Part shown: one piece after another, positions 1-64,000 of the stretch
Layout: each line of letters opens with the position of its first letter
How positions within the stretch are numbered: position 1 is the stretch's first letter
Assembly (NCBI GenBank): GCA_030645355.1
Contig: JAUSNJ010000028.1
Span: forward strand, 1-64,000
Length of the DNA stretch: 64,000 nt
Reading direction: 5' to 3'
Origin: Rhodoferax sp.
GTDB taxonomy: Bacteria > Pseudomonadota > Gammaproteobacteria > Burkholderiales > Burkholderiaceae_C
Made by a program: the position numbers and the translations under genes
Notes under the pieces: model-generated
Database searches by the model: none
Seen by the model: the letters and a program-made list of their open reading frames with translations, nothing else
Told to the model about the DNA's origin: nothing

Positions 1-334
1 GGGTTTGCTCCAGGTCCATCTGGCAGCCTTCGATGACGGCCTGCAAATGGCGTTGCTCAATGCCAAATTCTGCGGTCAGCGGCATCAGGGCCTGCATCAC
101 CGGATGGCTGGGTTGGCCGGCGAAGGACTTGGCCACTTCGGACTGCCACCAGGCCAGCTTGGTCTGGGCCACACCGGCATCCACCATGTCGTCCACCACA
201 TCGTCGACCTCGCGGCAGAAGGCGTAGAAGGCGGTGATGGCGGCGCGTTTGGGGGCTGGCAGGAACAAAAAGGCGTAGTAGAAGCTGCTGCCCGAGGCGG
301 CGGCTTTTTGCTGGACGTATTGCGCGGGATTCAT
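1..334 (-). CDS. hpnD: Presqualene diphosphate synthase HpnD (N-terminal part, runs off window)
   Basis: The first 111 codons of a trans-isoprenyl diphosphate synthase of the squalene/phytoene synthase family are visible; the rest lies left of the window. The protein begins MNPAQYVQQK and carries the Asp-rich Mg-diphosphate binding motif DDVVDD at residues 44-49, preceded by AFYAFCREV, which is typical of HpnD. HpnD condenses two farnesyl diphosphates to presqualene diphosphate in the HpnCDE route to squalene and hopanoids. hpnC lies upstream on the same strand, but a 358-bp gap filled with hairpin repeats separates them, so co-transcription may be disturbed. The start ATG at 334 is the first in-frame Met of the conserved region. 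Confidence 0.85.
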   Translation of the reverse strand, partial: MNPAQYVQQKAAASGSSFYYAFLFLPAPKRAAITAFYAFCREVDDVVDDMVDAGVAQTKLAWWQSEVAKSFAGQPSHPVMQALMPLTAEFGIEQRHLQAVIEGCQMDLEQT

Positions 335-410
335 ATGCGGTTATTGTCACCCAGAGTGGGGGTCCGAATTCCGTTGGGTCGCGGCTTGTGTTGTCTCGGT
401 TTGTCTCGTT

Positions 411-502
411 GGATCAGGTGGGCTACGTGTTTTGCTTCGTGTCCCCCGCCCGCTGCGCGGGCTCCTCCTTGACCTACGCAAAACACGCAACCCACCTGAT
501 CC
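411..502 (+). repeat. Hairpin repeat family P, copy 1
   Basis: A 92-bp palindromic element. The 25-bp outer arms (411-435 and 478-502) are complementary at 23 of 25 positions. They flank a 42-bp core with the strings cgtgtcccccgcccgc and gggctcctccttgacct and its own small GC stem. The core is shared with copies 2 and 3, while most of the outer arm sequence is not. Confidence 0.85.
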
Positions 503-560
503 GCCCGCAGCACTGGTGTGCCGACCCAGAAAAACTGGAAACCGAAACGCCGCTCGTAGC

Positions 561-660
561 AGAAGGGATGGGCGTGGGCAGTGTGTTCTGCGTAGGTCAA
601 GGAGGAGGCCGAAGGCCGGGGGACACGAAGCAGAGCACACTGCCCACGCCCATCTCTTCT
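561..660 (-). repeat. Hairpin repeat family P, copy 2 (inverted)
   Basis: A 100-bp palindrome with 31-bp arms (561-591 and 630-660) that are complementary at 29 of 31 positions. The 38-bp core is the reverse complement of the copy 1 core and is slightly shorter, with a ggccgaaggcc inner stem. On the plus strand the core reads gtaggtcaaggaggagg, which includes a Shine-Dalgarno-like purine run. Copies 1 and 2 face each other about 60 bp apart. Confidence 0.85.
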
Positions 661-692
661 GCGTGCTCAGAACAGAAGTCAGATGGCCCCTG

Positions 693-1565
693 TCACATCC
701 ACACTGCCCTCCACAGCATCACCGGAAAATCCCACCAACGCAGGGTCGGGCGCTGGTTCAGCGTGGCGTAGTGCAGGGCCTCGATGCGGTCCAGTATGCG
801 CAGGCCGCCTTGCACCACCAGGCGCAGCTCCCACCCCGCGCGACCCGGCACCTGGTGCACAAGGCTTGAGCCAAATTGCATGCTAGCCCTCGCCGTTGCT
901 ACGCAGTGTGCTATCAGTTGCGTAGCGTTATGGGTTTGGCGCTGCGCCAGGATGTCGGCCTGTGACACGCCAAAACGCATGCAATCGTCCTGCGGCAAGT
1001 AGTAGCGACCGCGGGGAATGTCCACGCTCAGGTCTTGCCAGAAGTTGATGAGCTGCAACGCGCTGCAAATGGCGTCGCTGCGCTGCAACGCCAGCGCATC
1101 GGTCACGCCGTAGAGGTGCAGCAACAGACGGCCCACCGGGTTGGCAGAGCGGCGGCAGTAGTCCAGCAGCTCGGCGTGGCTGGCGTAGCCTTCTGCGGCC
1201 GCAGACTTGCGTGTGTCCTGCACGAAGGCGTCGAGCAGGTCGTGCAGCAACTGGGGGGGCAGGTGATGCGTCTGCAGCGCGACCTGCAAGGGACCGAAGA
1301 CCTGGGGCCAGCGGGCGCTGCTGGGGCCAACGGTTGCGCCACTTGCCGCCGCGCAGCTTGCGACCAGGTCCTGGCGATAGGCCTGCAGTTCTTCAATCCG
1401 CTGTGCCGCGGTGGCGTCACCTTCGTCGGCGATGTCGTCGGCCGTGCGAGCAAAGTGGTAGATGGCGGCAATAGGCGCGCGCAAATGGGCGGGGCACAGG
1501 AAGGACGCGACCGGAAAGTTTTCGTAGTGGGTGATGGGCGCGGGGCTGGCCTGGGGTGCGTGCAT
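693..1565 (-). CDS. hpnC: Hydroxysqualene synthase HpnC
   Basis: A 290-residue squalene/phytoene synthase family enzyme, normal for HpnC, which converts presqualene diphosphate to hydroxysqualene in the HpnCDE pathway. The first Asp-rich motif is DDIADEGD (residues 43-50). The second metal-binding region is INFWQDLSVDIPRGRYYLP (around 173-191). hpnD follows on the same strand after a repeat-filled gap. Residues 213-228 are encoded by a copy of the dispersed 44-bp repeat (884-927), read antisense, after the second motif and apart from the catalytic residues. The start ATG at 1565 gives the usual short N-terminus before the ITHYENFPVAS segment. Confidence 0.9.
   Translation of the reverse strand: MHAPQASPAPITHYENFPVASFLCPAHLRAPIAAIYHFARTADDIADEGDATAAQRIEELQAYRQDLVASCAAASGATVGPSSARWPQVFGPLQVALQTHHLPPQLLHDLLDAFVQDTRKSAAAEGYASHAELLDYCRRSANPVGRLLLHLYGVTDALALQRSDAICSALQLINFWQDLSVDIPRGRYYLPQDDCMRFGVSQADILAQRQTHNATQLIAHCVATARASMQFGSSLVHQVPGRAGWELRLVVQGGLRILDRIEALHYATLNQRPTLRWWDFPVMLWRAVWM
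884..927 (+). repeat. 44-bp dispersed repeat family T, copy 1 (inside hpnC)
   Basis: Starts with tagccctcg and is exactly 44 bp long like the other six copies. Its right end diverges (tagcg instead of tagca). It lies in frame inside hpnC, antisense to the gene. Confidence 0.7.
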
Positions 1566-1610
1566 TGGGGGGATTTTGCCAGCAGGTGATCTACAGACCA
1601 GCCCATGTCA

Positions 1611-4600
1611 TCAGATCCGGTAACGCAGCAGCGCCCACAGTGTGGGCTGTTCGTCGTTGCGAAGGTCCCTCTGCACGGTGCCGGTAAAGCTCCAGCGTCG
1701 GTCGGAAGACTCCCAGCTGTGGGCCAGTGCCAGACTCCAGCCAGCCGGTCGCTCCACCCAGTTGGCCTCGTCACTGTAGAGTCTGTCGCGCCACGTCATC
1801 CGCAGCAGCGAGAAGCTGCGCGCCTCATGGCGCCAGGTGGTCTGAATCAAAGCCACGTCGCGGGCAAAACCGGGCAGCAGGTTGCCCACGTAGCCCGCGC
1901 CGGTGTTGCGCGAGTCGGTGCGCTGGTAGCTGCCCAGCACGCTCCAGCGTGGCCCCAACAGGTGGTTGGCGGACACGCTGGCCTGCGCCAGGTCGCCCTG
2001 GCCGAAGATCGGTGTTGCGTCGTAGGTGTTGAGCGTGGTTTGCGCGTTCAGCACCACCGGTGCAATGGTGGTCACGTTGTCGAACAGGGCGCCCATGTCC
2101 TGCGCAAACAGACGTCCGTTGGTCGCCACCAGGTTGCTGATACTCTGGCCCGACAGGCTGGCACCGACAAAGGTCGCTGGCCCTACCTCCCAGTCGAGTT
2201 GCAGGGCGTGCTTGCGTGCGTAGCTGCCCGCCATCTGGTACTGGTTGTCCACCGCAATGGCCCCGGTGGCCACGGGCGCCAGTGTGTGCGTGCCGGGCGC
2301 GTGCAGGCTTTCCTGGTAGGCCCAATGCAACGCGCGGCCGGGTCCGAAACGCAGGCTGGCTCCTACACGTGGCAGCAGCTTGCGGCTGTGTTCGGCGCCC
2401 TCTTCATTGGGGGTGAACAGGTCCTGGCCGGTGGCGGTGTCGGTATAGCGGTCACCCTTTTGCGCGTTGAACCGTGGCCAATAGGCTTCAGCCGTCCAGC
2501 TCCAGGCGCCACTGCGCCATTCGCCGGCCACCCATGGCATGTCGTATCGTTCGGTGTTGGTGAAGGGCGACGTGACGTCGGGGTCCGAGATGGCACTGCC
2601 CGTGTCGCGGTCCACCCGCTCCCAGCCTGCGCTCACGCGGTGCGAACCCCACATCACGGTGTGGCGCAAAAAAAGGCCTTTTTCGTCGCTCTGGTAGCGG
2701 TAGTCCTGCGGACCATAGCGTGCATCGTCGATCACCAGGCCCGTTGTTTGACGCCCGCTGTGGGCCTTGATCCAGGTCTGGCTATCGGCCGACCAGCGCC
2801 ACGAAGCGCCGGCATCGGTGCGCCGGTTGCGGGTCTCAGCGTCGCCGGTAAATGCTTGGCCGTTGCCAAAGTCCAACCCGTCCGGAAAGCGGTAGCGCAG
2901 CGTGGTGTCGCCATGCAGCAAGAAGACCGAAAGGCTGTCAGTGGGCTTGGCGCCCAGCGCCACATTTATGCCGGGTGAAGACAACCGATACTGGGACGAC
3001 GGTGGCCCCTCGCGCGGCCAATATTGCACATCGTCGCCACGTACCAGCCAGGCCACGGGCACGGTGCCCGCCGCGAAGCCGCGGTAAACCACATCGACTG
3101 TGGCGTTGTGGCGCAGCGGGTTGCTCTCGGCACTCGCACCCATAGACCATTCGCTGCCGGTGGATAGCAGCAGAGGCGCACGCTTGTCGCTCGCCCCAAA
3201 GACCGTGGGGTCGCTCAGGTAGCCCTGGAACAGCTCGGAGCGGCGGCTGAAATCACTTTCGTATCGGTCAGACAGAAAAAAGTGGCTACCGGCCCACAGC
3301 GGGTAGTAGGACGCATTGGCGTAGGCCCGTGCCCAATGCTCCATGCCGAAGTCGCCCAGCGCCTTGCCCAGGTTGGCCGAGCCTTGGCTGTCGGACGCCA
3401 GCGGGTTCAGCGACTTGAGGTAGGGCAGCCGCACTAGCGCTTCGCGTGCCGCGGCAATGGCCTGGGTGGGGTCACCGCTGTCGTTGCGCAGCATGGCCTC
3501 GATCTGCCAGGGCAGCGGGTCATTGGGGTCGGCCAGGCGCGCCCGGTCCAGCGAATCCAGCGCAGCGCCGCGCTCGCCCAGCGTGTATTCGGCCACCGCC
3601 AGCCAGACCTGGGCACGGGCGTAGCGCGGCTCGATCACCAGGGCCTTGAGCAGATGGGTGCGCGCGGCCTCGGCATCGCCCTGCTTCAGGGCCAGCAGAC
3701 CCGCGCCGGCCAGGCTCACATAGTCATCCCCCGTGCGGGCCAGCGCGGCGTCAAAGCCGGTGCGGGCTTCTGCCAGTTGCAGGGCCTCGGTGGCGGCCGT
3801 GGCCTGCTCGCCGCGGTAGCTGGGGTTGTCGGGTGCCAATGCCACGGCCTGCGCCAGTGCCACACGGGCGGCGCGCAGATCGCCGCGTTCCTGCAGCGCG
3901 CGGCCCAGCGCCCACTGCGCGGCGGCGCGCTGGGCATCGCCCTCGGCGCGGGCCAGGGCTTCGCGGTACAGCGCCAGCGCGGCGTCGCCATGTCCTTGCA
4001 GCCGCTGCCAGTCGCCATCGGCCAGCAGCAGTTCCACGGCTGTGGGCGCGGCCGCGCGGCTGGTGTCGAGCCAGGTGCGGGCCTCGGCGCCGCGGTCCAA
4101 AGCCATCAGCAGATCGGCCCGGCGCGCCGCCGTACGTGGGTCCTGTGTGCGCGTCCACGCGTTACGCAAGCGGGCTTGTGCGGCGTCGAGCTGTCCTTCA
4201 AAGACCTCCAGGTCGGCCAGTACCAGGTCCACCACCGCGCCACCTTCGCCGTTGGCAGCCATCGCCAGCAGCCGGGCCCGCGCCTCGGTCCATTGCCCGG
4301 CGCGCAGGTCTGCTCGCACGGTGGCCAGCGGTGCCGCAATATCGGCCCTTTGAAACTCTGCCCAGCGCGTGTCGTCTCCCGGGTAGGCCGCCACCCACTG
4401 CACACGCTCGCGCGGGCTCACCAGCAGGCGCTTGACGGGGGCCTTGCCCGGCTCCGCGTAGCCCTGCTCGGCGGGGCCTAGCTGCACGCTGCCATACGCG
4501 TTGGAAAGGTCCACCTGCCCCGACAGCACCGTCAGTGTTGTGCGCCCGACGGCGTCCACCTCGACATCCCAATCCGTGCCACGCACCACGGCCAGCGCCG

Positions 4601-5006
4601 CGGGGGTTTGCAGCTGCAGGGCGGCGGGGGTTTTCTTGGTGCGTGCCCACAGGCGCCCGGCGGCCAACTCCAGCAAGGTGCGTGAGGCTTGCGATTCGCA
4701 CAGGCGCAGCTGCGCGTTGGATGACATGCGGATCTGCGTGCGGTCTGCCAGCAGCAGCGCGGCGGATGACAGTGCCAACGTGCGCATATCGGCTCCGGCG
4801 CCCAACTGCTGCGCAAGCGTGGCGCTCGACCACGGTTCCATCCCGGGTGCTCGGGTCTGCCCCTGCCCGGCCAGGGCCACGATCTGCGCCGCGACGGCGT
4901 CGGGCGCCAGCGGCGTGCCCGCGCATTGTGCCCAGGCAGCGGGGACGCTCAGAGCACCGAGCGCTAGGGCCAGCGGGGTCATCCGGAACAGGCGATGTGA
5001 AGACAT
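1611..5006 (-). CDS. FecR-domain, TPR-repeat outer-membrane beta-barrel protein
   Basis: A 1131-residue exported protein of unknown specific function. It has a signal peptide (residues 1-26, LALALGALSVPAAWA). A FecR-like domain follows (about 70-185, with VVRGTDWDVEV and TLTVLSGQVDL). Next is an Ala/Leu-rich TPR array (about 205-530), and then a long C-terminal part rich in alternating aromatic and polar residues that ends in LWALLRYRI, consistent with an outer-membrane barrel. It begins 27 bp after the CHASE2 cyclase gene on the same strand, so the two form a probable operon. This pairing suggests an envelope signalling or secretion system, but that is inference. The start is the ATG just before the signal peptide. 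Confidence 0.75.
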   Translation of the reverse strand: MSSHRLFRMTPLALALGALSVPAAWAQCAGTPLAPDAVAAQIVALAGQGQTRAPGMEPWSSATLAQQLGAGADMRTLALSSAALLLADRTQIRMSSNAQLRLCESQASRTLLELAAGRLWARTKKTPAALQLQTPAALAVVRGTDWDVEVDAVGRTTLTVLSGQVDLSNAYGSVQLGPAEQGYAEPGKAPVKRLLVSPRERVQWVAAYPGDDTRWAEFQRADIAAPLATVRADLRAGQWTEARARLLAMAANGEGGAVVDLVLADLEVFEGQLDAAQARLRNAWTRTQDPRTAARRADLLMALDRGAEARTWLDTSRAAAPTAVELLLADGDWQRLQGHGDAALALYREALARAEGDAQRAAAQWALGRALQERGDLRAARVALAQAVALAPDNPSYRGEQATAATEALQLAEARTGFDAALARTGDDYVSLAGAGLLALKQGDAEAARTHLLKALVIEPRYARAQVWLAVAEYTLGERGAALDSLDRARLADPNDPLPWQIEAMLRNDSGDPTQAIAAAREALVRLPYLKSLNPLASDSQGSANLGKALGDFGMEHWARAYANASYYPLWAGSHFFLSDRYESDFSRRSELFQGYLSDPTVFGASDKRAPLLLSTGSEWSMGASAESNPLRHNATVDVVYRGFAAGTVPVAWLVRGDDVQYWPREGPPSSQYRLSSPGINVALGAKPTDSLSVFLLHGDTTLRYRFPDGLDFGNGQAFTGDAETRNRRTDAGASWRWSADSQTWIKAHSGRQTTGLVIDDARYGPQDYRYQSDEKGLFLRHTVMWGSHRVSAGWERVDRDTGSAISDPDVTSPFTNTERYDMPWVAGEWRSGAWSWTAEAYWPRFNAQKGDRYTDTATGQDLFTPNEEGAEHSRKLLPRVGASLRFGPGRALHWAYQESLHAPGTHTLAPVATGAIAVDNQYQMAGSYARKHALQLDWEVGPATFVGASLSGQSISNLVATNGRLFAQDMGALFDNVTTIAPVVLNAQTTLNTYDATPIFGQGDLAQASVSANHLLGPRWSVLGSYQRTDSRNTGAGYVGNLLPGFARDVALIQTTWRHEARSFSLLRMTWRDRLYSDEANWVERPAGWSLALAHSWESSDRRWSFTGTVQRDLRNDEQPTLWALLRYRI

Positions 5007-5033
5007 GGGAGGGCCTTTCGTCTTGGGGGAGGG

Positions 5034-7037
5034 TCAGGATTTGTCCAGCGCACGGGCGCTGAAGGGGGAAACCGCGCCGGGCGTTTGTGCGGCGCTGTCG
5101 GAGTTGCTGTCGGTGTTGGCCAGCACCTGCACCCGGCTGTGCAACTGGTTGGCATGGGCGAGCCACTGCGGGGCCAGCGAACGGGCATGTGCCTGCCAGG
5201 CCGCGCAGCACAGCAGTGCCTGCGCCCACTCGCCCGCCTGCAGATGGCCATGGAGTGCCCGGCTGATCGCCACCAAAGCCGGGTCATCACAGAGGGTGTA
5301 GACATCGATGCCGGCACTGCGCCCGGCCAGCACCACCGCGTCCAGCCACAGCAGGTGGGCATGTTCCGCACTGTCGGCGCTCAGGGCATTGCGTGTGGCG
5401 GCCGACAACAAAATGCCCGTGCCAAAGACCTTGTTGGCGCCTTCCAGCCGGGCGGCGGTGTTTACCGCGTCGCCCACTGCCGTATAGGTGAAGCGCTCGT
5501 GCGAGCCCAGGTGGCCAACCGCCGCTTCGCCGGTGTGCAGGCCGATGCGCAACTGCACTTTCCCAAACGGTGTGCCGGCCCACTCGTCTCGCAGCGCGAC
5601 CATTTCAACCTGCATGGCCTGGGCGCAGGCCAGCGCGCGCTCGGCATGGGCCGGGTCGGGCAGGGGCGCGTTCCAGAACGCCATGACCGCGTCGCCAATG
5701 AACTTGTCCAGCGTTCCGCCGTGCTGGTGCACGGTGCGCGTCATGCGGGAAAAGTAGGCGTTCAGCGCCTGGGCCACGGCCTCCGGCGGCAGGTGCTCGC
5801 TGGCGGAGGTGAACCCCGCCAGGTCGGAGAACAGCAGTGTGAGCACGCGGCGCTCGCCCCGCAGGGCCGACTCCGCGCCCGAAGCGGCCAGCGCGTCGAC
5901 CACGGCTGGTGGCACGTAACGGGCAAAGTCATTGCGCAGCTGCTCGCGGCGACGGCGTTCGCGCCAGTAGCTGTCAGCCGCGCCCACGTTTAGGTGCAGG
6001 GCCAGACCGGCCAGCGTGGGCAGCGTGCTCCACCACACGCCCGTCAGATACGCCCACAGCCCGCCCCCCAAGGCCAGCAGCGCCAGCAGCAGACTGATCC
6101 ACACCGCGCGCCAGCCCGCCCAACGGCGGGTCAGCCCCGCCACTACCCCCATCGCCAGCGTTGCCTGCAGAGCCGGCCCCGCAGGGTGGGCCGGCACGAC
6201 CCAGTCACCCGCCAGGCCATTGATCAGGGCCGTGGCATGCAGGAACACGCCCGACTGCGGGCCACCACCCAGCTCACGCAGGGGGGTGGCAAACTGGTCC
6301 ACGCTGTCGACCGGCGTGTGCTGGCCCAGCAGCACCAGCCGCCCCTGCAACGCGCCGGGGGGCAGCATGGCGACCGGGTCCAGCGCCTGGGTGTAATGGG
6401 CATAGGGCAAGGGCACTTCGGGTGCGTAGTAGCGCAGCAGCGCGCCGGGTGGCGGGGGCGTAAAGGCACGGCCCCCGCTCTGCGCCAGCACGCGCCACAG
6501 CGCATCGTCCTGTGCGGGCGCACGGCGCAGCACGCCGTCATCGTCTACGTCCAGTGCCACGCTGCCGTGGCGCGCATCTGGAAAGACGGTGGGCACGGTC
6601 TGCCGGTACTGCGCCACCTGGGAGCTCTGCACGGCCACCTCCGCGCTGGCCAGCACCACGGGCATGCGGCCCTGCAGCGCCTGGGCCAGCGCCGCGTCGT
6701 CCGCGGCAGACTGGGGGACGCCAAACAGCATGTCGATACCCAGTGCAGCAGTGCCCGCCGCCGAGAGTGCGTCTACAAGTTGGGCGTGGAGGCGGCGCGG
6801 CAGGGGGGGGGCCAGGTTCAGTGCGGCCAGGCTGGGTTCGTCCAGACCCACCACCAGCACACCTGCGTCCGGGCGAACCGGGGCGGTCAGGCTGCTGAGC
6901 AGGTCGTATTCCAGTCGCTGCACAGGCACCCACACCGGCGTCACATGCAGCACGGCCAGTAGCCCCAGGGCGAGCAGCAGTCGCAGCGCCCAGGCCCGCC
7001 ATGCATCTATCTCAATCGATACCGGATGGCTCGCCAT
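5034..7037 (-). CDS. CHASE2-domain adenylate/guanylate cyclase
   Basis: A 667-residue inner-membrane class III nucleotidyl cyclase. An N-terminal membrane helix is followed by an extracytoplasmic CHASE2 sensor (about 30-310). Two to three further membrane helices come next (about 290-370). The C-terminal catalytic domain has the two metal-binding Asp residues in LLFSDLAGFTS (Asp405) and FIGDAVMAFW (Asp449), and the TAVGDAVNTAARLE segment. I chose the ATG at 7037, not the upstream frame-opening codon at 7289, because it has a GGGAGAGGGA ribosome-binding site and directly precedes the first helix. It is probably the first gene of an operon with the FecR-TPR protein. Whether it makes cAMP or cGMP cannot be read from the sequence alone. 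Confidence 0.85.
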   Translation of the reverse strand: MASHPVSIEIDAWRAWALRLLLALGLLAVLHVTPVWVPVQRLEYDLLSSLTAPVRPDAGVLVVGLDEPSLAALNLAPPLPRRLHAQLVDALSAAGTAALGIDMLFGVPQSAADDAALAQALQGRMPVVLASAEVAVQSSQVAQYRQTVPTVFPDARHGSVALDVDDDGVLRRAPAQDDALWRVLAQSGGRAFTPPPPGALLRYYAPEVPLPYAHYTQALDPVAMLPPGALQGRLVLLGQHTPVDSVDQFATPLRELGGGPQSGVFLHATALINGLAGDWVVPAHPAGPALQATLAMGVVAGLTRRWAGWRAVWISLLLALLALGGGLWAYLTGVWWSTLPTLAGLALHLNVGAADSYWRERRRREQLRNDFARYVPPAVVDALAASGAESALRGERRVLTLLFSDLAGFTSASEHLPPEAVAQALNAYFSRMTRTVHQHGGTLDKFIGDAVMAFWNAPLPDPAHAERALACAQAMQVEMVALRDEWAGTPFGKVQLRIGLHTGEAAVGHLGSHERFTYTAVGDAVNTAARLEGANKVFGTGILLSAATRNALSADSAEHAHLLWLDAVVLAGRSAGIDVYTLCDDPALVAISRALHGHLQAGEWAQALLCCAAWQAHARSLAPQWLAHANQLHSRVQVLANTDSNSDSAAQTPGAVSPFSARALDKS

Positions 7038-7310
7038 TCCCTCTCCCTTGTGCGAGTGGTTCACGAGTGGTTCGCGCGCTGCCTGCGCACTATTCTCAAG
7101 CAGTATGCGCTCCAATTGGCTTTGCGTGAAGACCCGAATACCCCACTTCGGCGTCAGCCGGCTCCTGGCCCCGGCGAGTTGCGATGCATGCCATGAAATC
7201 AGCACTCTGTCGCATGGCGCTGGCTGTACGCCGGCGCCGGCCCTACAGTCGCGCCCACCCATCCAATGGCATAGCAACCGATGTCTCAACCCCTTTCACT
7301 GAAGGATCAC

Positions 7311-8192
7311 ATGACCACTTCCATCTACCTGGGCGGCTCTGCGGCCGTACCGCTGGCCCAACGCATCCTGCGCTTTCCCGTCACCCGCATCGTTCTGGCC
7401 CTCATCTTCTTTATGGTGCCGTTCCTGCTGATTCAGGCCGGTGCCACCCATTTCTTTGAAGAGAAGCTGTTCTCACGCCTCGGTCAGTTGCTGGGGGCCT
7501 GCATGGGTTGCCTGTCGTATGCGTTCTACGTGGTCAAGATAGAAAAGCGCGCGGTGTCCGAGCTGGCGTTCAAAGGCGCCTTGCGGGAGTACTGCGCCGG
7601 CTTTGTGCTGGGCGGATTGATGGTGTGCCTCTCCGTGGCGGCCATCGCGGCGTTGGGAGGGCTGCGTACGCTGTCCGTCGCGAGCGGTAGCATCATCGCC
7701 TTGCCACTGCTGATGCACATCACCGTGGGGCTGATTGAAGAAATGGCGATGCGCGGCATTTTCTTTCGGGTTCTGCAGGAGTCTCTGGGCAGTTGGCTGG
7801 CGCTGCTGGCGTCGGGCCTGGTGTTTGGTGCCATGCACCTGGTCAACGACAACATCTCCGCACTGGCCATCGCCAACATCACGGTAGCGGGTGTTTTCTT
7901 CGCCGCGGCCTTTTTACTGACGGGGCGCCTGTGGTTGTGTGCGGCCCTGCATGCAGGCTGGAACTTCTTTCAGGACGGCATTTTCTCGTTGGCGGTGTCG
8001 GGCCACGAGGTGAAAGCAGGCTTGTTCGTGACCGAACTCGGTGGACCCGATTGGTTGACCGGTGGAGCATTCGGCATCGAAGGCTCGGCTGTTGATTTGG
8101 CGTTTGTGGTGTTGGCCAGTGCTGCCTTGGTGTTGCTGGCCTGGCGCCAGGGCCGCATCGTGCGCCCCAGTTGGGCGCGCAGCAGGGGGTGA
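7311..8192 (+). CDS. CPBP-family intramembrane metalloprotease
   Basis: A 293-residue polytopic membrane protein of the CPBP (Abi/CAAX protease-like) family. It shows the three family motifs: EEMAMRG (EExxxR type), FGAMHL (FxxxH) and ALHAGWNF (HxxxN). These form the metal site inside the membrane. Seven to eight hydrophobic segments are visible. The ATG at 7311 is preferred over 7281 because GAAGGA sits 4-9 bases upstream. The gene is divergent from the cyclase and convergent with the GNAT-like gene. The substrate is unknown; bacterial members process prenylated or other membrane proteins, or act in bacteriocin self-immunity. Confidence 0.85.
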   Translation: MTTSIYLGGSAAVPLAQRILRFPVTRIVLALIFFMVPFLLIQAGATHFFEEKLFSRLGQLLGACMGCLSYAFYVVKIEKRAVSELAFKGALREYCAGFVLGGLMVCLSVAAIAALGGLRTLSVASGSIIALPLLMHITVGLIEEMAMRGIFFRVLQESLGSWLALLASGLVFGAMHLVNDNISALAIANITVAGVFFAAAFLLTGRLWLCAALHAGWNFFQDGIFSLAVSGHEVKAGLFVTELGGPDWLTGGAFGIEGSAVDLAFVVLASAALVLLAWRQGRIVRPSWARSRG

Positions 8193-8225
8193 GGCGGCGC
8201 TGCACGCCTGGCGGCAAGCTTGGGG

Positions 8226-9527
8226 CTAGCGCTCTTGCGGGTTTTGCCGGAAGGGGCTGCGCTGCGTCAAATCATCCAGGTAGTTGCTGATCCCCTGGTC
8301 TTCGCGCTCCAGAAACCGCGCCACCGCGTCGGCAAACGCGGGGTGCGCCAGCCAGTGGGCGCTGGTGGTTTTGACGGGCAGCAGGGCGCGGGCCATCTTG
8401 TGTTCGCCCTGGGCGCCGCCCTCAAAACGCTGGTAGCCGTGTTCTATGCACCACTGCAGGGGCTGGTAGTAGCAGGCCTCAAAGTGCAGGCAGTCCACGC
8501 GCTCCAGGGCGCCCCAGTAGCGGCCGTAGGCTACTTTTTCGTTTTCGCTGCGGAGACTGGGCGGCAATGCGTTCTGCTCCGTGTCCCCCGCCCGCTTTGC
8601 GGGCTCCTCCTTGACCTGCGCAGAACACACTGCCGCCCAGTCTTCTTGGGCGTTTTGGTTGCTAGCCCTCGTGGAATATGTGTCAAGCGCTATTAAACTG
8701 GTAGCAATTGGGTGGCCGTTGCGCTCGGCGGTGAACAGCAGCCAGTTGTCTGGCATGGTGTCGGCCATGCGCTGGAAGAAGTCGCGGTTCAGGTAGGGCG
8801 CGTTGCCGTGTTCCAGGTAAGTGCGCTCGTAGCAGCGGTAGAAGAAGTCCCAGTCCGCTTGGGTGATGTCGCGGCCCAGTGACCAGCGGAAGGTCACTCC
8901 TGCCTCAGCGACCTTGCGGCGCTCCTGGCGGATCTTCTTGCGCTTTTCCTGGGACAGGGATTGCAGGAAGGCATCGAAGTCGGCGTAGCCGTGATCTGTA
9001 TTCGTCCAGTGAAACTGCACGGTGTGGCGCAGCATCAGGCCGGCCTGTTCGCAGGCAGCGCCTTCGGCCTCGTCGACGAACAGCAGGTGCAGGGACGACA
9101 TGCCACTCTGTTCACACCAGCGCAATAGCGTCTGCAGCAGGGCGGTACGTGCCTCGGGCGAACGGGCCATCAGACGGGCACCGGGCACGGGCGTGAACGG
9201 CACGGCGGCTACGGCCTTGGGGTAGTAGGGCAGGCCGTGCTGGGCGTAGGCGTTGGCCCAGGCCCAGTCGAACACGTATTCGCCGTAGGAGTGGGCTTTC
9301 TCGTAGATGGCGCAGGCTGCGACCAGTGCGTCAGCTTGGTACAGCGTGAAGAAGTGTGGTTTCCAGCCTGTCTTCGCGTTGGCGCTGCCGCTGCTGTGCA
9401 GTGCGGCAAGGTAGGCGTGGCGCATGAAGGGGCTGGGGTTGGGCTGGGTTTGCAGCAGGGCGTCCCACGCGGCGGCATCGACCTCCAGCGGCGAGGTTTT
9501 CACCCGAATGACATAATCCTCAGCCAT
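8226..9527 (-). CDS. GNAT/FemAB-like N-acetyltransferase family protein with repeat-derived insertion
   Basis: A 433-residue protein of the family annotated as GNAT N-acetyltransferase or peptidoglycan biosynthesis protein (DUF482/PF04339 type). Family hallmarks include FHWTNTDHGYADFDAFL, SQEKRKKIRQERRK and HFEACYYQP...FEGGAQGEHKMARAL. Members are usually about 380 residues. Here residues about 274-325 interrupt the conserved run between LIALD and VAYGRYWGALE and are encoded by two dispersed repeats (8554-8643 and 8663-8706). The frame stays open through both. The insertion falls inside the acyltransferase core, so the product may be inactive, or the insert may be a tolerated loop. The in vivo substrate is unknown. 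Confidence 0.8.
   Translation of the reverse strand: MAEDYVIRVKTSPLEVDAAAWDALLQTQPNPSPFMRHAYLAALHSSGSANAKTGWKPHFFTLYQADALVAACAIYEKAHSYGEYVFDWAWANAYAQHGLPYYPKAVAAVPFTPVPGARLMARSPEARTALLQTLLRWCEQSGMSSLHLLFVDEAEGAACEQAGLMLRHTVQFHWTNTDHGYADFDAFLQSLSQEKRKKIRQERRKVAEAGVTFRWSLGRDITQADWDFFYRCYERTYLEHGNAPYLNRDFFQRMADTMPDNWLLFTAERNGHPIATSLIALDTYSTRASNQNAQEDWAAVCSAQVKEEPAKRAGDTEQNALPPSLRSENEKVAYGRYWGALERVDCLHFEACYYQPLQWCIEHGYQRFEGGAQGEHKMARALLPVKTTSAHWLAHPAFADAVARFLEREDQGISNYLDDLTQRSPFRQNPQER
8554..8643 (+). repeat. Hairpin repeat family P, copy 3 (inside the GNAT-like gene)
   Basis: A 90-bp palindrome with 24-bp arms (8554-8577 and 8620-8643) that pair at all but three positions. The 42-bp core differs from the copy 1 core at only a handful of positions. 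Outside the core, the arms (agactgggcggc and its complement) do not resemble copies 1 or 2. It is read through in frame by the GNAT-like gene. Confidence 0.85.
8663..8706 (+). repeat. 44-bp dispersed repeat family T, copy 2 (inside the GNAT-like gene)
   Basis: Begins tagccctcgtggaatatg and ends ggtagca, exactly 44 bp. It sits 19 bp from hairpin copy 3, so the two repeat families form a compound insertion in one reading frame. Confidence 0.85.
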
Positions 9528-9589
9528 GGCGCACCCCGTGCGCAGGCACCGCCCCCGAGGGGCTGCGATTAACGAAAAATTCCTGGTTC

Positions 9590-11666
<2,077 letters not shown>

Positions 11667-11673
11667 ATAAATA

Positions 11674-11700
11674 GGGCGCTTCACGGCCCTCGCCGCGCCC
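11674..11700. terminator. Possible bidirectional hairpin between glnB and dgkA
   Basis: gggcgc at 11674 pairs with gcgccc ending at 11700 across a 15-base loop, in the gap between convergent genes. There is no T-run, so this is weak as an intrinsic terminator. Confidence 0.3.
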
Positions 11701-12096
11701 TTAGAGGCGGTGGACCAGCGCCGCCGCCCAAATCCCCAGACACAACAGCAGGCTCAGCAGCACGGCCGCGCTGCCCATGTCCTTGGCACGCTTGGACAGG
11801 TCATGCCACTCGGGGCCAATGCGGTCTATGGCGGTCTCCACCGCCGTGTTGAGCAGTTCCACCACCATCACAAACACCACGCTGGCTGCCAGCAGGGCCG
11901 TTTCCACCCAGTTGCGGCCTAGCCAGAACGAGGCGGGCAAAAGGACCAGTGCGGCCAGTGCTTCTTGCCGAAAGGCGGTTTCTCCCCAGCCGGCTCGCAG
12001 TCCCGCCAGCGAGTAACCGGTGGCGTGCCAGACGCGGCTCAGGCCCTTGCGGTCTTTTTGGGGATTGGCCGAAACGGATTGGACAGGAACGGTCAC
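11701..12096 (-). CDS. dgkA: Diacylglycerol kinase
   Basis: A 131-residue small integral-membrane kinase that phosphorylates diacylglycerol to phosphatidic acid, recycling the by-product of periplasmic glucan or lipid decoration. The family signature ELLNTAVETAIDRI followed by HDLSKRAKDMGSAAV (about 80-110) contains the catalytic Glu and Asn residues. Three membrane helices are visible (about 45-62, 66-85 and 110-128). It lies 12 bp downstream of the RDD gene on the same strand and is probably co-transcribed with it. It converges on glnB. Confidence 0.93.
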   Translation of the reverse strand: MTVPVQSVSANPQKDRKGLSRVWHATGYSLAGLRAGWGETAFRQEALAALVLLPASFWLGRNWVETALLAASVVFVMVVELLNTAVETAIDRIGPEWHDLSKRAKDMGSAAVLLSLLLCLGIWAAALVHRL

Positions 12097-12108
12097 GGGC
12101 GCTACGTC

Positions 12109-12603
12109 CTATCGGCTGATGGGTTGCGAGCTGATCAGGCGGGTTCCCGCCCAGGCATCGTGCCAGAACTGGCCCTGCGGGTGGAAGCGGCTGAGCAGGG
12201 CCCAGACGACGACCCAGCCGATGATGATCACGGCTGATTCACCGCCATTGAGCTGAAAGGGTGACAGAGCCATCAGGGGCGGCAAAAACCACAGCCAGCT
12301 CAGACAATAGCGGCCCAGCGCGCGCAATTGCGTGATGGCCTTTCCCTGGCGGTCGACGATGCGGATGTGCCAGGTTTTCATGGCCAGCGTCTGCCCCTTG
12401 GCCCAGAACCACACAAAGTAGATGCCAAAAATCACAAAGATGAAGGCCTGCAGGGCGTTGCGATGGTCCATGGCATTGCGGGACTGGCTTAGCGTGCTGA
12501 ACAGGTAGCCGGCCAGAAAAACCACGCCAAACAGCAGCATGCCTTCGTAAAGCCAGCAAGCCATGCGGCGCCATAAACCGGGGGTATTCATTTCGAGTTG
12601 CAT
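12109..12603 (-). CDS. RDD-family membrane protein
   Basis: A short polytopic membrane protein with the RDD fold: GLWRRMACWLYEGMLLFGVVF near the start, then WFWAKGQTLAMKTWHIRIVDRQGKAI and QFWHDAWAGTRLI near the end. Four hydrophobic segments can be placed. The function is unknown; RDD proteins are often called transport-associated. The frame opens at 12672, but homologous sequence begins around MNTPGLW (ATG 12591), so the start is either 12603 or 12591. I saw no convincing ribosome-binding site for either. It precedes dgkA in a probable two-gene operon. Confidence 0.75.
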   Translation of the reverse strand: MQLEMNTPGLWRRMACWLYEGMLLFGVVFLAGYLFSTLSQSRNAMDHRNALQAFIFVIFGIYFVWFWAKGQTLAMKTWHIRIVDRQGKAITQLRALGRYCLSWLWFLPPLMALSPFQLNGGESAVIIIGWVVVWALLSRFHPQGQFWHDAWAGTRLISSQPISR

Positions 12604-12686
12604 CTTTGCGGGGCCAGAAAGGTCCGGCATTGTAGGTGCTATGCGCGATGGGCCTTCCCAGGCAGCGCGCACATCGGCGCTGTGCT

Positions 12687-13478
12687 TCAGTTGATCGTCA
12701 AACGCTTGTCAGGCGGCACATATTCAGATGCTGGCTCTGGGCTCGCGGCAGGTTCCGTCGCAGGTACCACAGTGGTGTCATGCGGGATCGCCGGTGCCGG
12801 AAGAAGTGTTTTGGGATTGAGGTTGGGTCTGGCGACAGCCGTCGTGGCGTCATCGCCGGCGGGTGTATGCCGGGTGACTGGAACCGGTGTCAGTTTGTCC
12901 GGACTAGACGGTACTACGGCCACAGCCGCGCCAACCGGCTTCACGGGGCCGGCTTTGGCAAATGCTTTTCTTTCCTGGGCGCTGAGACCCTGGTAGGCCT
13001 CCCAGTCAGCTGCACGCTCGGACGGAGCCAGCTTCTTGGTTTCTGCGAAATTCAGGCGAGCCCGTTCACGCGCAGCCGGAGTGAGAGTGGCCCATTCACC
13101 CATGCGCTCCTGCATTCTGTGCTGCTCGGCCGCACTGCGAGTCGCATAGTTCACCGTGATGGCAATCCACTTGCTCTTGCTGGTGCTGTCCAGTGAGTTC
13201 CAGATGGTTGTGAGCGGCTTCAGGATGAGCTGCTGGGCAGGGGTCAAGTCCTGCCACTTTGGTCCTGCAGACACCGGCATGGGTGCAGACGCGCTTTGCG
13301 CGGGTGGCTTGGAACTGCTGGCCTGATCGGCTGTTTTTTGTGTACAGGCGATGGATAACAGCGTGGCTGCCAGGCACAACGAAACCCGCTCCAGCACCAA
13401 TTGCAGGGTGCTGGATCCGTGACGTGCTTGGTGGCCGTGCAATGAATCAACGAAAGGCATGGATTCCAAGCTCGGCAC
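12687..13478 (-). CDS. DUF3106-domain protein, probable exported lipoprotein
   Basis: A 263-residue protein with a central DUF3106 region (about 75-170): GPKWQDLTPAQQLILKPL, W..LDSTSKSKW and LSAQERKAFAK. The N-terminal hydrophobic stretch VSLCLAATLLSIACTQK could be a lipoprotein signal with the Cys at residue 45, although Ser at -3 is not ideal. The tail is low-complexity and Pro/Ala/Thr rich. The GTG at 13478 overlaps the stop of the upstream DUF3619 gene (tagtg), which suggests translational coupling; an ATG at 13460 is an alternative start. The whole set sigma factor-DUF3619-DUF3106 is one operon. Function unknown. Confidence 0.75.
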   Translation of the reverse strand: MPSLESMPFVDSLHGHQARHGSSTLQLVLERVSLCLAATLLSIACTQKTADQASSSKPPAQSASAPMPVSAGPKWQDLTPAQQLILKPLTTIWNSLDSTSKSKWIAITVNYATRSAAEQHRMQERMGEWATLTPAARERARLNFAETKKLAPSERAADWEAYQGLSAQERKAFAKAGPVKPVGAAVAVVPSSPDKLTPVPVTRHTPAGDDATTAVARPNLNPKTLLPAPAIPHDTTVVPATEPAASPEPASEYVPPDKRLTIN

Positions 13479-13903
13479 TAGTCGCGGCGGTTGGCATTCA
13501 GGTAATGCAGAAAGCCCGGATCGGTGTAGGCAGCCGGCGGCAATTCGTCGGCCAGCAGTTCGATATCGACTTCAGCGATCTCGTCAACACGGCGCTGTTC
13601 CTGAATCACGGCAATGGCGAGCAAACCAACAACCAGTGCCACCAACGGAATAAACGAGCCCAAACGGGTCCAAAGACTGTTGTCAGAGCCACCCATATTC
13701 AGGGTCGCGGCTCCACCATTGGTGTTGACTCCAGATGCTGTCTGCAGTTTGACGACTTTGCGCTTTGCCAGTGCCTGCATCCGGGCAGCCTTCAGGCGCT
13801 CGGAAATATCATTGGGCAGGTTTTGTGTCGAATCCGTCAGGCGCAAAGCGATGTTTCGCCCCAATCGGTCCTGGTAGCTTTCGGTCGAGTCAAATGTCTT
13901 CAT
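13478..13903 (-). CDS. DUF3619-family membrane protein, possible anti-sigma partner
   Basis: A 141-residue protein of the DUF3619 type, with a soluble N-terminal half (YQDRLGRNIALRLTDSTQNLP, ERLKAARMQALAKRK) and one membrane helix (SFIPLVALVVGLLAIAVI) followed by a short periplasmic tail. The ATG at 13903 overlaps the sigma-factor stop codon (atga) and is preceded by aagga. A cytoplasmic domain plus a single membrane helix, immediately behind a sigma-factor gene, fits an anti-sigma-like role, but that is inference. The larger frame opening at 13987 is rejected because it would overlap most of the sigma-factor tail. Confidence 0.8.
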   Translation of the reverse strand: MKTFDSTESYQDRLGRNIALRLTDSTQNLPNDISERLKAARMQALAKRKVVKLQTASGVNTNGGAATLNMGGSDNSLWTRLGSFIPLVALVVGLLAIAVIQEQRRVDEIAEVDIELLADELPPAAYTDPGFLHYLNANRRD

Positions 13904-14466
13904 AGTCGTATTCCTTTTGCGTTCAAGGCCTTTGCCAAGGCTTGAACTGCCCTTGAACAGTGCGTTTTGACGCTGCCTTGTGAGCAACCCATCGCCGCCG
14001 CCGTTTCAGCAACATCCATCTCTTCCCAGTAACGCATTAAAAAGGCTTCTCGTTGACGTGCCGGCAGTTGCAGGACCTCAACTTCTATTTCATGCAAGGT
14101 CTGTGCCCGCTCGGTCTGAGTCTCCGCACTCTCGTTTTGTTCCCCATTGCTTGCTGCGTGCAGCGTTTCCAGTAGATCAAAACTCTCGTCTTCACCTGGC
14201 GACTCAAAGTCGCTCATGGTCGAAAACAGTGCCTTTTGGGTCTTTTGGCGGCGAAACCAGTCCAGCGTGCAATTGGAAAGGATGCGCTGGAACAGCATCG
14301 GCAACTCTTCAACGGGTTTGTGTCCGTAGTGCTCCGCCAGCTTCATCATGCTGTCCTGGACGATGTCCAACGCGGACTCGTCGTTTCGGACGTGGTAAAC
14401 GGATCGTTTGAAGGCGCGTTTTTCCACGCTTTTCAAGAAATCCGAAAGTTCGCGTTCAGAAGCCAA
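13900..14466 (-). CDS. RNA polymerase sigma factor, ECF-like (sigma-70 family)
   Basis: A 188-residue group 4 sigma factor. Region 2 covers about residues 10-85, with ALDIVQDSMMKL and LFQRILSNCTLDWFRRQK. Region 4 covers about 125-180, with LPARQREAFLMRYWEEMDVAETAAAMGCSQGSVKTHCSRAVQALAKAL, a helix-turn-helix that contacts the -35 element. An acidic linker (about 90-120) separates them. It is first in an operon with the DUF3619 and DUF3106 genes, with 4-base overlaps. It is divergent from ilvB. Its target regulon cannot be predicted from the window. Confidence 0.88.
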   Translation of the reverse strand: MASERELSDFLKSVEKRAFKRSVYHVRNDESALDIVQDSMMKLAEHYGHKPVEELPMLFQRILSNCTLDWFRRQKTQKALFSTMSDFESPGEDESFDLLETLHAASNGEQNESAETQTERAQTLHEIEVEVLQLPARQREAFLMRYWEEMDVAETAAAMGCSQGSVKTHCSRAVQALAKALNAKGIRL

Positions 14467-14763
14467 GTGTTACGAGCCGAAGAAATGGGTAGGATAAAAC
14501 GGGTCCCAAAGCCCAGCGTTCTCGCAATTGCTTGCTGCCGGGGCACGAATTATCGCATTCACATTGCAACATTCTTCGTGGCATCACCAAATTCCACCCA
14601 GTCAGTGCGATAATGGCAGTTGCATTCAAAGGCAAACGGGTTTTGGTTCGGCGCAGCATTCAATGCGCTCATGGCCAGAGTCCTAAGTCCCGACGCGACT
14701 CCACAAGAGTCTTGCGAAGGGGCACCCAAGGTTTTTCGTTAGAGAAATTCACAAAGGTTCATC
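14467..14763. other. Divergent promoter region between the sigma-factor operon and ilvB
   Basis: About 300 bp without a gene. It must hold the promoters for both divergent operons. Short frames cross it, but none has family features, and I found no Leu/Val/Ile-rich leader peptide or T-tailed hairpin like the one before leuA. A small inverted repeat gactc-N5-gagtc lies near 14697-14713. I see nothing else I can name. Confidence 0.5.
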
Positions 14764-16563
14764 ATGGAAATTTCAAAAGCTGAAATCGCTTCGGCATCCG
14801 CTGCATCCCATTCAAACAAGTCGCCTGCGACTGCATCCAGCACTCTGGAGCTCCGCGGTGCGGAGATTCTGGTCAAGGCCTTGCAGGCTGAAGGTGTCAA
14901 ATACATCTGGGGCTACCCTGGCGGTGCGGTACTGCACATTTACGACGCGTTCTACAAGCAGGACACCATTCAGCACGTTCTGGTGCGCCACGAACAGGGG
15001 GCCGTGCACGCTGCAGACGGATATGCCCGCGCAACGGGTGATGTCGGCGTGGCGTTGGTGACTTCAGGCCCCGGCGTGACCAATGCGGTGACCGGCATCG
15101 CGACGGCCTACATGGACAGTATTCCCATGGTGATCATCACGGGCCAGGTTCCTACCCATGCGATCGGACTGGATGCCTTCCAGGAATGCGACACCGTGGG
15201 CATTACCCGCCCCATCGTCAAACACAATTTCCTGGTCAAGGACGCCCGCGACTTGGCAGAAACACTGAAGAAGGCCTTCCACATCGCGCGCAGTGGCCGC
15301 CCCGGTCCGGTTGTGGTGGATATCCCCAAGGACGTGTCGTTCAAAAAGGTGCCGTATACGGGCTATCCCACGTCGGTGGAGATGCGCTCCTATAACCCGG
15401 TTCGCAAAGGCCATGGCGGCCAGATCCGCAAGGCCTTGCAGTTGCTGCTGACGGCCAAGCGTCCTTATATTTATACCGGCGGCGGCGTGTTGCTGAGCAA
15501 TGCCTCCAACGAACTGCGCACTTTGGTGGACATGTTGGGTTATCCCGTGACCAATACCCTGATGGGCTTGGGCGCCTATCCGGCCACCGATCGGAAGTTC
15601 CTGGGCATGCTGGGCATGCATGGCACGGTGGAGGCCAACAACGCCATGCAGAACTGCGATGTGTTGCTGGCCGTGGGCGCGCGCTTTGACGACCGCGTGA
15701 TTGGCAACCCCAAGCACTTCGCGCAAAACGAACGCAAGATCATCCACATCGATATTGATCCGTCCAGCATTTCCAAGCGTGTCAAGGTCGACATCCCCAT
15801 CGTCGGCGACGTCAAAGACGTATTGCTGGAGATGATCGCCATGGTCAAGGACGGCTCGGTCAAACCCGACGCAGACGCCTTGGGCGCATGGTGGGACACG
15901 ATTGACGGCTGGCGCAAGCGCGACTGCATGAAGTACAGCATGGGCAAGGGGGACGTGATCAAGCCCCAGTATGTCGTGGAAACGCTGTGGAACATGACCA
16001 AGGACGCCGATACCTACATCACCTCGGATGTGGGTCAGCACCAGATGTGGGCTGCGCAGTATTACAAGTTCAACGAGCCACGCCGGTGGATCAACTCGGG
16101 CGGTTTGGGCACCATGGGCGTGGGCATTCCTTACGCCATGGGCATCAAGCTTGCCAAGCCCGACAGCGAAGTGTTCTGCATCACCGGCGAAGGTTCGGTG
16201 CAGATGTGTATCCAGGAGCTCTCGACCTGCCTGCAGTACAACACGCCGATCAAGATCTGTTCGCTGAACAACCGCTACCTCGGCATGGTTCGCCAGTGGC
16301 AAGAGGTCGAGTACGAAGGCCGCTACAGCCATAGCTACATGGATGCGTTGCCCAACTTCGTCAAGCTGGCCGAGGCCTATGGCCACGTCGGCATGCTGAT
16401 CGAGAAGCCGCAGGACGTGGAGCCGGCGCTGCGCGAAGCCCGCAAGCTCAAGGATCGCACGGTGTTCATGGACTTCCGTACCGACCCGACCGAAAACGTG
16501 TTCCCCATGGTCCAGGCCGGCAAGGGCATCACGGAAATGCTTCTGGGCAGCGAAGACCTTTGA
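14764..16563 (+). CDS. ilvB: Acetolactate synthase, large (catalytic) subunit
   Basis: A 599-residue thiamine-diphosphate enzyme that condenses pyruvate with pyruvate or 2-oxobutyrate, the first common step to valine, leucine and isoleucine. The catalytic Glu77 lies in VRHEQGAVHAADG. The FAD-region segment is RFDDRV. The ThDP/Mg region reads ITGEGSVQM...LNNRYLGMVRQW near the C-terminus. An N-terminal extension of about 28 Ser/Ala-rich residues precedes the usual start of the fold. The ATG at 14764 has AAAGG about 10 bases upstream. It heads the ilvB-ilvH-ilvC cluster. Confidence 0.95.
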   Translation: MEISKAEIASASAASHSNKSPATASSTLELRGAEILVKALQAEGVKYIWGYPGGAVLHIYDAFYKQDTIQHVLVRHEQGAVHAADGYARATGDVGVALVTSGPGVTNAVTGIATAYMDSIPMVIITGQVPTHAIGLDAFQECDTVGITRPIVKHNFLVKDARDLAETLKKAFHIARSGRPGPVVVDIPKDVSFKKVPYTGYPTSVEMRSYNPVRKGHGGQIRKALQLLLTAKRPYIYTGGGVLLSNASNELRTLVDMLGYPVTNTLMGLGAYPATDRKFLGMLGMHGTVEANNAMQNCDVLLAVGARFDDRVIGNPKHFAQNERKIIHIDIDPSSISKRVKVDIPIVGDVKDVLLEMIAMVKDGSVKPDADALGAWWDTIDGWRKRDCMKYSMGKGDVIKPQYVVETLWNMTKDADTYITSDVGQHQMWAAQYYKFNEPRRWINSGGLGTMGVGIPYAMGIKLAKPDSEVFCITGEGSVQMCIQELSTCLQYNTPIKICSLNNRYLGMVRQWQEVEYEGRYSHSYMDALPNFVKLAEAYGHVGMLIEKPQDVEPALREARKLKDRTVFMDFRTDPTENVFPMVQAGKGITEMLLGSEDL

Positions 16564-16576
16564 GGAAATAAGGCTC

Positions 16577-16620
16577 TAGCCCTCGTAAAACAAGCGTAGC
16601 TAGCTATCAAAAAGCTAGCG
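16577..16620 (+). repeat. 44-bp dispersed repeat family T, copy 4 (between ilvB and ilvH)
   Basis: The only non-coding copy in the window. It begins tagccctcgtaaaac and ends aaagctagcg, exactly 44 bp, 13 bp after the ilvB stop. It contains a local agctagct stretch, so it can fold in the ilvB-ilvH transcript. Confidence 0.8.
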
Positions 16621-16701
16621 TTTTTGTAGACGAATCTATTGTCCGCCAAGCCCGCAACTTACCGGTTGCGGGGGAGGGCGGCGAAAAGAGGAATCCATTT
16701 C

Positions 16702-17193
16702 ATGAAACACATCATTGCAGTTCTTTTGGAAAACGAACCGGGCGCATTGTCCCGTGTCGTCGGGCTCTTTTCGGCCCGTGGCTACAACATTGAGTCCCTG
16801 ACCGTGGCGCCCACGGAGGACCCGAGTCTCTCCCGCATGACCATACAGACCACGGGGTCGGACGACGTCATCGAGCAAATCACCAAGCACCTGAACCGTC
16901 TGATCGAAGTCGTCAAAGTCGTCGATCTGACCGAAGGCTCTTACATCGAGCGTGAACTGATGATGGTCAAGGTCCGCGCGGTCGGCAAGGAGCGCGAGGA
17001 GATGAAGCGCATGGCAGACATCTTCCGCGGCCGCATCATTGATGTGACCGACAAGAGTTACACCATTGAGTTGACCGGCGACCAGTCGAAGAACGATGCA
17101 TTCCTGGAGGCTTTGGAGCGCGCAGCCATTCTGGAAACGGTACGAACCGGCTCCAGCGGGATTGGACGCGGTGAGCGTATATTGCGAGTCTGA
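16702..17193 (+). CDS. ilvH: Acetolactate synthase, small (regulatory) subunit
   Basis: A 163-residue regulatory subunit that activates IlvB and gives valine feedback inhibition. The N-terminal ACT domain begins MKHIIAVLLENEPGALSRVVGLFSARGYNIESLTV. The second domain contains ELMMVKVRAVGKEREEMKRMADIFRGRIIDV. The ATG at 16702 has GAGGAA about 10 bases upstream, and the frame before it has no family similarity. It follows ilvB after a 138-bp gap that holds a 44-bp repeat, and precedes ilvC. Confidence 0.95.
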   Translation: MKHIIAVLLENEPGALSRVVGLFSARGYNIESLTVAPTEDPSLSRMTIQTTGSDDVIEQITKHLNRLIEVVKVVDLTEGSYIERELMMVKVRAVGKEREEMKRMADIFRGRIIDVTDKSYTIELTGDQSKNDAFLEALERAAILETVRTGSSGIGRGERILRV

Positions 17194-17203
17194 TTTTCCA
17201 TAG

Positions 17204-18340
<1,137 letters not shown>

Positions 18341-18360
18341 TTGCATTGCAGTGCAAATGG

Positions 18361-18384
18361 AGGCCACTTCGGTGGCCTTTTTTT
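18361..18384 (+). terminator. Rho-independent terminator after ilvC
   Basis: The stem ggccac/gtggcc closes a ttcg tetraloop and is followed at once by seven T. This is a textbook intrinsic terminator, 21 bp after the ilvC stop. Confidence 0.92.
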
Positions 18385-18507
18385 GTTTTTTGGGTCGACG
18401 CGGGTTGCCGGTGCCGTTTGCGGACTGGCTTACACTCCTCCTGATGATGGTTGCCGCCGGGGTGAGTCTGCTTTTTTCAACGTGCCAAGGGTGTTCAAGG
18501 AGAGTGT

Positions 18508-19329
18508 ATGCATGATGGATCAGATTCGGTGACCACCGGGGAAGCCGACCCGGGCGTGGTGGTGCGCAAGCGCCGCAAAGGCATTTATGTGTTGCCCAAT
18601 TTGTTTACGCTTGCGGCGCTGTTTGGGGGCTTTTACGCCATCGTCATGGCGATCAATGGGCGGTTTGACCTGGCCGCAGTCGGAGTCTTTTGTGCCATGG
18701 TGCTCGATAGCCTGGATGGACGCGTGGCCCGCATGACCAATACCCAGAGCGCGTTTGGCGAGCAAATGGACTCGTTATCCGACATGGTTTCGTTTGGCGC
18801 GGCGCCGGCCCTGATTTCGTATGTCTGGGCACTCAAGGAGTTGGGGCGCTGGGGCTGGTTCGCAGCGTTTGTGTACTGTGCGTGCGCAGCCTTGCGATTG
18901 GCGCGCTTCAACGTGAATACAGGCGTTGTGGACAAGCGGTACTTTCAAGGCTTACCCTCGCCGGCTGCCGCTGCCTTGGTTGCAGGATTCATATGGCTGT
19001 GCACCGACTTGGGAGTGCGGGGTGGTGAAGTGACATGGGCGATGTTTGTGGTCGCCTTGTATGCCGGTTTGACCATGGTGACCAACGTGCCGTTCTACAG
19101 CTTCAAAGATGTGAGCATGAAGCGCAGCGTGCCGTTTGCCGTGATCGTCATGATTGCCTTGGGCATTGCGGTCATCAATATTGATCCGCCCACCGTCGTG
19201 TTCGGTGTGTTTGTCAGCTACGGTTTGAGCGGGTATGTGATTTACGGGTGGCGAAAACTCAAAGGCCACCAGACCAGTCTGATCAGTACTTCCACGGATG
19301 AGCCGGAAGAACGTGGTTTGCACAAATAG
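18508..19329 (+). CDS. pssA: CDP-diacylglycerol-serine O-phosphatidyltransferase
   Basis: A 273-residue membrane enzyme that makes phosphatidylserine, the precursor of phosphatidylethanolamine. The CDP-alcohol phosphatidyltransferase motif DGRVARMTNTQSAFGEQMDS followed by LSD supplies the conserved Asp and Gly residues (about 70-93). Six to eight hydrophobic segments follow the basic N-terminus RKRRKGIYVLPNLFTLAALF. The ATG at 18508 has AAGGAG 6-11 bases upstream. The pssA position between ilvC and leuA is common in Burkholderiales. Confidence 0.93.
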   Translation: MHDGSDSVTTGEADPGVVVRKRRKGIYVLPNLFTLAALFGGFYAIVMAINGRFDLAAVGVFCAMVLDSLDGRVARMTNTQSAFGEQMDSLSDMVSFGAAPALISYVWALKELGRWGWFAAFVYCACAALRLARFNVNTGVVDKRYFQGLPSPAAAALVAGFIWLCTDLGVRGGEVTWAMFVVALYAGLTMVTNVPFYSFKDVSMKRSVPFAVIVMIALGIAVINIDPPTVVFGVFVSYGLSGYVIYGWRKLKGHQTSLISTSTDEPEERGLHK

Positions 19330-19357
19330 GTCGTGCAATTTGTGTTACATTGAACCC

Positions 19358-19414
19358 ATGAATTTCAATGCGCTATCGCTACTAAACCTACGCCACACCG
19401 GGCGGATGAAGTAG
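19358..19414 (+). CDS. leuL: leu operon leader peptide (18 residues)
   Basis: A short frame encoding MNFNALSLLNLRHTGRMK. Four of residues 6-11 are Leu, and all four are written with CTA, a rare codon in a GC-rich genome. It ends 20 bp before a T-tailed hairpin and about 110 bp before leuA. This is the classical layout of ribosome-mediated attenuation: stalling at the Leu codons when charged tRNA-Leu is scarce would let RNA polymerase read into leuA. The mechanism is inferred from arrangement and codon choice. The antiterminator pairing was not modelled. It is too short for standard gene calls. Confidence 0.82.
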   Translation: MNFNALSLLNLRHTGRMK

Positions 19415-19434
19415 CGCACGCGCTTAATCCATAC

Positions 19435-19469
19435 AAGGCCCGTTAGCATCCGCAACGGGCCTTTTGCTT
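19435..19469 (+). terminator. Attenuator hairpin before leuA
   Basis: Arms aaggcccgtt (19435-19444) and aacgggcctt (19454-19463) pair perfectly over 10 bp around a 9-base loop and run into a short T tract. The hairpin lies between the leader peptide and leuA, which makes it an attenuator rather than an end-of-operon terminator. Confidence 0.85.
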
Positions 19470-19523
19470 TGGGCCACAGAATTCACGGGTTGCGGAAATT
19501 TGAAAGTTCACAGGAGTAATGCG

Positions 19524-21062
19524 ATGACAGACAAATTGATCATTTTTGACACCACGTTGCGCGACGGCGAGCAATCACCCGGTGCGTCCATGACCCGCGA
19601 CGAAAAGCTGCGCATTGCCCGGCAACTCGAACGTCTGAAGGTTGATGTGATCGAAGCCGGTTTTGCGGCCAGTTCGAATGGCGATTTTGATGCGGTTCAG
19701 CTCATTGCCAACAGCATCAAGGATTCGACGATCTGCTCCCTGTCGCGCGCCAACGACCGGGACATTTCCCGCGCTGCCGAGGCGCTCAAAGGGGCCAACC
19801 GGGCACGCATCCATACCTTTATTGCCACTTCGGCCTTGCACATGGAGAAGAAGCTGCGCATGACGCCGGACCAGGTGTTTGAACAGGCGAAACAGTCGGT
19901 GCGTTTCGCCCGCAATTTGATCGACGACATCGAATTCAGCCCTGAAGACGGCTACCGCAGTGATGTTGATTTTTTGTGCCGAGTGATTGAAGCAGTCATT
20001 CACGAAGGCGCCACCACCATCAATGTGCCGGATACCGTGGGGTATGCCATTCCTGAACTGTACGGAAACTTCATAAAGACTTTGCGAGAACGCATTCCCA
20101 ACTCGGACAAGGCAATCTGGTCGGTGCATTGTCATAACGATTTGGGCATGGCGGTCGCCAACTCCTTGGCAGGCGTCAAGATTGGCGGGGCCCGGCAGGT
20201 GGAGTGCACCATCAATGGGTTGGGCGAACGGGCTGGCAATTGCAGTCTCGAAGAGGTGGTGATGGCGGTCAAGACCCGCCGGGACTACTTCAATTTGGAC
20301 ATTGGCATCGACACCCGCCATATCCTGGCGGCCAGCCGCATGGTCAGCCAAACAACAGGCTTTGTGGTGCAGCCGAACAAAGCCGTGGTTGGGGCCAATG
20401 CCTTTGCCCATGCATCCGGCATTCACCAAGACGGTGTATTGAAGGCCCGTGACACCTATGAAATCATGCGTGCGGAAGACGTGGGCTGGACGGCCAACAA
20501 GATTGTGTTGGGTAAATTGAGCGGCCGCAATGCCTTCAAACAGCGCTTGCAGGAGCTCGGTGTGCAGTTGGAGAGCGAGGTAGACGTCAATGCCGCCTTT
20601 GCCCGTTTCAAGGAACTGGCCGACCGCAAAAGTGAGATTTTTGACGAAGACATCCTGGCGCTGGTCAGTGATGAAAGCGTCACCCACGTGAAAGAGCAAT
20701 ACGGCTTTGTATCCCTCTCGCAGCACAGCGAAACGGGTGAGCGGCCTAAGGCCAGCATCGTGTTCACCGTTGACGGCATGGAGGTCAGCGGCTCGTCCGA
20801 AGGCAATGGCCCGGTCGACGCATCGCTAAAAGCGATCGAGGCCCACGTCAAAAGTGGAGCGGAGATGGTCCTGTACTCTGTCAACGCAATCAGCGGTTCG
20901 ACTGAAAGCCAGGGCGAAGTTACGGTCAGGCTACAAAACAGCGGACGCGTCGTCAACGGCGTGGGGTCCGATCCCGACATCGTGGTGGCGTCCGCCAAGG
21001 CCTATCTCAGCGCGCTGAACAAGCTGCATAGCAAAGCTGATCGGGTCGCGGCCCAAGGCTAA
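19524..21062 (+). CDS. leuA: 2-isopropylmalate synthase
   Basis: A 512-residue enzyme of the DRE-TIM metallolyase family that condenses acetyl-CoA with 2-oxoisovalerate, the committed step to leucine. It starts [21 protein letters not shown], where TTLRDGEQ is the signature. The metal-binding HCHNDLG and the NGLGERAGN signature follow. The C-terminal regulatory LeuA domain (about 390-510) gives leucine feedback inhibition. The ATG at 19524 has AGGAG 8-12 bases upstream. Expression is probably controlled by the upstream leader and attenuator. Confidence 0.96.
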
Positions 21063-21104
21063 AGCTAGGGTAAGTCCTGATAAGCCAGCTATTTGTTGAG
21101 GTTT

Positions 21105-21136
21105 GTCGCGCAAGTAGTTGATCTTGCGCGACTTTT
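21105..21136 (+). terminator. Rho-independent terminator after leuA
   Basis: gtcgcgcaag and cttgcgcgac pair perfectly over 10 bp around an 8-base loop and are followed by four T. Confidence 0.88.
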
Positions 21137-21212
21137 CTGATTACACTTCCACTGTTGGACACAGGCATTGGCAGATTCCGTTGCCCGCCGGGCACCGCCT
21201 TTGGGATACACC

Positions 21213-22241
21213 ATGAAACGATTTTTTCTGCGATTTGGCTTTTTTGCGATGTTTGTGTCGATAGCGTTTGCGTCGGCGCATGCGGGGGTTGCCACACATC
21301 CGTCGGCAAACGCAAAGTCGCACAACAAGAAGGTGACTGCGAAAGCCAAAGTAGTGAAGAAACACGCAACGGTGCGTGTGGCGGCCGTACCCAAGGTGCC
21401 GTCGTTTGGGCAACTGGCAGGGCTGCATGGAGCGCACGATGCACTGGACTTGAAGTCAAGTGTTGCATTTGTCGTCGACCAGGACACCCAGGAAGTTCTG
21501 TTTCGGAAAAATGAATTGGCTGTACTGCCCATTGCGTCCATTACCAAGTTGATGACCGGCCTGCTGATCAGCGAGGCCAAGCTTCCGATGGATGAACTGA
21601 TTACGATTTCACAGGACGACGTAGACACGGAAAAAGGCAGCTCGTCCCGACTGCGCGTCGGAACTGAGTTGAGCCGGGGTGAATTGCTGCATTTGGCCCT
21701 AATGGCCAGCGAAAACCGGGCTGCCAACGCATTAGGGCGCACCTACCCCGGCGGTTTGCCGGTCTTTGTTGGCATGATGAATGCCCGCGCCAAAGCGCTG
21801 GGCATGATGGATACCAGCTACGTGGAACCTACTGGGCTGTCGAGCAAGAACCAATCTAGCGCAAAGGATCTGGCTACCCTGGTGAATTTTGCCTACGGTG
21901 ATCCGACCTTGCGCGAGCTGTCAACTTCGACCGGTCACCAGGTTGCCGTGGGCAAGCGAACCCTGCAATACAACAATACCAATCGGTTGGTGAAAAATCC
22001 GGCGTGGGAGATTGGCCTGCAAAAGACCGGCTATATCTCGGAGGCCGGTCAGTGCCTGGTGATGCAGGCCAAGGTGGCCGGGCGCAAACTCATCATGGTG
22101 TTTCTCGATTCAACCGGAAAGCTCACCCGTATTGCGGATGCGGAACGCGTGAGGCGCTGGGTTGAGTCGATTCCTGCACCACTCATCAAAGCCGTGCCGC
22201 TCGCCAGCACCGTGACCGACCAGCGGGTTCTTGCCAACTAA
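21213..22241 (+). CDS. pbpG: D-alanyl-D-alanine endopeptidase (PBP7-type, peptidase S11)
   Basis: A 342-residue periplasmic serine peptidase that cleaves peptidoglycan cross-links. It has a signal peptide (MKRFFLRFGFFAMFVSIAFASAHA), a Lys-rich linker (about 30-60) and the three active-site motifs: SITK (Ser109-Lys112), SEN (166-168) and KTG (271-273). The ATG at 21213 is chosen because the signal peptide starts there; an in-frame codon at 21168 would add 15 residues ahead of it. The length and motif order match PBP7/DacD-like enzymes more than the larger PBP5 type, which has an extra C-terminal domain. Confidence 0.88.
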   Translation: MKRFFLRFGFFAMFVSIAFASAHAGVATHPSANAKSHNKKVTAKAKVVKKHATVRVAAVPKVPSFGQLAGLHGAHDALDLKSSVAFVVDQDTQEVLFRKNELAVLPIASITKLMTGLLISEAKLPMDELITISQDDVDTEKGSSSRLRVGTELSRGELLHLALMASENRAANALGRTYPGGLPVFVGMMNARAKALGMMDTSYVEPTGLSSKNQSSAKDLATLVNFAYGDPTLRELSTSTGHQVAVGKRTLQYNNTNRLVKNPAWEIGLQKTGYISEAGQCLVMQAKVAGRKLIMVFLDSTGKLTRIADAERVRRWVESIPAPLIKAVPLASTVTDQRVLAN

Positions 22242-22250
22242 GCCTGTCGC

Positions 22251-23039
22251 CTACTGCTTGGGGCTGGTTTTGTGCCCCAGGGTCTCGGAGATCTGGTTTG
22301 CGGTCTCTTTGAGCTTGGGTAGCCAGCTGTCTTCCATGCGCTCGGAAGGTGCCGAAATGGAAAGCCCCGCAACTAACCGGTCCTGGTCGTCGTAGATGCC
22401 CGCTGCCAGGCAACGTACCCCGAGTTCCAACTCCTCGTTATCGCTGGCTTGGCCGTATTGCCTGACTTTGGAGAGCTCCCGCTCCAGACTTTCAATTTGT
22501 GTGATGCTGTTTTTGGTGTGTCCCTGCAATCCCGTTCGCGCCGCATAGGCGCGGATTCGTTGGGGGTCATCGGCGGCGAGAAAGAGCTTGCCCACTGACG
22601 TCAGGTGCAATGGGGCGCGACCTCCGATGGCGCGCACAACCTGCATTCCGGAGCGTTCGCTGAACGCGCGTTCGACGTATACGATTTCATCACCCTGGCG
22701 CACGCTCAGATTGACGGGCTGCTGCGTCAGCTTGTGCAACTCCCGCATGGGAACGACTGCCGCATCGCGCACATTCAAACGCCCCTTGACCAGGTTTCCC
22801 AGTTCCAACAGACGCATGCCCAGCCGGTAGCTGCCCGGCTGCGTGCGGTCGACAAAGCGACCGGTAGCCAGGTCGTTCAGGATGCGATGGGCTGTTGAAG
22901 GATGCAGACCAGCTTTTTCACTAATGTCTTTGAGACTCATTGAGTCTTCTCGGGATGCAAGTACGTCAATGAGCGTGAACATACGCTCAATGACTTGGAC
23001 CGTCGGCTTGCCGGGGATATCGGAAATGGGTTTTGTCAT
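22251..23039 (-). CDS. IclR-family transcriptional regulator
   Basis: A 262-residue regulator. The N-terminal winged helix (about 12-75) reads VQVIERMFTLIDVLASREDSMSLKDI, then GLHPSTAHRILNDL. A C-terminal effector domain (about 85-255) includes SVGKLFLAAD, ELELGVRCLAAGIYD and LVAGLSISAPSERM. IclR proteins usually control a neighbouring catabolic operon, but the flanking genes here (pbpG and bpt) give no clue to the ligand. It lies just downstream of bpt on the same strand, with a 6-bp gap. Confidence 0.88.
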   Translation of the reverse strand: MTKPISDIPGKPTVQVIERMFTLIDVLASREDSMSLKDISEKAGLHPSTAHRILNDLATGRFVDRTQPGSYRLGMRLLELGNLVKGRLNVRDAAVVPMRELHKLTQQPVNLSVRQGDEIVYVERAFSERSGMQVVRAIGGRAPLHLTSVGKLFLAADDPQRIRAYAARTGLQGHTKNSITQIESLERELSKVRQYGQASDNEELELGVRCLAAGIYDDQDRLVAGLSISAPSERMEDSWLPKLKETANQISETLGHKTSPKQ

Positions 23040-23045
23040 AGGGCT

Positions 23046-23810
23046 CTAGTTTTCTATCTTATCGCGTGGCATCGCATCGGACGCACGCCAATGGCCGTCC
23101 AACAGGATTTGCATGGGTGCAAATCGCGCCTTGTAGTTCATTTTGGGGCTGTCCTGTATCCAGTAGCCCAAATACACAAAGTCCAATCCGAGGCTCCTGG
23201 CCTGTTGAATCTGCCAAAGTACATTGAAAGTCCCGAAACTGGCGGCCTCGTCGGGTTCAAAAAAAGTGTAGACGGCTGACAGGCCGTCATCGAGTACATC
23301 CAGGATGGACACCATCTTCAGCGTTCCCGGAGAGCCGTCAGGCAAGGTCTCCCGAAATTCAACCAATCGGGAATTGACCCGGCTTTGTAGCAGGAACTGG
23401 GTGTACTGGTCTACGCTGTCCTCGTCCATGCCACCGCCCGCGTGTCGGCTGTTCTGATAGCGCAGGTACAACGCATAGTGCTCGGCCACAAAGCCGAGTT
23501 TGAGCACGCGAACGCTCAGTTTGTGATGCCTGTTCCAGGCGCGCCGTTGGCTTCTGTTGGGTTTGAATCGATTAGCCACCACGCGCAGTGGTGTGCAAGC
23601 CTGGCAACCGTCGCAATAGGGTCGGTAGGTAAACATGCCGCTGCGCCGAAAACCCTTGCTGACCAGTTCCGAATAGGTCGAATTGTTGATCAGGTGGCTT
23701 GGCGTTGCGACCTGAGATCGCGCCTGCCGGTCTGGCAGATAGCTGCAGGCGTACGGCGCAGTTGCGTAGAACTGTAGGGTTTGTAGCGGGAAATCTTTGA
23801 GGTCTGTCAC
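23046..23810 (-). CDS. bpt: Aspartate/glutamate leucyltransferase (bacterial arginyl-transferase homologue)
   Basis: A 254-residue protein of the Ate/Bpt family that attaches leucine from Leu-tRNA to N-terminal Asp or Glu, making the protein a ClpS/ClpAP substrate. The Cys cluster is in [15 protein letters not shown]. The C-terminal half has [17 protein letters not shown] and [17 protein letters not shown]. The frame opens at an ATG at 23867, but that would overlap aat by 46 bases. The GTG at 23810 begins at [19 protein letters not shown], where family members start, and lies 11 bp after the aat stop. It forms an operon with aat. Confidence 0.88.
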
Positions 23811-23821
23811 GTTGAAAAGCT

Positions 23822-24580
23822 TCAGGCAGACAAAATGTGGTTCCAGTATAGGGGGGTGAAGTGCCAATCCACAGGTCTGTGCCTCTGCGCTTGCAGGATA
23901 TGTGCCAAAAATGCCGCGCGTGGCACTTCAGTCGCGCCCAGTGAAGACAAATGGGTAGTATTTTGTTGACAGTCGATAGCGCCCATTCCCATTGCACGGC
24001 AAAAAGCCACGAGCGCCGCCAGAGCGATTTTTGAAGCATCCGTTTCGAGGGCAAACATGGATTCTCCAAAGACCGCGTGGCCCAATGCAACGCAGTACAG
24101 GCCGCCGACCAGTTTTCCGTCGATCCACGTCTCCACGCTGTGTGCGGTACCGGCCCGGTGCAGGTCCGTGTAGGCCTGAACCATCTCGGGCAGAATCCAC
24201 GTTCCGGGCTGGCCGCGACGCGGCGCATTGGCACAGGCCTGGATGACCTGTGAAAAGACACTGTCGAACCGGATTTCGCAGCGGGTGTCGTTAACGAAGC
24301 GGACCAACGCCTGGCGCAGGGAGCGATGCAGCCGAAAATTGGCAGTCTGCAACACCATGCGGGGGTCAGGGCTCCACCAGAGAATGGGTTGTCCATCGCT
24401 GAACCACGGGAAGATTCCCCTGCTATAGGCGCGCTCCAGGGTCGCGACCTCCAGGTCGCCGCCGACTGCCAGCAAACCGGGGGCCTCAGAGCCAGACACC
24501 CAGGCGGATTCCACCGCCGGAAACGGATCACCCGGCTCCATCCAGGGTAAAGGTGGCGATAGGTTGGACATGAAAGGCAA
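23822..24580 (-). CDS. aat: Leucyl/phenylalanyl-tRNA-protein transferase
   Basis: A 252-residue GNAT-fold enzyme that adds Leu or Phe to N-terminal Lys or Arg in the N-end rule pathway. Family signatures are [56 protein letters not shown] and FGESMF. The start is the ATG at 24580 or the one at 24571 ([10 protein letters not shown]); the difference is three residues. It is immediately upstream of bpt, so both transferases of the pathway are made together. Confidence 0.93.
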
Positions 24581-24656
24581 TGCGCGATGGTGATGGATGT
24601 AAATATATTACCGTGGGCAAAGGACACGGCTTCCATGCGGTTAGAATACTGGCTGT

Positions 24657-24733
24657 CGGCGTGTAGCGCAGCCTGGTAGCGCACCTGCTTTGGGAGCAGG
24701 GGGTCCAAGGTTCGAATCCTTGTACGCCGACCA
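24657..24733 (+). tRNA. tRNA-Pro (anticodon UGG)
   Basis: A 77-nt cloverleaf. The acceptor stem cggcgtg/tacgccg is followed by discriminator A and an encoded CCA. The anticodon arm cctgc/gcagg presents ttTGGga. The T-arm contains the ggttcgaatcc signature. A TAGAAT box at 24642-24647 could be the -10 element of its promoter. Confidence 0.95.
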
Positions 24734-24743
24734 CTATTTCAGT

Positions 24744-24779
24744 CAAAGGCCCTTAAGTGACATTACTTTTGGGCCTTTG
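24744..24779 (+). terminator. Hairpin between tRNA-Pro and tRNA-Arg
   Basis: caaaggccc and gggcctttg pair perfectly over 9 bp around an 18-base loop. No clear T run follows, so it may be a processing signal of a joint tRNA transcript rather than a terminator. Confidence 0.45.
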
Positions 24780-24785
24780 TGCTTT

Positions 24786-24862
<77 letters not shown>

Positions 24863-24869
24863 CCCAGTC

Positions 24870-26021
24870 CTACTTTTTCAGCGCAGTCTTCCAGTCCCGG
24901 AATACGTCCAGGTCAACACCGTCCGGGTAGTTCAGCAGGCCGGGTGTGTGCCCCTTTTTACCTATCTCCCCGTACTGCCAGATGATGGCTTTGGTCTTGC
25001 GGTCGATGACCATAACCCTGTCATGCAGGTCGTCCACCACCAGGATGTCGCCGGTTTCGGGCAATTCGCGGGCAATCGAGCTGTGGTCCAGCATGCCTTC
25101 ACCCTCCTTGACAAAGTATTCCCAGGTCACCTTGCGGGTGGCCGGGTCGAAGATCACAATCCGCCCGGGCTTCCAGAAGTCGGCGACGATGACCTGCTTG
25201 CCATCCACGGTGGGAAATGCGTCGGAGGGGTAGTGCATATTGGGCGCCTTGACGCTCCACAGCACCTTGCCCGCGCGTGTCACGCGGGAAATCCAGGCAT
25301 CCTGGATTTCGGTGACCAGCAGGTCGCCGTTGTCCATGGGCGTTGCCCCATTGGGATAGGCGAGCTGCGTGGGCGGGTTGTGCTTGCATTGACCCGGTGT
25401 GCCCCACTGGGTGGAGATCGCATTGGTCTTGGGGTCGATGATGACGATGCGGCAGTTGCGGATGTCGGCGGTGACTACATGGCCGTCCGCCAGGAAGTGG
25501 GCGTCATCAGGGTAGTTCAGCAGATTGGGGCCTTTGCCACGGTGATCCGGGGTGCCGTAAGTCCAGGTCAGAGCCTTCTTTTCGTAGTCCACCAGGTGAA
25601 TGTCGAAGTTGTCTTCCTCACTGACGGCAAGCTGCTTGCCATCGGCGGAGAAATTCACATCCTCATTGCCACGGTATACCTTGAGGTTGGGCGATGGAAA
25701 CTCCCAGACGATGCTCTTGTCCGGTGCAATCTCGATCAGCCGGTTGTTGCGCCGGTCTGCGATGACGATAGGGTAGGGCAGCGGCTTGCCCCAGGATTGC
25801 ACGCGGTTGCTGCGGCTGCCGGTGACTGGCGGGATCGGTGGCAGGGCGACCCCGCTGGACACCATGCCGGCACCCATCATCTCGGGTGTGACCTGCACTT
25901 CGGTGGCGGCCATCGGATCCTTCTTTTTGCTTTGTGCGAAGGCCGGCGCAACCAGGCCCATGCACAGTACAAGGGGAAGCAGCTTCAATCGGGCGAAAAC
26001 GGGGGAAAACGTGAGGGGCAT
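24870..26021 (-). CDS. Exported beta-propeller (NHL/PQQ-like repeat) protein
   Basis: A 383-residue secreted protein of unknown function. The signal peptide is at residues 1-29 (LLPLVLCMGLVAPAFA). The rest consists of about six repeats of the type VIADRRNNRLIEI....VWEFP, VTADIRNCRIVIIDP...TQWG and VVDDLHDRVMVIDRKTKAIIWQYG, as in NHL or quinoprotein-like beta-propellers. The ATG at 26021 is preceded by AAGGAA; an upstream in-frame codon at 26111 would add 30 residues before the signal peptide. It is followed by the two tRNA genes on the other strand. The carbonic anhydrase gene lies upstream on the same strand. Confidence 0.75.
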   Translation of the reverse strand: MPLTFSPVFARLKLLPLVLCMGLVAPAFAQSKKKDPMAATEVQVTPEMMGAGMVSSGVALPPIPPVTGSRSNRVQSWGKPLPYPIVIADRRNNRLIEIAPDKSIVWEFPSPNLKVYRGNEDVNFSADGKQLAVSEEDNFDIHLVDYEKKALTWTYGTPDHRGKGPNLLNYPDDAHFLADGHVVTADIRNCRIVIIDPKTNAISTQWGTPGQCKHNPPTQLAYPNGATPMDNGDLLVTEIQDAWISRVTRAGKVLWSVKAPNMHYPSDAFPTVDGKQVIVADFWKPGRIVIFDPATRKVTWEYFVKEGEGMLDHSSIARELPETGDILVVDDLHDRVMVIDRKTKAIIWQYGEIGKKGHTPGLLNYPDGVDLDVFRDWKTALKK

Positions 26022-26146
26022 CGGAGATTCCTTGACAGATGATGCTTGCTGCAAAGGCAGCATCGCAAGCATTGTCATTTCCCGCCGGTGATTTGCCTTG
26101 ACCTGACGCAAGCTCGCGTCGTTCTGCGCTGTGCGGCGTTAGGGAA

Positions 26147-26821
26147 TCAGGGACTCTCCAGCACCGCGCGTTGGTGCAGCGGCTGAACCCCGCGCATATT
26201 GTCGGCAAAGCGTTGGCGGTAGCGTGCGAGTTGTACCTTGGACACTTCCAGCGGTTGCTTCAATACCAGCCACTCAACGCCTTCGGTACAAGGGGACGCG
26301 GTCAGTGAGCCGGTGTAGCGGTAGTAGCCCAGGCTGGCAGGCAGCAGGGCACGGGCATCCACGGCGCGGTCAGCGTGCACATGGTCGCCATCCACCTGTG
26401 CCGGAATCAGGGGCAGCAAGGTGTCGAGCAAAGGGTTGTCCGCACCGGTACGAAACAGCACCACCACGGCCAGCAGTTGACCGGATGCGCTCTTGTGCAA
26501 GAGGTGTGCGGCCATGGGGAATTCCTCACCGGCAATCCGGTCGCCGCCGGGGGTGTGGAAATGGAACTGCTGCAGTGTGAAGCGTTCGCTGCCGATGCGC
26601 AGCGACTGGCCCGCGACAAAGCGCACGCGCACGGTGTGACCGTCGTCGGCTATGCGCAATGGAGTCGGGTGGTAGTTGAATTGCAGTGCGGGCAGTGGCT
26701 TGCGCGTTGCAGAGCGGATGTCAATCGGAGACTGGCGTTTGCCGCTATCACACAGGTTGGCCGATGCCGCGCTGCCCAGCAGCGTGATCAGTGCAAATGC
26801 GAGGTATCGGGTCCAGGCCAT
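26147..26821 (-). CDS. Periplasmic alpha-type carbonic anhydrase
   Basis: A 224-residue zinc enzyme that interconverts CO2 and bicarbonate. It has a signal peptide (residues 1-21, ending SAASA), the QSPIDI motif (30-35) and the three zinc-binding His residues in QFHFHTP (His87 and His89) and AAHLLHK (His106). The substrate-pocket motif GSLTASPCTEGVEWLVL is present (Cys paired with the N-terminal Cys24, as is usual). It is shorter than many alpha enzymes but has all catalytic landmarks. It lies 30 bp after murI on the same strand. Confidence 0.9.
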   Translation of the reverse strand: MAWTRYLAFALITLLGSAASANLCDSGKRQSPIDIRSATRKPLPALQFNYHPTPLRIADDGHTVRVRFVAGQSLRIGSERFTLQQFHFHTPGGDRIAGEEFPMAAHLLHKSASGQLLAVVVLFRTGADNPLLDTLLPLIPAQVDGDHVHADRAVDARALLPASLGYYRYTGSLTASPCTEGVEWLVLKQPLEVSKVQLARYRQRFADNMRGVQPLHQRAVLESP

Positions 26822-26851
26822 GGTGCTTTTGCCTCTGTTGGGTGCGCCTGT

Positions 26852-27715
26852 TCAGGCGATGGTGAGCGCCGCCACATCCGTCGGCAGTTGCAGCCAGCGG
26901 GCAATGGCCGATTGCAGCTTGGCCGGGTCGCCGGTGGTGCCAAAGACCGGTGCCGGTGAAGTCTTCGCTTGTGGTGCCAGCCAGCCCCGCGCCTCCAGCA
27001 GGCGGCGGGTTTGTCGGGCGACGGGCGCTCCCCCCTCCTGAAAGGCGATCTGCGGGCCGACGCTGGCACGCAGCGCATCGGTGGCGAACGGGTAGTGGGT
27101 GCAGCCCAGCACCAGCGTGTCCACCGCAGGTTCTTGCAAGCCAAATGGGCCGATAGCCCTCGCGAAATGGTCGCATAGCGCTTCTATTTTTATAGCATCG
27201 TCGCGCTCGATGGCATCGGCCAGACCATCGCAGGCCTGCAACACGAAGTGCGCCTGCCCCTCCAGGGAGGCCAGCAGCGTGCGGAATTTCTCGCTGTTCA
27301 GCGTGCCCCGGGTTGCCAGCACGCCGATGTGCTGGGTCTGGCTCTGCGCGGCCGCGGGTTTGAGCGCCGGCTCAATGCCCACAATTGGCAGGTCGGCAAA
27401 GTCCTGGCGCAGGCGGTGTATGGCGGCGGCGGTGGCGGTGTTGCAGGCCACCACCAGGGCTTTGATGTGGTGTTGCGCGATCAGGTGGCGTGCAATCGCA
27501 TGCGAGCGGGCGATGACGTGCGTGTCGTCTCGCTCACCATAGGGCGCGTGGCCGCTGTCGGCCACATAGACAAAGCGCTCCGCAGGCAGCTCGGCGCGCA
27601 GGGCCCTGAGCACGCTCAGGCCCCCGACACCACTGTCAAACACGCCGATGGCATCCGCGGACCGGTCATTGACCCGGTTGCCGGCCGGTGGCGTTCCCGC
27701 AAGTCCCTGGATCAA
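26852..27715 (-). CDS. murI: Glutamate racemase
   Basis: A 287-residue cofactor-independent racemase supplying D-glutamate for peptidoglycan. The catalytic Cys pair is Cys91 (VVACNTATA) and Cys205 (LGCTHYPF), and the substrate motif is FDSGVGGLSV (26-35). A copy of the 44-bp repeat (27154-27197) encodes residues 173-188 antisense, in a helix-loop area between the two catalytic Cys. It lies 7 bp downstream of the fumarase gene on the same strand, so the two are probably co-transcribed. Confidence 0.93.
   Translation of the reverse strand: MIQGLAGTPPAGNRVNDRSADAIGVFDSGVGGLSVLRALRAELPAERFVYVADSGHAPYGERDDTHVIARSHAIARHLIAQHHIKALVVACNTATAAAIHRLRQDFADLPIVGIEPALKPAAAQSQTQHIGVLATRGTLNSEKFRTLLASLEGQAHFVLQACDGLADAIERDDAIKIEALCDHFARAIGPFGLQEPAVDTLVLGCTHYPFATDALRASVGPQIAFQEGGAPVARQTRRLLEARGWLAPQAKTSPAPVFGTTGDPAKLQSAIARWLQLPTDVAALTIA
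27154..27197 (+). repeat. 44-bp dispersed repeat family T, copy 5 (inside murI)
   Basis: Begins tagccctcgcgaaatggtcg and ends tttttatagca, exactly 44 bp. It is antisense to murI and in frame. Confidence 0.8.
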
Positions 27716-27722
27716 TGGGTGC

Positions 27723-29273
27723 TCAAAGAGATGTCACGGTAATGTTCTTGAACTCACCGGTGGCAATCTTCTTTTGCCACTCGGCAGGTCCCGTGATGTG
27801 GGCACTGGTGCCACCGGCATCCACGGCCACGGTCACCGGCATGTCGACCACGTCGAACTCGTAGATGGCTTCCATGCCCAGATCAGCAAAGCCCACCACC
27901 TTCGCGGCCTTGATCGCCTTGCTAACGAGGTAGGCGGCGCCGCCCACGGCCATCAGGTAGGCGCTCTTGTGTTTCTTGATGGCTTCAATCGCGACCGGGC
28001 CGCGCTCGGCCTTGCCCACCATGCTGATCAGGCCGGTCTGCGCCAGCATCATCTCGGTGAAGCCATCCATGCGGGTGGCCGTGGTGGGGCCGGCGGGACC
28101 GACAGCCTCGCCCTTGACCGGGTCGACCGGGCCCACGTAGTAGATGACGCGGTTGGTGAAGTCCACCGGCAGCTTCTCGCCCTTGGCCAGCATGTCCTTG
28201 ATGCGCTTGTGCGCGGCGTCGCGGCCGGTCAGCATTTTGCCGTTGAGCAGCAGGGTTTGGCCGGGTGTCCAACTCGCCACTTCGGCCGGTGTCAGCGTGT
28301 TCAGGTCGACCTTCTTGCTCTTCACGTAGTCAGGTGCCCAGTTGATGTCGGGCCAGGTGTCAAGAGAAGGAGGGGTCAGGTAGACCGGGCCACTGCCATC
28401 CATCACAAAGTGCGCGTGGCGGGTGGCGGCGCAGTTCGGGATCATGGCAATGGGCTTGCTGGCGGCGTGGGTGGGGTACATCTTGATCTTGACGTCCAGC
28501 ACCGTGGTCAGGCCGCCCAGGCCCTGTGCGCCAATGCCCAGTGCGTTGACCTTCTCGAACAGCTCCAGGCGCAGCTTTTCAACGTTGGACAGCTCGGCGT
28601 CGCTGGCGGCCTTGGCCTGCAGTTCGTACATGTCCAGGTCGTCCATCAGGCTTTCCTTGGCCATCAGCACGGCCTTCTCGGCAGTGCCGCCGATGCCGAT
28701 GCCCAGCATGCCCGGCGGGCACCAGCCGGCGCCCATGGTCGGCACGGTCTTCAAGACCCAGTCCACCACCGAGTCGCCTGGGTTGAGCATGTACATCTTG
28801 CTCTTGTTCTCGGAGCCGCCGCCCTTGGCAGCCACCGTCACTTCCACCGTGTTGCCGGGCACGATCTCGGTGAAGATCACGGCCGGTGTGTTGTCCTTGG
28901 TGTTCTTGCGCAGGAACTCGGGGTCGGCCACCACCGAGGCGCGCAGCGTGTTGTCGGGGTGGTTGTAGCCCTGGCGCACGCCTTCGTTGATGGCGTCATC
29001 CAGGCTGCCGGTAAAGCCTTCCCAGCGGACGTCCATACCGACCTTGAGGAACACATTGACGATGCCGGTGTCCTGGCAGATCGGGCGGTGGCCGGTAGCG
29101 CTCATCTTGCTGTTGGTCAGGATCTGCGCAATGGCGTCCTTGGCTGCCGGGCTCTGCTCACGCTCGTAAGCACGGGCGAGGAGGGCGATGTAATCGGCGG
29201 GGTGGTAGTAGCTGATGTACTGCAGCGCGGCCGCTACGGATTCGATGAGATCGGCTTGGCGAATGTTGGTCAT
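27723..29273 (-). CDS. fumA: Fumarate hydratase, class I (iron-sulfur)
   Basis: A 516-residue class I fumarase, converting fumarate to malate with an oxygen-sensitive [4Fe-4S] cluster. The alpha-like domain contains GHRPICQDTGIVNVFLKVG. Later landmarks are WCPPGMLGIGIGGTAEKAVLMAKES and IPNCAATRHAHFVMDGSGP. The C-terminal beta-like domain has YYVGPVDPVKGEAVGPAGPTTATRMDGFT. The ATG at 29273 is preferred to the TTG at 29282 because it opens directly into TNIRQADLIESVAAALQ. The gene symbol is by family (FumA/FumB type), not proven orthology. murI follows in the same direction. Confidence 0.92.
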   Translation of the reverse strand: MTNIRQADLIESVAAALQYISYYHPADYIALLARAYEREQSPAAKDAIAQILTNSKMSATGHRPICQDTGIVNVFLKVGMDVRWEGFTGSLDDAINEGVRQGYNHPDNTLRASVVADPEFLRKNTKDNTPAVIFTEIVPGNTVEVTVAAKGGGSENKSKMYMLNPGDSVVDWVLKTVPTMGAGWCPPGMLGIGIGGTAEKAVLMAKESLMDDLDMYELQAKAASDAELSNVEKLRLELFEKVNALGIGAQGLGGLTTVLDVKIKMYPTHAASKPIAMIPNCAATRHAHFVMDGSGPVYLTPPSLDTWPDINWAPDYVKSKKVDLNTLTPAEVASWTPGQTLLLNGKMLTGRDAAHKRIKDMLAKGEKLPVDFTNRVIYYVGPVDPVKGEAVGPAGPTTATRMDGFTEMMLAQTGLISMVGKAERGPVAIEAIKKHKSAYLMAVGGAAYLVSKAIKAAKVVGFADLGMEAIYEFDVVDMPVTVAVDAGGTSAHITGPAEWQKKIATGEFKNITVTSL

Positions 29274-29300
29274 GGTGATCAATGCCTCGGAAATGAAAAA

Positions 29301-29939
29301 TCAGTGGGATTCAGTGTGGGTGCGCGACATCAGCTTGTCGGTGTAGGCAATTGCCATGGCCGAGAGCAGGAACGTGATGTGGATGGCGGTTTGGGCGATC
29401 AAAACCTTTTCATCGTAGTTCGCTGCATTGATGAAGGTCTTCAAAAGGTGGATGGAGCTGATGCCAATAATGGCGGTTGCCAGTTTTACCTTGAGCACGG
29501 ACGCATTGACATGGCTGAGCCATTCGGGCTGATCACGGTGACCCTCCAGGTCCATGCGGCTCACAAAAGTCTCATACCCGCCAACGATCACCATGATCAG
29601 CAGATTGGAGATCATGACGACGTCGATAAGGGCCAGCACCACCAACATGATGATGGTTTCATTGAGTGCCGTGGTGGTCGCAGTTTCCTTGTAGCCAATG
29701 CTGGAGATGAGGGCCTGCAACGCGGTCTGGCTTCCAAACGCTGCTTCCAGCAGATGGACCAGTTCAATCCAGAAGTGAAAGACATAGACGCCTTGTGCGG
29801 CAATCAGACCCAGGTACAGGGGCAACTGCAGCCAGCGGCTGGCAAAAATGAAACGGGGCAAGGGGCGAAGTTTGGTGGCGGATGTTTTTGGAGCGGGTGC
29901 GGTCATGTGATCGTTGCCATGGCTGAAGTGATCTTGCAA
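29301..29939 (-). CDS. YqhA-like (UPF0114/TIGR00645) membrane protein
   Basis: A 212-residue inner-membrane protein. The family segments [61 protein letters not shown] and [23 protein letters not shown] are all present. Four membrane helices are visible. The function is unknown. The start is either 29939 or the ATG at 29906 (MTAPAPKT). It lies 27 bp upstream of the fumarase gene on the same strand and is divergent from acs. Confidence 0.85.
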
Positions 29940-30039
29940 TTGTAGGGCGACGCACTGTAAGCTTGAGGCCAGTCAGTGGCATGTAAGTGCAGTCCAACAC
30001 CATACGCGCCAGTTCAAATTGACAACACAGGAGACATTC

Positions 30040-32037
30040 ATGAGCACACAATCGTCCGGCATTGAATCCACGCTGGTTGAAAACCGGGTTTTTATGCCCA
30101 GCGACAGCATGGTCAAGAATGCCCGCATCTCCGGCATGGATGGCTACAACGCCTTGTGTGCCCAGGCCGAGAACGATTTTGAAGGCTTTTGGGCCAAGCT
30201 GGCCCGTGAAAACGTGGTGTGGAACAAGCCCTTCACGCGCACGCTCGACGAGTCCAACGCACCGTTCTACAAATGGTTTGACGATGGCGAGCTCAACGCA
30301 TCGGCCAATTGCCTGGACAAGCACATGGGCACACCGGTGGAAAACAAGACCGCTGTGATCTTCGAAGCCGATGACGGAACCGTCACAAAGACCACTTACA
30401 AGGAGTTGCTGGCCCGCGTCAGCCAGTTTGCCAACGCGCTCAAGGCCGATGGCGTCAAGAAGGGCGACCGCGTGCTGGTCTACATGCCCATGACGCTGGA
30501 AGGTGTGATCGCCATGCAGGCTTGCGCCCGCATTGGTGCCACCCACAGCGTGGTGTTTGGCGGCTTCTCTGCCAAGGCGCTGCAAGAGCGCATCATTGAC
30601 GCTGGCGCCGTTGCGGTCATCACCAGCAACTACCAGATGCGCGGTGGCAAAGAGCTGCCGCTGAAAGCCATTGTGGACGAAGGTCTGGCCATGGGTGGCT
30701 GCGAGTCCATCAAGAATGTATATGTCTACCAGCGCACGCAAACGGCCTGCAATATGGTGGCGGGCCGCGACAAAACCTTTGCCCAGGCGCTGGAAGGCAA
30801 AAGCACCGAGTGCGCACCGGTGCCGGTGGGTGCCGAGCACCCGCTGTTCATCCTTTACACGTCAGGCTCCACCGGAAAACCCAAGGGCGTGCAGCACTCC
30901 ACGGGTGGCTATCTGCTGTGGGCCAAGCTGACCATGGACTGGACCTTTGACCTGAAGCCCGAAGATGTGTTCTGGTGCACGGCCGACATCGGCTGGATTA
31001 CCGGCCATACCTATGTCGCCTACGGCCCTCTGGCCGCCGGTGCCACCCAGATCATTTTTGAAGGTGTGCCAACCTACCCCAATGCCGGGCGCTTCTGGCA
31101 GATGATCGAGCGCCACAAATGTTCGATTTTCTACACCGCACCCACCGCCATCCGCTCGCTGATCAAGGCGGCTGAAAGCGATGCCGCCGTGCACCCCGAC
31201 CGCTCGGACCTTTCCAGCCTGCGCATTCTGGGCTCGGTGGGCGAGCCCATCAACCCCGAAGCCTGGATGTGGTACTACAAAAACATTGGTCACGAGAAGT
31301 GCCCGATTGTGGACACCTTCTGGCAGACCGAAACCGGCGGCCACATGATGACCCCGCTGCCTGGCGCCACTCCACTGGTTCCCGGAAGTTGCACGCTGCC
31401 GCTGCCAGGCATCATGGCCGCCATTGTCGATGAAGTGGGCAACGAAATCCCCAATGGCACCGGTGGCATCCTGGTGGTTCGCCGTCCTTGGCCGTCCATG
31501 ATCCGCACCATCTGGAATGATCCCGAGCGCTTCAAATCCAGCTACTTCCCCGCAGAGATGGGCGGCAAGATGTATTTGGCGGGCGACGGCGCCGTGCGCA
31601 GTGCCGACCGGGGCTACTTCCGCATCACGGGCCGCATCGATGACGTGCTGAACGTTTCCGGCCACCGCATGGGTACCATGGAAATTGAATCGGCGCTGGT
31701 GGCCAAGTCCGACCTGGTGGCCGAGGCCGCCGTGGTGGGCCGTCCCGATGATCTGACGGGCGAAGCAATTTGTGCCTTCGTGGTGCTCAAGCGCTCACGC
31801 CCTAGTGGTGACGAGGCCAAGGCCATTGCCAAGGAGTTGCGCGACTGGGTGGCCAAGGAAATCGGCCCCATCGCCAAGCCCAAGGACATCCGCTTTGGCG
31901 AAAACCTGCCCAAGACCCGTTCCGGCAAGATCATGCGCCGTTTGCTGCGTTCGCTGGCCAAAGGCGAAGCCATTACACAGGATACGTCCACACTGGAAAA
32001 TCCGGCGATTTTGGACCAGTTGGGCCAAGCCTACTAA
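30040..32037 (+). CDS. acs: Acetyl-CoA synthetase (AMP-forming)
   Basis: A 665-residue ANL-superfamily enzyme that activates acetate to acetyl-CoA through acetyl-AMP. The P-loop-like motif is [15 protein letters not shown]. Other landmarks are [22 protein letters not shown] and [28 protein letters not shown]. The acetylation-controlled Lys lies in [14 protein letters not shown] near the C-terminus. The ATG at 30040 has AGGAG 7-11 bases upstream; the in-frame codon at 30019 is rejected. A strong terminator follows directly, so it is transcribed alone. Confidence 0.96.
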
Positions 32038-32060
32038 GCGCCCGCTTCATGTCGCAAAAA

Positions 32061-32085
32061 AAGCCCGCAACTGCGGGCTTTTTTT
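32061..32085 (+). terminator. Rho-independent terminator after acs
   Basis: aagcccgca and tgcgggctt form a 9-bp stem with a very short loop, followed by a T tract of seven. It is 23 bp after the acs stop. Confidence 0.92.
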
Positions 32086-32179
32086 GCGTCCGGCGACGTG
32101 CAAAAGGTGTGGCTAGTGAAGGCTTGGAGTACAGTGGAACTGGCTGTAGCATTGCACGCGGCTTAAACAGGAGTTTGCC

Positions 32180-32428
32180 ATGTTGTTTGTCGGTTTGGGT
32201 CTGGTCTTGCTGGTCATGAAGTTTATGGAATTCGGCCCGGTCGCGATGTGGGACTGGTGGATTGTGCTGTCGCCCTGGGCCATGGCCGTGGCGTGGTGGG
32301 CATGGGCAGACTCCACGGGCTACACCAAACGCAAAGAAATGGAGCGGGAAGACGCCCGCCGCGACGCCCGAATCGAGCGCAGCCGCGAAGCCATGGGTAT
32401 GCTCAGCCGCAAGAAGAAAAAGCGCTGA
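32180..32428 (+). CDS. Small Trp-rich membrane protein (TIGR04438-like)
   Basis: An 82-residue protein with a hydrophobic N-terminus (MLFVGLGLVLLVMKFMEF), a Trp-rich second segment (MWDWWIVLSPWAMAVAWWAWAD) and a strongly basic, charged tail that ends RKKKKR. This pattern is that of the small Trp-rich proteins found across Burkholderiales. The function is unknown. AGGAG lies about 8 bases before the ATG. It converges on ilvD. Confidence 0.8.
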   Translation: MLFVGLGLVLLVMKFMEFGPVAMWDWWIVLSPWAMAVAWWAWADSTGYTKRKEMEREDARRDARIERSREAMGMLSRKKKKR

Positions 32429-32443
32429 GCACACCGGGTCGCT

Positions 32444-34279
32444 TCAGTCGTCCAGCAACGAGAGATCGCGAACCGCACCCTTGTCCGCCGACATCACCAG
32501 TTTGGCATAGGCTTTGAGCGCCGCTGATACCTTGCGCGGGCGCGGCAAGGCGGGCTTCCAGCCTTTGGCGTCTTGCTCTGTTCGACGGCGGGCCAGTTCC
32601 TCGTCGGACAGCAGCACGTTGATGGATCGGTTCGGGATGTCAATGCGAATGCGGTCCCCATTGCGTATCAAGCCGATGGCACCGCCCGCAGCCGCTTCGG
32701 GAGAGGCGTGACCGATGGACAGGCCCGATGTGCCGCCAGAGAAGCGGCCGTCGGTAAGCAACGCGCAGGCCTTGCCCAAGCCTTTGGACTTGATATAGGA
32801 GGTCGGGTAGAGCATCTCTTGCATGCCAGGGCCGCCCTTGGGGCCTTCGTAGCGGACGATGACCACATCACCCGCCTTGACCGAGTCGTTGAGCACATGC
32901 TCCACCGCTTCGTCCTGTGATTCAGTCACGTGTGCGGGGCCTTCAAATACCAACAAGGAGTCGTCCACGCCTGCGGTCTTCACCACGCATCCATTGAGCG
33001 CGATGTTGCCAACCAGCACGGCCAGACCACCCTCTTGCGAATAGGCGTGTTCGCTTGATCGGATGCATCCCTCGGCGCGGTCCACGTCCAAACTGGGCCA
33101 GCGGGTGGCCTGGCTGAACGCGATCTGGCTGGGCTTGCCGGCAGGGCCGGCCTTGTAAAACTTCTGCACTTCTGGTGATTGGGTGCGCATGATGTCCCAT
33201 AGGTCCAGTGCTTCCTTCAAAGTCTTGGTGTGGACCGTGGGAACGTCGGTGTGCAGTTTGCCGGCGCGGTCGAGCTCGCCCAGAATGGCCATGATGCCAC
33301 CGGCGCGGTGCACGTCTTCGATGTGGTACTTCTGGGTGTTGGGGGCCACCTTGCACAGCTGGGGTACGGTGCGCGACAGGCGGTCAATGTCCTTCAGCGT
33401 GAAGTCGATTTCTGCCTCTTGGGCGATTGCCAGAATGTGCAGGATGGTGTTGGTGGAGCCACCCATAGCAATGTCCAGTGTCACCGCATTTTCGAAGGCC
33501 TTGAAGCCGATGGAGCGGGGCAGTACGCTGGCATCCTCTTGCTCGTAATAGCGCTTGCACAAATCGACCGCCAGACGGCCCGCGCGCTTGAACAGTTCTT
33601 CGCGGTCGGCGTGGGTGGCCACCACCGTTCCATTGCCTGGCAGGGACAAACCCAGCGCCTCGGTCAGGCAGTTCATCGAGTTGGCGGTAAACATGCCTGA
33701 GCACGAGCCGCAGGTGGGGCAGGCGGAGCGCTCCACCTCGGCCACCTCTTCGTCCGAAACATTGGAGTCGGCGGCCATCACCATGGCATCGACCAGGTCG
33801 AGCTTGATAACGCCCAGCTTGGTCTTGCCGGCTTCCATGGGGCCGCCCGAGACGAAAGTCACCGGGATGTTCAGCCGCATGGCGGCCATCAGCATGCCGG
33901 GGGTGATCTTGTCGCAGTTGGAGATGCACACCATGGCGTCCGCGCAATGGGCGTTGACCATGTATTCCACCGAGTCGGCAATGATGTCGCGGCTGGGCAG
34001 CGAGTACAGCATGCCGTCGTGCCCCATGGCAATGCCGTCGTCCACGGCGATGGTGTTGAACTCTTTGGCCACACCGCCAGCCGCTTCGATCTCGCGTGCG
34101 ACCAGCTGACCGAGGTCTTTCAGGTGAACATGCCCCGGCACAAACTGGGTAAAGGAGTTGACGACCGCAATGATGGGTTTCGAGAAGTCGTCATCCTTCA
34201 TGCCAGTGGCACGCCACAGCGCGCGGGCCCCCGCCATGTTGCGGCCGGCAGTGGTGGTTTTAGAGCGGTAGATGGGCAT
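32444..34279 (-). CDS. ilvD: Dihydroxy-acid dehydratase
   Basis: A 611-residue iron-sulfur dehydratase, the third common step of branched-chain amino-acid synthesis. Cluster-associated Cys motifs are [12 protein letters not shown] and [19 protein letters not shown]. The start [29 protein letters not shown] is the family N-terminus of the long (E. coli-type) form. It stands apart from ilvBHC by about 14 kb. It is divergent from lgt. Confidence 0.96.
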
Positions 34280-34410
34280 GGAGTGACCTTCGTGTTGGTG
34301 GGGTGGTATCGGCGGACCGTCGTGATTGCCAAATTATCCCCCAGCGCCAAAGGGGGGGCGATCAGAAGGGCCAAACGCTGTGGCATGCGCCATGCGTGCA
34401 AAATACGCGC

Positions 34411-35229
34411 ATGCTTATTCATCCCCAAATCGACCCGGTTGCCGTGCAGATCGGCCCCATCGCTGTTCACTGGTATGGCCTGACTTACCTCGCGGCCTTT
34501 GCCCTGTTCATGTTTCTGGGCAGTCGCCGGCTGCGCCACGCTCCGTTCGCGTCCATCACCGGCCCCGGTGGCTGGGCCTATCGCGATGTCGAGGACATTC
34601 TGTTCATGGGCGTCATGGGGGTGGTGCTGGGTGGGCGTATCGGCTATTGCCTGTTTTACAAGCCGGCCTACTACCTGACCCACCCACTGGAGGTGTTGTA
34701 TGTCTGGCAGGGCGGCATGAGTTTTCACGGGGGCATGCTGGGCGTGATCGCTGCGATGGTGTGGTACGCCACTTCGCGCAAAAAACCGTTCTGGCAGGTG
34801 GCCGATTTTGTGGCACCGTGCGTGCCGACCGGCCTGGCAGCAGGGCGGGTCGGCAACTTCATCAATGGCGAACTGTGGGGTCGCCTGGCCGATCCGACGC
34901 TGCCCTGGGGCATGGTGTTCCGGGGGGCCGGGGATTTGCCCCGGCATCCGTCGCAGGTCTACCAGTTTTTGCTGGAAGGGCTGCTGCTGTTTGTGTTGCT
35001 GTGGTGGTATGCCCGCAGGGCGCCCAAGCAGGGGCAGGTGGCGGCTGCCTTCTTGTTCGGCTATGGCGTGATGCGCTTTATCGCCGAGTTCTTCCGCGAG
35101 CCCGATGCCCACCTGGGGCTGTTGTCACTGGGCATGAGCATGGGCCAATGGTTGTGTGTGCCCATGATCCTGGGCGGCGCCGGCCTGTGGTGGTGGTTTG
35201 GCTCCCGCAGCCAGGCAAACCGCCCCTAG
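34411..35229 (+). CDS. lgt: Prolipoprotein diacylglyceryl transferase
   Basis: A 272-residue inner-membrane enzyme that moves diacylglyceryl from phosphatidylglycerol to the lipobox Cys of prolipoproteins. The signature [14 protein letters not shown] is near residue 145, and the catalytic HG region [13 protein letters not shown] is also present. Seven membrane segments are visible. The ATG at 34411 fits the family start ([23 protein letters not shown]), although I see no Shine-Dalgarno sequence before it. Confidence 0.94.
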
Positions 35230-35295
35230 AAACATCCCGGACCCCCGGGTTTATCCCAGGGGAAGACCGCTTGCCAGAAGTTCTTCCCAGATCAA

Positions 35296-35311
35296 TAATT
35301 ATGCGTAATTA
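35296..35311. promoter_or_regulatory. Palindromic operator upstream of the GntR-malonate operon
   Basis: taatta-tgcg-taatta is a perfect inverted repeat 30 bp before the GntR start. A third half-site-like gtaatt follows at about 35324. An AT-rich palindrome directly before an autoregulated GntR gene is a likely operator for that regulator; this is inference. Confidence 0.6.
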
Positions 35312-35341
35312 CACAAAATAACCTGTAATTTTAAGAAATTC

Positions 35342-36010
35342 ATGCGCCCGGTCCACAACTCCCTGCACGACGAGGTCGCGACCCTGCTGCGGGACCAGAT
35401 CTTTGACGGCGACCTGCCGCCCGGCACCTTTATTGACGAGGCCGTGCTTTGCACCAACCTCAAGATCTCCCGCACACCGCTGCGCGAGGCTCTGAAGGTG
35501 CTGGCTGCCGAAGGCCTGGTGCGCCACGAGCCGCGGCGGGGCAGCTTTGTGAACCAGATCACCGAGCAGGACATGGATGAGATCTTTCCGGTGATCGCGC
35601 TGCTCGAAGGGCGCTGTGCCTTCGAGGCGGCGCGCAACGCGAGTGACGCCGACATTGCCGCGCTGGACGCCCTGCACACCCGGCTGCAGGAGCACGCCCG
35701 GGCCAAGCGCATCAAGGACTACTACGCCACCAACTACACCATCCACGAGGCCATCATCACGCTGGCCAACAACCGCTGGCTGGCCCAGGCGATTGCCGAT
35801 CTGCGCAAGATCCTGAAGCTGGCGCGCCAGCAGCAGTTGTATGCGCCCGGACGGCTGGAGCAGAGCCTGGGCGAGCATCTGGCCATCTATGCGGCGCTGC
35901 GCAAGCGCGATGCGGAAGGCGCGGACGCCGCCATGCGCGAACACATCACGCGCCAACGCGAGGCCCTGCGCGCGCTGGCCCGTGAACAGAAAAGCCGGTT
36001 GCTCGCATGA
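35342..36010 (+). CDS. GntR-family (FadR/FCD type) regulator of the malonate operon
   Basis: A 222-residue regulator. The N-terminal winged helix (about 5-72) reads LHDEVATLLRDQIFDGDLPPGTFIDEAVLCTNLKISRTPLREALKVLAAEGLV. The all-helical FCD effector domain (about 80-210) has the metal-site His residues in YTIHEAIITLANN, GEHLAIYAAL and MREHITRQ. Its stop overlaps the decarboxylase start (atga), so it is the first gene of the malonate operon and probably senses malonate or malonyl-CoA. Confidence 0.9.
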   Translation: MRPVHNSLHDEVATLLRDQIFDGDLPPGTFIDEAVLCTNLKISRTPLREALKVLAAEGLVRHEPRRGSFVNQITEQDMDEIFPVIALLEGRCAFEAARNASDADIAALDALHTRLQEHARAKRIKDYYATNYTIHEAIITLANNRWLAQAIADLRKILKLARQQQLYAPGRLEQSLGEHLAIYAALRKRDAEGADAAMREHITRQREALRALAREQKSRLLA

Positions 36011-37515
36011 ACACGCCCCAGTGGATCAGCCGCAGCGTCTCGCGCTTGCTTCCAGCCGGAAGTCATGAGAAAAACGAGCCGTTAGCCCCCGCGGAATCTA
36101 CACATGATGCTACTAAATCAGGAGTAAACCCGACCAAGCCCGTCCCTGAGGTGAGCCCGCGTGCGCGCTCCACCCAGGAGCGCCTGAAGGCCACGTTAGG
36201 CCAAAAAGACGAAGCGCTATCACCACGCGTCTTGCGGCGCACGCTGCAGGAGCTGCAGGCCATCATCGACCCACGGGTCAGCGAAGTCGAAGGCGGGCGC
36301 CGTGCCAAGGCCATCGCTGCCTGGTATGGAGGGGCTACCGCAGAGCGGCGCCGGGACCTGTGGCTGCTGATGAGCGAGCAGTTCGTTGCCGACCCCCAAA
36401 AAGTCAAGGCGGCGCAGGCCCAGTTCGCCGCCGCCGTGGGTACGCCGGACGAGGCGGTGGCCGAGGTCAACTACCGCCGCGCCACGGTGTCGCCGCGCCG
36501 GCGCATCCTCCAGCGCTTCAGTGTCTACCCCGGTGGCATCCAGTTCTTGGTGAACATGCGGGCCGACATGCAGTCCAGCCTGAAGCAGGACAAACGGTTG
36601 ATGGCGCTGGATGTGGAGATGGAGTACATGTTCTCCACCTGGTTTGACGTCGGTTTTCTGGACCTGCGCCGCATCAGCTGGGACTCACCCGCATCCCTGA
36701 TCGAAAAGCTGATCCAGTACGAGGCGGTGCATGACATCAAGAGCTGGGCCGATGTGAAGAACCGCCTGGACAGCGACCGCCGCTGCTACGGCTTCTTCCA
36801 CCCGCGCTTGCCGGACGTGCCGCTGATTTTTGTGGAAGTGGCCCTGGTGGATGCCATCGCCAGCAACATCACGCCCTTGCTGGATGAGTTGGCGGCGGAC
36901 GCCGACCTGAGCAAGGCCACCACGGCCATCTTCTATTCCATCAGCAATACCCAGGCCGGGCTGCGGGGTGTGAGCTTTGGGGATTCGCTGATCAAGCGGG
37001 TGGTAGAGTCGCTGAAAGAAGAGTTTCCCAAGCTCAAGATCTTCGCGACGCTGTCGCCGATTCCCGGTTTCCGCGCCTGGCTGGGCAAGAACATTGGCGG
37101 GCTGTTGGAGGCGCTGGACGACAAGGAGCGCACGGCATTGGGCCGTGCCGTCGGCTTTGAGCCACCGGGCGCCACGCACTTTCTGACTGCCGTCGAGTCC
37201 AACCTGCAATTGCCGGAAAAATCCGCGGTACGCCAGATGCTGATGCGCTGTGCTGCGCACTACCTGGGCCAGGCCCTGGTGGATGGCAAGCCCGTCGATG
37301 CCGTGGCCCGTTTCCACCTCGGCAACGGCGCACGCATCGAGCGCATCAACTGGGCGGGTGACCCATCGCCCAAGGGGCAAAAGCAGTCCTACGGGTTGAT
37401 GGTGAATTACCTGTACGACCTGCACCGGCTGGACAAGCACCGGTCGCAATTGGCACAGGGAAAGATCCCGGTTTCGGGCGCGGTGCAACAGCTCTTCATC
37501 GGGGGATCCGGATGA
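36007..37515 (+). CDS. matA: Malonyl-CoA decarboxylase
   Basis: A 502-residue enzyme that decarboxylates malonyl-CoA to acetyl-CoA. Family landmarks are SVYPGGIQFLVNMRADM, CYGFFHPRLPDVPLIFVEVAL, YSISNTQAGLRGVSFGDSLIKRVV and the C-terminal NYLYDLHRLDKH. The catalytic Ser/His pair lies in those conserved blocks. Residues about 26-40 are encoded by a diverged 44-bp repeat copy (36083-36126), in a non-conserved N-terminal stretch. It overlaps the GntR gene by 4 bases. With the transporter binding protein and the malonyl-CoA ligase, it makes up a malonate utilisation operon. Confidence 0.92.
   Translation: MNTPQWISRSVSRLLPAGSHEKNEPLAPAESTHDATKSGVNPTKPVPEVSPRARSTQERLKATLGQKDEALSPRVLRRTLQELQAIIDPRVSEVEGGRRAKAIAAWYGGATAERRRDLWLLMSEQFVADPQKVKAAQAQFAAAVGTPDEAVAEVNYRRATVSPRRRILQRFSVYPGGIQFLVNMRADMQSSLKQDKRLMALDVEMEYMFSTWFDVGFLDLRRISWDSPASLIEKLIQYEAVHDIKSWADVKNRLDSDRRCYGFFHPRLPDVPLIFVEVALVDAIASNITPLLDELAADADLSKATTAIFYSISNTQAGLRGVSFGDSLIKRVVESLKEEFPKLKIFATLSPIPGFRAWLGKNIGGLLEALDDKERTALGRAVGFEPPGATHFLTAVESNLQLPEKSAVRQMLMRCAAHYLGQALVDGKPVDAVARFHLGNGARIERINWAGDPSPKGQKQSYGLMVNYLYDLHRLDKHRSQLAQGKIPVSGAVQQLFIGGSG
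36083..36126 (+). repeat. 44-bp dispersed repeat family T, copy 6 (inside malonyl-CoA decarboxylase)
   Basis: The most diverged copy: it begins tagcccccgcggaatc, retains gctactaaat in the middle, and has lost the atagca end. It keeps the 44-bp spacing and orientation, and lies near the 5' end of the gene. Confidence 0.6.
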
Positions 37516-37564
37516 CAGCGTGTGCGAGAGGTTTGGCCATGGTGAACAAAAACAGGAGACTAGG

Positions 37565-38584
37565 ATGCAATCAAATAAGCGCAACGGAAATTTGATGGCG
37601 GGCAACAGCTCTGCCAACGTGGGGCGGCGTCCCATACTGATCGCCGGACTGGCGGCGGCCTTTGTGTCGCCGTCGCGGGCCCAGCAGCGCTGGCCTGCGC
37701 GGCCGGTCAATGTGGTGGTGCCCTTCCCGGCGGGCGGTGGAACGGATGCGTTTGCCCGCCCGTTGTCTGCGCAGTTTGCCAAACTGAACGGCGTCCAGAT
37801 GGTGATCGACAACCGGGGCGGCGCCGGTGGCACGCTGGGTGCAAGCATCGCGGCCAAGGCCAGCCCGGATGGCTACACCCTGTTCATGGGCGCGGTGCAC
37901 CATGCGATTGCGCCGTCGATGTATCCCCGTCTGGACTACAACATCGAGACAGATTTCGTTCCACTCGCGTTGCTGGCAAACGTGCCACAGGTACTGGTGG
38001 TCAACCCGAAAAACGTTCCGGGCAACTTTGCTGCCTTCATGGCGCAGGTGCGGGCCAATCCGGGCAAGCTGAACTATGGATCCGCCGGTGGCGGCACGTC
38101 GCACCATTTGGCCGGTGAGCTGTTCAAGCAGCAGTCCAAGACCTTCATTACCCACATTCCATACCGCGGTGCGGGCCCCGCGTTGCAGGACCTGATGGCC
38201 GGCAATGTGGACATGATGTTCGATGGGCTGGGTTCCTCGGCGGCCCACATCAAGGGCGGGCGTATCAAGGCACTGATGGTTTCCGGGGCCAAACGCAATG
38301 CGGCCTTCCCCGATGTGCCCTGTGCGGCCGAGCTGGGGTTGCCCGACTACACGGTGACGACCTGGTATGGGCTATGGGCACCCAAAGGTACACCTGCTGA
38401 TGTCCAGGCGCGGATTGTGGAAGAGGTGCGGCGCATCGGTGCTCAGGATGAGATCAAGCAGGCTTGGGCGGGCAACGGAGCCGAGTTTCCAAACCTGACC
38501 AGCCAGCAGTTCGGCAACTTTGTCAGTGCCGAGGTGAAACGCTGGGCCGCTGTCGTCAAGTCGTCGGGCGCCAAGCTGGACTGA
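37565..38584 (+). CDS. Tripartite tricarboxylate transporter (Bug/TctC family) substrate-binding protein
   Basis: A 339-residue periplasmic binding protein of the very large Bug family of Burkholderiales. A twin-basic N-terminus and signal segment (RRPILIAGLAAAFVSPSRA) is followed by the family start WPARPVNVVVPFPAGGGTDAFAR, and by VIDNRGGAGGTLGA and YGSAGGGTSHHLAGELF. Its position inside the malonate operon suggests it binds malonate or a related carboxylate, but TctA and TctB membrane partners are not next to it. The ATG at 37565 has AGGAG 10-14 bases upstream. Confidence 0.9.
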   Translation: MQSNKRNGNLMAGNSSANVGRRPILIAGLAAAFVSPSRAQQRWPARPVNVVVPFPAGGGTDAFARPLSAQFAKLNGVQMVIDNRGGAGGTLGASIAAKASPDGYTLFMGAVHHAIAPSMYPRLDYNIETDFVPLALLANVPQVLVVNPKNVPGNFAAFMAQVRANPGKLNYGSAGGGTSHHLAGELFKQQSKTFITHIPYRGAGPALQDLMAGNVDMMFDGLGSSAAHIKGGRIKALMVSGAKRNAAFPDVPCAAELGLPDYTVTTWYGLWAPKGTPADVQARIVEEVRRIGAQDEIKQAWAGNGAEFPNLTSQQFGNFVSAEVKRWAAVVKSSGAKLD

Positions 38585-38596
38585 TCGGGAGCCGCG

Positions 38597-39376
38597 ATGT
38601 CAGGGAAAGTATGGCTTGCAGTTGATGGCAGCTTGGCCAGGGTAACCATTGAGCATCCGGGCAAGCACAACGCCATGTCGCGTGCCATGTGGCGTGAGCT
38701 GCGTGCGGTGTTTGAGCAGATCCAGCGGGACGATGCGCTGACTGCGGTTGTGGTCGGCGGCCAGCAGCACTTCTGCGCGGGTGGTGATATCTCGGAGTAC
38801 GCCGCCTTTCGCTTCAAAGAGGCCAGCCTGCGCGATTTTCACGAGAACGACGTGTGGGGCGGCCTGGGGGCCATGCTAGCCTGCGACGTGCCCATTGTGG
38901 CCAGGATAGACGGTAACTGCATGGGCGCGGGTGTGGAGATCGCCAGCTGCTGCGACATCCGCATCGCCAGCGACCGCGCCCGGTTCGGCGCGCCCATCGC
39001 CAAGCTGGGCTTTCCCATGGCCCCGCGCGAAGCGGCGCTGGTCATGCGTGTGGTGGGTGAACTGACCGCCAGGGAGATGCTGCTGTCGGCGGCCGTGCTG
39101 GACGCTGGCGAGATGAAGCAGCGTGGCTTTCTGAACCAGGTGGTGGGTGGTGACCTGCTGGAGTCGGCGGTGCACGCCTGCCTTGATCGCATGCGCACCC
39201 TGGCGCCACGCGCCGCGCGCCTCAACAAACAGGCATTTCGTGCTCTAGCCCTCGCGGATATTGAACATGCAGCTACTGATTTAATAGCATTCGCCTACCA
39301 CTATGCAGACTCCGCCGAACACCGGGAAGGTGTGACCGCGTTCACCGAAAAGCGCCCGCCGCGGTTTGCACCCTAG
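38597..39376 (+). CDS. Enoyl-CoA hydratase/isomerase (crotonase) family protein
   Basis: A 259-residue crotonase-fold protein. The oxyanion-hole segments are HFCAGGDISEY and DGNCMGAGVEIASCCDIRIASD. It lies in the malonate operon, 12 bp after the transporter binding protein. Malonate operons do not usually need a crotonase, so the substrate is open. Residues about 217-231 come from a 44-bp repeat copy (39246-39289). The general acid/base Glu positions of classical hydratases fall at KLGFPMAPREAAL, where the usual Glu is not obvious, so another crotonase reaction is possible. Confidence 0.85.
   Translation: MSGKVWLAVDGSLARVTIEHPGKHNAMSRAMWRELRAVFEQIQRDDALTAVVVGGQQHFCAGGDISEYAAFRFKEASLRDFHENDVWGGLGAMLACDVPIVARIDGNCMGAGVEIASCCDIRIASDRARFGAPIAKLGFPMAPREAALVMRVVGELTAREMLLSAAVLDAGEMKQRGFLNQVVGGDLLESAVHACLDRMRTLAPRAARLNKQAFRALALADIEHAATDLIAFAYHYADSAEHREGVTAFTEKRPPRFAP
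39246..39289 (+). repeat. 44-bp dispersed repeat family T, copy 7 (inside the crotonase gene)
   Basis: Begins tagccctcgcggatattg and ends tttaatagca, one of the copies closest to consensus. It is in frame and sense to the gene. Confidence 0.85.
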
Positions 39377-39401
39377 ATTCATTTACACATCGTTTGACCC
39401 C

Positions 39402-40940
39402 ATGAAGAACCAAAACCTGTTTGCTGCCCTGCGCGCGGCGTTTCCCGTCGACCTGGACTCGGTGGCGATTGAAACCGACAACGGCTTGAACTATTCCTGG
39501 CGTGATCTGGAGCGCGCGACTGCCATGCTGGCCAATCTGCTGGAGTCGCTGCAATTGCCCGCAGGCGCCCGCATTGCCGTGCAGGTGGACAAGTCGGTGG
39601 AGGCGCTGATGCTGTACCTGGCAACCCTGCGGTCCGGGTACGTTTTCCTGCCATTGAATACTGCCTACCAGAGCGCGGAGATTACGTATTTTGTTGGCGA
39701 CGCCGAGCCTGCAGTCGTGGTCTGTGCACCGAAGAACTTTGGCTGGGTCAGCAAGATCGCCTTTACCGCTGGCACGCAGCATGTGTTCACGCTGGGAGAT
39801 GACCGCAACGGCTCGCTGCTGGAGCGCGCAGCACACCACAGCGACCAGCACGCGGTGGTGGAGCGGCGCGCCGACGATCTGGCCGCCATTCTCTATACCA
39901 GCGGCACCACCGGGCGCAGCTAGGGCGCGATGCTGTCGCATGGCAACCTGTTGAGCAATGCGCGGGTGCTGAAGGACTACTGGGCTTGGCAGCCCGGGGA
40001 CGTGCTGATGCACGTGTTGCCCATCTTCCATGTGCACGGCTTGTTTGTTGCAGTGCACGGCGCGCTGCTCAACGGCAGCAAGATGATCTGGATGGCCAAA
40101 TTCGAGCCGCGCCAGGTGTTGCAGAAGTTGCCAGAGGCCACGGTTTTCATGGGAGTCCCCACGCTGTATGTGCGGCTATTGGCTGAGCCCGGTCTGGACC
40201 GGCAGGCCACGCGCAACATGCGGCTGTTCATTGCCGGTTCGGCGCCCCTGTTGATTGAAACCTTCAGGGAATGGCAGACCCGCACGGGTCACACCATTCT
40301 GGAGCGCTACGGCATGAGCGAGACGGCGATGCTGACCTCCAACCCTTACGCGCCCGACGCGCGTTACGGCAACCAAAGCGAGCGCCGCGGAGGCACGGTG
40401 GGGTTTCCATTGCCGGGCGTTCAACTGCGGGTGCAGGACGACGCTGGTACCTCACTGCCAGCCGGGCAGGTGGGTGGCATTCAGGTCAAGGGCCCCAATG
40501 TTTTTGCCGGCTACTGGCGCATGCCCGAAAAGACCCGGGAGGAATTCACGGCCGATGGCTTTTTCAAGACCGGCGACGTGGGCCGCATCGACAGCGATGG
40601 CTATGTGACCATCGTGGGGCGCAGCAAGGATCTGATCATCAGCGGCGGCTACAACGTGTATCCGGCGGAGATTGAGGGGTATATCAATACGCTGCCCGGC
40701 GTGGCCGAGAGCGCGGTGGTGGGGGTTCCGGATGTGGATTTTGGTGAGGTGGGCGTCGCGGTGGTGATTGCCAAACCGGGTGCGCAAGTGGATGCGGCAA
40801 AAATTCTTGCTGCTCTCAAGACAATGCTGGCAAACTTCAAGGTACCCAAGCGTTGCTACGTGGTGCAGGAACTGCCGCGCAACGCCATGGGCAAGGTGCA
40901 AAAAAACCTGCTGCGCAGTCACTATGGCAGTGAAACCTGA
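39402..40940 (+). pseudogene. matB: Malonyl-CoA ligase (MatB) interrupted by an in-frame TAG at codon 174
   Basis: An ANL-superfamily acyl-CoA ligase of about 512 codons, intact in one frame apart from a TAG at 39921-39923. The stop falls in the adenylate-binding motif: ILYTSGTTGRS, stop, GAMLSHGNLL. Family members have Lys at that place (TTGRSKGAML), so a single AAG-to-TAG change explains it. Downstream landmarks remain intact: ERYGMSETAMLTSNPY, FFKTGDVGRIDSDGYVTIVGRSKDLIISGGYNVYPAEIE and PRNAMGKVQKNLLR. There is no frameshift or other decay, which suggests a very recent mutation, a sequencing error, or a suppressed stop. The ATG at 39402 starts the family region (MKNQNLFAALRAAFP). Confidence 0.9.
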
Positions 40941-40954
40941 TATGGGGTCAGACC

Positions 40955-42094
40955 ATGAAAGTGTTGCAAATCGTTCTTCGCCAGCCCACGGTCAGTGTGG
41001 AGGATTTTTCGTCGCTTGCGGCCATACAGCCCAACCTGGTGCTGGTTTTTGGTTCGGTGGATGCCATTCGTCAGGGGGCCGCAGCCATTGAACAGGCGTT
41101 TCCAACGGCCACACGCGCCGGATGTTCGACGGCAGGAGAAATCTCGGAAAAAGGTGTGGAGGATGGCTCGCTGGTAGTCACCGCGCTGCATTTTGCACAT
41201 ACACGCATTGCACAGTCGAGTACCGTTTTGTCGGGGATGGACGACTCGTTTGCTGCCGGCAAGCGATTGGCGTCCGGGTTGCCCATTGGGGGGTTACGCG
41301 CGGCTCTGATCTTTGGACAAGGTGTGCAGATCAACGGCAGCGCCGTTCTCTCGGGCATGACCGAGATTCTCGGACCCAGGCTGCCCATCACCGGTGGCTT
41401 GGCAGGCGATGGTGGGGCGTTCGCGCAGACGTGGGTTCTGGACGAACAGGGCGTCAGCAGCAACCGCCTGACCTGCGTGGGGCTGTACGGTGATGCGTTG
41501 GAGTTTTCCCATGGCTCATTTGGCGGCTGGTCGCCGTTTGGGCCGGCACGCAAGGTCACACGGTGCGAGAACAACGTGCTGTTTGAACTGGATGACGAGT
41601 CCGCCCTGGCAGTCTACAAGCGCTATCTGGGAGAGCACGCCAGCGGATTGCCAGCCTCCGGCTTGCTGTTCCCGTTTGCCATGCTGGGTAGCGACCATAC
41701 GGAGGTGGGTCTGATCCGGACGATTTTGGGCGTTGACGAGGCGGCCGGAAGCCTGACGCTGGCCGGCGACATCAATGCTGACGGGTACCTGCGTCTCATG
41801 CACGCCAGCACGGACGCCCTGGTGGACGGGGCCGAAGCTGCCGCCGAGGCTGCCAAGGCGATGCAGGCCAACCCGGGTCAGGGGCTGGCATTGCTGGTCA
41901 GCTGCGTGGGCCGCAAGCTGGTCATGGGCGGGCGGGTCGACGAAGAGGTCGAAGCAGTGGGCGATGTGTTTGGCAAGGGCGCGACCCTGGCAGGGTTTTA
42001 TTCCTATGGCGAGATGAGCCCGTTTACGAATGGGGTAGAGTGCAAGCTGCACAACCAGACCATGACCATCACTTACATCGCTGAAACAGCCTGA
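40955..42094 (+). CDS. FIST-domain sensory protein
   Basis: A 379-residue protein with a FIST N domain (about 25-220: LVLVFGSVDAI, AGCSTAGEISEKG and GGLAGDGGAF) and a FIST C domain (about 225-360: ESALAVYKRYLG, GDINADGYLRLMHAS and FYSYGEMSP). FIST domains are proposed to bind small ligands such as amino acids and commonly occur beside signal-transduction genes. Here the gene directly precedes a hybrid kinase with no spacer, so it probably delivers its signal to that kinase. Note the cytoplasmic character: no signal peptide or membrane helix is visible. Confidence 0.88.
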   Translation: MKVLQIVLRQPTVSVEDFSSLAAIQPNLVLVFGSVDAIRQGAAAIEQAFPTATRAGCSTAGEISEKGVEDGSLVVTALHFAHTRIAQSSTVLSGMDDSFAAGKRLASGLPIGGLRAALIFGQGVQINGSAVLSGMTEILGPRLPITGGLAGDGGAFAQTWVLDEQGVSSNRLTCVGLYGDALEFSHGSFGGWSPFGPARKVTRCENNVLFELDDESALAVYKRYLGEHASGLPASGLLFPFAMLGSDHTEVGLIRTILGVDEAAGSLTLAGDINADGYLRLMHASTDALVDGAEAAAEAAKAMQANPGQGLALLVSCVGRKLVMGGRVDEEVEAVGDVFGKGATLAGFYSYGEMSPFTNGVECKLHNQTMTITYIAETA

Positions 42095-42115
42095 TTGAAG
42101 GCGTCGGCGGATTGC

Positions 42116-45100
42116 ATGCACAAGCTACTCGCTCGCCAGATCAAACGTGTACTGGATGTAGACCCTGCAGAGCTGAACGCATTGCAGAGCGAGTTGGCTC
42201 GGTTGGCGGCCAGCGGAGCGGTGTCGCCGCAAGCCAGTCGGCTGCTCCATGGTTTGCCTGTTTTCTTGCAGCGGGTCGACGAGGCGTACCAGCAAAGTGA
42301 CCGCGACCTGGAGCTCAAGACGCGCAGCCTGGAGTTGAGTTCGGTAGAACTGACCGAAAAGAACGCCCGCTTGCGTGAAGACCTGGCCAGCCGCACGCGT
42401 GCCATCGACTCCTTGCGTGCGTCAGCCCGTGATCTGATGGCATCGATCGACATGGACCAGACCCTGGCGGCCGACGACAACCTCGAGACACTCTCGACAC
42501 TCATGCGCGATCTGGTTCGCCAGCATGAAGAGAGCCAGCGCGACCTGCAGGCCGCCTTGACGGATCTGGCCTACCAGAAATTTGCACTCGACCAGCACGC
42601 CATTGTCAGCACTACCAATCTGAATGGCGACATCATTTACGCCAATGACAAGCTGTGCGAGATCAGTGGCTATACGCGCACCGAGCTGTTGAACCAGAAC
42701 CACCGGATCATCAACTCCGGTGTCCATCCACGCGAATTTTTCACGAACCTTTGGGAGATGATTACCGCCGGCATGGTGTGGCATGGCGAGATCTGCAACC
42801 GCAACAAGTCAGGCGGTCTCTACTGGGTCGATGCCACGATCGTGCCGTTGGCGGACGAGACTGGCAAACCCACGATGTTTATTGCGATCCGCACGGACAT
42901 CACGCAGCGCAAGCGCATGGAGGGTTCGGTCAAAGCGGCAGAGGCCCGTTTGCGCCATATCACCAATACGGTGCCTGGTGTGGTGTTTCAATGGCATGTG
43001 GCCCCGGATCACTACCACTTCACGTTTGTCAGTGAGCGGGTGCGTGAGGTGCTAGGTTTCACGCCCGAAGCATTGAAAGCGGACTCATCCCTTTCAACCA
43101 ACCAGATCTTTGCAGAAGACCGTGCCCGCGTCATCCATGGCGTATTGGACGCGGCCCGGCGCCGCGCCATCTGGCGTGGCGAGTACCGGATCAATGTGGC
43201 GGGCGAAGCCTTGCGCTGGATTCGTGCGGAAATCGATCCCGAGCCCGACCTGGCCCCTGACGGCGCTACGGTGTTCACCGGAATCTGGCAGGATGTGACG
43301 GCACTCAAGGAAGCCGACGCGCGCCTGCGGGAAGTGACAGAGAACATACCGGTGGCGGTGTTCCAGTACTACATCGAGCCGGGCGGGAAATTCAAGATCA
43401 CGTTCATGAGTGACTCCATCGAGGCAATTTGTGGCGTGCGGGCGGACGCTATCCTGGAGACCCCCGGTTTGTTGCCCGAGCGCGTGCACCCTGACGACCG
43501 GGCCCTGTTTGCAGCGGGCCTGGGTGCGGCCGATGCCCGGGCGCGTGCGCAGGCCGTGGACTTTCGCATGCTGCACCAGCAAACCGGCGCCATGGTCTGG
43601 GTGCACGGTGAGGCCCATCCGCGTCAGCTCAGCCATGGTGGCTGGGTGTGGAATGGCTACTTTACCGACATCACCGATTCCAAGCATGCCGCGGCCGAGT
43701 TGCAAAAGGCCAAGGACGATGCAGTGGCTGCCAGCCGCGCCAAATCAGACTTTTTGGCCAACATGAGCCACGAAATCCGCACGCCCATGAACGGCGTGAT
43801 TGGCATGACGGATCTGCTGCTGGATACGTCTCTGGACGCAGAGCAACGGGAATACCTGGGCGTTGTCAAGGCCTCGGCGGATGCCCTGCTGCGGGTGATC
43901 AACGACATACTGGACTTCTCCAAGATTGAAGCCGGCAAACTCCTGATTGAAAGCATTCCGTTCAATTTGGGGCAGTCGGTGGCCGAGACGATGAAGGCTG
44001 TCGCCTTGCGCGCCAACCAGAAGGGTCTCGAGCTGGTGTTTGACATCGCACCGGATGTTCCCAACGCGGTGCTGGGTGATCCCGGCCGGTTGCGCCAAAT
44101 TCTGGTCAACATCATTGGGAACGCCATCAAATTCACCGAAAAAGGTGAGATCGTTTTGCGGATCGTCTGTGCATCGCAGGATGGCAACCACATTGAGCTG
44201 CACCTGTCGGTCAGCGATACGGGAATCGGTATTCCGGCAAGCAAGCTTGGTGCGATCTTTGATGCGTTCTCCCAGGAGGACAGCTCGACCACGCGCAAGT
44301 ATGGCGGCACGGGACTGGGGCTTACCATCTGCGCCCGACTGGTAGCAGCGATGGGAGGGCGCATCTGGGTGGAAAGCGAAGTTGGAAGGGGCAGTACATT
44401 CCACTTCACGCTGCAATTGGAGCAAGACAGAAGTGCAGGTGTGACGGGTGTGTCCGTGGCCCACTTTGAAGGCACTCGGGTGCTGATCGTTGATGACAAT
44501 GCGGTCAATCGCCTGGTGTTGTCACGGTCTCTGGAAGCGCAGGGCATCATCACTTTTTCCGTCGCATCGGGCCAGGAGGCCTTGGGCTGGTTGGTCGATG
44601 CGCCAGCGCGGGGTGATTCCTGCGATCTGGTACTGCTGGATGCGCAAATGCCCGGGATGGATGGATTCACCGTTGCGGAGCGAATCCTGCAAATGCCGCT
44701 ATGCGTGAAGATGCCCATCATCATGCTGTCGTCTGCTGGAATCAAGGGTGACGCCCAGCGTGCAAGTGACGTTGGTATTGTGGGTTATCTGAGCAAGCCG
44801 ATTGCACGTGACGAGTTGCTGCAAGCTCTGACCCAAGTATTGAATTTGCAGGGTGACCCGCACCAGGCGCTGGTTACCAGCCACTCGATCCGCGAGAGCC
44901 AGGTGCTGCTGAATGTGCTGCTGGTTGAGGACCACGCCATCAATCAGAAATTGGCGGTTACCCTGCTCGAGCGTTGGGGGCACCATGTGGAAGTGGCGTC
45001 CAATGGCCAGATTGCGCTGAACAGGGTCGCGAATCGGCAGTTTGATGTCATTTTGATGGACATGATGATGCCAGTCATGGATGGATTGGAGGCGACCCGT

Positions 45101-45655
45101 CATATCCGCGCGGCGGAAACAGGCCGACGGACTCCCATCATCGCCATGACGGCGAATGCCATGGCATCGGATCGGGATCGGTGTCTGGCTGCAGGCATGG
45201 ATGACTACATATCCAAGCCAATCAAGGCACCGGAACTGCAGCAGATGCTGCAGCACTATGCGGCGGGCCACGCGCTCGCACTGCAAAGTCGACACGCCGC
45301 GTTGCCCGTCACTCCCCAACAGGCCATGTTGTTTGACTATGCAGCCGCCATGACCCAGGTCGATCAGGAGGTGCTTGGGATCATTGCGCAAGCATTTGTT
45401 GAACAGTGGCCCAATGATCTTGCAAAAATGCGCGAGGGACTGGAAGTGGGTGATTTGCAGGTGGTGCTGCACGTTGCACATGCCCTCAAGGGCACGCTGT
45501 CCATGTTTGGTGCCAAGCCGGCCAGTGACCTGGCCCACCAGATTGAACAGAACGCCATGCGCTCGGACGCGGCTGGGGCTGGCACGCTTCTGCCGGCGCT
45601 GGTGATTGAAATGGACCGATTGATTCCTGTCATTCCTCTGGAAGGCGCAGTGTGA
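42116..45655 (+). CDS. Multi-PAS hybrid sensor histidine kinase with two receiver domains and Hpt
   Basis: A soluble-looking 1179-residue hybrid kinase. In order: an N-terminal coiled coil (about 70-150); three PAS/PAC domains (about 155-280, 285-400 and 405-530, the first with the [17 protein letters not shown] motif); HisKA with phospho-acceptor His552 ([13 protein letters not shown]); HATPase with [17 protein letters not shown] and GGTGLGL; receiver 1 ([13 protein letters not shown]); receiver 2 ([13 protein letters not shown]); and a C-terminal Hpt ([14 protein letters not shown]). The frame opens with TTG at 42095, touching the FIST stop; I give the first ATG. The next gene, an HD-GYP response regulator, is the likely target. 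Confidence 0.92.
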
Positions 45656-45690
45656 TTAAGATACACCAAGACAAGAGAGGATGAATCCCA

Positions 45691-46734
45691 GTGGCTCACC
45701 ACGTGCTGATCGTCGATGACACCGAAATCAACCTCATTCTTTTCGCCGCTCTGGTGAAGAAGCTGGATGATTGCGTGCCCCACACCTTTGCGCAGGCGCG
45801 GGATGCACTCAGTTGGGCGCAGGACAACGACCCTGATCTGGTAATCGTGGACTACATGATGCCCGACATGGATGGTTTGGAGTTTATTCGTGCACTGCGT
45901 GAGTTGCCGGGACGGGACGCAGTGCCCGTCGTGATGATCACGGCCAACGACCAAAAGCAATTGCGTTATCGGGCACTGGACCTCGGGGCCAACGATTTCC
46001 TTACCAAACCGGTGGACAAAGTGGAGTTTCTCGCCCGTACCCGCAATATGCTGCAGGTCAGTGATGCACGCAAACAGCTTGCCGATCGCGCTAGTTGGCT
46101 GGCAGACGAAGTCCGCAAGGCAACGGCCGAAATCCTGGCACGTGAGCGCGAGACGGTTTTTAGGCTGTGCAAGGCTGCCGAGTACCGAGATCCCGAGACC
46201 GGAGCGCACATTCTGCGCATGGCCCACTACTCACAATTGATCGCCCGAGGATTGGGCTTGTCTATCACTGACCAGGATCTGTTGCTGGAAGCAGCACCCA
46301 TGCACGATATTGGCAAGGTCGGTATCGCCGACAAGATACTGCTCAAACCCGGTCGTCTTGATGCCGATGAGTTTGAAGTGATGAAGCAGCATGCCATTTA
46401 TGGCTACGAGTTACTGCACGGAAGCTCTTCAAGGGTTTTGCAGGCCGGCGCAGAGATCGCGCGCGGTCACCATGAGAAGTTTGATGGCTCGGGTTACCCG
46501 GGCGGAATCGCTGGCTCCGATATTCCGATCTTCAGCCGTATCGTCGCGGTAGCGGATGTCTTTGACGCGCTGACTTCCGAACGGCCCTACAAGAAGGCTT
46601 GGACCCTGGAGGCCGCTGTTGACTTTCTGGTCCAGGGTTCAGGCAGTCACTTCGATCCCCAGTGCGTGCAGGCATTCCTGAACGCCTGGGACGATGTCAT
46701 GGAAATCCGGGGGCGTTACCAGGAAGAAGTCTAG
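45691..46734 (+). CDS. Response regulator with HD-GYP c-di-GMP phosphodiesterase domain
   Basis: A 347-residue RpfG-like protein. The receiver domain (1-120) has phospho-acceptor Asp54 (VIVDYMMPDMDG). The HD-GYP domain (about 150-340) has the metal-binding HD pair in APMHDIGKVGI (His205-Asp206), GHHEKFDGSGYPGG and the downstream RIVAVADVFDALTSERPYKKAW. It should hydrolyse cyclic di-GMP when activated by phosphorylation. The start is a GTG at 45691 with AGAGGA about 10 bases upstream. It is 35 bp after the hybrid kinase, the third gene of the FIST signalling operon. Confidence 0.92.
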   Translation: MAHHVLIVDDTEINLILFAALVKKLDDCVPHTFAQARDALSWAQDNDPDLVIVDYMMPDMDGLEFIRALRELPGRDAVPVVMITANDQKQLRYRALDLGANDFLTKPVDKVEFLARTRNMLQVSDARKQLADRASWLADEVRKATAEILARERETVFRLCKAAEYRDPETGAHILRMAHYSQLIARGLGLSITDQDLLLEAAPMHDIGKVGIADKILLKPGRLDADEFEVMKQHAIYGYELLHGSSSRVLQAGAEIARGHHEKFDGSGYPGGIAGSDIPIFSRIVAVADVFDALTSERPYKKAWTLEAAVDFLVQGSGSHFDPQCVQAFLNAWDDVMEIRGRYQEEV

Positions 46735-46752
46735 GTGCGCCCCTGGGCCGCC

Positions 46753-47196
46753 TTATTTGAGTATGAGTACTGGAATAGTCGCGTGGGTCAGGACATGCTG
46801 GGTTTCGCTGCCCAGCAGTAAGCGTTTGATGCCTTTTCGCCCATGGGACGCCATCACCACCAGGTCGCACTGGTGCTTTTTGGCGGCCGACAACAACGCA
46901 TCAGATACCACATCGGACTTGACGGTCAACGCCTTGGCGACCACGCCTTTGGCCAGTGCAGCCTTCTTGACGGCGTCAACCACGGCCTGACCCTCTTCGG
47001 CCCATTGCGATTCGACTCGGCGCACTTCCTCGGGCTGCAGGGCGATGCCGCCCTCAAAATAGCTCTGGGGATAACGCGGAACCACCTTGATGGCCACCAG
47101 TTCTGCACCACAGAGGGCGGCCAGATCAATGGCGGTCTTGACGGCCTTTTTTGACAGGGTCGAGCCATCGGTGGCCACGAGTATGCGTTGGTACAT
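46753..47196 (-). CDS. uspA: Universal stress protein (UspA family)
   Basis: A 147-residue Usp-fold protein with the ATP-binding signature: VATDGS at the N-terminus and MASHGRKGIKRLLLGSETQHVLTHATIPVLIL at the C-terminus. It is divergent from ccoI. The intergenic region holds a perfect FNR-type palindrome (47254-47267), so induction under low oxygen is likely. Usp genes often share FNR control with cbb3 oxidase clusters. The specific role is unknown. Confidence 0.9.
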   Translation of the reverse strand: MYQRILVATDGSTLSKKAVKTAIDLAALCGAELVAIKVVPRYPQSYFEGGIALQPEEVRRVESQWAEEGQAVVDAVKKAALAKGVVAKALTVKSDVVSDALLSAAKKHQCDLVVMASHGRKGIKRLLLGSETQHVLTHATIPVLILK

Positions 47197-47253
47197 GCGT
47201 CTGCTCCTTGTAAATTGTGAGTCATCAGGTTACTCTGCCTAGCTTATGCAGTC

Positions 47254-47267
47254 TTGATTTACATCAA
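47254..47267. promoter_or_regulatory. FNR/ANR-type binding site between uspA and ccoI
   Basis: ttgat-ttac-atcaa is a perfect match to the FNR consensus TTGAT-N4-ATCAA. It lies 57 bp upstream of uspA and 36 bp upstream of ccoI, and could serve either or both. Confidence 0.85.
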
Positions 47268-47303
47268 GTGACAAGCAAACCTTAACCGGCACACTTCGAG
47301 CCC

Positions 47304-49634
47304 ATGCCTTCCGTCGACACCGTGTCTCCACCCTTGCCAGCCCCGCAACCCCACGCACGCGAGGCGCTCGCGTTGCTGGACGATCCGCAGGAGTGGAGTG
47401 CTTTCAGTCGACCGTCCGCGCAAGGGCCGGGGTGCTGGGAGTCCAGCGTGGTGATTGAGGGCATGCACTGTGCTGCGTGTTCGCTGACGGTCGAAGAGGC
47501 ACTGAGCCGGATTCCCGGCGTTCTGAGCGCGCAGGTCGGTGCGGCCAGCCACAGGGCCAAAGTCACTTGGTCCGCGTCCCAGGTTCTGCCCTCGGTTTGG
47601 ATGCAAGCGGTGCAAACCAGCGGTTACCGTGCGGTGCCCGCCAACGATGTATTTGCCAGTGAACGGCGCAAACTGGAGACTCGTCAAGCCCTGTGGCGTT
47701 GGTTGGTGGCCGGCCTGTGCATGATGCAGGTCATGATGTATGCCTACCCCGCCTACGTCGCCCATCCCGGTGACCTGACCGCCGAAATGGAGCAGCTGTT
47801 GCGTTGGGCTTCCTGGGTGCTGAGTTTGCCGGTCATGCTCTTTTCTTGCGGTCCCTTCTTCCGCAATGCCGTGCGTGACATCGCCCAAGCGCGCGTCAGC
47901 ATGGATTTGCCGGTGGCGCTGGGCATCTTCATTACCTTTGCAGTCAGTACGGCAGGAACCTTTGAACCACAAGGTACCTTCGGGCGCGAGGTCTATTTTG
48001 ACTCGCTCACGATGTTCGTGTTCTTTCTGCTGACGGGGCGCTGGCTCGAATTGCGCCTGCGTGACCGCACCGCAGGCGCACTGGAGGCGTTGATGAACCG
48101 CTTGCCCGATAGTGTGGACCGGTTGTCGCCCGATGGTGAGTTCGTCCGGGTCGCCGTGCGTCGTATCGTCGTTGGCGATGTATTGCGGGTCTATCCGGGA
48201 GAAGCCTTTGTCGCCGACGGCCTGCTGCAAAGCGGAGAGACACTGGTTGATGAAGCCCTGTTGACTGGCGAATCGCGACCACTTGCGCGTGGAGTCGGTG
48301 CCCATGTATTGGCCGGTAGTCACAACCTCAGCGGCACCGTGCAAGTACGGGTTGAGCAAATGGGGGCTTCCACACGGTTTGCGCAGATTGTGGCCTTGAT
48401 GGAAAGCGCGTCGACCACCAAGCCGGAGGGTGTCTTGCTGGCTGACCGGCTGGCCAAGCCGTTTCTGATCGGCGTCCTGCTGGCGGCGGCGGGTGCCTGT
48501 GCCTGGTGGTGGGGCCGTGATCCAGGACATGCGCTGATGGTGGCCGTGGCGGTGCTGGTGGTGACTTGTCCGTGTGCCCTGTCCCTGGCGACACCCGCAG
48601 CCATGCTTGCGGCAGCCGGCGCGTTGGCTCGCGGTGGCGTGATGGTGCGCAAATTGCAGGCACTGGAGGCGCTGGCCAACGTTGACACGCTGGTATTTGA
48701 CAAGACCGGCACCTTGACACGTGACGCGATGGTTGTCGAGGCGATTGATGTGCGAGAAGGTGTTTCCGCCGACGAGGCACTCGCCATGGCCGCGGCTCTG
48801 GCACGGCACTCCTTGCACCCCGTGTCGAGAGCGTTGGTTGTTACGCACGCCAACCGTGAATCGGCTCCTTCAAGCAGTCGTTTGTGGTCTTGCGATGCGG
48901 TTACAGAGACGCCAGGACGCGGGCTTTCTGGATCGGCTACGGGTGGGCATGGCGGCAGCGATGCGCGGGTCGTTTCGCTGCGCCTGGGCTCAGCAGGTTT
49001 TTGTGCGGTTTCGGCCCACAATTCATCTGGCTTGCACTCGTATCTCAGTGACGATCAGGGTTGGCTTGCCACCTTCTCACTGGCCGAGGATCTGCGTCCG
49101 CAGGCTGCTTTGGTCATTGCTTCGCTGGCAGAGCTTGGCGTTACGGTGCACATGCTTTCGGGTGACAGTGTGGACTCGGTAGCCCGCGTCGCCGCCCAGG
49201 CGGGAATCGCGCACGTACGTGGAGCGTGTACGCCCGACGACAAACTCGCCTGTGTGCGCGCTTTGCAGGCTCAGGGGCATCGTGTTGCCATGGTGGGGGA
49301 TGGTCTAAACGATGGTCCCGTTCTTGCGGGGGCGAACGTGTCGTTTGCCTTTGGGCAAGCGGTTCCATTGGCGCAGGCGAAAGCTGACTTTGTAGTCCTC
49401 GGCGAGAAGTTGATGAGCGTGGTGCACACTGTGAAACTTGCACAGAGGACCCTGCGCATCGTTCGCCAGAATCTCTGGTGGGCGCTGGTCTATAACGCGG
49501 CCTGTGTGCCATTGGCCGTGATCGGACTATTGCCGGCCTGGTTGGCGGGTCTGGGAATGGCCACCAGTTCGTTGGTCGTCGTGCTCAATGCCCTGCGCTT
49601 GGCTCGAAATTTGAGTACTGAAAAGGCTATCTGA
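47304..49634 (+). CDS. ccoI: Copper-exporting P1B-type ATPase CcoI/FixI for cbb3 oxidase assembly
   Basis: A 776-residue heavy-metal P-type ATPase. The N-terminal metal-binding domain has GMHCAAC (53-59). The transmembrane metal site is CPC (422-424, in VTCPCALSLATP). The phosphorylation site is Asp466 in DKTGTLT, the A-domain motif is TGES, and the hinge is MVGDGLNDGPVLAGANVSFAFG. This type moves copper for insertion into CcoN. It overlaps ccoS by one base and heads the cco cluster. Confidence 0.93.
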   Translation: MPSVDTVSPPLPAPQPHAREALALLDDPQEWSAFSRPSAQGPGCWESSVVIEGMHCAACSLTVEEALSRIPGVLSAQVGAASHRAKVTWSASQVLPSVWMQAVQTSGYRAVPANDVFASERRKLETRQALWRWLVAGLCMMQVMMYAYPAYVAHPGDLTAEMEQLLRWASWVLSLPVMLFSCGPFFRNAVRDIAQARVSMDLPVALGIFITFAVSTAGTFEPQGTFGREVYFDSLTMFVFFLLTGRWLELRLRDRTAGALEALMNRLPDSVDRLSPDGEFVRVAVRRIVVGDVLRVYPGEAFVADGLLQSGETLVDEALLTGESRPLARGVGAHVLAGSHNLSGTVQVRVEQMGASTRFAQIVALMESASTTKPEGVLLADRLAKPFLIGVLLAAAGACAWWWGRDPGHALMVAVAVLVVTCPCALSLATPAAMLAAAGALARGGVMVRKLQALEALANVDTLVFDKTGTLTRDAMVVEAIDVREGVSADEALAMAAALARHSLHPVSRALVVTHANRESAPSSSRLWSCDAVTETPGRGLSGSATGGHGGSDARVVSLRLGSAGFCAVSAHNSSGLHSYLSDDQGWLATFSLAEDLRPQAALVIASLAELGVTVHMLSGDSVDSVARVAAQAGIAHVRGACTPDDKLACVRALQAQGHRVAMVGDGLNDGPVLAGANVSFAFGQAVPLAQAKADFVVLGEKLMSVVHTVKLAQRTLRIVRQNLWWALVYNAACVPLAVIGLLPAWLAGLGMATSSLVVVLNALRLARNLSTEKAI

Positions 49635-49771
49635 TGGACATTTTGTATTTGTTGATTCCCCTGTCTGTTGTGTTGGTGTTCTTTATTTTGGGCGGCCTTT
49701 GGTGGGCCATACATAGGGGCCAGTTCGAAGATATCGAGGCCGAGGGTGAAAGGATCCTGAAAGATTCTTAA
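49634..49771 (+). CDS. ccoS: cbb3-type oxidase assembly protein CcoS
   Basis: A 45-residue single-span membrane protein, MDILYLLIPLSVVLVFFILG followed by GLWWAIHRGQFEDIEAEGER, exactly the CcoS pattern (hydrophobic helix, then W-A-x-x-x-GQF-x-D). It is needed to bring cofactors into CcoN (family knowledge). The start overlaps the ccoI stop (tgatg). Confidence 0.93.
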   Translation: MDILYLLIPLSVVLVFFILGGLWWAIHRGQFEDIEAEGERILKDS

Positions 49772-49797
49772 CTAATCTTAAGAACTTTTAGGTGGGT

Positions 49798-49811
49798 TTG
49801 ACATGGGTCAA
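49798..49811. promoter_or_regulatory. FNR-like palindrome upstream of ccoN
   Basis: ttgac-atgg-gtcaa is a perfect inverted repeat matching the FNR half-site except for C/G at the inner position, 59 bp before the ccoN start. It probably drives ccoNOQP under low oxygen. The variant base may lower affinity. Confidence 0.7.
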
Positions 49812-49870
49812 CCTCTACGCGTAAAGCCCCGGTAAAAATCCCAGCAGGTTTTAATAGGAAAGAGGTAAAA

Positions 49871-51307
49871 ATGGCATTTGCAAATCAACAGGCAACTGTA
49901 TACAACGACACCGTTGTACGCCAGTTCGCCATCATGACGGTGGTTTGGGGTGTGGTTGGCATGCTGGTCGGCGTCATCATCGCCGCGCAGCTTGCTTGGC
50001 CTGAACTGAACCTGGGTATTCCATGGTTGACCTACGGGCGACTACGACCATTGCACACCAACGCGGTGATTTTTGCGTTTGGCGGCTGTGCATTGTTTGC
50101 CACGGTTTATTACGTTGTGCAGCGTACCTGCCAGGTACGCTTGTTCAGCGACAAGCTGGCGGCCTTCACCTTTTGGGGTTGGCAGTTGGTCATTGTGGCT
50201 GCAGCCGTCTCTTTGCCGCTGGGTTACACCACTGGCAAGGAATATGCGGAGCTGGAGTGGCCGGTTGACATCCTGATCACGCTGATCTGGGTGGCCTATG
50301 CAGTTGTGTTCTTCGGTACCGTTGGTACACGCAAGGTCAAGCACATCTACGTGGCCAACTGGTTCTTTGGCGCGTTCATCATCGCTGTCGCGATTTTGCA
50401 CATTGTCAACAGTGCGGAAATTCCTGCAGGCCCCCTGAAGTCCTACTCGGCCTACGCCGGTGTCCAGGACGCCATGATCCAGTGGTGGTACGGCCACAAC
50501 GCGGTGGGCTTTTTCCTGACCGCAGCTTTCCTGGGCATGATGTACTACTTCATCCCCAAGCAAGCCGGTCGCCCTGTTTACAGCTACCGCCTGTCCATCG
50601 TCCACTTCTGGGCGCTGATCTTCACTTACATGTGGGCGGGTCCTCACCACCTGCACTACACCGCGCTGCCTGACTGGACCCAGTCGGTCGGTATGGTGTT
50701 CTCCTTGATTCTTCTGGCTCCCAGCTGGGGCGGCATGATCAACGGCATCATGACCCTGTCCGGCGCTTGGCACAAGCTGCGTGACGACCCCATCCTGCGT
50801 TTCCTGATCGTGTCCCTGTCCTTCTACGGCATGTCCACCTTCGAAGGTCCCATGATGTCCATCAAGACGGTTAACGCATTGAGCCACTACACCGACTGGA
50901 CCGTGGGTCACGTGCACTCCGGCGCCCTGGGTTGGGTGGGTCTGGTGTCCATGGGTTCCCTGTACTACCTGATTCCCCGCCTGTTCGGCCAGAAGCAGAT
51001 GTACAGCGTGAAAGCCATTGAAGTGCACTTCTGGACTGCCACCATCGGTATCGTTATCTACATTGCTGCCATGTGGATTGCCGGGGTAATGCAAGGTCTG
51101 ATGTGGCGCGCTATCAACGCTGACGGCACTTTGACCTACACCTTTGTTGAGTCGGTCAAGGCGACGTACCCGTTCTATGTGCTGCGTTTGTTGGGTGGTT
51201 TGCTGTACCTCACCGGTATGGTGATCATGCTCTGGAACACTTTGAAGACAGCTACTGCGGGTCGTGCAGTGGATGTGAACATTCCAGCTGCTGTTGCACA
51301 CGCTTAA
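49871..51307 (+). CDS. ccoN: Cytochrome cbb3 oxidase subunit I
   Basis: A 478-residue heme-copper oxidase catalytic subunit with about 12 membrane helices. Metal ligands are visible: His in [12 protein letters not shown] (low-spin heme), [16 protein letters not shown] (the Cu-B His pair region), [14 protein letters not shown] and [13 protein letters not shown]. This is the high-affinity terminal oxidase for microaerobic respiration. AGGAAAGAGG lies just before the ATG. It heads ccoNOQP. Confidence 0.97.
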
Positions 51308-51319
51308 GAGGAAATCAAC

Positions 51320-51946
51320 ATGGCTAATCAAAATACAAACTCTGGGCTGTCGCATGCTGCGATCGAGACGAACAACTTCTTGATGATCGTCCTCATCCTG
51401 TTGGTTTTGCTGGTTGGTGGACTGGTGGAAATTGTTCCACTGTTCTTCCAGAAGTCCACCACGGAACCCATCAAGGGCATCCAGCCCTACACTGCACTGC
51501 AGTTGGCGGGTCGTGACATCTACACGCGTGAGGGTTGCTACAACTGCCACTCGCAGATGATCCGCCCATTCCGGGCCGAGACACTGCGTTATGGTCACTA
51601 CTCGGTGGCCGGCGAGTCTGTCTATGACCATCCATTCCAATGGGGCAGCAAGCGCACGGGCCCGGATTTGGCCCGTGTCGGTGGCAAGTACAGCGACGAA
51701 TGGCACCGCACCCATCTGATCAATCCGCGTGATGTGGTGCCTGAGTCGAATATGCCTGCCTACGCATGGCTGGACAAGAACCAGGTGGACGCGGCGGTCA
51801 TGCCCGCTCACATGAAGGCTCTGCGCACCGTTGGCGTTCCTTACACCGATGAGCAAATCTCCAAGGCAGCGGAAGACGTCAAGGGCAAGACCGAGCTTGA
51901 CGCGATGATTGCCTACCTGCAGGTATTGGGCCTGGCACTCAAGTAA
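51320..51946 (+). CDS. ccoO: Cytochrome cbb3 oxidase subunit II (monoheme c)
   Basis: A 208-residue membrane-anchored cytochrome c. One N-terminal helix ([25 protein letters not shown]) is followed by the heme-binding CYNCH in [16 protein letters not shown]-like context and a distal Met ligand candidate in [11 protein letters not shown]. It passes electrons from CcoP to CcoN. It starts 12 bp after ccoN. Confidence 0.96.
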
Positions 51947-51961
51947 GTCAAGGAGTTGTAT

Positions 51962-52105
51962 ATGGACATCGATATCAACACCCTTCGATCCGTGGCCACG
52001 GTGGCCAGTTTTATTACCTTCATCGGCATAGTGTGGTGGGCTTGGTCCAAGCGCCGAGCTGACGACTTCTCTGAAGCCGCAAATCTGCCGTTTGAGCAGG
52101 ACTGA
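51962..52105 (+). CDS. ccoQ: Cytochrome cbb3 oxidase subunit CcoQ
   Basis: A 47-residue single-helix protein, MDIDINTLRSVATVASFITF then GIVWWAWSKRRADDFSEAANLPFEQD. This is typical of CcoQ, which stabilises the oxidase complex. AAGGAG lies 8-13 bases before the ATG. It sits between ccoO and ccoP as expected. Confidence 0.93.
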   Translation: MDIDINTLRSVATVASFITFIGIVWWAWSKRRADDFSEAANLPFEQD

Positions 52106-52125
52106 CCCCAGAAAAAGGATTTGAA

Positions 52126-53037
52126 ATGAGTGACTTTACAAGCAACTTCTGGTCGGTTTACGTTGCCGGCATCACGCTGGTGAGTTTTCTTGCCTGCGCG
52201 TTACTGTTGTGGTTCTGCGGCAAGGCAAATGCCTTGACCGCGAATGACAACACCACCGGCCACGTGTGGGACGGTGATTTGCGTGAAATGAACAACCCCC
52301 TGCCTCGCTGGTGGGTATGGTTGTTCGTCATCACGATTGTGTTTGCCCTCGTCTATCTGGTCATGTACCCTGGTTTGGGTAGCTTTGGCGGAAAGCTCGG
52401 TTGGAGCCAGGCGGACCAATACAAGGCTGAAGTGGAGAAAGGCGAGCGTGAAGTGGCACCGTTGTATGCAAAATTCGCTGCGATGAAGCCTGAAGACGTT
52501 TCGCGTGACCCACAAGCCCAGGCAATCGGTGAGCGTTTGTTCATGAACAACTGTTCACAGTGCCATGGCTCGGACGCACGCGGTGCCAAGGGCATTCCCA
52601 ATCTGACGGACGGTGACTGGCTGCATGGCGGCACGCCCGAAAAGATCACGGAAACCCTGACACTGGGACGTATCGGAAATATGCCTCCGATGGCGGCAGC
52701 TGTGGGTACTGCTGATGATGTGAAGAATGTGGCCCACTACGTACTGAGCCTGTCCAACAGTCCGCACGATTCTGTGCGAGCGAACTTGGGCAAGGAAAAG
52801 TTCGTAGCCTGTGCGGCTTGCCACGGAATGGACGGCAAGGGCAATCAAGCCTTGGGCGCTCCTAACCTGACAGACAACATCTGGCTCCACGGTTTTGGCG
52901 AGAACGCCATTGCTGCAATGGTCAACAACGGCAAGGTCAACCAGATGCCGGTCCAGGCTGATCGTCTGAATGCCAGCCAGATTCAAGTGTTGGCGGCCTA
53001 TGTCTGGGGTTTGTCGAATAGCGGCAAAGCCAAGTAG
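52126..53037 (+). CDS. ccoP: Cytochrome cbb3 oxidase subunit III (diheme c)
   Basis: A 303-residue membrane-bound diheme cytochrome c. Two N-terminal helices (about 8-30 and 62-82), then two cytochrome c domains with CSQCH (near 145) and CAACH (near 228). Each is followed by a Met-containing segment (GNMPPM and VNQMP). It collects electrons from soluble cytochrome c or the bc1 complex. Confidence 0.96.
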   Translation: MSDFTSNFWSVYVAGITLVSFLACALLLWFCGKANALTANDNTTGHVWDGDLREMNNPLPRWWVWLFVITIVFALVYLVMYPGLGSFGGKLGWSQADQYKAEVEKGEREVAPLYAKFAAMKPEDVSRDPQAQAIGERLFMNNCSQCHGSDARGAKGIPNLTDGDWLHGGTPEKITETLTLGRIGNMPPMAAAVGTADDVKNVAHYVLSLSNSPHDSVRANLGKEKFVACAACHGMDGKGNQALGAPNLTDNIWLHGFGENAIAAMVNNGKVNQMPVQADRLNASQIQVLAAYVWGLSNSGKAK

Positions 53038-53063
53038 CCAGACGCCGTTGAAAGTGCATTCTT

Positions 53064-54530
53064 TTGCAAGCCGCGGAACCTTCTCAACGTAAAGTCATAC
53101 CGATTGTTCTGTCTCAGGACACCGGGCCGGTAACGCTCCCGGCGGGTGTACCTGTCGAGATGGTTTCGCTGTACGAAGCCCATAAGAAGATCTACCCGCG
53201 CAGCGTTTCGGGTTTGTTCTCCAACTGGCGTTGGGGCATAGTTTTCCTGACCCAACTGGTTTTTTATGGCCTGCCATGGCTGGAATGGGGCCAGCGGCAG
53301 GCCGTGCTGTTTGATCTGGGCGCACGGCGCTTTTACATCTTCGGCCTGGTCCTGTATCCGCAGGACTTTATCTACCTGACCGGCATACTGGTCATCTCTG
53401 CGCTGTCGCTGTTCCTGTTCACCGCAGTGGCCGGGCGCTTGTGGTGTGGCTATGCCTGCCCGCAAACCGTGTACACCGAAATTTTTCTCTGGCTGGAAAA
53501 GAAGACCGAAGGAGATCGATCAGCGCGCATGCGTCGTGATGCCGGGCCCTGGACCGGTGACAAAGCCCTGCGCAAGGTGTCCAAGCATGTGCTGTGGCTG
53601 GCCGTGGCACTGTGGACGGGATTTACCTTTGTAGGTTATTTCACTCCGATCAAGGTTTTGGGCACCGAGTTTCTGCAATTGCAGATGGGTACCTGGGAAA
53701 TTTTTTGGTCACTGTTTTACGGATTCGCTACCTACGGCAACGCCGGTTTCATGCGCGAGCAGGTCTGTAAGCACATGTGTCCCTACGCCCGCTTCCAGAG
53801 TGCCATGTTCGACAAGGACACGCTGATCGTCACTTACGACGCGGAGCGCGGTGAGCCCCGCGGTGCCCGCTCCAAGAGAGCCGACCTGTCGACGCTGAAC
53901 CTGGGCGCCTGTGTGGACTGCAGCCTGTGCGTGCAGGTCTGTCCCACCGGCATCGACATCCGCAAGGGCCTGCAATACGAGTGCATAGGCTGTGGCGCCT
54001 GTGCCGACGTCTGCGACACCGTGATGGACAAGGTGGGCTACCCGCGCGGCTTGGTGAAGTATTCCACGCAGAACGCGGTGAGCCAACACTGGACCAAGGG
54101 TCAAACCCTGCGCCATGTGTTGCGGCCACGGGTACTCGTCTATTCCGCCATTCTGGGTGCAGTGGTGCTGGCCATGGTAGTGAGCCTGGCGCTGCGCACG
54201 CCGTTCAAAGTAGATGTTGTGCGCGACCGTGGCGTCCTGGCCCGTATCGTGGACGGCGGCCAGATTGAGAATGTTTACCGCCTGCAGATCATGAACGCCA
54301 CCGAGGCTACGCAACGCTTTGATATCTCGGTGGAAGGGTTGCCAGGATTGACGATTGCGTCGGATGGCGACACCAGTATTGCTTCCACGCAGGCCCGATG
54401 GGTAGCGGTGAGGGTGCTGGCGCCGTATGATGTCGCCAGTGCTGGCTCGCATACGATTCACTTCTCGGTTACGGGTCAGGGTTCCCTGGGTCGAGTCTCC
54501 GAGAAGTCAGTTTTCATTGTTCCCCGATAA
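53064..54530 (+). CDS. ccoG: cbb3 oxidase accessory ferredoxin-like protein CcoG (RdxA)
   Basis: A 488-residue polytopic membrane protein with two ferredoxin-type clusters, CVDCSLCVQVCP and CIGCGACADVCD, plus the N-terminal WCGYACPQTVYTEIF and CKHMCPYARFQ motifs. A C-terminal Ig-like periplasmic domain follows. CcoG reduces copper for oxidase assembly (family knowledge). The only initiator that keeps the conserved MVSLYEAHKKIYPR region in a normal-length protein is a TTG at 53064; an in-frame stop lies five codons upstream. The next in-frame Met is at residue 33 (EMVSLYE), which could be the true start of a shorter form. Confidence 0.9.
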   Translation: MQAAEPSQRKVIPIVLSQDTGPVTLPAGVPVEMVSLYEAHKKIYPRSVSGLFSNWRWGIVFLTQLVFYGLPWLEWGQRQAVLFDLGARRFYIFGLVLYPQDFIYLTGILVISALSLFLFTAVAGRLWCGYACPQTVYTEIFLWLEKKTEGDRSARMRRDAGPWTGDKALRKVSKHVLWLAVALWTGFTFVGYFTPIKVLGTEFLQLQMGTWEIFWSLFYGFATYGNAGFMREQVCKHMCPYARFQSAMFDKDTLIVTYDAERGEPRGARSKRADLSTLNLGACVDCSLCVQVCPTGIDIRKGLQYECIGCGACADVCDTVMDKVGYPRGLVKYSTQNAVSQHWTKGQTLRHVLRPRVLVYSAILGAVVLAMVVSLALRTPFKVDVVRDRGVLARIVDGGQIENVYRLQIMNATEATQRFDISVEGLPGLTIASDGDTSIASTQARWVAVRVLAPYDVASAGSHTIHFSVTGQGSLGRVSEKSVFIVPR

Positions 54531-54539
54531 GGATTGAAT

Positions 54540-54812
54540 ATGACAAATTCGAAGCCAATGCCTCCTACGCCATCCAGTCCTTGGTGGAAACACGGGCATG
54601 TGTGGTTGGTGATTTCTGGTCCCGCCATTGTGGTGGTTGCATCGTTTGTAACTTATTACCTTGCAGCATCAGGTCAGGACCCCGTTCTGGATGAAGACTA
54701 CTACCGCAAGGGCGTAGAGATCAACAAGACCCTGCAGGACAATCCAGCCAGTCTGGCTCCGGCCACGCAGGCTCGAAACCATGCCGCCACCGGTGTGAAA
54801 TCGCCGAGGTAG
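54540..54812 (+). CDS. ccoH: FixH/CcoH-family protein
   Basis: A 90-residue single-pass membrane protein: a polar N-terminus, one helix (VWLVISGPAIVVVASFVTYYLA) and the conserved DPVLDEDYYRKGVEINKTL segment. This pattern is that of short FixH/CcoH proteins that help assemble cbb3 oxidase. The ATG at 54540 has AAGGA about 8 bases upstream; an earlier TTG at 54534 is less likely. Confidence 0.85.
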   Translation: MTNSKPMPPTPSSPWWKHGHVWLVISGPAIVVVASFVTYYLAASGQDPVLDEDYYRKGVEINKTLQDNPASLAPATQARNHAATGVKSPR

Positions 54813-54815
54813 ACC

Positions 54816-55106
54816 ATGTTGCAACAACGATTGATGTGGATTCTCTGGCCTGCGTTCCTGATGGCGGGCGTACTGGAAATGCTGGTCTTTGCCCTGGTGG
54901 ATCCGCAGGATCTGCACTGGTTCGGCATGCCCCTGGACTGGTCACGCCAGGCCACCTACACCATAGCTTTTTTTGTCTTTTGGGGCGTTGCCGTGGTGTC
55001 CAGCGGGTTGACAACCCTTCTGGCCATGTCGCCATTTGAGGTCAATCGCTGCCCCTTGCCCGATACCGACCGCCCTGATGGATGCCCCAAGCAAGGCGCT
55101 TGCTGA
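54816..55106 (+). CDS. Conserved hypothetical membrane protein of the cbb3 cluster
   Basis: A 96-residue protein with two membrane helices (MWILWPAFLMAGVLEMLVFALV and ATYTIAFFVFWGVAVVSSGLTTLLA) and a short Cys-containing tail (CPLPDTDRPDGCPKQGAC). It starts 3 bp after ccoH and is surely in the same operon. I do not recognise a named family. Its place suggests a role in oxidase assembly or membrane redox, but nothing more can be said. Confidence 0.75.
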   Translation: MLQQRLMWILWPAFLMAGVLEMLVFALVDPQDLHWFGMPLDWSRQATYTIAFFVFWGVAVVSSGLTTLLAMSPFEVNRCPLPDTDRPDGCPKQGAC

Positions 55107-55126
55107 GCGACTTGCCCAGCGATCCG

Positions 55127-55942
55127 TTAACCGCCAACTTTGGAGTTAACGATTTCTTTGAGTTTTTCGGTGTCAATAATGCGGACGTGGCGCTGCTTGA
55201 CCTCAATGATGCCGTCCTCCACAAATTTTGAAAACGTGCGGCTGACGGTTTCCAGCTTCAGCCCCAGGTAGCTGCCGATTTCTTCGCGGGTCATGCGCAG
55301 CACCAATTCCGACTGCGAGAAACCCCTGGCGTGCAGGCGCTGCACCAGATTCAGCAAAAATGCTGCCAACCGCTCTTCGGCCCGCATGCTGCCCAGCAAC
55401 AGCATGACCCCGTTTTCACGGACGATTTCCCGGCTCATGATCTTGTGCACATGGCGCTGCAGGGAATTGACCTCGCGGGAAAGCTCTTCAATCCGGTCAA
55501 AGGGCATGACACAGACTTCTGCGTCTTCCAGTGCAACCGCGTCACAGGTGTGGGTGTCATTGACGATACCGTCCAGCCCGATGACCTCTCCGGCCATTTG
55601 AAAACCCGTAACCTGGTCGCGCCCGTCTTCCGAGGCCACGCAGGTCTTGAAAAAACCGGTTCGAATCGCATACAGACTGGTGAACTTCTCGCCGTTGCGA
55701 AACAGGGTCGCACCGCGTTTGATCTTGCGTCGGCTGGCGACCACGTCCTCGATGCGGTCAAGCTCGGTTGGCGTCAAGCCCAGCGGCATGCACAACTCGC
55801 GCAGATTGCAGTTGGAGCATGCCACTTTTATGGCCTGCGCCGCCAACCCGACGACTTTGGTTTCAATCTTGATCCCATGCAAGGGAGTGGAGTTCGGGCA
55901 AGCTGAAGCGTGGGTTTCGTGTTCAAGCATGGTGTTCACCAA
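55127..55942 (-). CDS. fnr: FNR-type anaerobic transcriptional regulator
   Basis: A Crp/Fnr-family oxygen sensor. The N-terminal [4Fe-4S] ligands are in ACSNCNLRELC (Cys42, Cys45 and Cys51), with the fourth Cys probably in THTCDAVALE. The cyclic-nucleotide-fold domain runs to about 165. The C-terminal helix-turn-helix is TREEIGSYLGLKLETVSRTFSKF. The frame opens with a GTG at 55942; an ATG at 55930 is an equally good start. It is divergent from hemN, with a perfect FNR site between them, so it may autoregulate. It likely controls the cco cluster, uspA and hemN. Confidence 0.94.
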   Translation of the reverse strand: MVNTMLEHETHASACPNSTPLHGIKIETKVVGLAAQAIKVACSNCNLRELCMPLGLTPTELDRIEDVVASRRKIKRGATLFRNGEKFTSLYAIRTGFFKTCVASEDGRDQVTGFQMAGEVIGLDGIVNDTHTCDAVALEDAEVCVMPFDRIEELSREVNSLQRHVHKIMSREIVRENGVMLLLGSMRAEERLAAFLLNLVQRLHARGFSQSELVLRMTREEIGSYLGLKLETVSRTFSKFVEDGIIEVKQRHVRIIDTEKLKEIVNSKVGG

Positions 55943-55980
55943 GGGTCATGTGGTGTGCAGTTTACCCACTTTAAGGGTCC

Positions 55981-55994
55981 TTGATTCATATCAA
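55981..55994. promoter_or_regulatory. FNR-type binding site between fnr and hemN
   Basis: ttgat-tcat-atcaa matches the FNR consensus perfectly. It lies 38 bp upstream of fnr and 53 bp upstream of hemN, suitable for activating hemN and/or autoregulating fnr. Confidence 0.88.
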
Positions 55995-56047
55995 GTACAC
56001 ACAAATCAATTTACGGCAAAGTTAAATAGGATTGGCTCGGAGTATTC

Positions 56048-57442
56048 ATGAATTTTGCTGCTGATGGCATAACGGACGAAATGTTGCGGAAATTTGACAT
56101 TTCGGGTCCGCGCTATACCTCGTTTCCCACTGCTGACCGCTTTGTCGAGGCCTTTACCGCGGATGACTATGCGCAGGCCCTGGCACAGCGCAGGCGCGGC
56201 GTCGCGACCAGGCCGCTGCCGTTGTCCCTGTACGTGCACATTCCATTTTGTGAATCGTTGTGCTACTACTGTGCCTGCAACAAAATCATTACCAAGCACC
56301 ATGATCGGGCGACATCCTACCTGCGATACCTGGGGCGGGAAGTGGATTTGCACACCGAGCACATGGGTATGGGGCAGACCATCAGCCAGTTGCATCTGGG
56401 CGGCGGAACTCCGACTTTTCTGAGCGACGATGAGTTGCGCGAGCTGATGGACATGCTCAGGCGCAGCTTTACCCTGGCACCCGGGGGCGAGTACTCAATT
56501 GAGATCGATCCCCGGACTGTGGACTCGTCCCGGCTCGATACCCTGGCGCAGTTGGGTTTCAACCGCCTGAGCTTTGGTGTCCAGGACTTTGATCCGGCCG
56601 TGCAAAAGGCTGTCCACCGGATCCAGCCGTCCGAGCAGGTCTTTGCGCTGGTGGAGGCTGCGCGCGCGCGCGGGTTCGAGTCGATCAATGTCGATCTGAT
56701 CTACGGTTTGCCCCGCCAGAGCCCGGAGTCGTTTGACCGCACGCTTGCGCAGATCAACCAGTTGCGGCCAGACCGGATTGCCTTGTATGCCTATGCCCAT
56801 CTTCCGCAGCGCTTCAAACCGCAGCGCCGCATTGCTGCGCACGACCTGCCCAGTGGTGCGGCCAAAGTGTCCATGCTGTCGCGTTCATTGGCGTCTTTGG
56901 GACAAGCCGGCTATGTGTATGTCGGTATGGACCACTTTGCCTTGCCAGACGATGCCCTGGCCATCGCCAAACGGCAGGGGCGTCTGCACCGCAATTTTCA
57001 GGGCTACAGCACTCAGCCCGATTGCGACCTGATTGGGCTGGGCGTCTCGTCGATCGCCCGTATCGGTGCGGTCTACAGCCAGAATGCCAAGACCATGGAA
57101 GAGTACTGCGACCACCTGGATCAGGGACGCTTTCCAGTGGTACGCGGCTTGGCCATGTCACGCGACGATCTGGTCCGGCGCGCAGTGATCATGGCGTTGC
57201 TGTGTCAGGGGCAGGTGCAGTTTGAATCGATAGAACTGGGCTACCTCGTGGAGTTTCACACCTACTTTGCCAAGGAACTGGAAGACCTGAAAGCGCTGGT
57301 TGAGCAGGGTTTGGTGACCCTGGACGCCACAGGCATTCAGGTAACCGCCCAGGGCTGGTTTTTTGTGCGCGCGGTAGCCATGGTGTTCGACCGGTATTTG
57401 CAGACCGACCGCACACGGGCGCAGTTTTCCAAGATCATTTAG
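56048..57442 (+). CDS. hemN: Oxygen-independent coproporphyrinogen III dehydrogenase
   Basis: A 464-residue radical SAM enzyme that decarboxylates coproporphyrinogen III in heme synthesis under low oxygen. The cluster Cys are in HIPFCESLCYYCAC (Cys68, Cys72 and Cys75), followed by LHLGGGTPTFL, and the second-SAM/substrate region includes GYSTQPDCDLIGLGVSSIA. The length is that of true HemN rather than the shorter HemW. An FNR site upstream supports anaerobic control. The SafE-like gene follows 9 bp later. Confidence 0.95.
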   Translation: MNFAADGITDEMLRKFDISGPRYTSFPTADRFVEAFTADDYAQALAQRRRGVATRPLPLSLYVHIPFCESLCYYCACNKIITKHHDRATSYLRYLGREVDLHTEHMGMGQTISQLHLGGGTPTFLSDDELRELMDMLRRSFTLAPGGEYSIEIDPRTVDSSRLDTLAQLGFNRLSFGVQDFDPAVQKAVHRIQPSEQVFALVEAARARGFESINVDLIYGLPRQSPESFDRTLAQINQLRPDRIALYAYAHLPQRFKPQRRIAAHDLPSGAAKVSMLSRSLASLGQAGYVYVGMDHFALPDDALAIAKRQGRLHRNFQGYSTQPDCDLIGLGVSSIARIGAVYSQNAKTMEEYCDHLDQGRFPVVRGLAMSRDDLVRRAVIMALLCQGQVQFESIELGYLVEFHTYFAKELEDLKALVEQGLVTLDATGIQVTAQGWFFVRAVAMVFDRYLQTDRTRAQFSKII

Positions 57443-57451
57443 CATCACCCG

Positions 57452-58141
57452 ATGCAATCTTCTCTGGCGCTAACTGCGCTGCTCATGGGCTTGGTGGGTG
57501 GACCGCACTGTGTCGCCATGTGCGGGGCAGCCTGCGCGGGCATCAGCCGGGCGGCGGGTCCGCACCAAAACTCCGCGCTGCTGACTTTTCAACTCGGACG
57601 CATCGGCGGCTATTCGATCCTGGGTGGCCTGGCGGCGGCATCGCTGCAAGGGCTGGGCTGGCTGACTGTCCAATCAGCTGCGTTGCGCCCAGTGTGGTCG
57701 CTGTTTCACGTGGCTGCAATCGTGTTGGGCTTGATGCTGCTGCTGCAGGCGCGCCAGCCTGTCTGGCTGGAGAGCGCGGCCCGCACCGTGTGGGCCCGCA
57801 CGCGGTCTTTTGCGGCAAACCAGGGACGCGGCGCGCCGCTGGTGCTGGGAGTTCTGTGGGCGCTGTTGCCTTGTGGTTTGCTCTACTCGGCGTTGCTGGT
57901 GGCAGCGCTGGCCGGCAGCGTAGTGGGGGGCGCCATGGTGATGGCACTCTTTGCCCTGGGTACCAGCGTGACGATGGTAGCGGGGCCGTGGTTGTGGTTG
58001 CGTCTGCGGGGATCGCCAGCAAACCCTGGTAGTGGTCAGTGGGGTATGCGTCTGGCCGGTGCCGCCTTGGCCGCCAGTTCGGGCTGGGCGCTGTGGATGG
58101 CGTTGGCGCACAACACGGCGCCCTGGTGTGTCACTCCGTAA
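57452..58141 (+). CDS. SafE/DsbD-like (sulfite exporter TauE/SafE family) membrane protein
   Basis: A 229-residue polytopic membrane protein with the MGLVGGPHCVAMCGAACAG start typical of the DUF2182/SafE proteins encoded beside cbb3 genes. It has about six helices. Two Cys in the PHCVAMCG region and a third in LPCGLLYSAL could bind metal or handle thiols. Related proteins next to cco clusters are implicated in copper delivery to the oxidase, which the context supports. The transport substrate is not proven. It lies 9 bp after hemN. Confidence 0.82.
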   Translation: MQSSLALTALLMGLVGGPHCVAMCGAACAGISRAAGPHQNSALLTFQLGRIGGYSILGGLAAASLQGLGWLTVQSAALRPVWSLFHVAAIVLGLMLLLQARQPVWLESAARTVWARTRSFAANQGRGAPLVLGVLWALLPCGLLYSALLVAALAGSVVGGAMVMALFALGTSVTMVAGPWLWLRLRGSPANPGSGQWGMRLAGAALAASSGWALWMALAHNTAPWCVTP

Positions 58142-59521
58142 TCAGGCGTGGGCGTCGCGCACCGATTTTTCCAGCTCTGCAAACGCTTCGGTGACGTAGT
58201 CGGCCAGGCGCTCCAGGTTGGGCAGCTCGTCCGTCGCGATCAGTCCGAAGAATAGATCCCCGGCATAGCTGAAGAGCGTGATGTTGAGCAGGTTGCTGGG
58301 CGGCAGCGTGCTGATGGGGTGCATCTCTTCCATGCGAGCACCCTTGATGTACAGGTGTTCCTTCGGGCCGGGCACGTTGGAGACCAGGGTATTGCCCATG
58401 GGAGGCATCTTGTTGCTGAGCTTGAGCGTCTCGGCAATTTGTGCCACCAGGCCGGTGATGATGGTGTAGGACTCAATCGCCTCGGGCGCCACGTTGTCGA
58501 CCATGGTGCGCACATTGCGCAGGCTGTAGCCGATATTGCGCAGGCGCACATAGGGGTCATCCGTGGGCGGGGATAGCTCCACCTGGATGATGCCAATCTT
58601 GTTGCCGGCTGTCTTCTCGCCCTCTTTGCGCAGGTTGACCGGCATCTGGATAGTGATCGGTTGGCGAAGCTCCACCCCCTGGTCCTGCAGGTAACGGCGC
58701 AGGGCGCCATCCAGACAGGTCAACGCAATGTGGTTCAGTGTGGAGCGTGTGCGGGTGCGGATGGCATTGACCCGGGCCATGGAGACTCCGGCGGTCGCAA
58801 ATTGCCGCCCGGACGTGACCTGGCCGGTCAGTGGCGTCCTGGCGCTGGACACAAAGGGCAGGGCGATCGCGTTCTTGGTCAGCTTGACGCTTTCCAGGAA
58901 CAGCATGGTTGCCAAGCGGCCGATGCCCAGAAAGCGGCGCGTGTTGCCTGTGACCTCTTTCCAGGTCATTTGCAGCAGTTCCTGTTTGGCCTTGGCGCCA
59001 CGACCGCCGTGCTTTTGCGTCCAGACCGGTGTCTGCTCCATGTCGTCGGGCGACGTGGAATAGCACTCGGCCGTCCAGCGCGCCATGGTCACGCCATCGG
59101 CATAGGCGTGGTGCATCTTCTGGTACAGCGCAAATTTGCCCTCGGGCAGACCGTCAATCACATGCACCTCCCATAGCGGGCGGCTACGGTCCAGCATGGG
59201 GGTGTGCAGTTTGGACACAAAGTCGTACAGGGCCTTGCGGTCGTTGGCGTCCTTGGGCAGCGTGTGGAAGAACACGTGCTGGTGCATGTCGATGTGGTCG
59301 GTGGCGACCCAATGCGGCATGGCGCTCATCGAGAAATTGATGACCCGGTTGAATGGTGGCTTGACGTCGCTGGCCGCCAGGTACTCCTTGTACAAATTCT
59401 TGGCAAAGGCGGCGGTCGACTTGGGTGGGCGCTTGAAGATCAACAGACCGGCCACATGCTTGGGGCTGGCCTCGGTCTCTGCGATGAAAAAGCCCAGATC
59501 GAGGAGTGACAGTTTGCTCAT
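58142..59521 (-). CDS. Wax ester synthase/diacylglycerol acyltransferase (WS/DGAT)
   Basis: A 459-residue acyltransferase of the bifunctional WS/DGAT family, which makes storage wax esters or triacylglycerols. The catalytic HHxxxDG motif is HHAYADG (137-143), preceded by PLWEVHVIDGLPEGKFALYQK. Further family blocks are PITIQMPVNLR and VSNVPGPKEHLY. The ATG at 59521 begins MSKLSLLDLGFFIAETEASPKHVAGL; the frame continues upstream without a ribosome-binding site. It converges on the SafE-like gene. The next host gene, dusA, is broken by an insertion. Confidence 0.93.
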   Translation of the reverse strand: MSKLSLLDLGFFIAETEASPKHVAGLLIFKRPPKSTAAFAKNLYKEYLAASDVKPPFNRVINFSMSAMPHWVATDHIDMHQHVFFHTLPKDANDRKALYDFVSKLHTPMLDRSRPLWEVHVIDGLPEGKFALYQKMHHAYADGVTMARWTAECYSTSPDDMEQTPVWTQKHGGRGAKAKQELLQMTWKEVTGNTRRFLGIGRLATMLFLESVKLTKNAIALPFVSSARTPLTGQVTSGRQFATAGVSMARVNAIRTRTRSTLNHIALTCLDGALRRYLQDQGVELRQPITIQMPVNLRKEGEKTAGNKIGIIQVELSPPTDDPYVRLRNIGYSLRNVRTMVDNVAPEAIESYTIITGLVAQIAETLKLSNKMPPMGNTLVSNVPGPKEHLYIKGARMEEMHPISTLPPSNLLNITLFSYAGDLFFGLIATDELPNLERLADYVTEAFAELEKSVRDAHA

Positions 59522-59826
59522 GTTGTGTGTTCTTTGCGGTGCCGAGTTGGGAATTTCTGGGGCAAGGGCCAATTTAGCTCCCTGAATGCCAGCGCGCACT
59601 GTAGGCGATGCGCCGGGATCGGTCAATTTGGCGAGGCGATATTAGGGAGGGGGCTCGGTCGAGAGGACCGCCGCACGGCAAGGTTTCAGAACCACCAGCC
59701 GGCCGGAAAATGCCGTGCCCCACCCACCTACCACAATACTCAAGAAGCTCAAGGCCTTTGGCCTGGGTGAGAGTCGGGCCGTCTTCCATCTGCGAAAATC
59801 ACGTAACTACCTGATTCCACAGAAAA

Positions 59827-59886
59827 ATGTCCGAACCAAACCCTTGGCGCATGTCCGTCGCCCCCATGTTGGATAGTTGCGATTAG
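59827..59886 (+). pseudogene. dusA: dusA, 5' fragment (tRNA-dihydrouridine synthase A), truncated by insertion
   Basis: The frame encodes MSEPNPWRMSVAPMLD and then a non-homologous SCD and stop. The WRMSVAPMLD string is the DusA N-terminus, normally continuing W-T-D-R-H-C-R. Sequence identity breaks off between 59873 and 59876. The 5' end of dusA is a known integration site for a family of tyrosine integrases carried by prophages and islands. The rest of dusA should lie beyond the right end of the element, outside the window. Confidence 0.8.
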
Positions 59887-59950
59887 CCAACGTTCATGCG
59901 GGTTTCAAGGACATCGTGTGCAATCTATGTGCAACAGTTTTTGCAGATTT

Positions 59951-59993
59951 CAATCGGTTTTGCTATTCGCTGCATATGAGCAAAAACCGATTG
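59951..59993. repeat. Large inverted repeat near the left end of the element
   Basis: caatcggttttgct and agcaaaaaccgattg pair along their full length with one bulged base around a 14-base spacer. It lies about 75 bp inside the element, where integrase arm sites or excisionase sites often occur. A small cgctt/aagcg palindrome follows at about 59996-60005. Confidence 0.6.
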
Positions 59994-60120
59994 AGCGCTT
60001 AAGCGAATATGAGGCATCGGTCAGTCCCGGTTTGCGGTTGCATGAATACCCGTTTTCAGGGCATTCAAAGTGCGGGCACGCTACGCCTAATGGATGGCTG
60101 TGTTCACATTTAGAACTGCC

Positions 60121-60164
60121 CCCCGCCAGGCCGGTTCATGTCGGGGCTTTAATCACGATCCGTG
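60121..60164 (+). repeat. Direct repeat A flanking the AT-richer gene
   Basis: The sequence from ccccgccaggccggttc through gtcggggctttaatcac is about 80 percent identical to repeat B at 61104-61148. Its ccccg/cgggg arms form an imperfect hairpin. Confidence 0.6.
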
Positions 60165-60168
60165 CAGC

Positions 60169-60945
60169 CTAAGGCCTGTCAACATTTTTTTTGGGGTCGT
60201 CTGGTAAGCAGAAAACAGGGATTGCTACGTCTGAGTATTTTCGGTTTGGAAAGATGTCGACTAAGGTGCCAAGCTCGTCTAGATTTCTACCTGACGCTCT
60301 TTCAATGATTGCTCTGGTTACTCCTTCGAAAAAACCCTGGAAGTGCACTGAAACTGTCCGTACATCTGACAAAAACTGCCCCATCCCGGCCAAGACGTTG
60401 TCAGGTGTCACCGAATGGAAGACTGCGACGTTTGCAACCAATTCAGCAGCGAGGTTGATGGTGCTTCCTCGGTTCACACCGATGATGATTTCAAAGAATT
60501 GTTCTTGGGATGCGCGCTCCCAACTTTGCCCCATGCTTTTGGTGTTGTAGTGGAAAGCGTAATCGTTCCGTACTTTATGAATTAGGTTCCCGCCCTTGAA
60601 GTAGACCTTTAGGGCTGCCAGTGCAGCAACTGCGTCGGGATGCAGGAACTTCGCTAAATCTGCGCTAACAGCCTTATGAGCGAACCAGCTTCTATTGATC
60701 GCTCCCCATGCTTCTTCCAGCTTTCCCGCAAGAATTCGCGCGTAGATCAGGCTCTGAGCGTTCGAGGCGTTCCTCTCAATCTCTGTAAATCCCGGTGTTG
60801 TAGTAGTAACTACGCTCCATTCGTGGACCTTTACAAGAGACGATATCTCATTATTTATGTGTCCGAAGAGAAAGAGAATGTCTCGCTCAGCTGATGGTAA
60901 TTTTTCGAGTTCTGAAACAGGAAGTGAGATGCGCCTTAGTTTCAT
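60169..60945 (-). CDS. Unrecognised protein with HEPN-like RN-x4-H motif
   Basis: A 258-residue soluble protein that I cannot assign to a named family. It is mostly helical in appearance. The segment LIHKVRNDYAFHYN contains Arg126-Asn127 and His132, the R-[ND]-x-x-x-x-H pattern of HEPN ribonucleases of toxin-antitoxin and phage-defence systems. The gene is visibly AT-richer than its neighbours, a sign of foreign origin. It lies alone on the inner side of the dusA junction, a usual cargo position. Its ATG overlaps the stop of a short upstream frame (atga). The HEPN call is motif-level only. Confidence 0.6.
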   Translation of the reverse strand: MKLRRISLPVSELEKLPSAERDILFLFGHINNEISSLVKVHEWSVVTTTTPGFTEIERNASNAQSLIYARILAGKLEEAWGAINRSWFAHKAVSADLAKFLHPDAVAALAALKVYFKGGNLIHKVRNDYAFHYNTKSMGQSWERASQEQFFEIIIGVNRGSTINLAAELVANVAVFHSVTPDNVLAGMGQFLSDVRTVSVHFQGFFEGVTRAIIERASGRNLDELGTLVDIFPNRKYSDVAIPVFCLPDDPKKNVDRP

Positions 60946-61073
60946 TTGATACCTGGGAATGACTGAAATTGAAAGTTTGCCAAACGCCTAAGCCACTGTT
61001 GACGCAAACTCTGTTGCGGCTGCAATGCCGCCTTCGCATCGTTTGCCAGTGGATCATAGTGTCCAACCTTCAA
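60942..61073 (-). CDS. Possible small ORF overlapping the start of the HEPN-like gene
   Basis: An open frame of about 43 codons, from a TTG at 61073 with AAGGGAG just upstream, encodes LKVGHYDPLANDAKAALQPQ and a basic tail, and its stop overlaps the next gene's ATG by the atga arrangement. That could be a coupled small gene. There is no homology I recognise, and the non-ATG start makes it doubtful. Confidence 0.2.
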   Translation of the reverse strand: MKVGHYDPLANDAKAALQPQQSLRQQWLRRLANFQFQSFPGIK

Positions 61074-61103
61074 GAACTCCCTTTGAATGAGCCAAAAAGA
61101 AAA

Positions 61104-61148
61104 CCCCGCCAAGCTGGTTCTTGTCGGGGTCTTCAATCACGTGCACGT
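61104..61148 (+). repeat. Direct repeat B (hairpin) flanking the AT-richer gene
   Basis: ccccgccaag and cttgtcgggg pair with one mismatch around ctggtt. The following cttcaatcacgtg matches repeat A. The hairpin could also act as a terminator-like structure. Confidence 0.6.
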
Positions 61149-61256
61149 GAACCGCTTGGCAGGCGGTTGTATGGGGCTTTCGCACGGTTCACAGTCGATT
61201 GGTTGAACCGCACCAGGCACGCCGCCCCTGCGACTGCAGGCGCCGGAAAATTTCTA

Positions 61257-61466
61257 CTAGGCGGTGTTGTGCCAGCGCCAGACTCGGCGCAGGCGTCCAT
61301 TGGTCCGCCGTGCATAGGCTGCCATTGCCGCGCCCAACGTGGTGGCTTCTGCGTGAAGGCGTGCATTGAAGGTCCCATGGTGGGTACCGTCACCATTCCG
61401 GGCCGCCCCGGGGCGTTTGCAGGCCACCGGTGCGCGGGCCTCCAGGTCGATTGGGTGTGTGTTCAT
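61257..61466 (-). CDS. Small basic protein of the mobile element, unknown
   Basis: A 69-residue frame (MNTHPIDLEARAPVACKRPG to YARRTNGRLRRVWRWHNTA) with a strongly basic tail. It follows the 83-residue small gene on the same strand by 28 bp. No family is recognised. The ATG at 61466 lies within a longer open frame to 61655 that overlaps the neighbour and is less likely. No good ribosome-binding site is seen, so the call is tentative. Confidence 0.45.
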   Translation of the reverse strand: MNTHPIDLEARAPVACKRPGAARNGDGTHHGTFNARLHAEATTLGAAMAAYARRTNGRLRRVWRWHNTA

Positions 61467-61494
61467 TGGGGAAACTCGCAAGGCCAGCGCCGCC

Positions 61495-61746
61495 TCACTT
61501 ATCCTTTTTGAATTGTTTGACCCAGCTTTCGCCCCGTACGTTTCCGATGGCTGCGGACTGTTCTGCCTCTCGGCGCAACGCGGCACCAATGTCGGGGCGT
61601 TTTGTGGGGTCGACCAGTTCGGCTCGGGTGGAGGTGACGCACTGGGCGGCGACAAGTAGCGATACCTCCACGATCTCCCCAGGCGTAAATGCGCGGCCGT
61701 TCAAAAACAACCCGCGCAGCACTCGAATTTCGACCATTGCGAGCAT
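61495..61746 (-). CDS. Small phage-type accessory protein downstream of capsid gene
   Basis: An 83-residue protein. It contains VEIRVLRGLFLNGRAFTPGE and VEVSLLVAAQCVTSTRAE, the SH3-like pattern (V-L-R-x-F-x-x-G-x-x-x-x-P-G-x-x-V-E-V) seen in small proteins encoded next to phage head genes. It begins 8 bp after the capsid gene stop with GAGG upstream of the ATG. Its role is unknown, perhaps in the head or connector. Confidence 0.6.
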   Translation of the reverse strand: MLAMVEIRVLRGLFLNGRAFTPGEIVEVSLLVAAQCVTSTRAELVDPTKRPDIGAALRREAEQSAAIGNVRGESWVKQFKKDK

Positions 61747-61754
61747 GATCTGCC

Positions 61755-62852
61755 TCAGGTCGCGCTGGTGTGGCGTAGCAGGGCTTGCGGCTTTGTAAAT
61801 GCCACGTCCGCATGTAGCATCGCCCGGACTTGAATGGCACCGCTTTTGAAGTTCTCGTAGGGGTTTACGACGATTTCAATGCCCGATCCCCAGAATCCCA
61901 CCAGCACTTTGGACCAGTCGCCTGCAAAGATGGTCCCCGCCGGGCAATCGGTCGTCACGGAGGCGGGCTTGTCGGAAACCTGGTTGTTGGCCCAGATCAT
62001 GCGCCCGGTGGATGCCGTTGCTTCGCGTGCCTGCAAAATCCGCCGAATTGAGGGAGTTGTGAGGAATCGGATGTTGTCGTCGTCGGCCTTCGCATTGGCA
62101 AGGGTCTCGACCGCGTCCAACATGTTGGCGTGTGTGACCGCGCCGGACTGCGAATTGACGCCGGCAGCAATCAATAGGCCGGTGGGCTGCCCCAATGACC
62201 CAGTGCCAGCAAGCACCGCCTGGTCCAGCGCGGCCCCAAGGGCTGCCAAGAGTTGGGCGTTGATGACGTCATCGGCAAATCGCGACTGTTTCATAAAATT
62301 GAAGCTCGCCTTGACCATTGTTCCGCAAGTTTTGGGTTTTGTGGCAACCTGGCCAATCACGGGGTCGGTGGCGGTAATTGCGCTGGTTTCGTCCGCGAGC
62401 CAGTTGGCGCTCACGGGGGTTGTGATGTTGGGGACCAGCAAGTCTTGGGTCAGGTTTTCGACCTTCGAAACACCCATGCGAGCAACCACTGAAAAGGGGC
62501 GCAATACGTCCAATGGGCTGATTGGCAGCGCTGCGACCAAGTTGCCGCCACTGGAAGGAACGCTTGTCACCAGGTCCCGACTCATCAGGGCGCCCCATGG
62601 GACGATCTGGCTTCGTGGATCATTCCACATCCGGCCTTGCGCCATAGCGGCGGCTTTGCAGACTCCGGCCTCGTAGGAACTGGTTGCAAGATTGTCGTCG
62701 TTCATGCCGCGGATCAACCGTGTCAGGCTGAAGCGCTCTTGCTTTTTTGGCGCAGTGCCTGCCATCTCAGCGTAGAACTTTGAGAGGTCGGCAGCAATCT
62801 GGGCGCGGCGGCCTTCGGCCTCCGGGGTGAGTGTTGGAAAAATTGTTGACAT
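61755..62852 (-). CDS. HK97-family phage major capsid protein
   Basis: A 365-residue capsid protein with the HK97 fold pattern. An N-terminal helical arm (about 1-85) is followed by LVTSVPSSGGNLVAALPISPLDVLRPFSVV, then FADDVINAQLLAALGAALDQAVLAGTGSLGQPTGLL and FLTTPSIRRIL. The end is AGDWSKVLVGFWGSGIEIVVNPYENFKSGAIQVRAMLHADVAFTKPQALL, characteristic of the P-domain and A-domain C-terminus. There is no recognisable fused prohead protease. The ATG at 62852 has GGAG 7-10 bases upstream; the frame extends to 62912. It sits in an otherwise portal-less, terminase-less visible segment. Confidence 0.88.
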   Translation of the reverse strand: MSTIFPTLTPEAEGRRAQIAADLSKFYAEMAGTAPKKQERFSLTRLIRGMNDDNLATSSYEAGVCKAAAMAQGRMWNDPRSQIVPWGALMSRDLVTSVPSSGGNLVAALPISPLDVLRPFSVVARMGVSKVENLTQDLLVPNITTPVSANWLADETSAITATDPVIGQVATKPKTCGTMVKASFNFMKQSRFADDVINAQLLAALGAALDQAVLAGTGSLGQPTGLLIAAGVNSQSGAVTHANMLDAVETLANAKADDDNIRFLTTPSIRRILQAREATASTGRMIWANNQVSDKPASVTTDCPAGTIFAGDWSKVLVGFWGSGIEIVVNPYENFKSGAIQVRAMLHADVAFTKPQALLRHTSAT

Positions 62853-62935
62853 CACGGACTCCATAAAAAAAAGTGATGCCTTGATCTTGTCTGGCCTGTG
62901 CAGTTTGGTCACGCGTCAGCTTGAGTTTGTGAGTT

Positions 62936-63358
62936 TCAAACTATGGCGATGGTCCAAACCAGCACGTTGCCATCCAGGCCACTGCGGCGAATTTCCAAAC
63001 CATCGGTGGTGGTGTGCGCCCCATTCGGAATGGCGCGGGTCAGGTACTTGCCCAGGCTCCTCGGGTTGAGCTTGCTGCTCGCTTCGATGGCCTGCAGTAG
63101 CGCCAAACTGGCGGCCGTGCTCTCAAGCGTTTTACCAACCAGGTCCGCGCTGGACCATGTGCTACTGCCGACCACGTCGAACGCAGCTTGCACCAACTGA
63201 TCCAAGCCGGTGTCTGATGTGCCTTGGGCCGTTCTGGTTGTGGCGTGCAGCAGCCGGTCTACCTTGCCGTGCAGGGCTGCGAGTTCACGCGCCAGGTGCA
63301 GCTGCAGCTGCATCGAGTCTGCCAGGGCTGCAGCGTGCTCTTGGGGGCGGTAGCTCAT
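62936..63358 (-). CDS. Unknown protein of the mobile element
   Basis: A 140-residue protein. The N-terminal half is a predicted helix with heptad-like Leu spacing (LQLHLARELAALHGKVDRLL). The C-terminal third (PRSLGKYLTRAIPNGAHTTT followed by DGLEIRRSG and VWTI) resembles the small winged-helix tail of some phage replication or primase-associated proteins. It overlaps the Nu1-like gene by 4 bases (atga). Function not known. Confidence 0.6.
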   Translation of the reverse strand: MSYRPQEHAAALADSMQLQLHLARELAALHGKVDRLLHATTRTAQGTSDTGLDQLVQAAFDVVGSSTWSSADLVGKTLESTAASLALLQAIEASSKLNPRSLGKYLTRAIPNGAHTTTDGLEIRRSGLDGNVLVWTIAIV

Positions 63359-63948
63359 GCTTCTTCCTGCGCGTCTTCTTCGGGGTCATCGGGCCAGCCG
63401 TTGATTGAAATATCGTCCCAGTCGCAGGCATGATTGAATGTGTGGTGGCTCAAAAGTGGCCAGGGCGGCAACTGGTAGTGCCACCGCAAACCGAATTCAC
63501 GCGGGGTCAAGAGTTCGGTCGTATTTGTGGCGCGACAAACCGGCAAGTCGGGCGGGATGATCCAGTCCACCAGAGCCAGCCAAACCCGTAACGATAGGCG
63601 CGGTTCCGCGTCGTCCGAAAGTTGCCGCAGCAGTTGGCGAAATTGTTGGACCATCAACTTCGCCCATGCTGCGTCGTTTTCCATCAGGCTTGCGTCGAGT
63701 GCCAGCGCAGCTGATTCGACGTTTTCCACGGATGCTTTGGGTTTCGCGGTCGCGGCCGGTGTGGCGTTGATTTGTTCTGCCGGTTGCGTGGGATCAAACC
63801 GAACGCCCTTGACGCGACCAGGCTCAAGGTGTCTTCTGCGCCAACGCTGGGCCTTTTCCAGCGAGTCGATTGGCATATTCATTTTTTTTAGCTTCGAGAC
63901 CATTGCTGGACTGATGCCCAATAGCTTCGCAAGCTCTTTTTGTTGCAT
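63355..63948 (-). CDS. Nu1-like HTH protein (terminase small subunit type) of the mobile element
   Basis: A 197-residue protein with an N-terminal helix-turn-helix (QKELAKLLGISPAMVSKLKKMNMPIDSLEKAQRWRRRHL), as in Nu1-type terminase small subunits and related DNA-packaging or regulatory proteins. The middle is Ala/Pro-rich, and the C-terminus is acidic with a Trp-rich block. It overlaps the next gene. A true terminase small subunit would be expected next to the large subunit, which is not in view. Confidence 0.6.
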   Translation of the reverse strand: MQQKELAKLLGISPAMVSKLKKMNMPIDSLEKAQRWRRRHLEPGRVKGVRFDPTQPAEQINATPAATAKPKASVENVESAALALDASLMENDAAWAKLMVQQFRQLLRQLSDDAEPRLSLRVWLALVDWIIPPDLPVCRATNTTELLTPREFGLRWHYQLPPWPLLSHHTFNHACDWDDISINGWPDDPEEDAQEEA

Positions 63949-64000
63949 AAGTTCACCTAATACAAATTGTTAACCATAAGGAGACGTTTCACTGCCTGAA

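What the first reader, a model, noticed from the sequence alone, without database searches (positions are those of the whole stretch)
411..8643. Hairpin element with conserved core but copy-specific, self-complementary outer arms
In the three copies (411-502, 561-660, 8554-8643) the 38-42 bp core is shared, while the outer arm sequences differ between copies (for example gggcgtgggcag versus agactgggcggc versus ggatcaggtggg). Yet within each copy the two arms pair over 24-31 bp with only two or three mismatches. Shared ancestry alone cannot give this: the arms must be made or maintained as a pair in each copy. That points to selection on a stem, or to a mechanism that copies one flank to the other side (template switching or hairpin-primed repair).
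Basis: partly seen in the sequence, partly recalled or inferred. Interest (0 to 1): 0.78.

Follow-up and report, generated by a model that had tools for sequence, protein, structure and literature searches.

The report
Comamonadaceae hairpin repeat with coevolving arms
The three hairpins belong to a dispersed repeat family of Comamonadaceae-type bacteria, found between genes and, in frame, inside housekeeping proteins, whose two stem strands change together so that one folded strand (probably RNA) is kept.

Summary
Each copy has a ~25-bp outer stem, a conserved purine-rich internal loop (GGTCAAGGAGGA / GGGGGACAC) and an inner stem of free sequence and length. Both stems covary (31 of 36 pairs). 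Arms are not templated at insertion: they are related between copies (45.6% identity; flanks 26.7%) and keep changing in pairs at fixed sites (116 double Watson-Crick changes, 143 Watson-Crick/G·T, 60 to mismatch). On one strand G·T outnumbers A·C 327 to 42, so the conserved form is a single-stranded fold of the GGTC strand. Copies occur as intergenic outward twins (48 of 50 distinct adjacent pairs) or singly; inside genes 28 sense, 2 antisense, nearly always in one frame encoding AQVKEEPAxRAGDTEQ (hosts include MutL, Mur ligase, helicase). It resembles Rickettsia palindromic elements and REPs but fails tested REP features; identity with the published repeat BRE was untestable. RNA rather than ssDNA, and a binding factor, are inferred.

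The parts
411..502 (-). copy 1, type I hairpin, GGTC strand is minus; loop strands at 463-474 and 439-447
561..660 (+). copy 2, type I hairpin (model bounds 567-654); loop strands at 595-606 and 618-626; forms an outward twin with copy 1
503..566 (.). 64-bp spacer of the twin formed by copies 1 and 2 (by model bounds)
8553..8644 (-). copy 3, type I hairpin in frame in a FemAB-like gene, encodes AQVKEEPAKRAGDTEQ
8226..9527 (-). FemAB-like gene (PF04339) that hosts copy 3 in a loop of variable length
2..334 (-). squalene/phytoene synthase gene (PF00494, runs off the window), on one side of the twin
693..1565 (-). squalene/phytoene synthase gene (PF00494), on the other side of the twin

Best explanation
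This is a dispersed palindromic element of Comamonadaceae-type bacteria, REP/RPE-like in behaviour. Shown: arms of different copies are related; a two-stranded purine-rich internal loop is kept while both flanking stems drift; the drift is compensatory and tolerates G·T far more than A·C on the GGTC strand, so selection sees that strand folded on itself. Shown: copies are present in some and absent in other relatives at the same place, exist as intergenic outward twins or single copies, and inside genes are almost always sense and in one reading frame. Inferred: the folded strand is RNA in transcripts, the stem holds the loop strands in register for an RNA-binding factor, and the element was spread by an unidentified helper. 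In genes, copies survive where a hydrophilic insert of about 31 residues is tolerated. In twins, whichever strand is transcribed carries one sense hairpin.
For: Covariation: 95.8% of cells paired, 31 of 36 pairs with two-sided change, 0 of 500 shuffles on each of five measures (74 of 120 type I copies; that control does not keep relatedness). Unfiltered 168 copies: 3569 WC, 327 G·T, 42 A·C, 166 other cells; 133 copies have more G·T than A·C, 13 the reverse, 22 equal; 52 arm-divergent representatives 90 to 9. The asymmetry holds in sense coding (11:1, 17 copies), single intergenic (95:12, 57 copies) and twin copies (138:12, 76 copies); 2 antisense coding copies 2:1. Compensation after insertion in 26 clusters. 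Divergent members also change GGTC/GACAC to AGTC/GACAT (by eye). Outward twins: 48 of 50 distinct adjacent pairs. In genes 28 sense, 2 antisense; 28 of 30 sense copies in one frame; all 18 host proteins scanned have Pfam domains.
Against: No transcript data. Single copies between co-directional genes are only weakly sense-biased (18 to 9, one-sided p 0.06), and in another tally of intergenic singles within 60 nt of a gene's 3' end 16 are sense and 19 antisense. The sense bias inside genes could follow from the tolerated reading frame alone. Copies were found by an intact core, so decayed copies are under-counted. No helper was found. Some copies have lost pairing (G022 deletion product; L154; one member in L170).
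Confidence: 0.6

Rival explanations
1. A selfish mobile element whose functional form is a single-stranded DNA hairpin recognised by an endonuclease during transposition (as RAYT or IS200-type enzymes do). Stem and loop would be kept for mobility, and resident copies would have no function.
For: Patchy copy number (0 to 30 exact copies within one genus), sites filled in some relatives only, strand asymmetry and fixed stem length also fit ssDNA; sense bias near genes is weak outside coding regions.
Against: Resident copies keep compensating at the same place in different genomes, one cluster with 11 copies. Y1_Tnp presence is unrelated to the element (51 of 67 element-bearing against 60 of 83 element-free genomes, recounted; the own genome, 88% complete, has none). 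RVT_1 likewise (29 of 67 against 34 of 83). No clear target-site duplication. Other helper families were not searched.
Confidence: 0.25
2. Arms are made as a pair by templating: one arm is host sequence and the other is copied from it by template switching or hairpin-primed repair, perhaps repeatedly.
For: Arms differ between copies yet pair; a FemAB empty site in G003 carries GGAGAC, equal to the start of the arm in filled relatives.
Against: Arms of different copies are related: 45.6% identity against 26.7% in flanks. Empty sites lack a whole arm. G003 groups with a filled homologue, so a deletion scar is likelier (weak support). Copying would leave perfect pairs or symmetric mismatches, not 327 G·T to 42 A·C.
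Confidence: 0.05
3. A double-stranded DNA palindrome (cruciform or symmetric binding site) is what is selected.
For: Twins and singles are dispersed and mostly intergenic.
Against: A DNA-duplex constraint is strand-symmetric, whereas the mismatch pattern is strongly asymmetric, and the loop strands are not complementary to each other (read from the sequence).
Confidence: 0.04
4. The encoded peptide is what is selected, and the hairpin is a by-product.
For: 28 of 30 sense copies inside genes use one frame.
Against: Twins are intergenic (42 of 42 recognised) and show the same stem asymmetry; two coding copies use another frame.
Confidence: 0.04

Closest known systems
Rickettsia palindromic elements (RPE; passages seen in PMC2229807, and PMC6649704)
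   Same: Long stem-loop elements (105-146 bp there), dispersed, found between genes and fused in frame inside conserved proteins.
   Different: Another host group. Here both stems covary around a conserved loop at sites kept across genomes; a passage of PMC6649704 says the Rickettsia elements lose repeat identity over time. Outward twins are a main form here.
GTAG and CGTC REPs, REP dimers, RAYT (abstract and passages of PMC3733652)
   Same: Palindromic units, often paired in opposite orientation, most dimers 20-100 bp apart, close to 3' ends of genes, some inside genes including repair genes.
   Different: Those have stems of 5-13 bp (GTAG) or 8-9 bp (CGTC) and an unpaired tag; here the outer stem is about 25 bp plus an inner stem, no conserved tag outside the stem, no link to Y1 transposase. 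That paper does not name the six Comamonadaceae terms I looked for.
BRE, Beta-proteobacterial repeat element (Hot et al. 2011, PMC3110155; passages and section 14 read)
   Same: About 90 bp, GC-rich, in Comamonadaceae (29 in Polaromonas sp. JS666, 4 in Rhodoferax ferrireducens), usually intergenic, some wholly inside genes.
   Different: Described in Bordetella as tandem arrays with variable copy number; the section read does not describe a hairpin.

Membership tests
Rickettsia palindromic element-like | palindrome fused in frame in protein genes as well as in spacers | tested here: met
Rickettsia palindromic element-like | sequence homology to RPE families of Rickettsia | not tested
   no RPE sequence compared
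REP (GTAG/CGTC) | unpaired GTAG or CGTC tag at the foot of the stem | tested here: not met
   flank information at most 0.39 bit (type I) and 0.61 bit (type II) per position in the 25 nt outside the stem
REP (GTAG/CGTC) | short stem of 5-13 bp | tested here: not met
   25 bp outer stem
REP (GTAG) | association with RAYT / Y1 transposase | tested here: not met
   no association over 150 family genomes; own genome has no Y1_Tnp match (88% complete)
MITE | target-site duplication | tested here: inconclusive
   no clear excess of flanking direct repeats in type I; in type II 10 three-base repeats against 1.4 expected, but inside the stem foot and the best of many offsets tried; relatives too diverged for clean junctions
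Known RNA family | match to an Rfam 15 model | tested here: not met
   none at gathering score on the window copies; below it only hairpin-like matches, best mir-449 37.1 bits against a cut-off of 60.4 on copy 2
Intrinsic terminator | T run after the stem | tested here: not met
   no T consensus 3' of the stem
BRE | BRE sequence | not testable with these tools
   text only
BRE | tandem arrays | tested here: inconclusive
   of 50 distinct adjacent pairs 48 are outward, 1 inward, 1 in the same orientation; no tandem-repeat tool was run, and Bordetella was not examined by name

The most novel reading that the evidence does not exclude
A family-wide RNA module: one conserved two-strand loop, held by stems that are free in sequence, recruits one factor to some 20-35 transcripts per copy-rich genome, and was carried there by a mobile element that also decorates housekeeping proteins (MutL, Mur ligase, HrpA-type helicase, PutA, DNA polymerase III alpha-type) in frame.
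Probability: 0.3. Interest if true: 0.85.

Novelty: new variant of a known kind. Interest (0 to 1): 0.62.

Why it matters
It is a clean natural case where pairing, more than sequence, is conserved in a dispersed bacterial repeat, with strand polarity readable from G·T against A·C. It makes a standing question about palindromic repeats testable: whether resident copies are selfish leftovers or do work as RNA. It also adds another bacterial group to those (Rickettsia and several REP-bearing species, PMC3733652) where hairpin elements sit in frame inside conserved proteins.

Tried and rejected
Helper search: Y1_Tnp and RVT_1 do not track the element (recount); no other helper family was tried. 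Viral contigs: 0 stretches with the exact core. Plasmids: no match for window:405-660. Rfam: nothing at gathering score; sub-threshold only. Target-site duplications: no clear signal. Empty sites between relatives were mostly too diverged for exact junctions. Template-copy idea from the GGAGAC remnant in G003: judged a deletion scar after a gene tree (node support 66 and 70, so not firm). Intergenic orientation as RNA evidence: 18 sense to 9 antisense (p 0.06) and 16 to 19 in a different tally, not used as proof. Papers: nine of ten searches used; I saw their listings (20 of 41 and 20 of 25 papers listed). None showed this element by title or abstract start, except possibly BRE. Passages of PMC2755013 mention only CRISPR.

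Rows dropped: L129 (a chance match) and copies with under 40 nt of flank, leaving 168 of the 177. Of 120 type I copies 84 were left after an 85% identity filter; I aligned 74 and left out L040, L088, L096, L100, L115, L116, L156, L161, L163 and L169 for odd inner stems or doubtful typing. Of 48 type II 35 were left, 34 aligned (alignment not used for a pair count). In one search the de-duplication key for singles was too strict (coding sense fell to 17), so orientation inside genes is given. The 233 copies and 51 twins contain loci fetched twice; the twins have 45 distinct spacers. Of the 30 sense coding copies many are orthologues; by my own grouping there are about 20 distinct sites, 18 in the main frame. 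A few (L046, L078, L008, L124, L025, L030) lie at gene ends where the called start or end may be wrong. In one search comparisons between different types were skipped (clusters L004/L035/L089/L102 and L062/L150).

Full report
Observation. The GGTC strand is minus for copies 1 and 3 and plus for copy 2. Folded as RNA this strand gives -64.8, -83.4 and -68.4 kcal/mol, the opposite strand -51.7, -70.4 and -63.5; no shuffle of either strand folds as well. The 12-mer TCCTCCTTGACC, one mismatch allowed, is found 3 times against 0.09 expected.

Extent. The own genome has 30 exact-core copies and no match to the reversed control; a relaxed pattern gave the same 30, while the later model also finds copies with a changed core (35 candidates scored). 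Of 41 genomes searched for the exact core, 11 of the 25 of the genus have it (1 to 30 copies) and 0 of 16 others in the order. A model built from 74 copies hits 67 of 150 family genomes at E 0.001 or better, with at most 28 candidates scored per genome. In a sample of 120 order genomes 5 have hits: the own genome, one of the same family, and three of one genus in another family. The exact core is absent from the viral contigs and a window stretch had no match in plasmids.

Anatomy. Read on the GGTC strand: outer arm; a three-base loop (mostly GCA/GGA or GTA/GAA, type I) or a G-A-rich loop (GTGA/GAAC or GCGA/GAGC, type II); helix GGTC with GACAC; strands AAGGAGGA and GGGG; inner stem region of 11 to 26 nt in the exact set. 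Type I pairing is high to position 25 and falls over the next three positions to background. A pair inside each outer loop covaries (C-G/T-A in type I; T-A/C-G in type II). Divergent members change GGTC/GACAC to AGTC/GACAT, or GGTC to GGTA, so the exact core of the first pattern is partly ascertainment.

Covariation and polarity. In A1 (74 of 120 type I copies) 95.8% of cells pair, 31 of 36 pairs have two-sided changes, there are 584 such cells, 0 of 500 shuffles reach any of the five measures, and sliding by one base drops pairing to 35-40%. The shuffles do not keep relatedness and the structure comes from these sequences. In all 168 copies, chosen by core and not by arms, outer-stem cells are 3569 Watson-Crick, 327 G·T, 42 A·C and 166 other. 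A strand-symmetric constraint predicts equal G·T and A·C. The bias stands in sense coding, single and twin copies and in 52 arm-divergent representatives (90 to 9). So the selected form is the GGTC strand folded on itself. DNA G·T would show a similar bias, so RNA is inferred, not shown.

Compensation at fixed sites. Grouping 225 copies by homology of both flanks gave 26 clusters with 76 copies. Stem positions compared: 772 unchanged, 143 single Watson-Crick/G·T, 116 double Watson-Crick, 60 single to mismatch, 13 double to mismatch, 12 double with G·T, 4 others. This is pairing kept after insertion. The largest cluster holds 11 copies, the next five (in a gene with Mur ligase domains in L077). 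Each member was compared only with the first of its cluster, so a change in that one counts more than once. Copies enter only with an intact core.

Arms are related, not templated. Outer-arm identity averages 0.495 within the own genome and 0.46 to others; over 154 type I copies it is 0.456, against 0.267 in sequence further out and 0.324 after shuffling each arm. In the FemAB-like gene 3 of 29 aligned genus genomes carry the insert (the gene is found in 30 of 31). Empty loops have no arm, except six bases in G003, which groups with a filled homologue (support 66). Between the two squalene synthase genes the own genome has the twin, G022 what looks like a deletion product with mismatched outer arms, G007 one copy, and 25 of the other 27 loci a spacer without the core; in two (G003, G009) the second gene was not found next to it.

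Two lifestyles. recognises 51 opposite-strand pairs, all outward, spacers 38 to 179 bp, 34 of 51 between 40 and 60; 45 spacers are distinct, 23 of them between type II and type I, 13 between two type I (as in the window), 9 between two type II. A looser tally over every locus gives 48 distinct outward pairs, one inward (L170, where one member pairs poorly) and one in the same orientation (L213, two good hairpins). None of the 42 twins recognised lies inside a gene. Single copies inside called genes are 28 sense to 2 antisense. Of 30 sense copies, 28 use the frame AQVKEEPAxRAGDTEQ and 2 (L032, L036) the frame GQGGARxAGGGHGAE. All 18 host proteins scanned have Pfam domains; they include MutL (element between two domains in L020), Mur ligases, a helicase with DUF3418, proline dehydrogenase/aldehyde dehydrogenase (sense in L093, antisense in L098), DNA polymerase III alpha, CobU, XdhC, a DSBA-like protein, an AraC-type regulator and ThiG. 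Names such as Mpl, HrpA and PutA are my reading of the domains. Genes were called with a home-made hexamer caller. By inspection of the core, the other sense frames and two of three antisense frames are also free of stops, so use of one frame suggests selection on which peptide is tolerated; that would also explain the sense bias without any RNA role.

Mechanism. Most likely the stems present the two loop strands in a folded transcript to a binding factor, and an unknown helper once spread the element. The ssDNA-hairpin mobile element is the main rival; Y1 and reverse transcriptase genes do not track it (51 of 67 against 60 of 83, and 29 of 67 against 34 of 83). AAGGAGG also resembles a Shine-Dalgarno sequence (recalled, not tested).

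Known relatives. RPE and REP comparisons rest on passages of PMC2229807, PMC6649704 and PMC3733652; BRE on passages and one section of PMC3110155. BRE may be the same family in part: size, hosts and occasional coding location agree; tandem arrays were not seen as a main form here. If it is the same, the repeat is not new, but I saw no account of its covarying structure, polarity, twins or reading frame in the section read or in the nine search listings.

Noticed in passing
window 881-926, 8660-8705, 10341-10386, 39243-39288: A second repeat of about 46 bp (TGCTAGCCCTCG...GCTATnAnAnnGnTAGC, with mismatches) occurs at least four times; three copies lie inside called genes and the fourth in an ORF; one is right beside hairpin copy 3 in the FemAB-like gene.
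   Followed up: partly
L264 (G022), spacer between the squalene synthase genes: The twin seems to have collapsed by deletion into one hairpin with mismatched outer arms.
   Followed up: partly
L228 (G159): A member with a 123-nt span carries a long inner stem-loop, so the inner part can accept extra sequence.
   Followed up: no
L020, L164 (and L061 by flank homology): The element sits in the MutL linker at the same place in two genomes, probably three.
   Followed up: partly
L170 3040-3145: A variant member with the loop AGTC...GACAT but different, poorly paired inner arms, arranged inward to its neighbour; L062 has a similar one.
   Followed up: no
window 16629-16696: ilvH RNA (RF02993) at 95 bits.
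   Followed up: no
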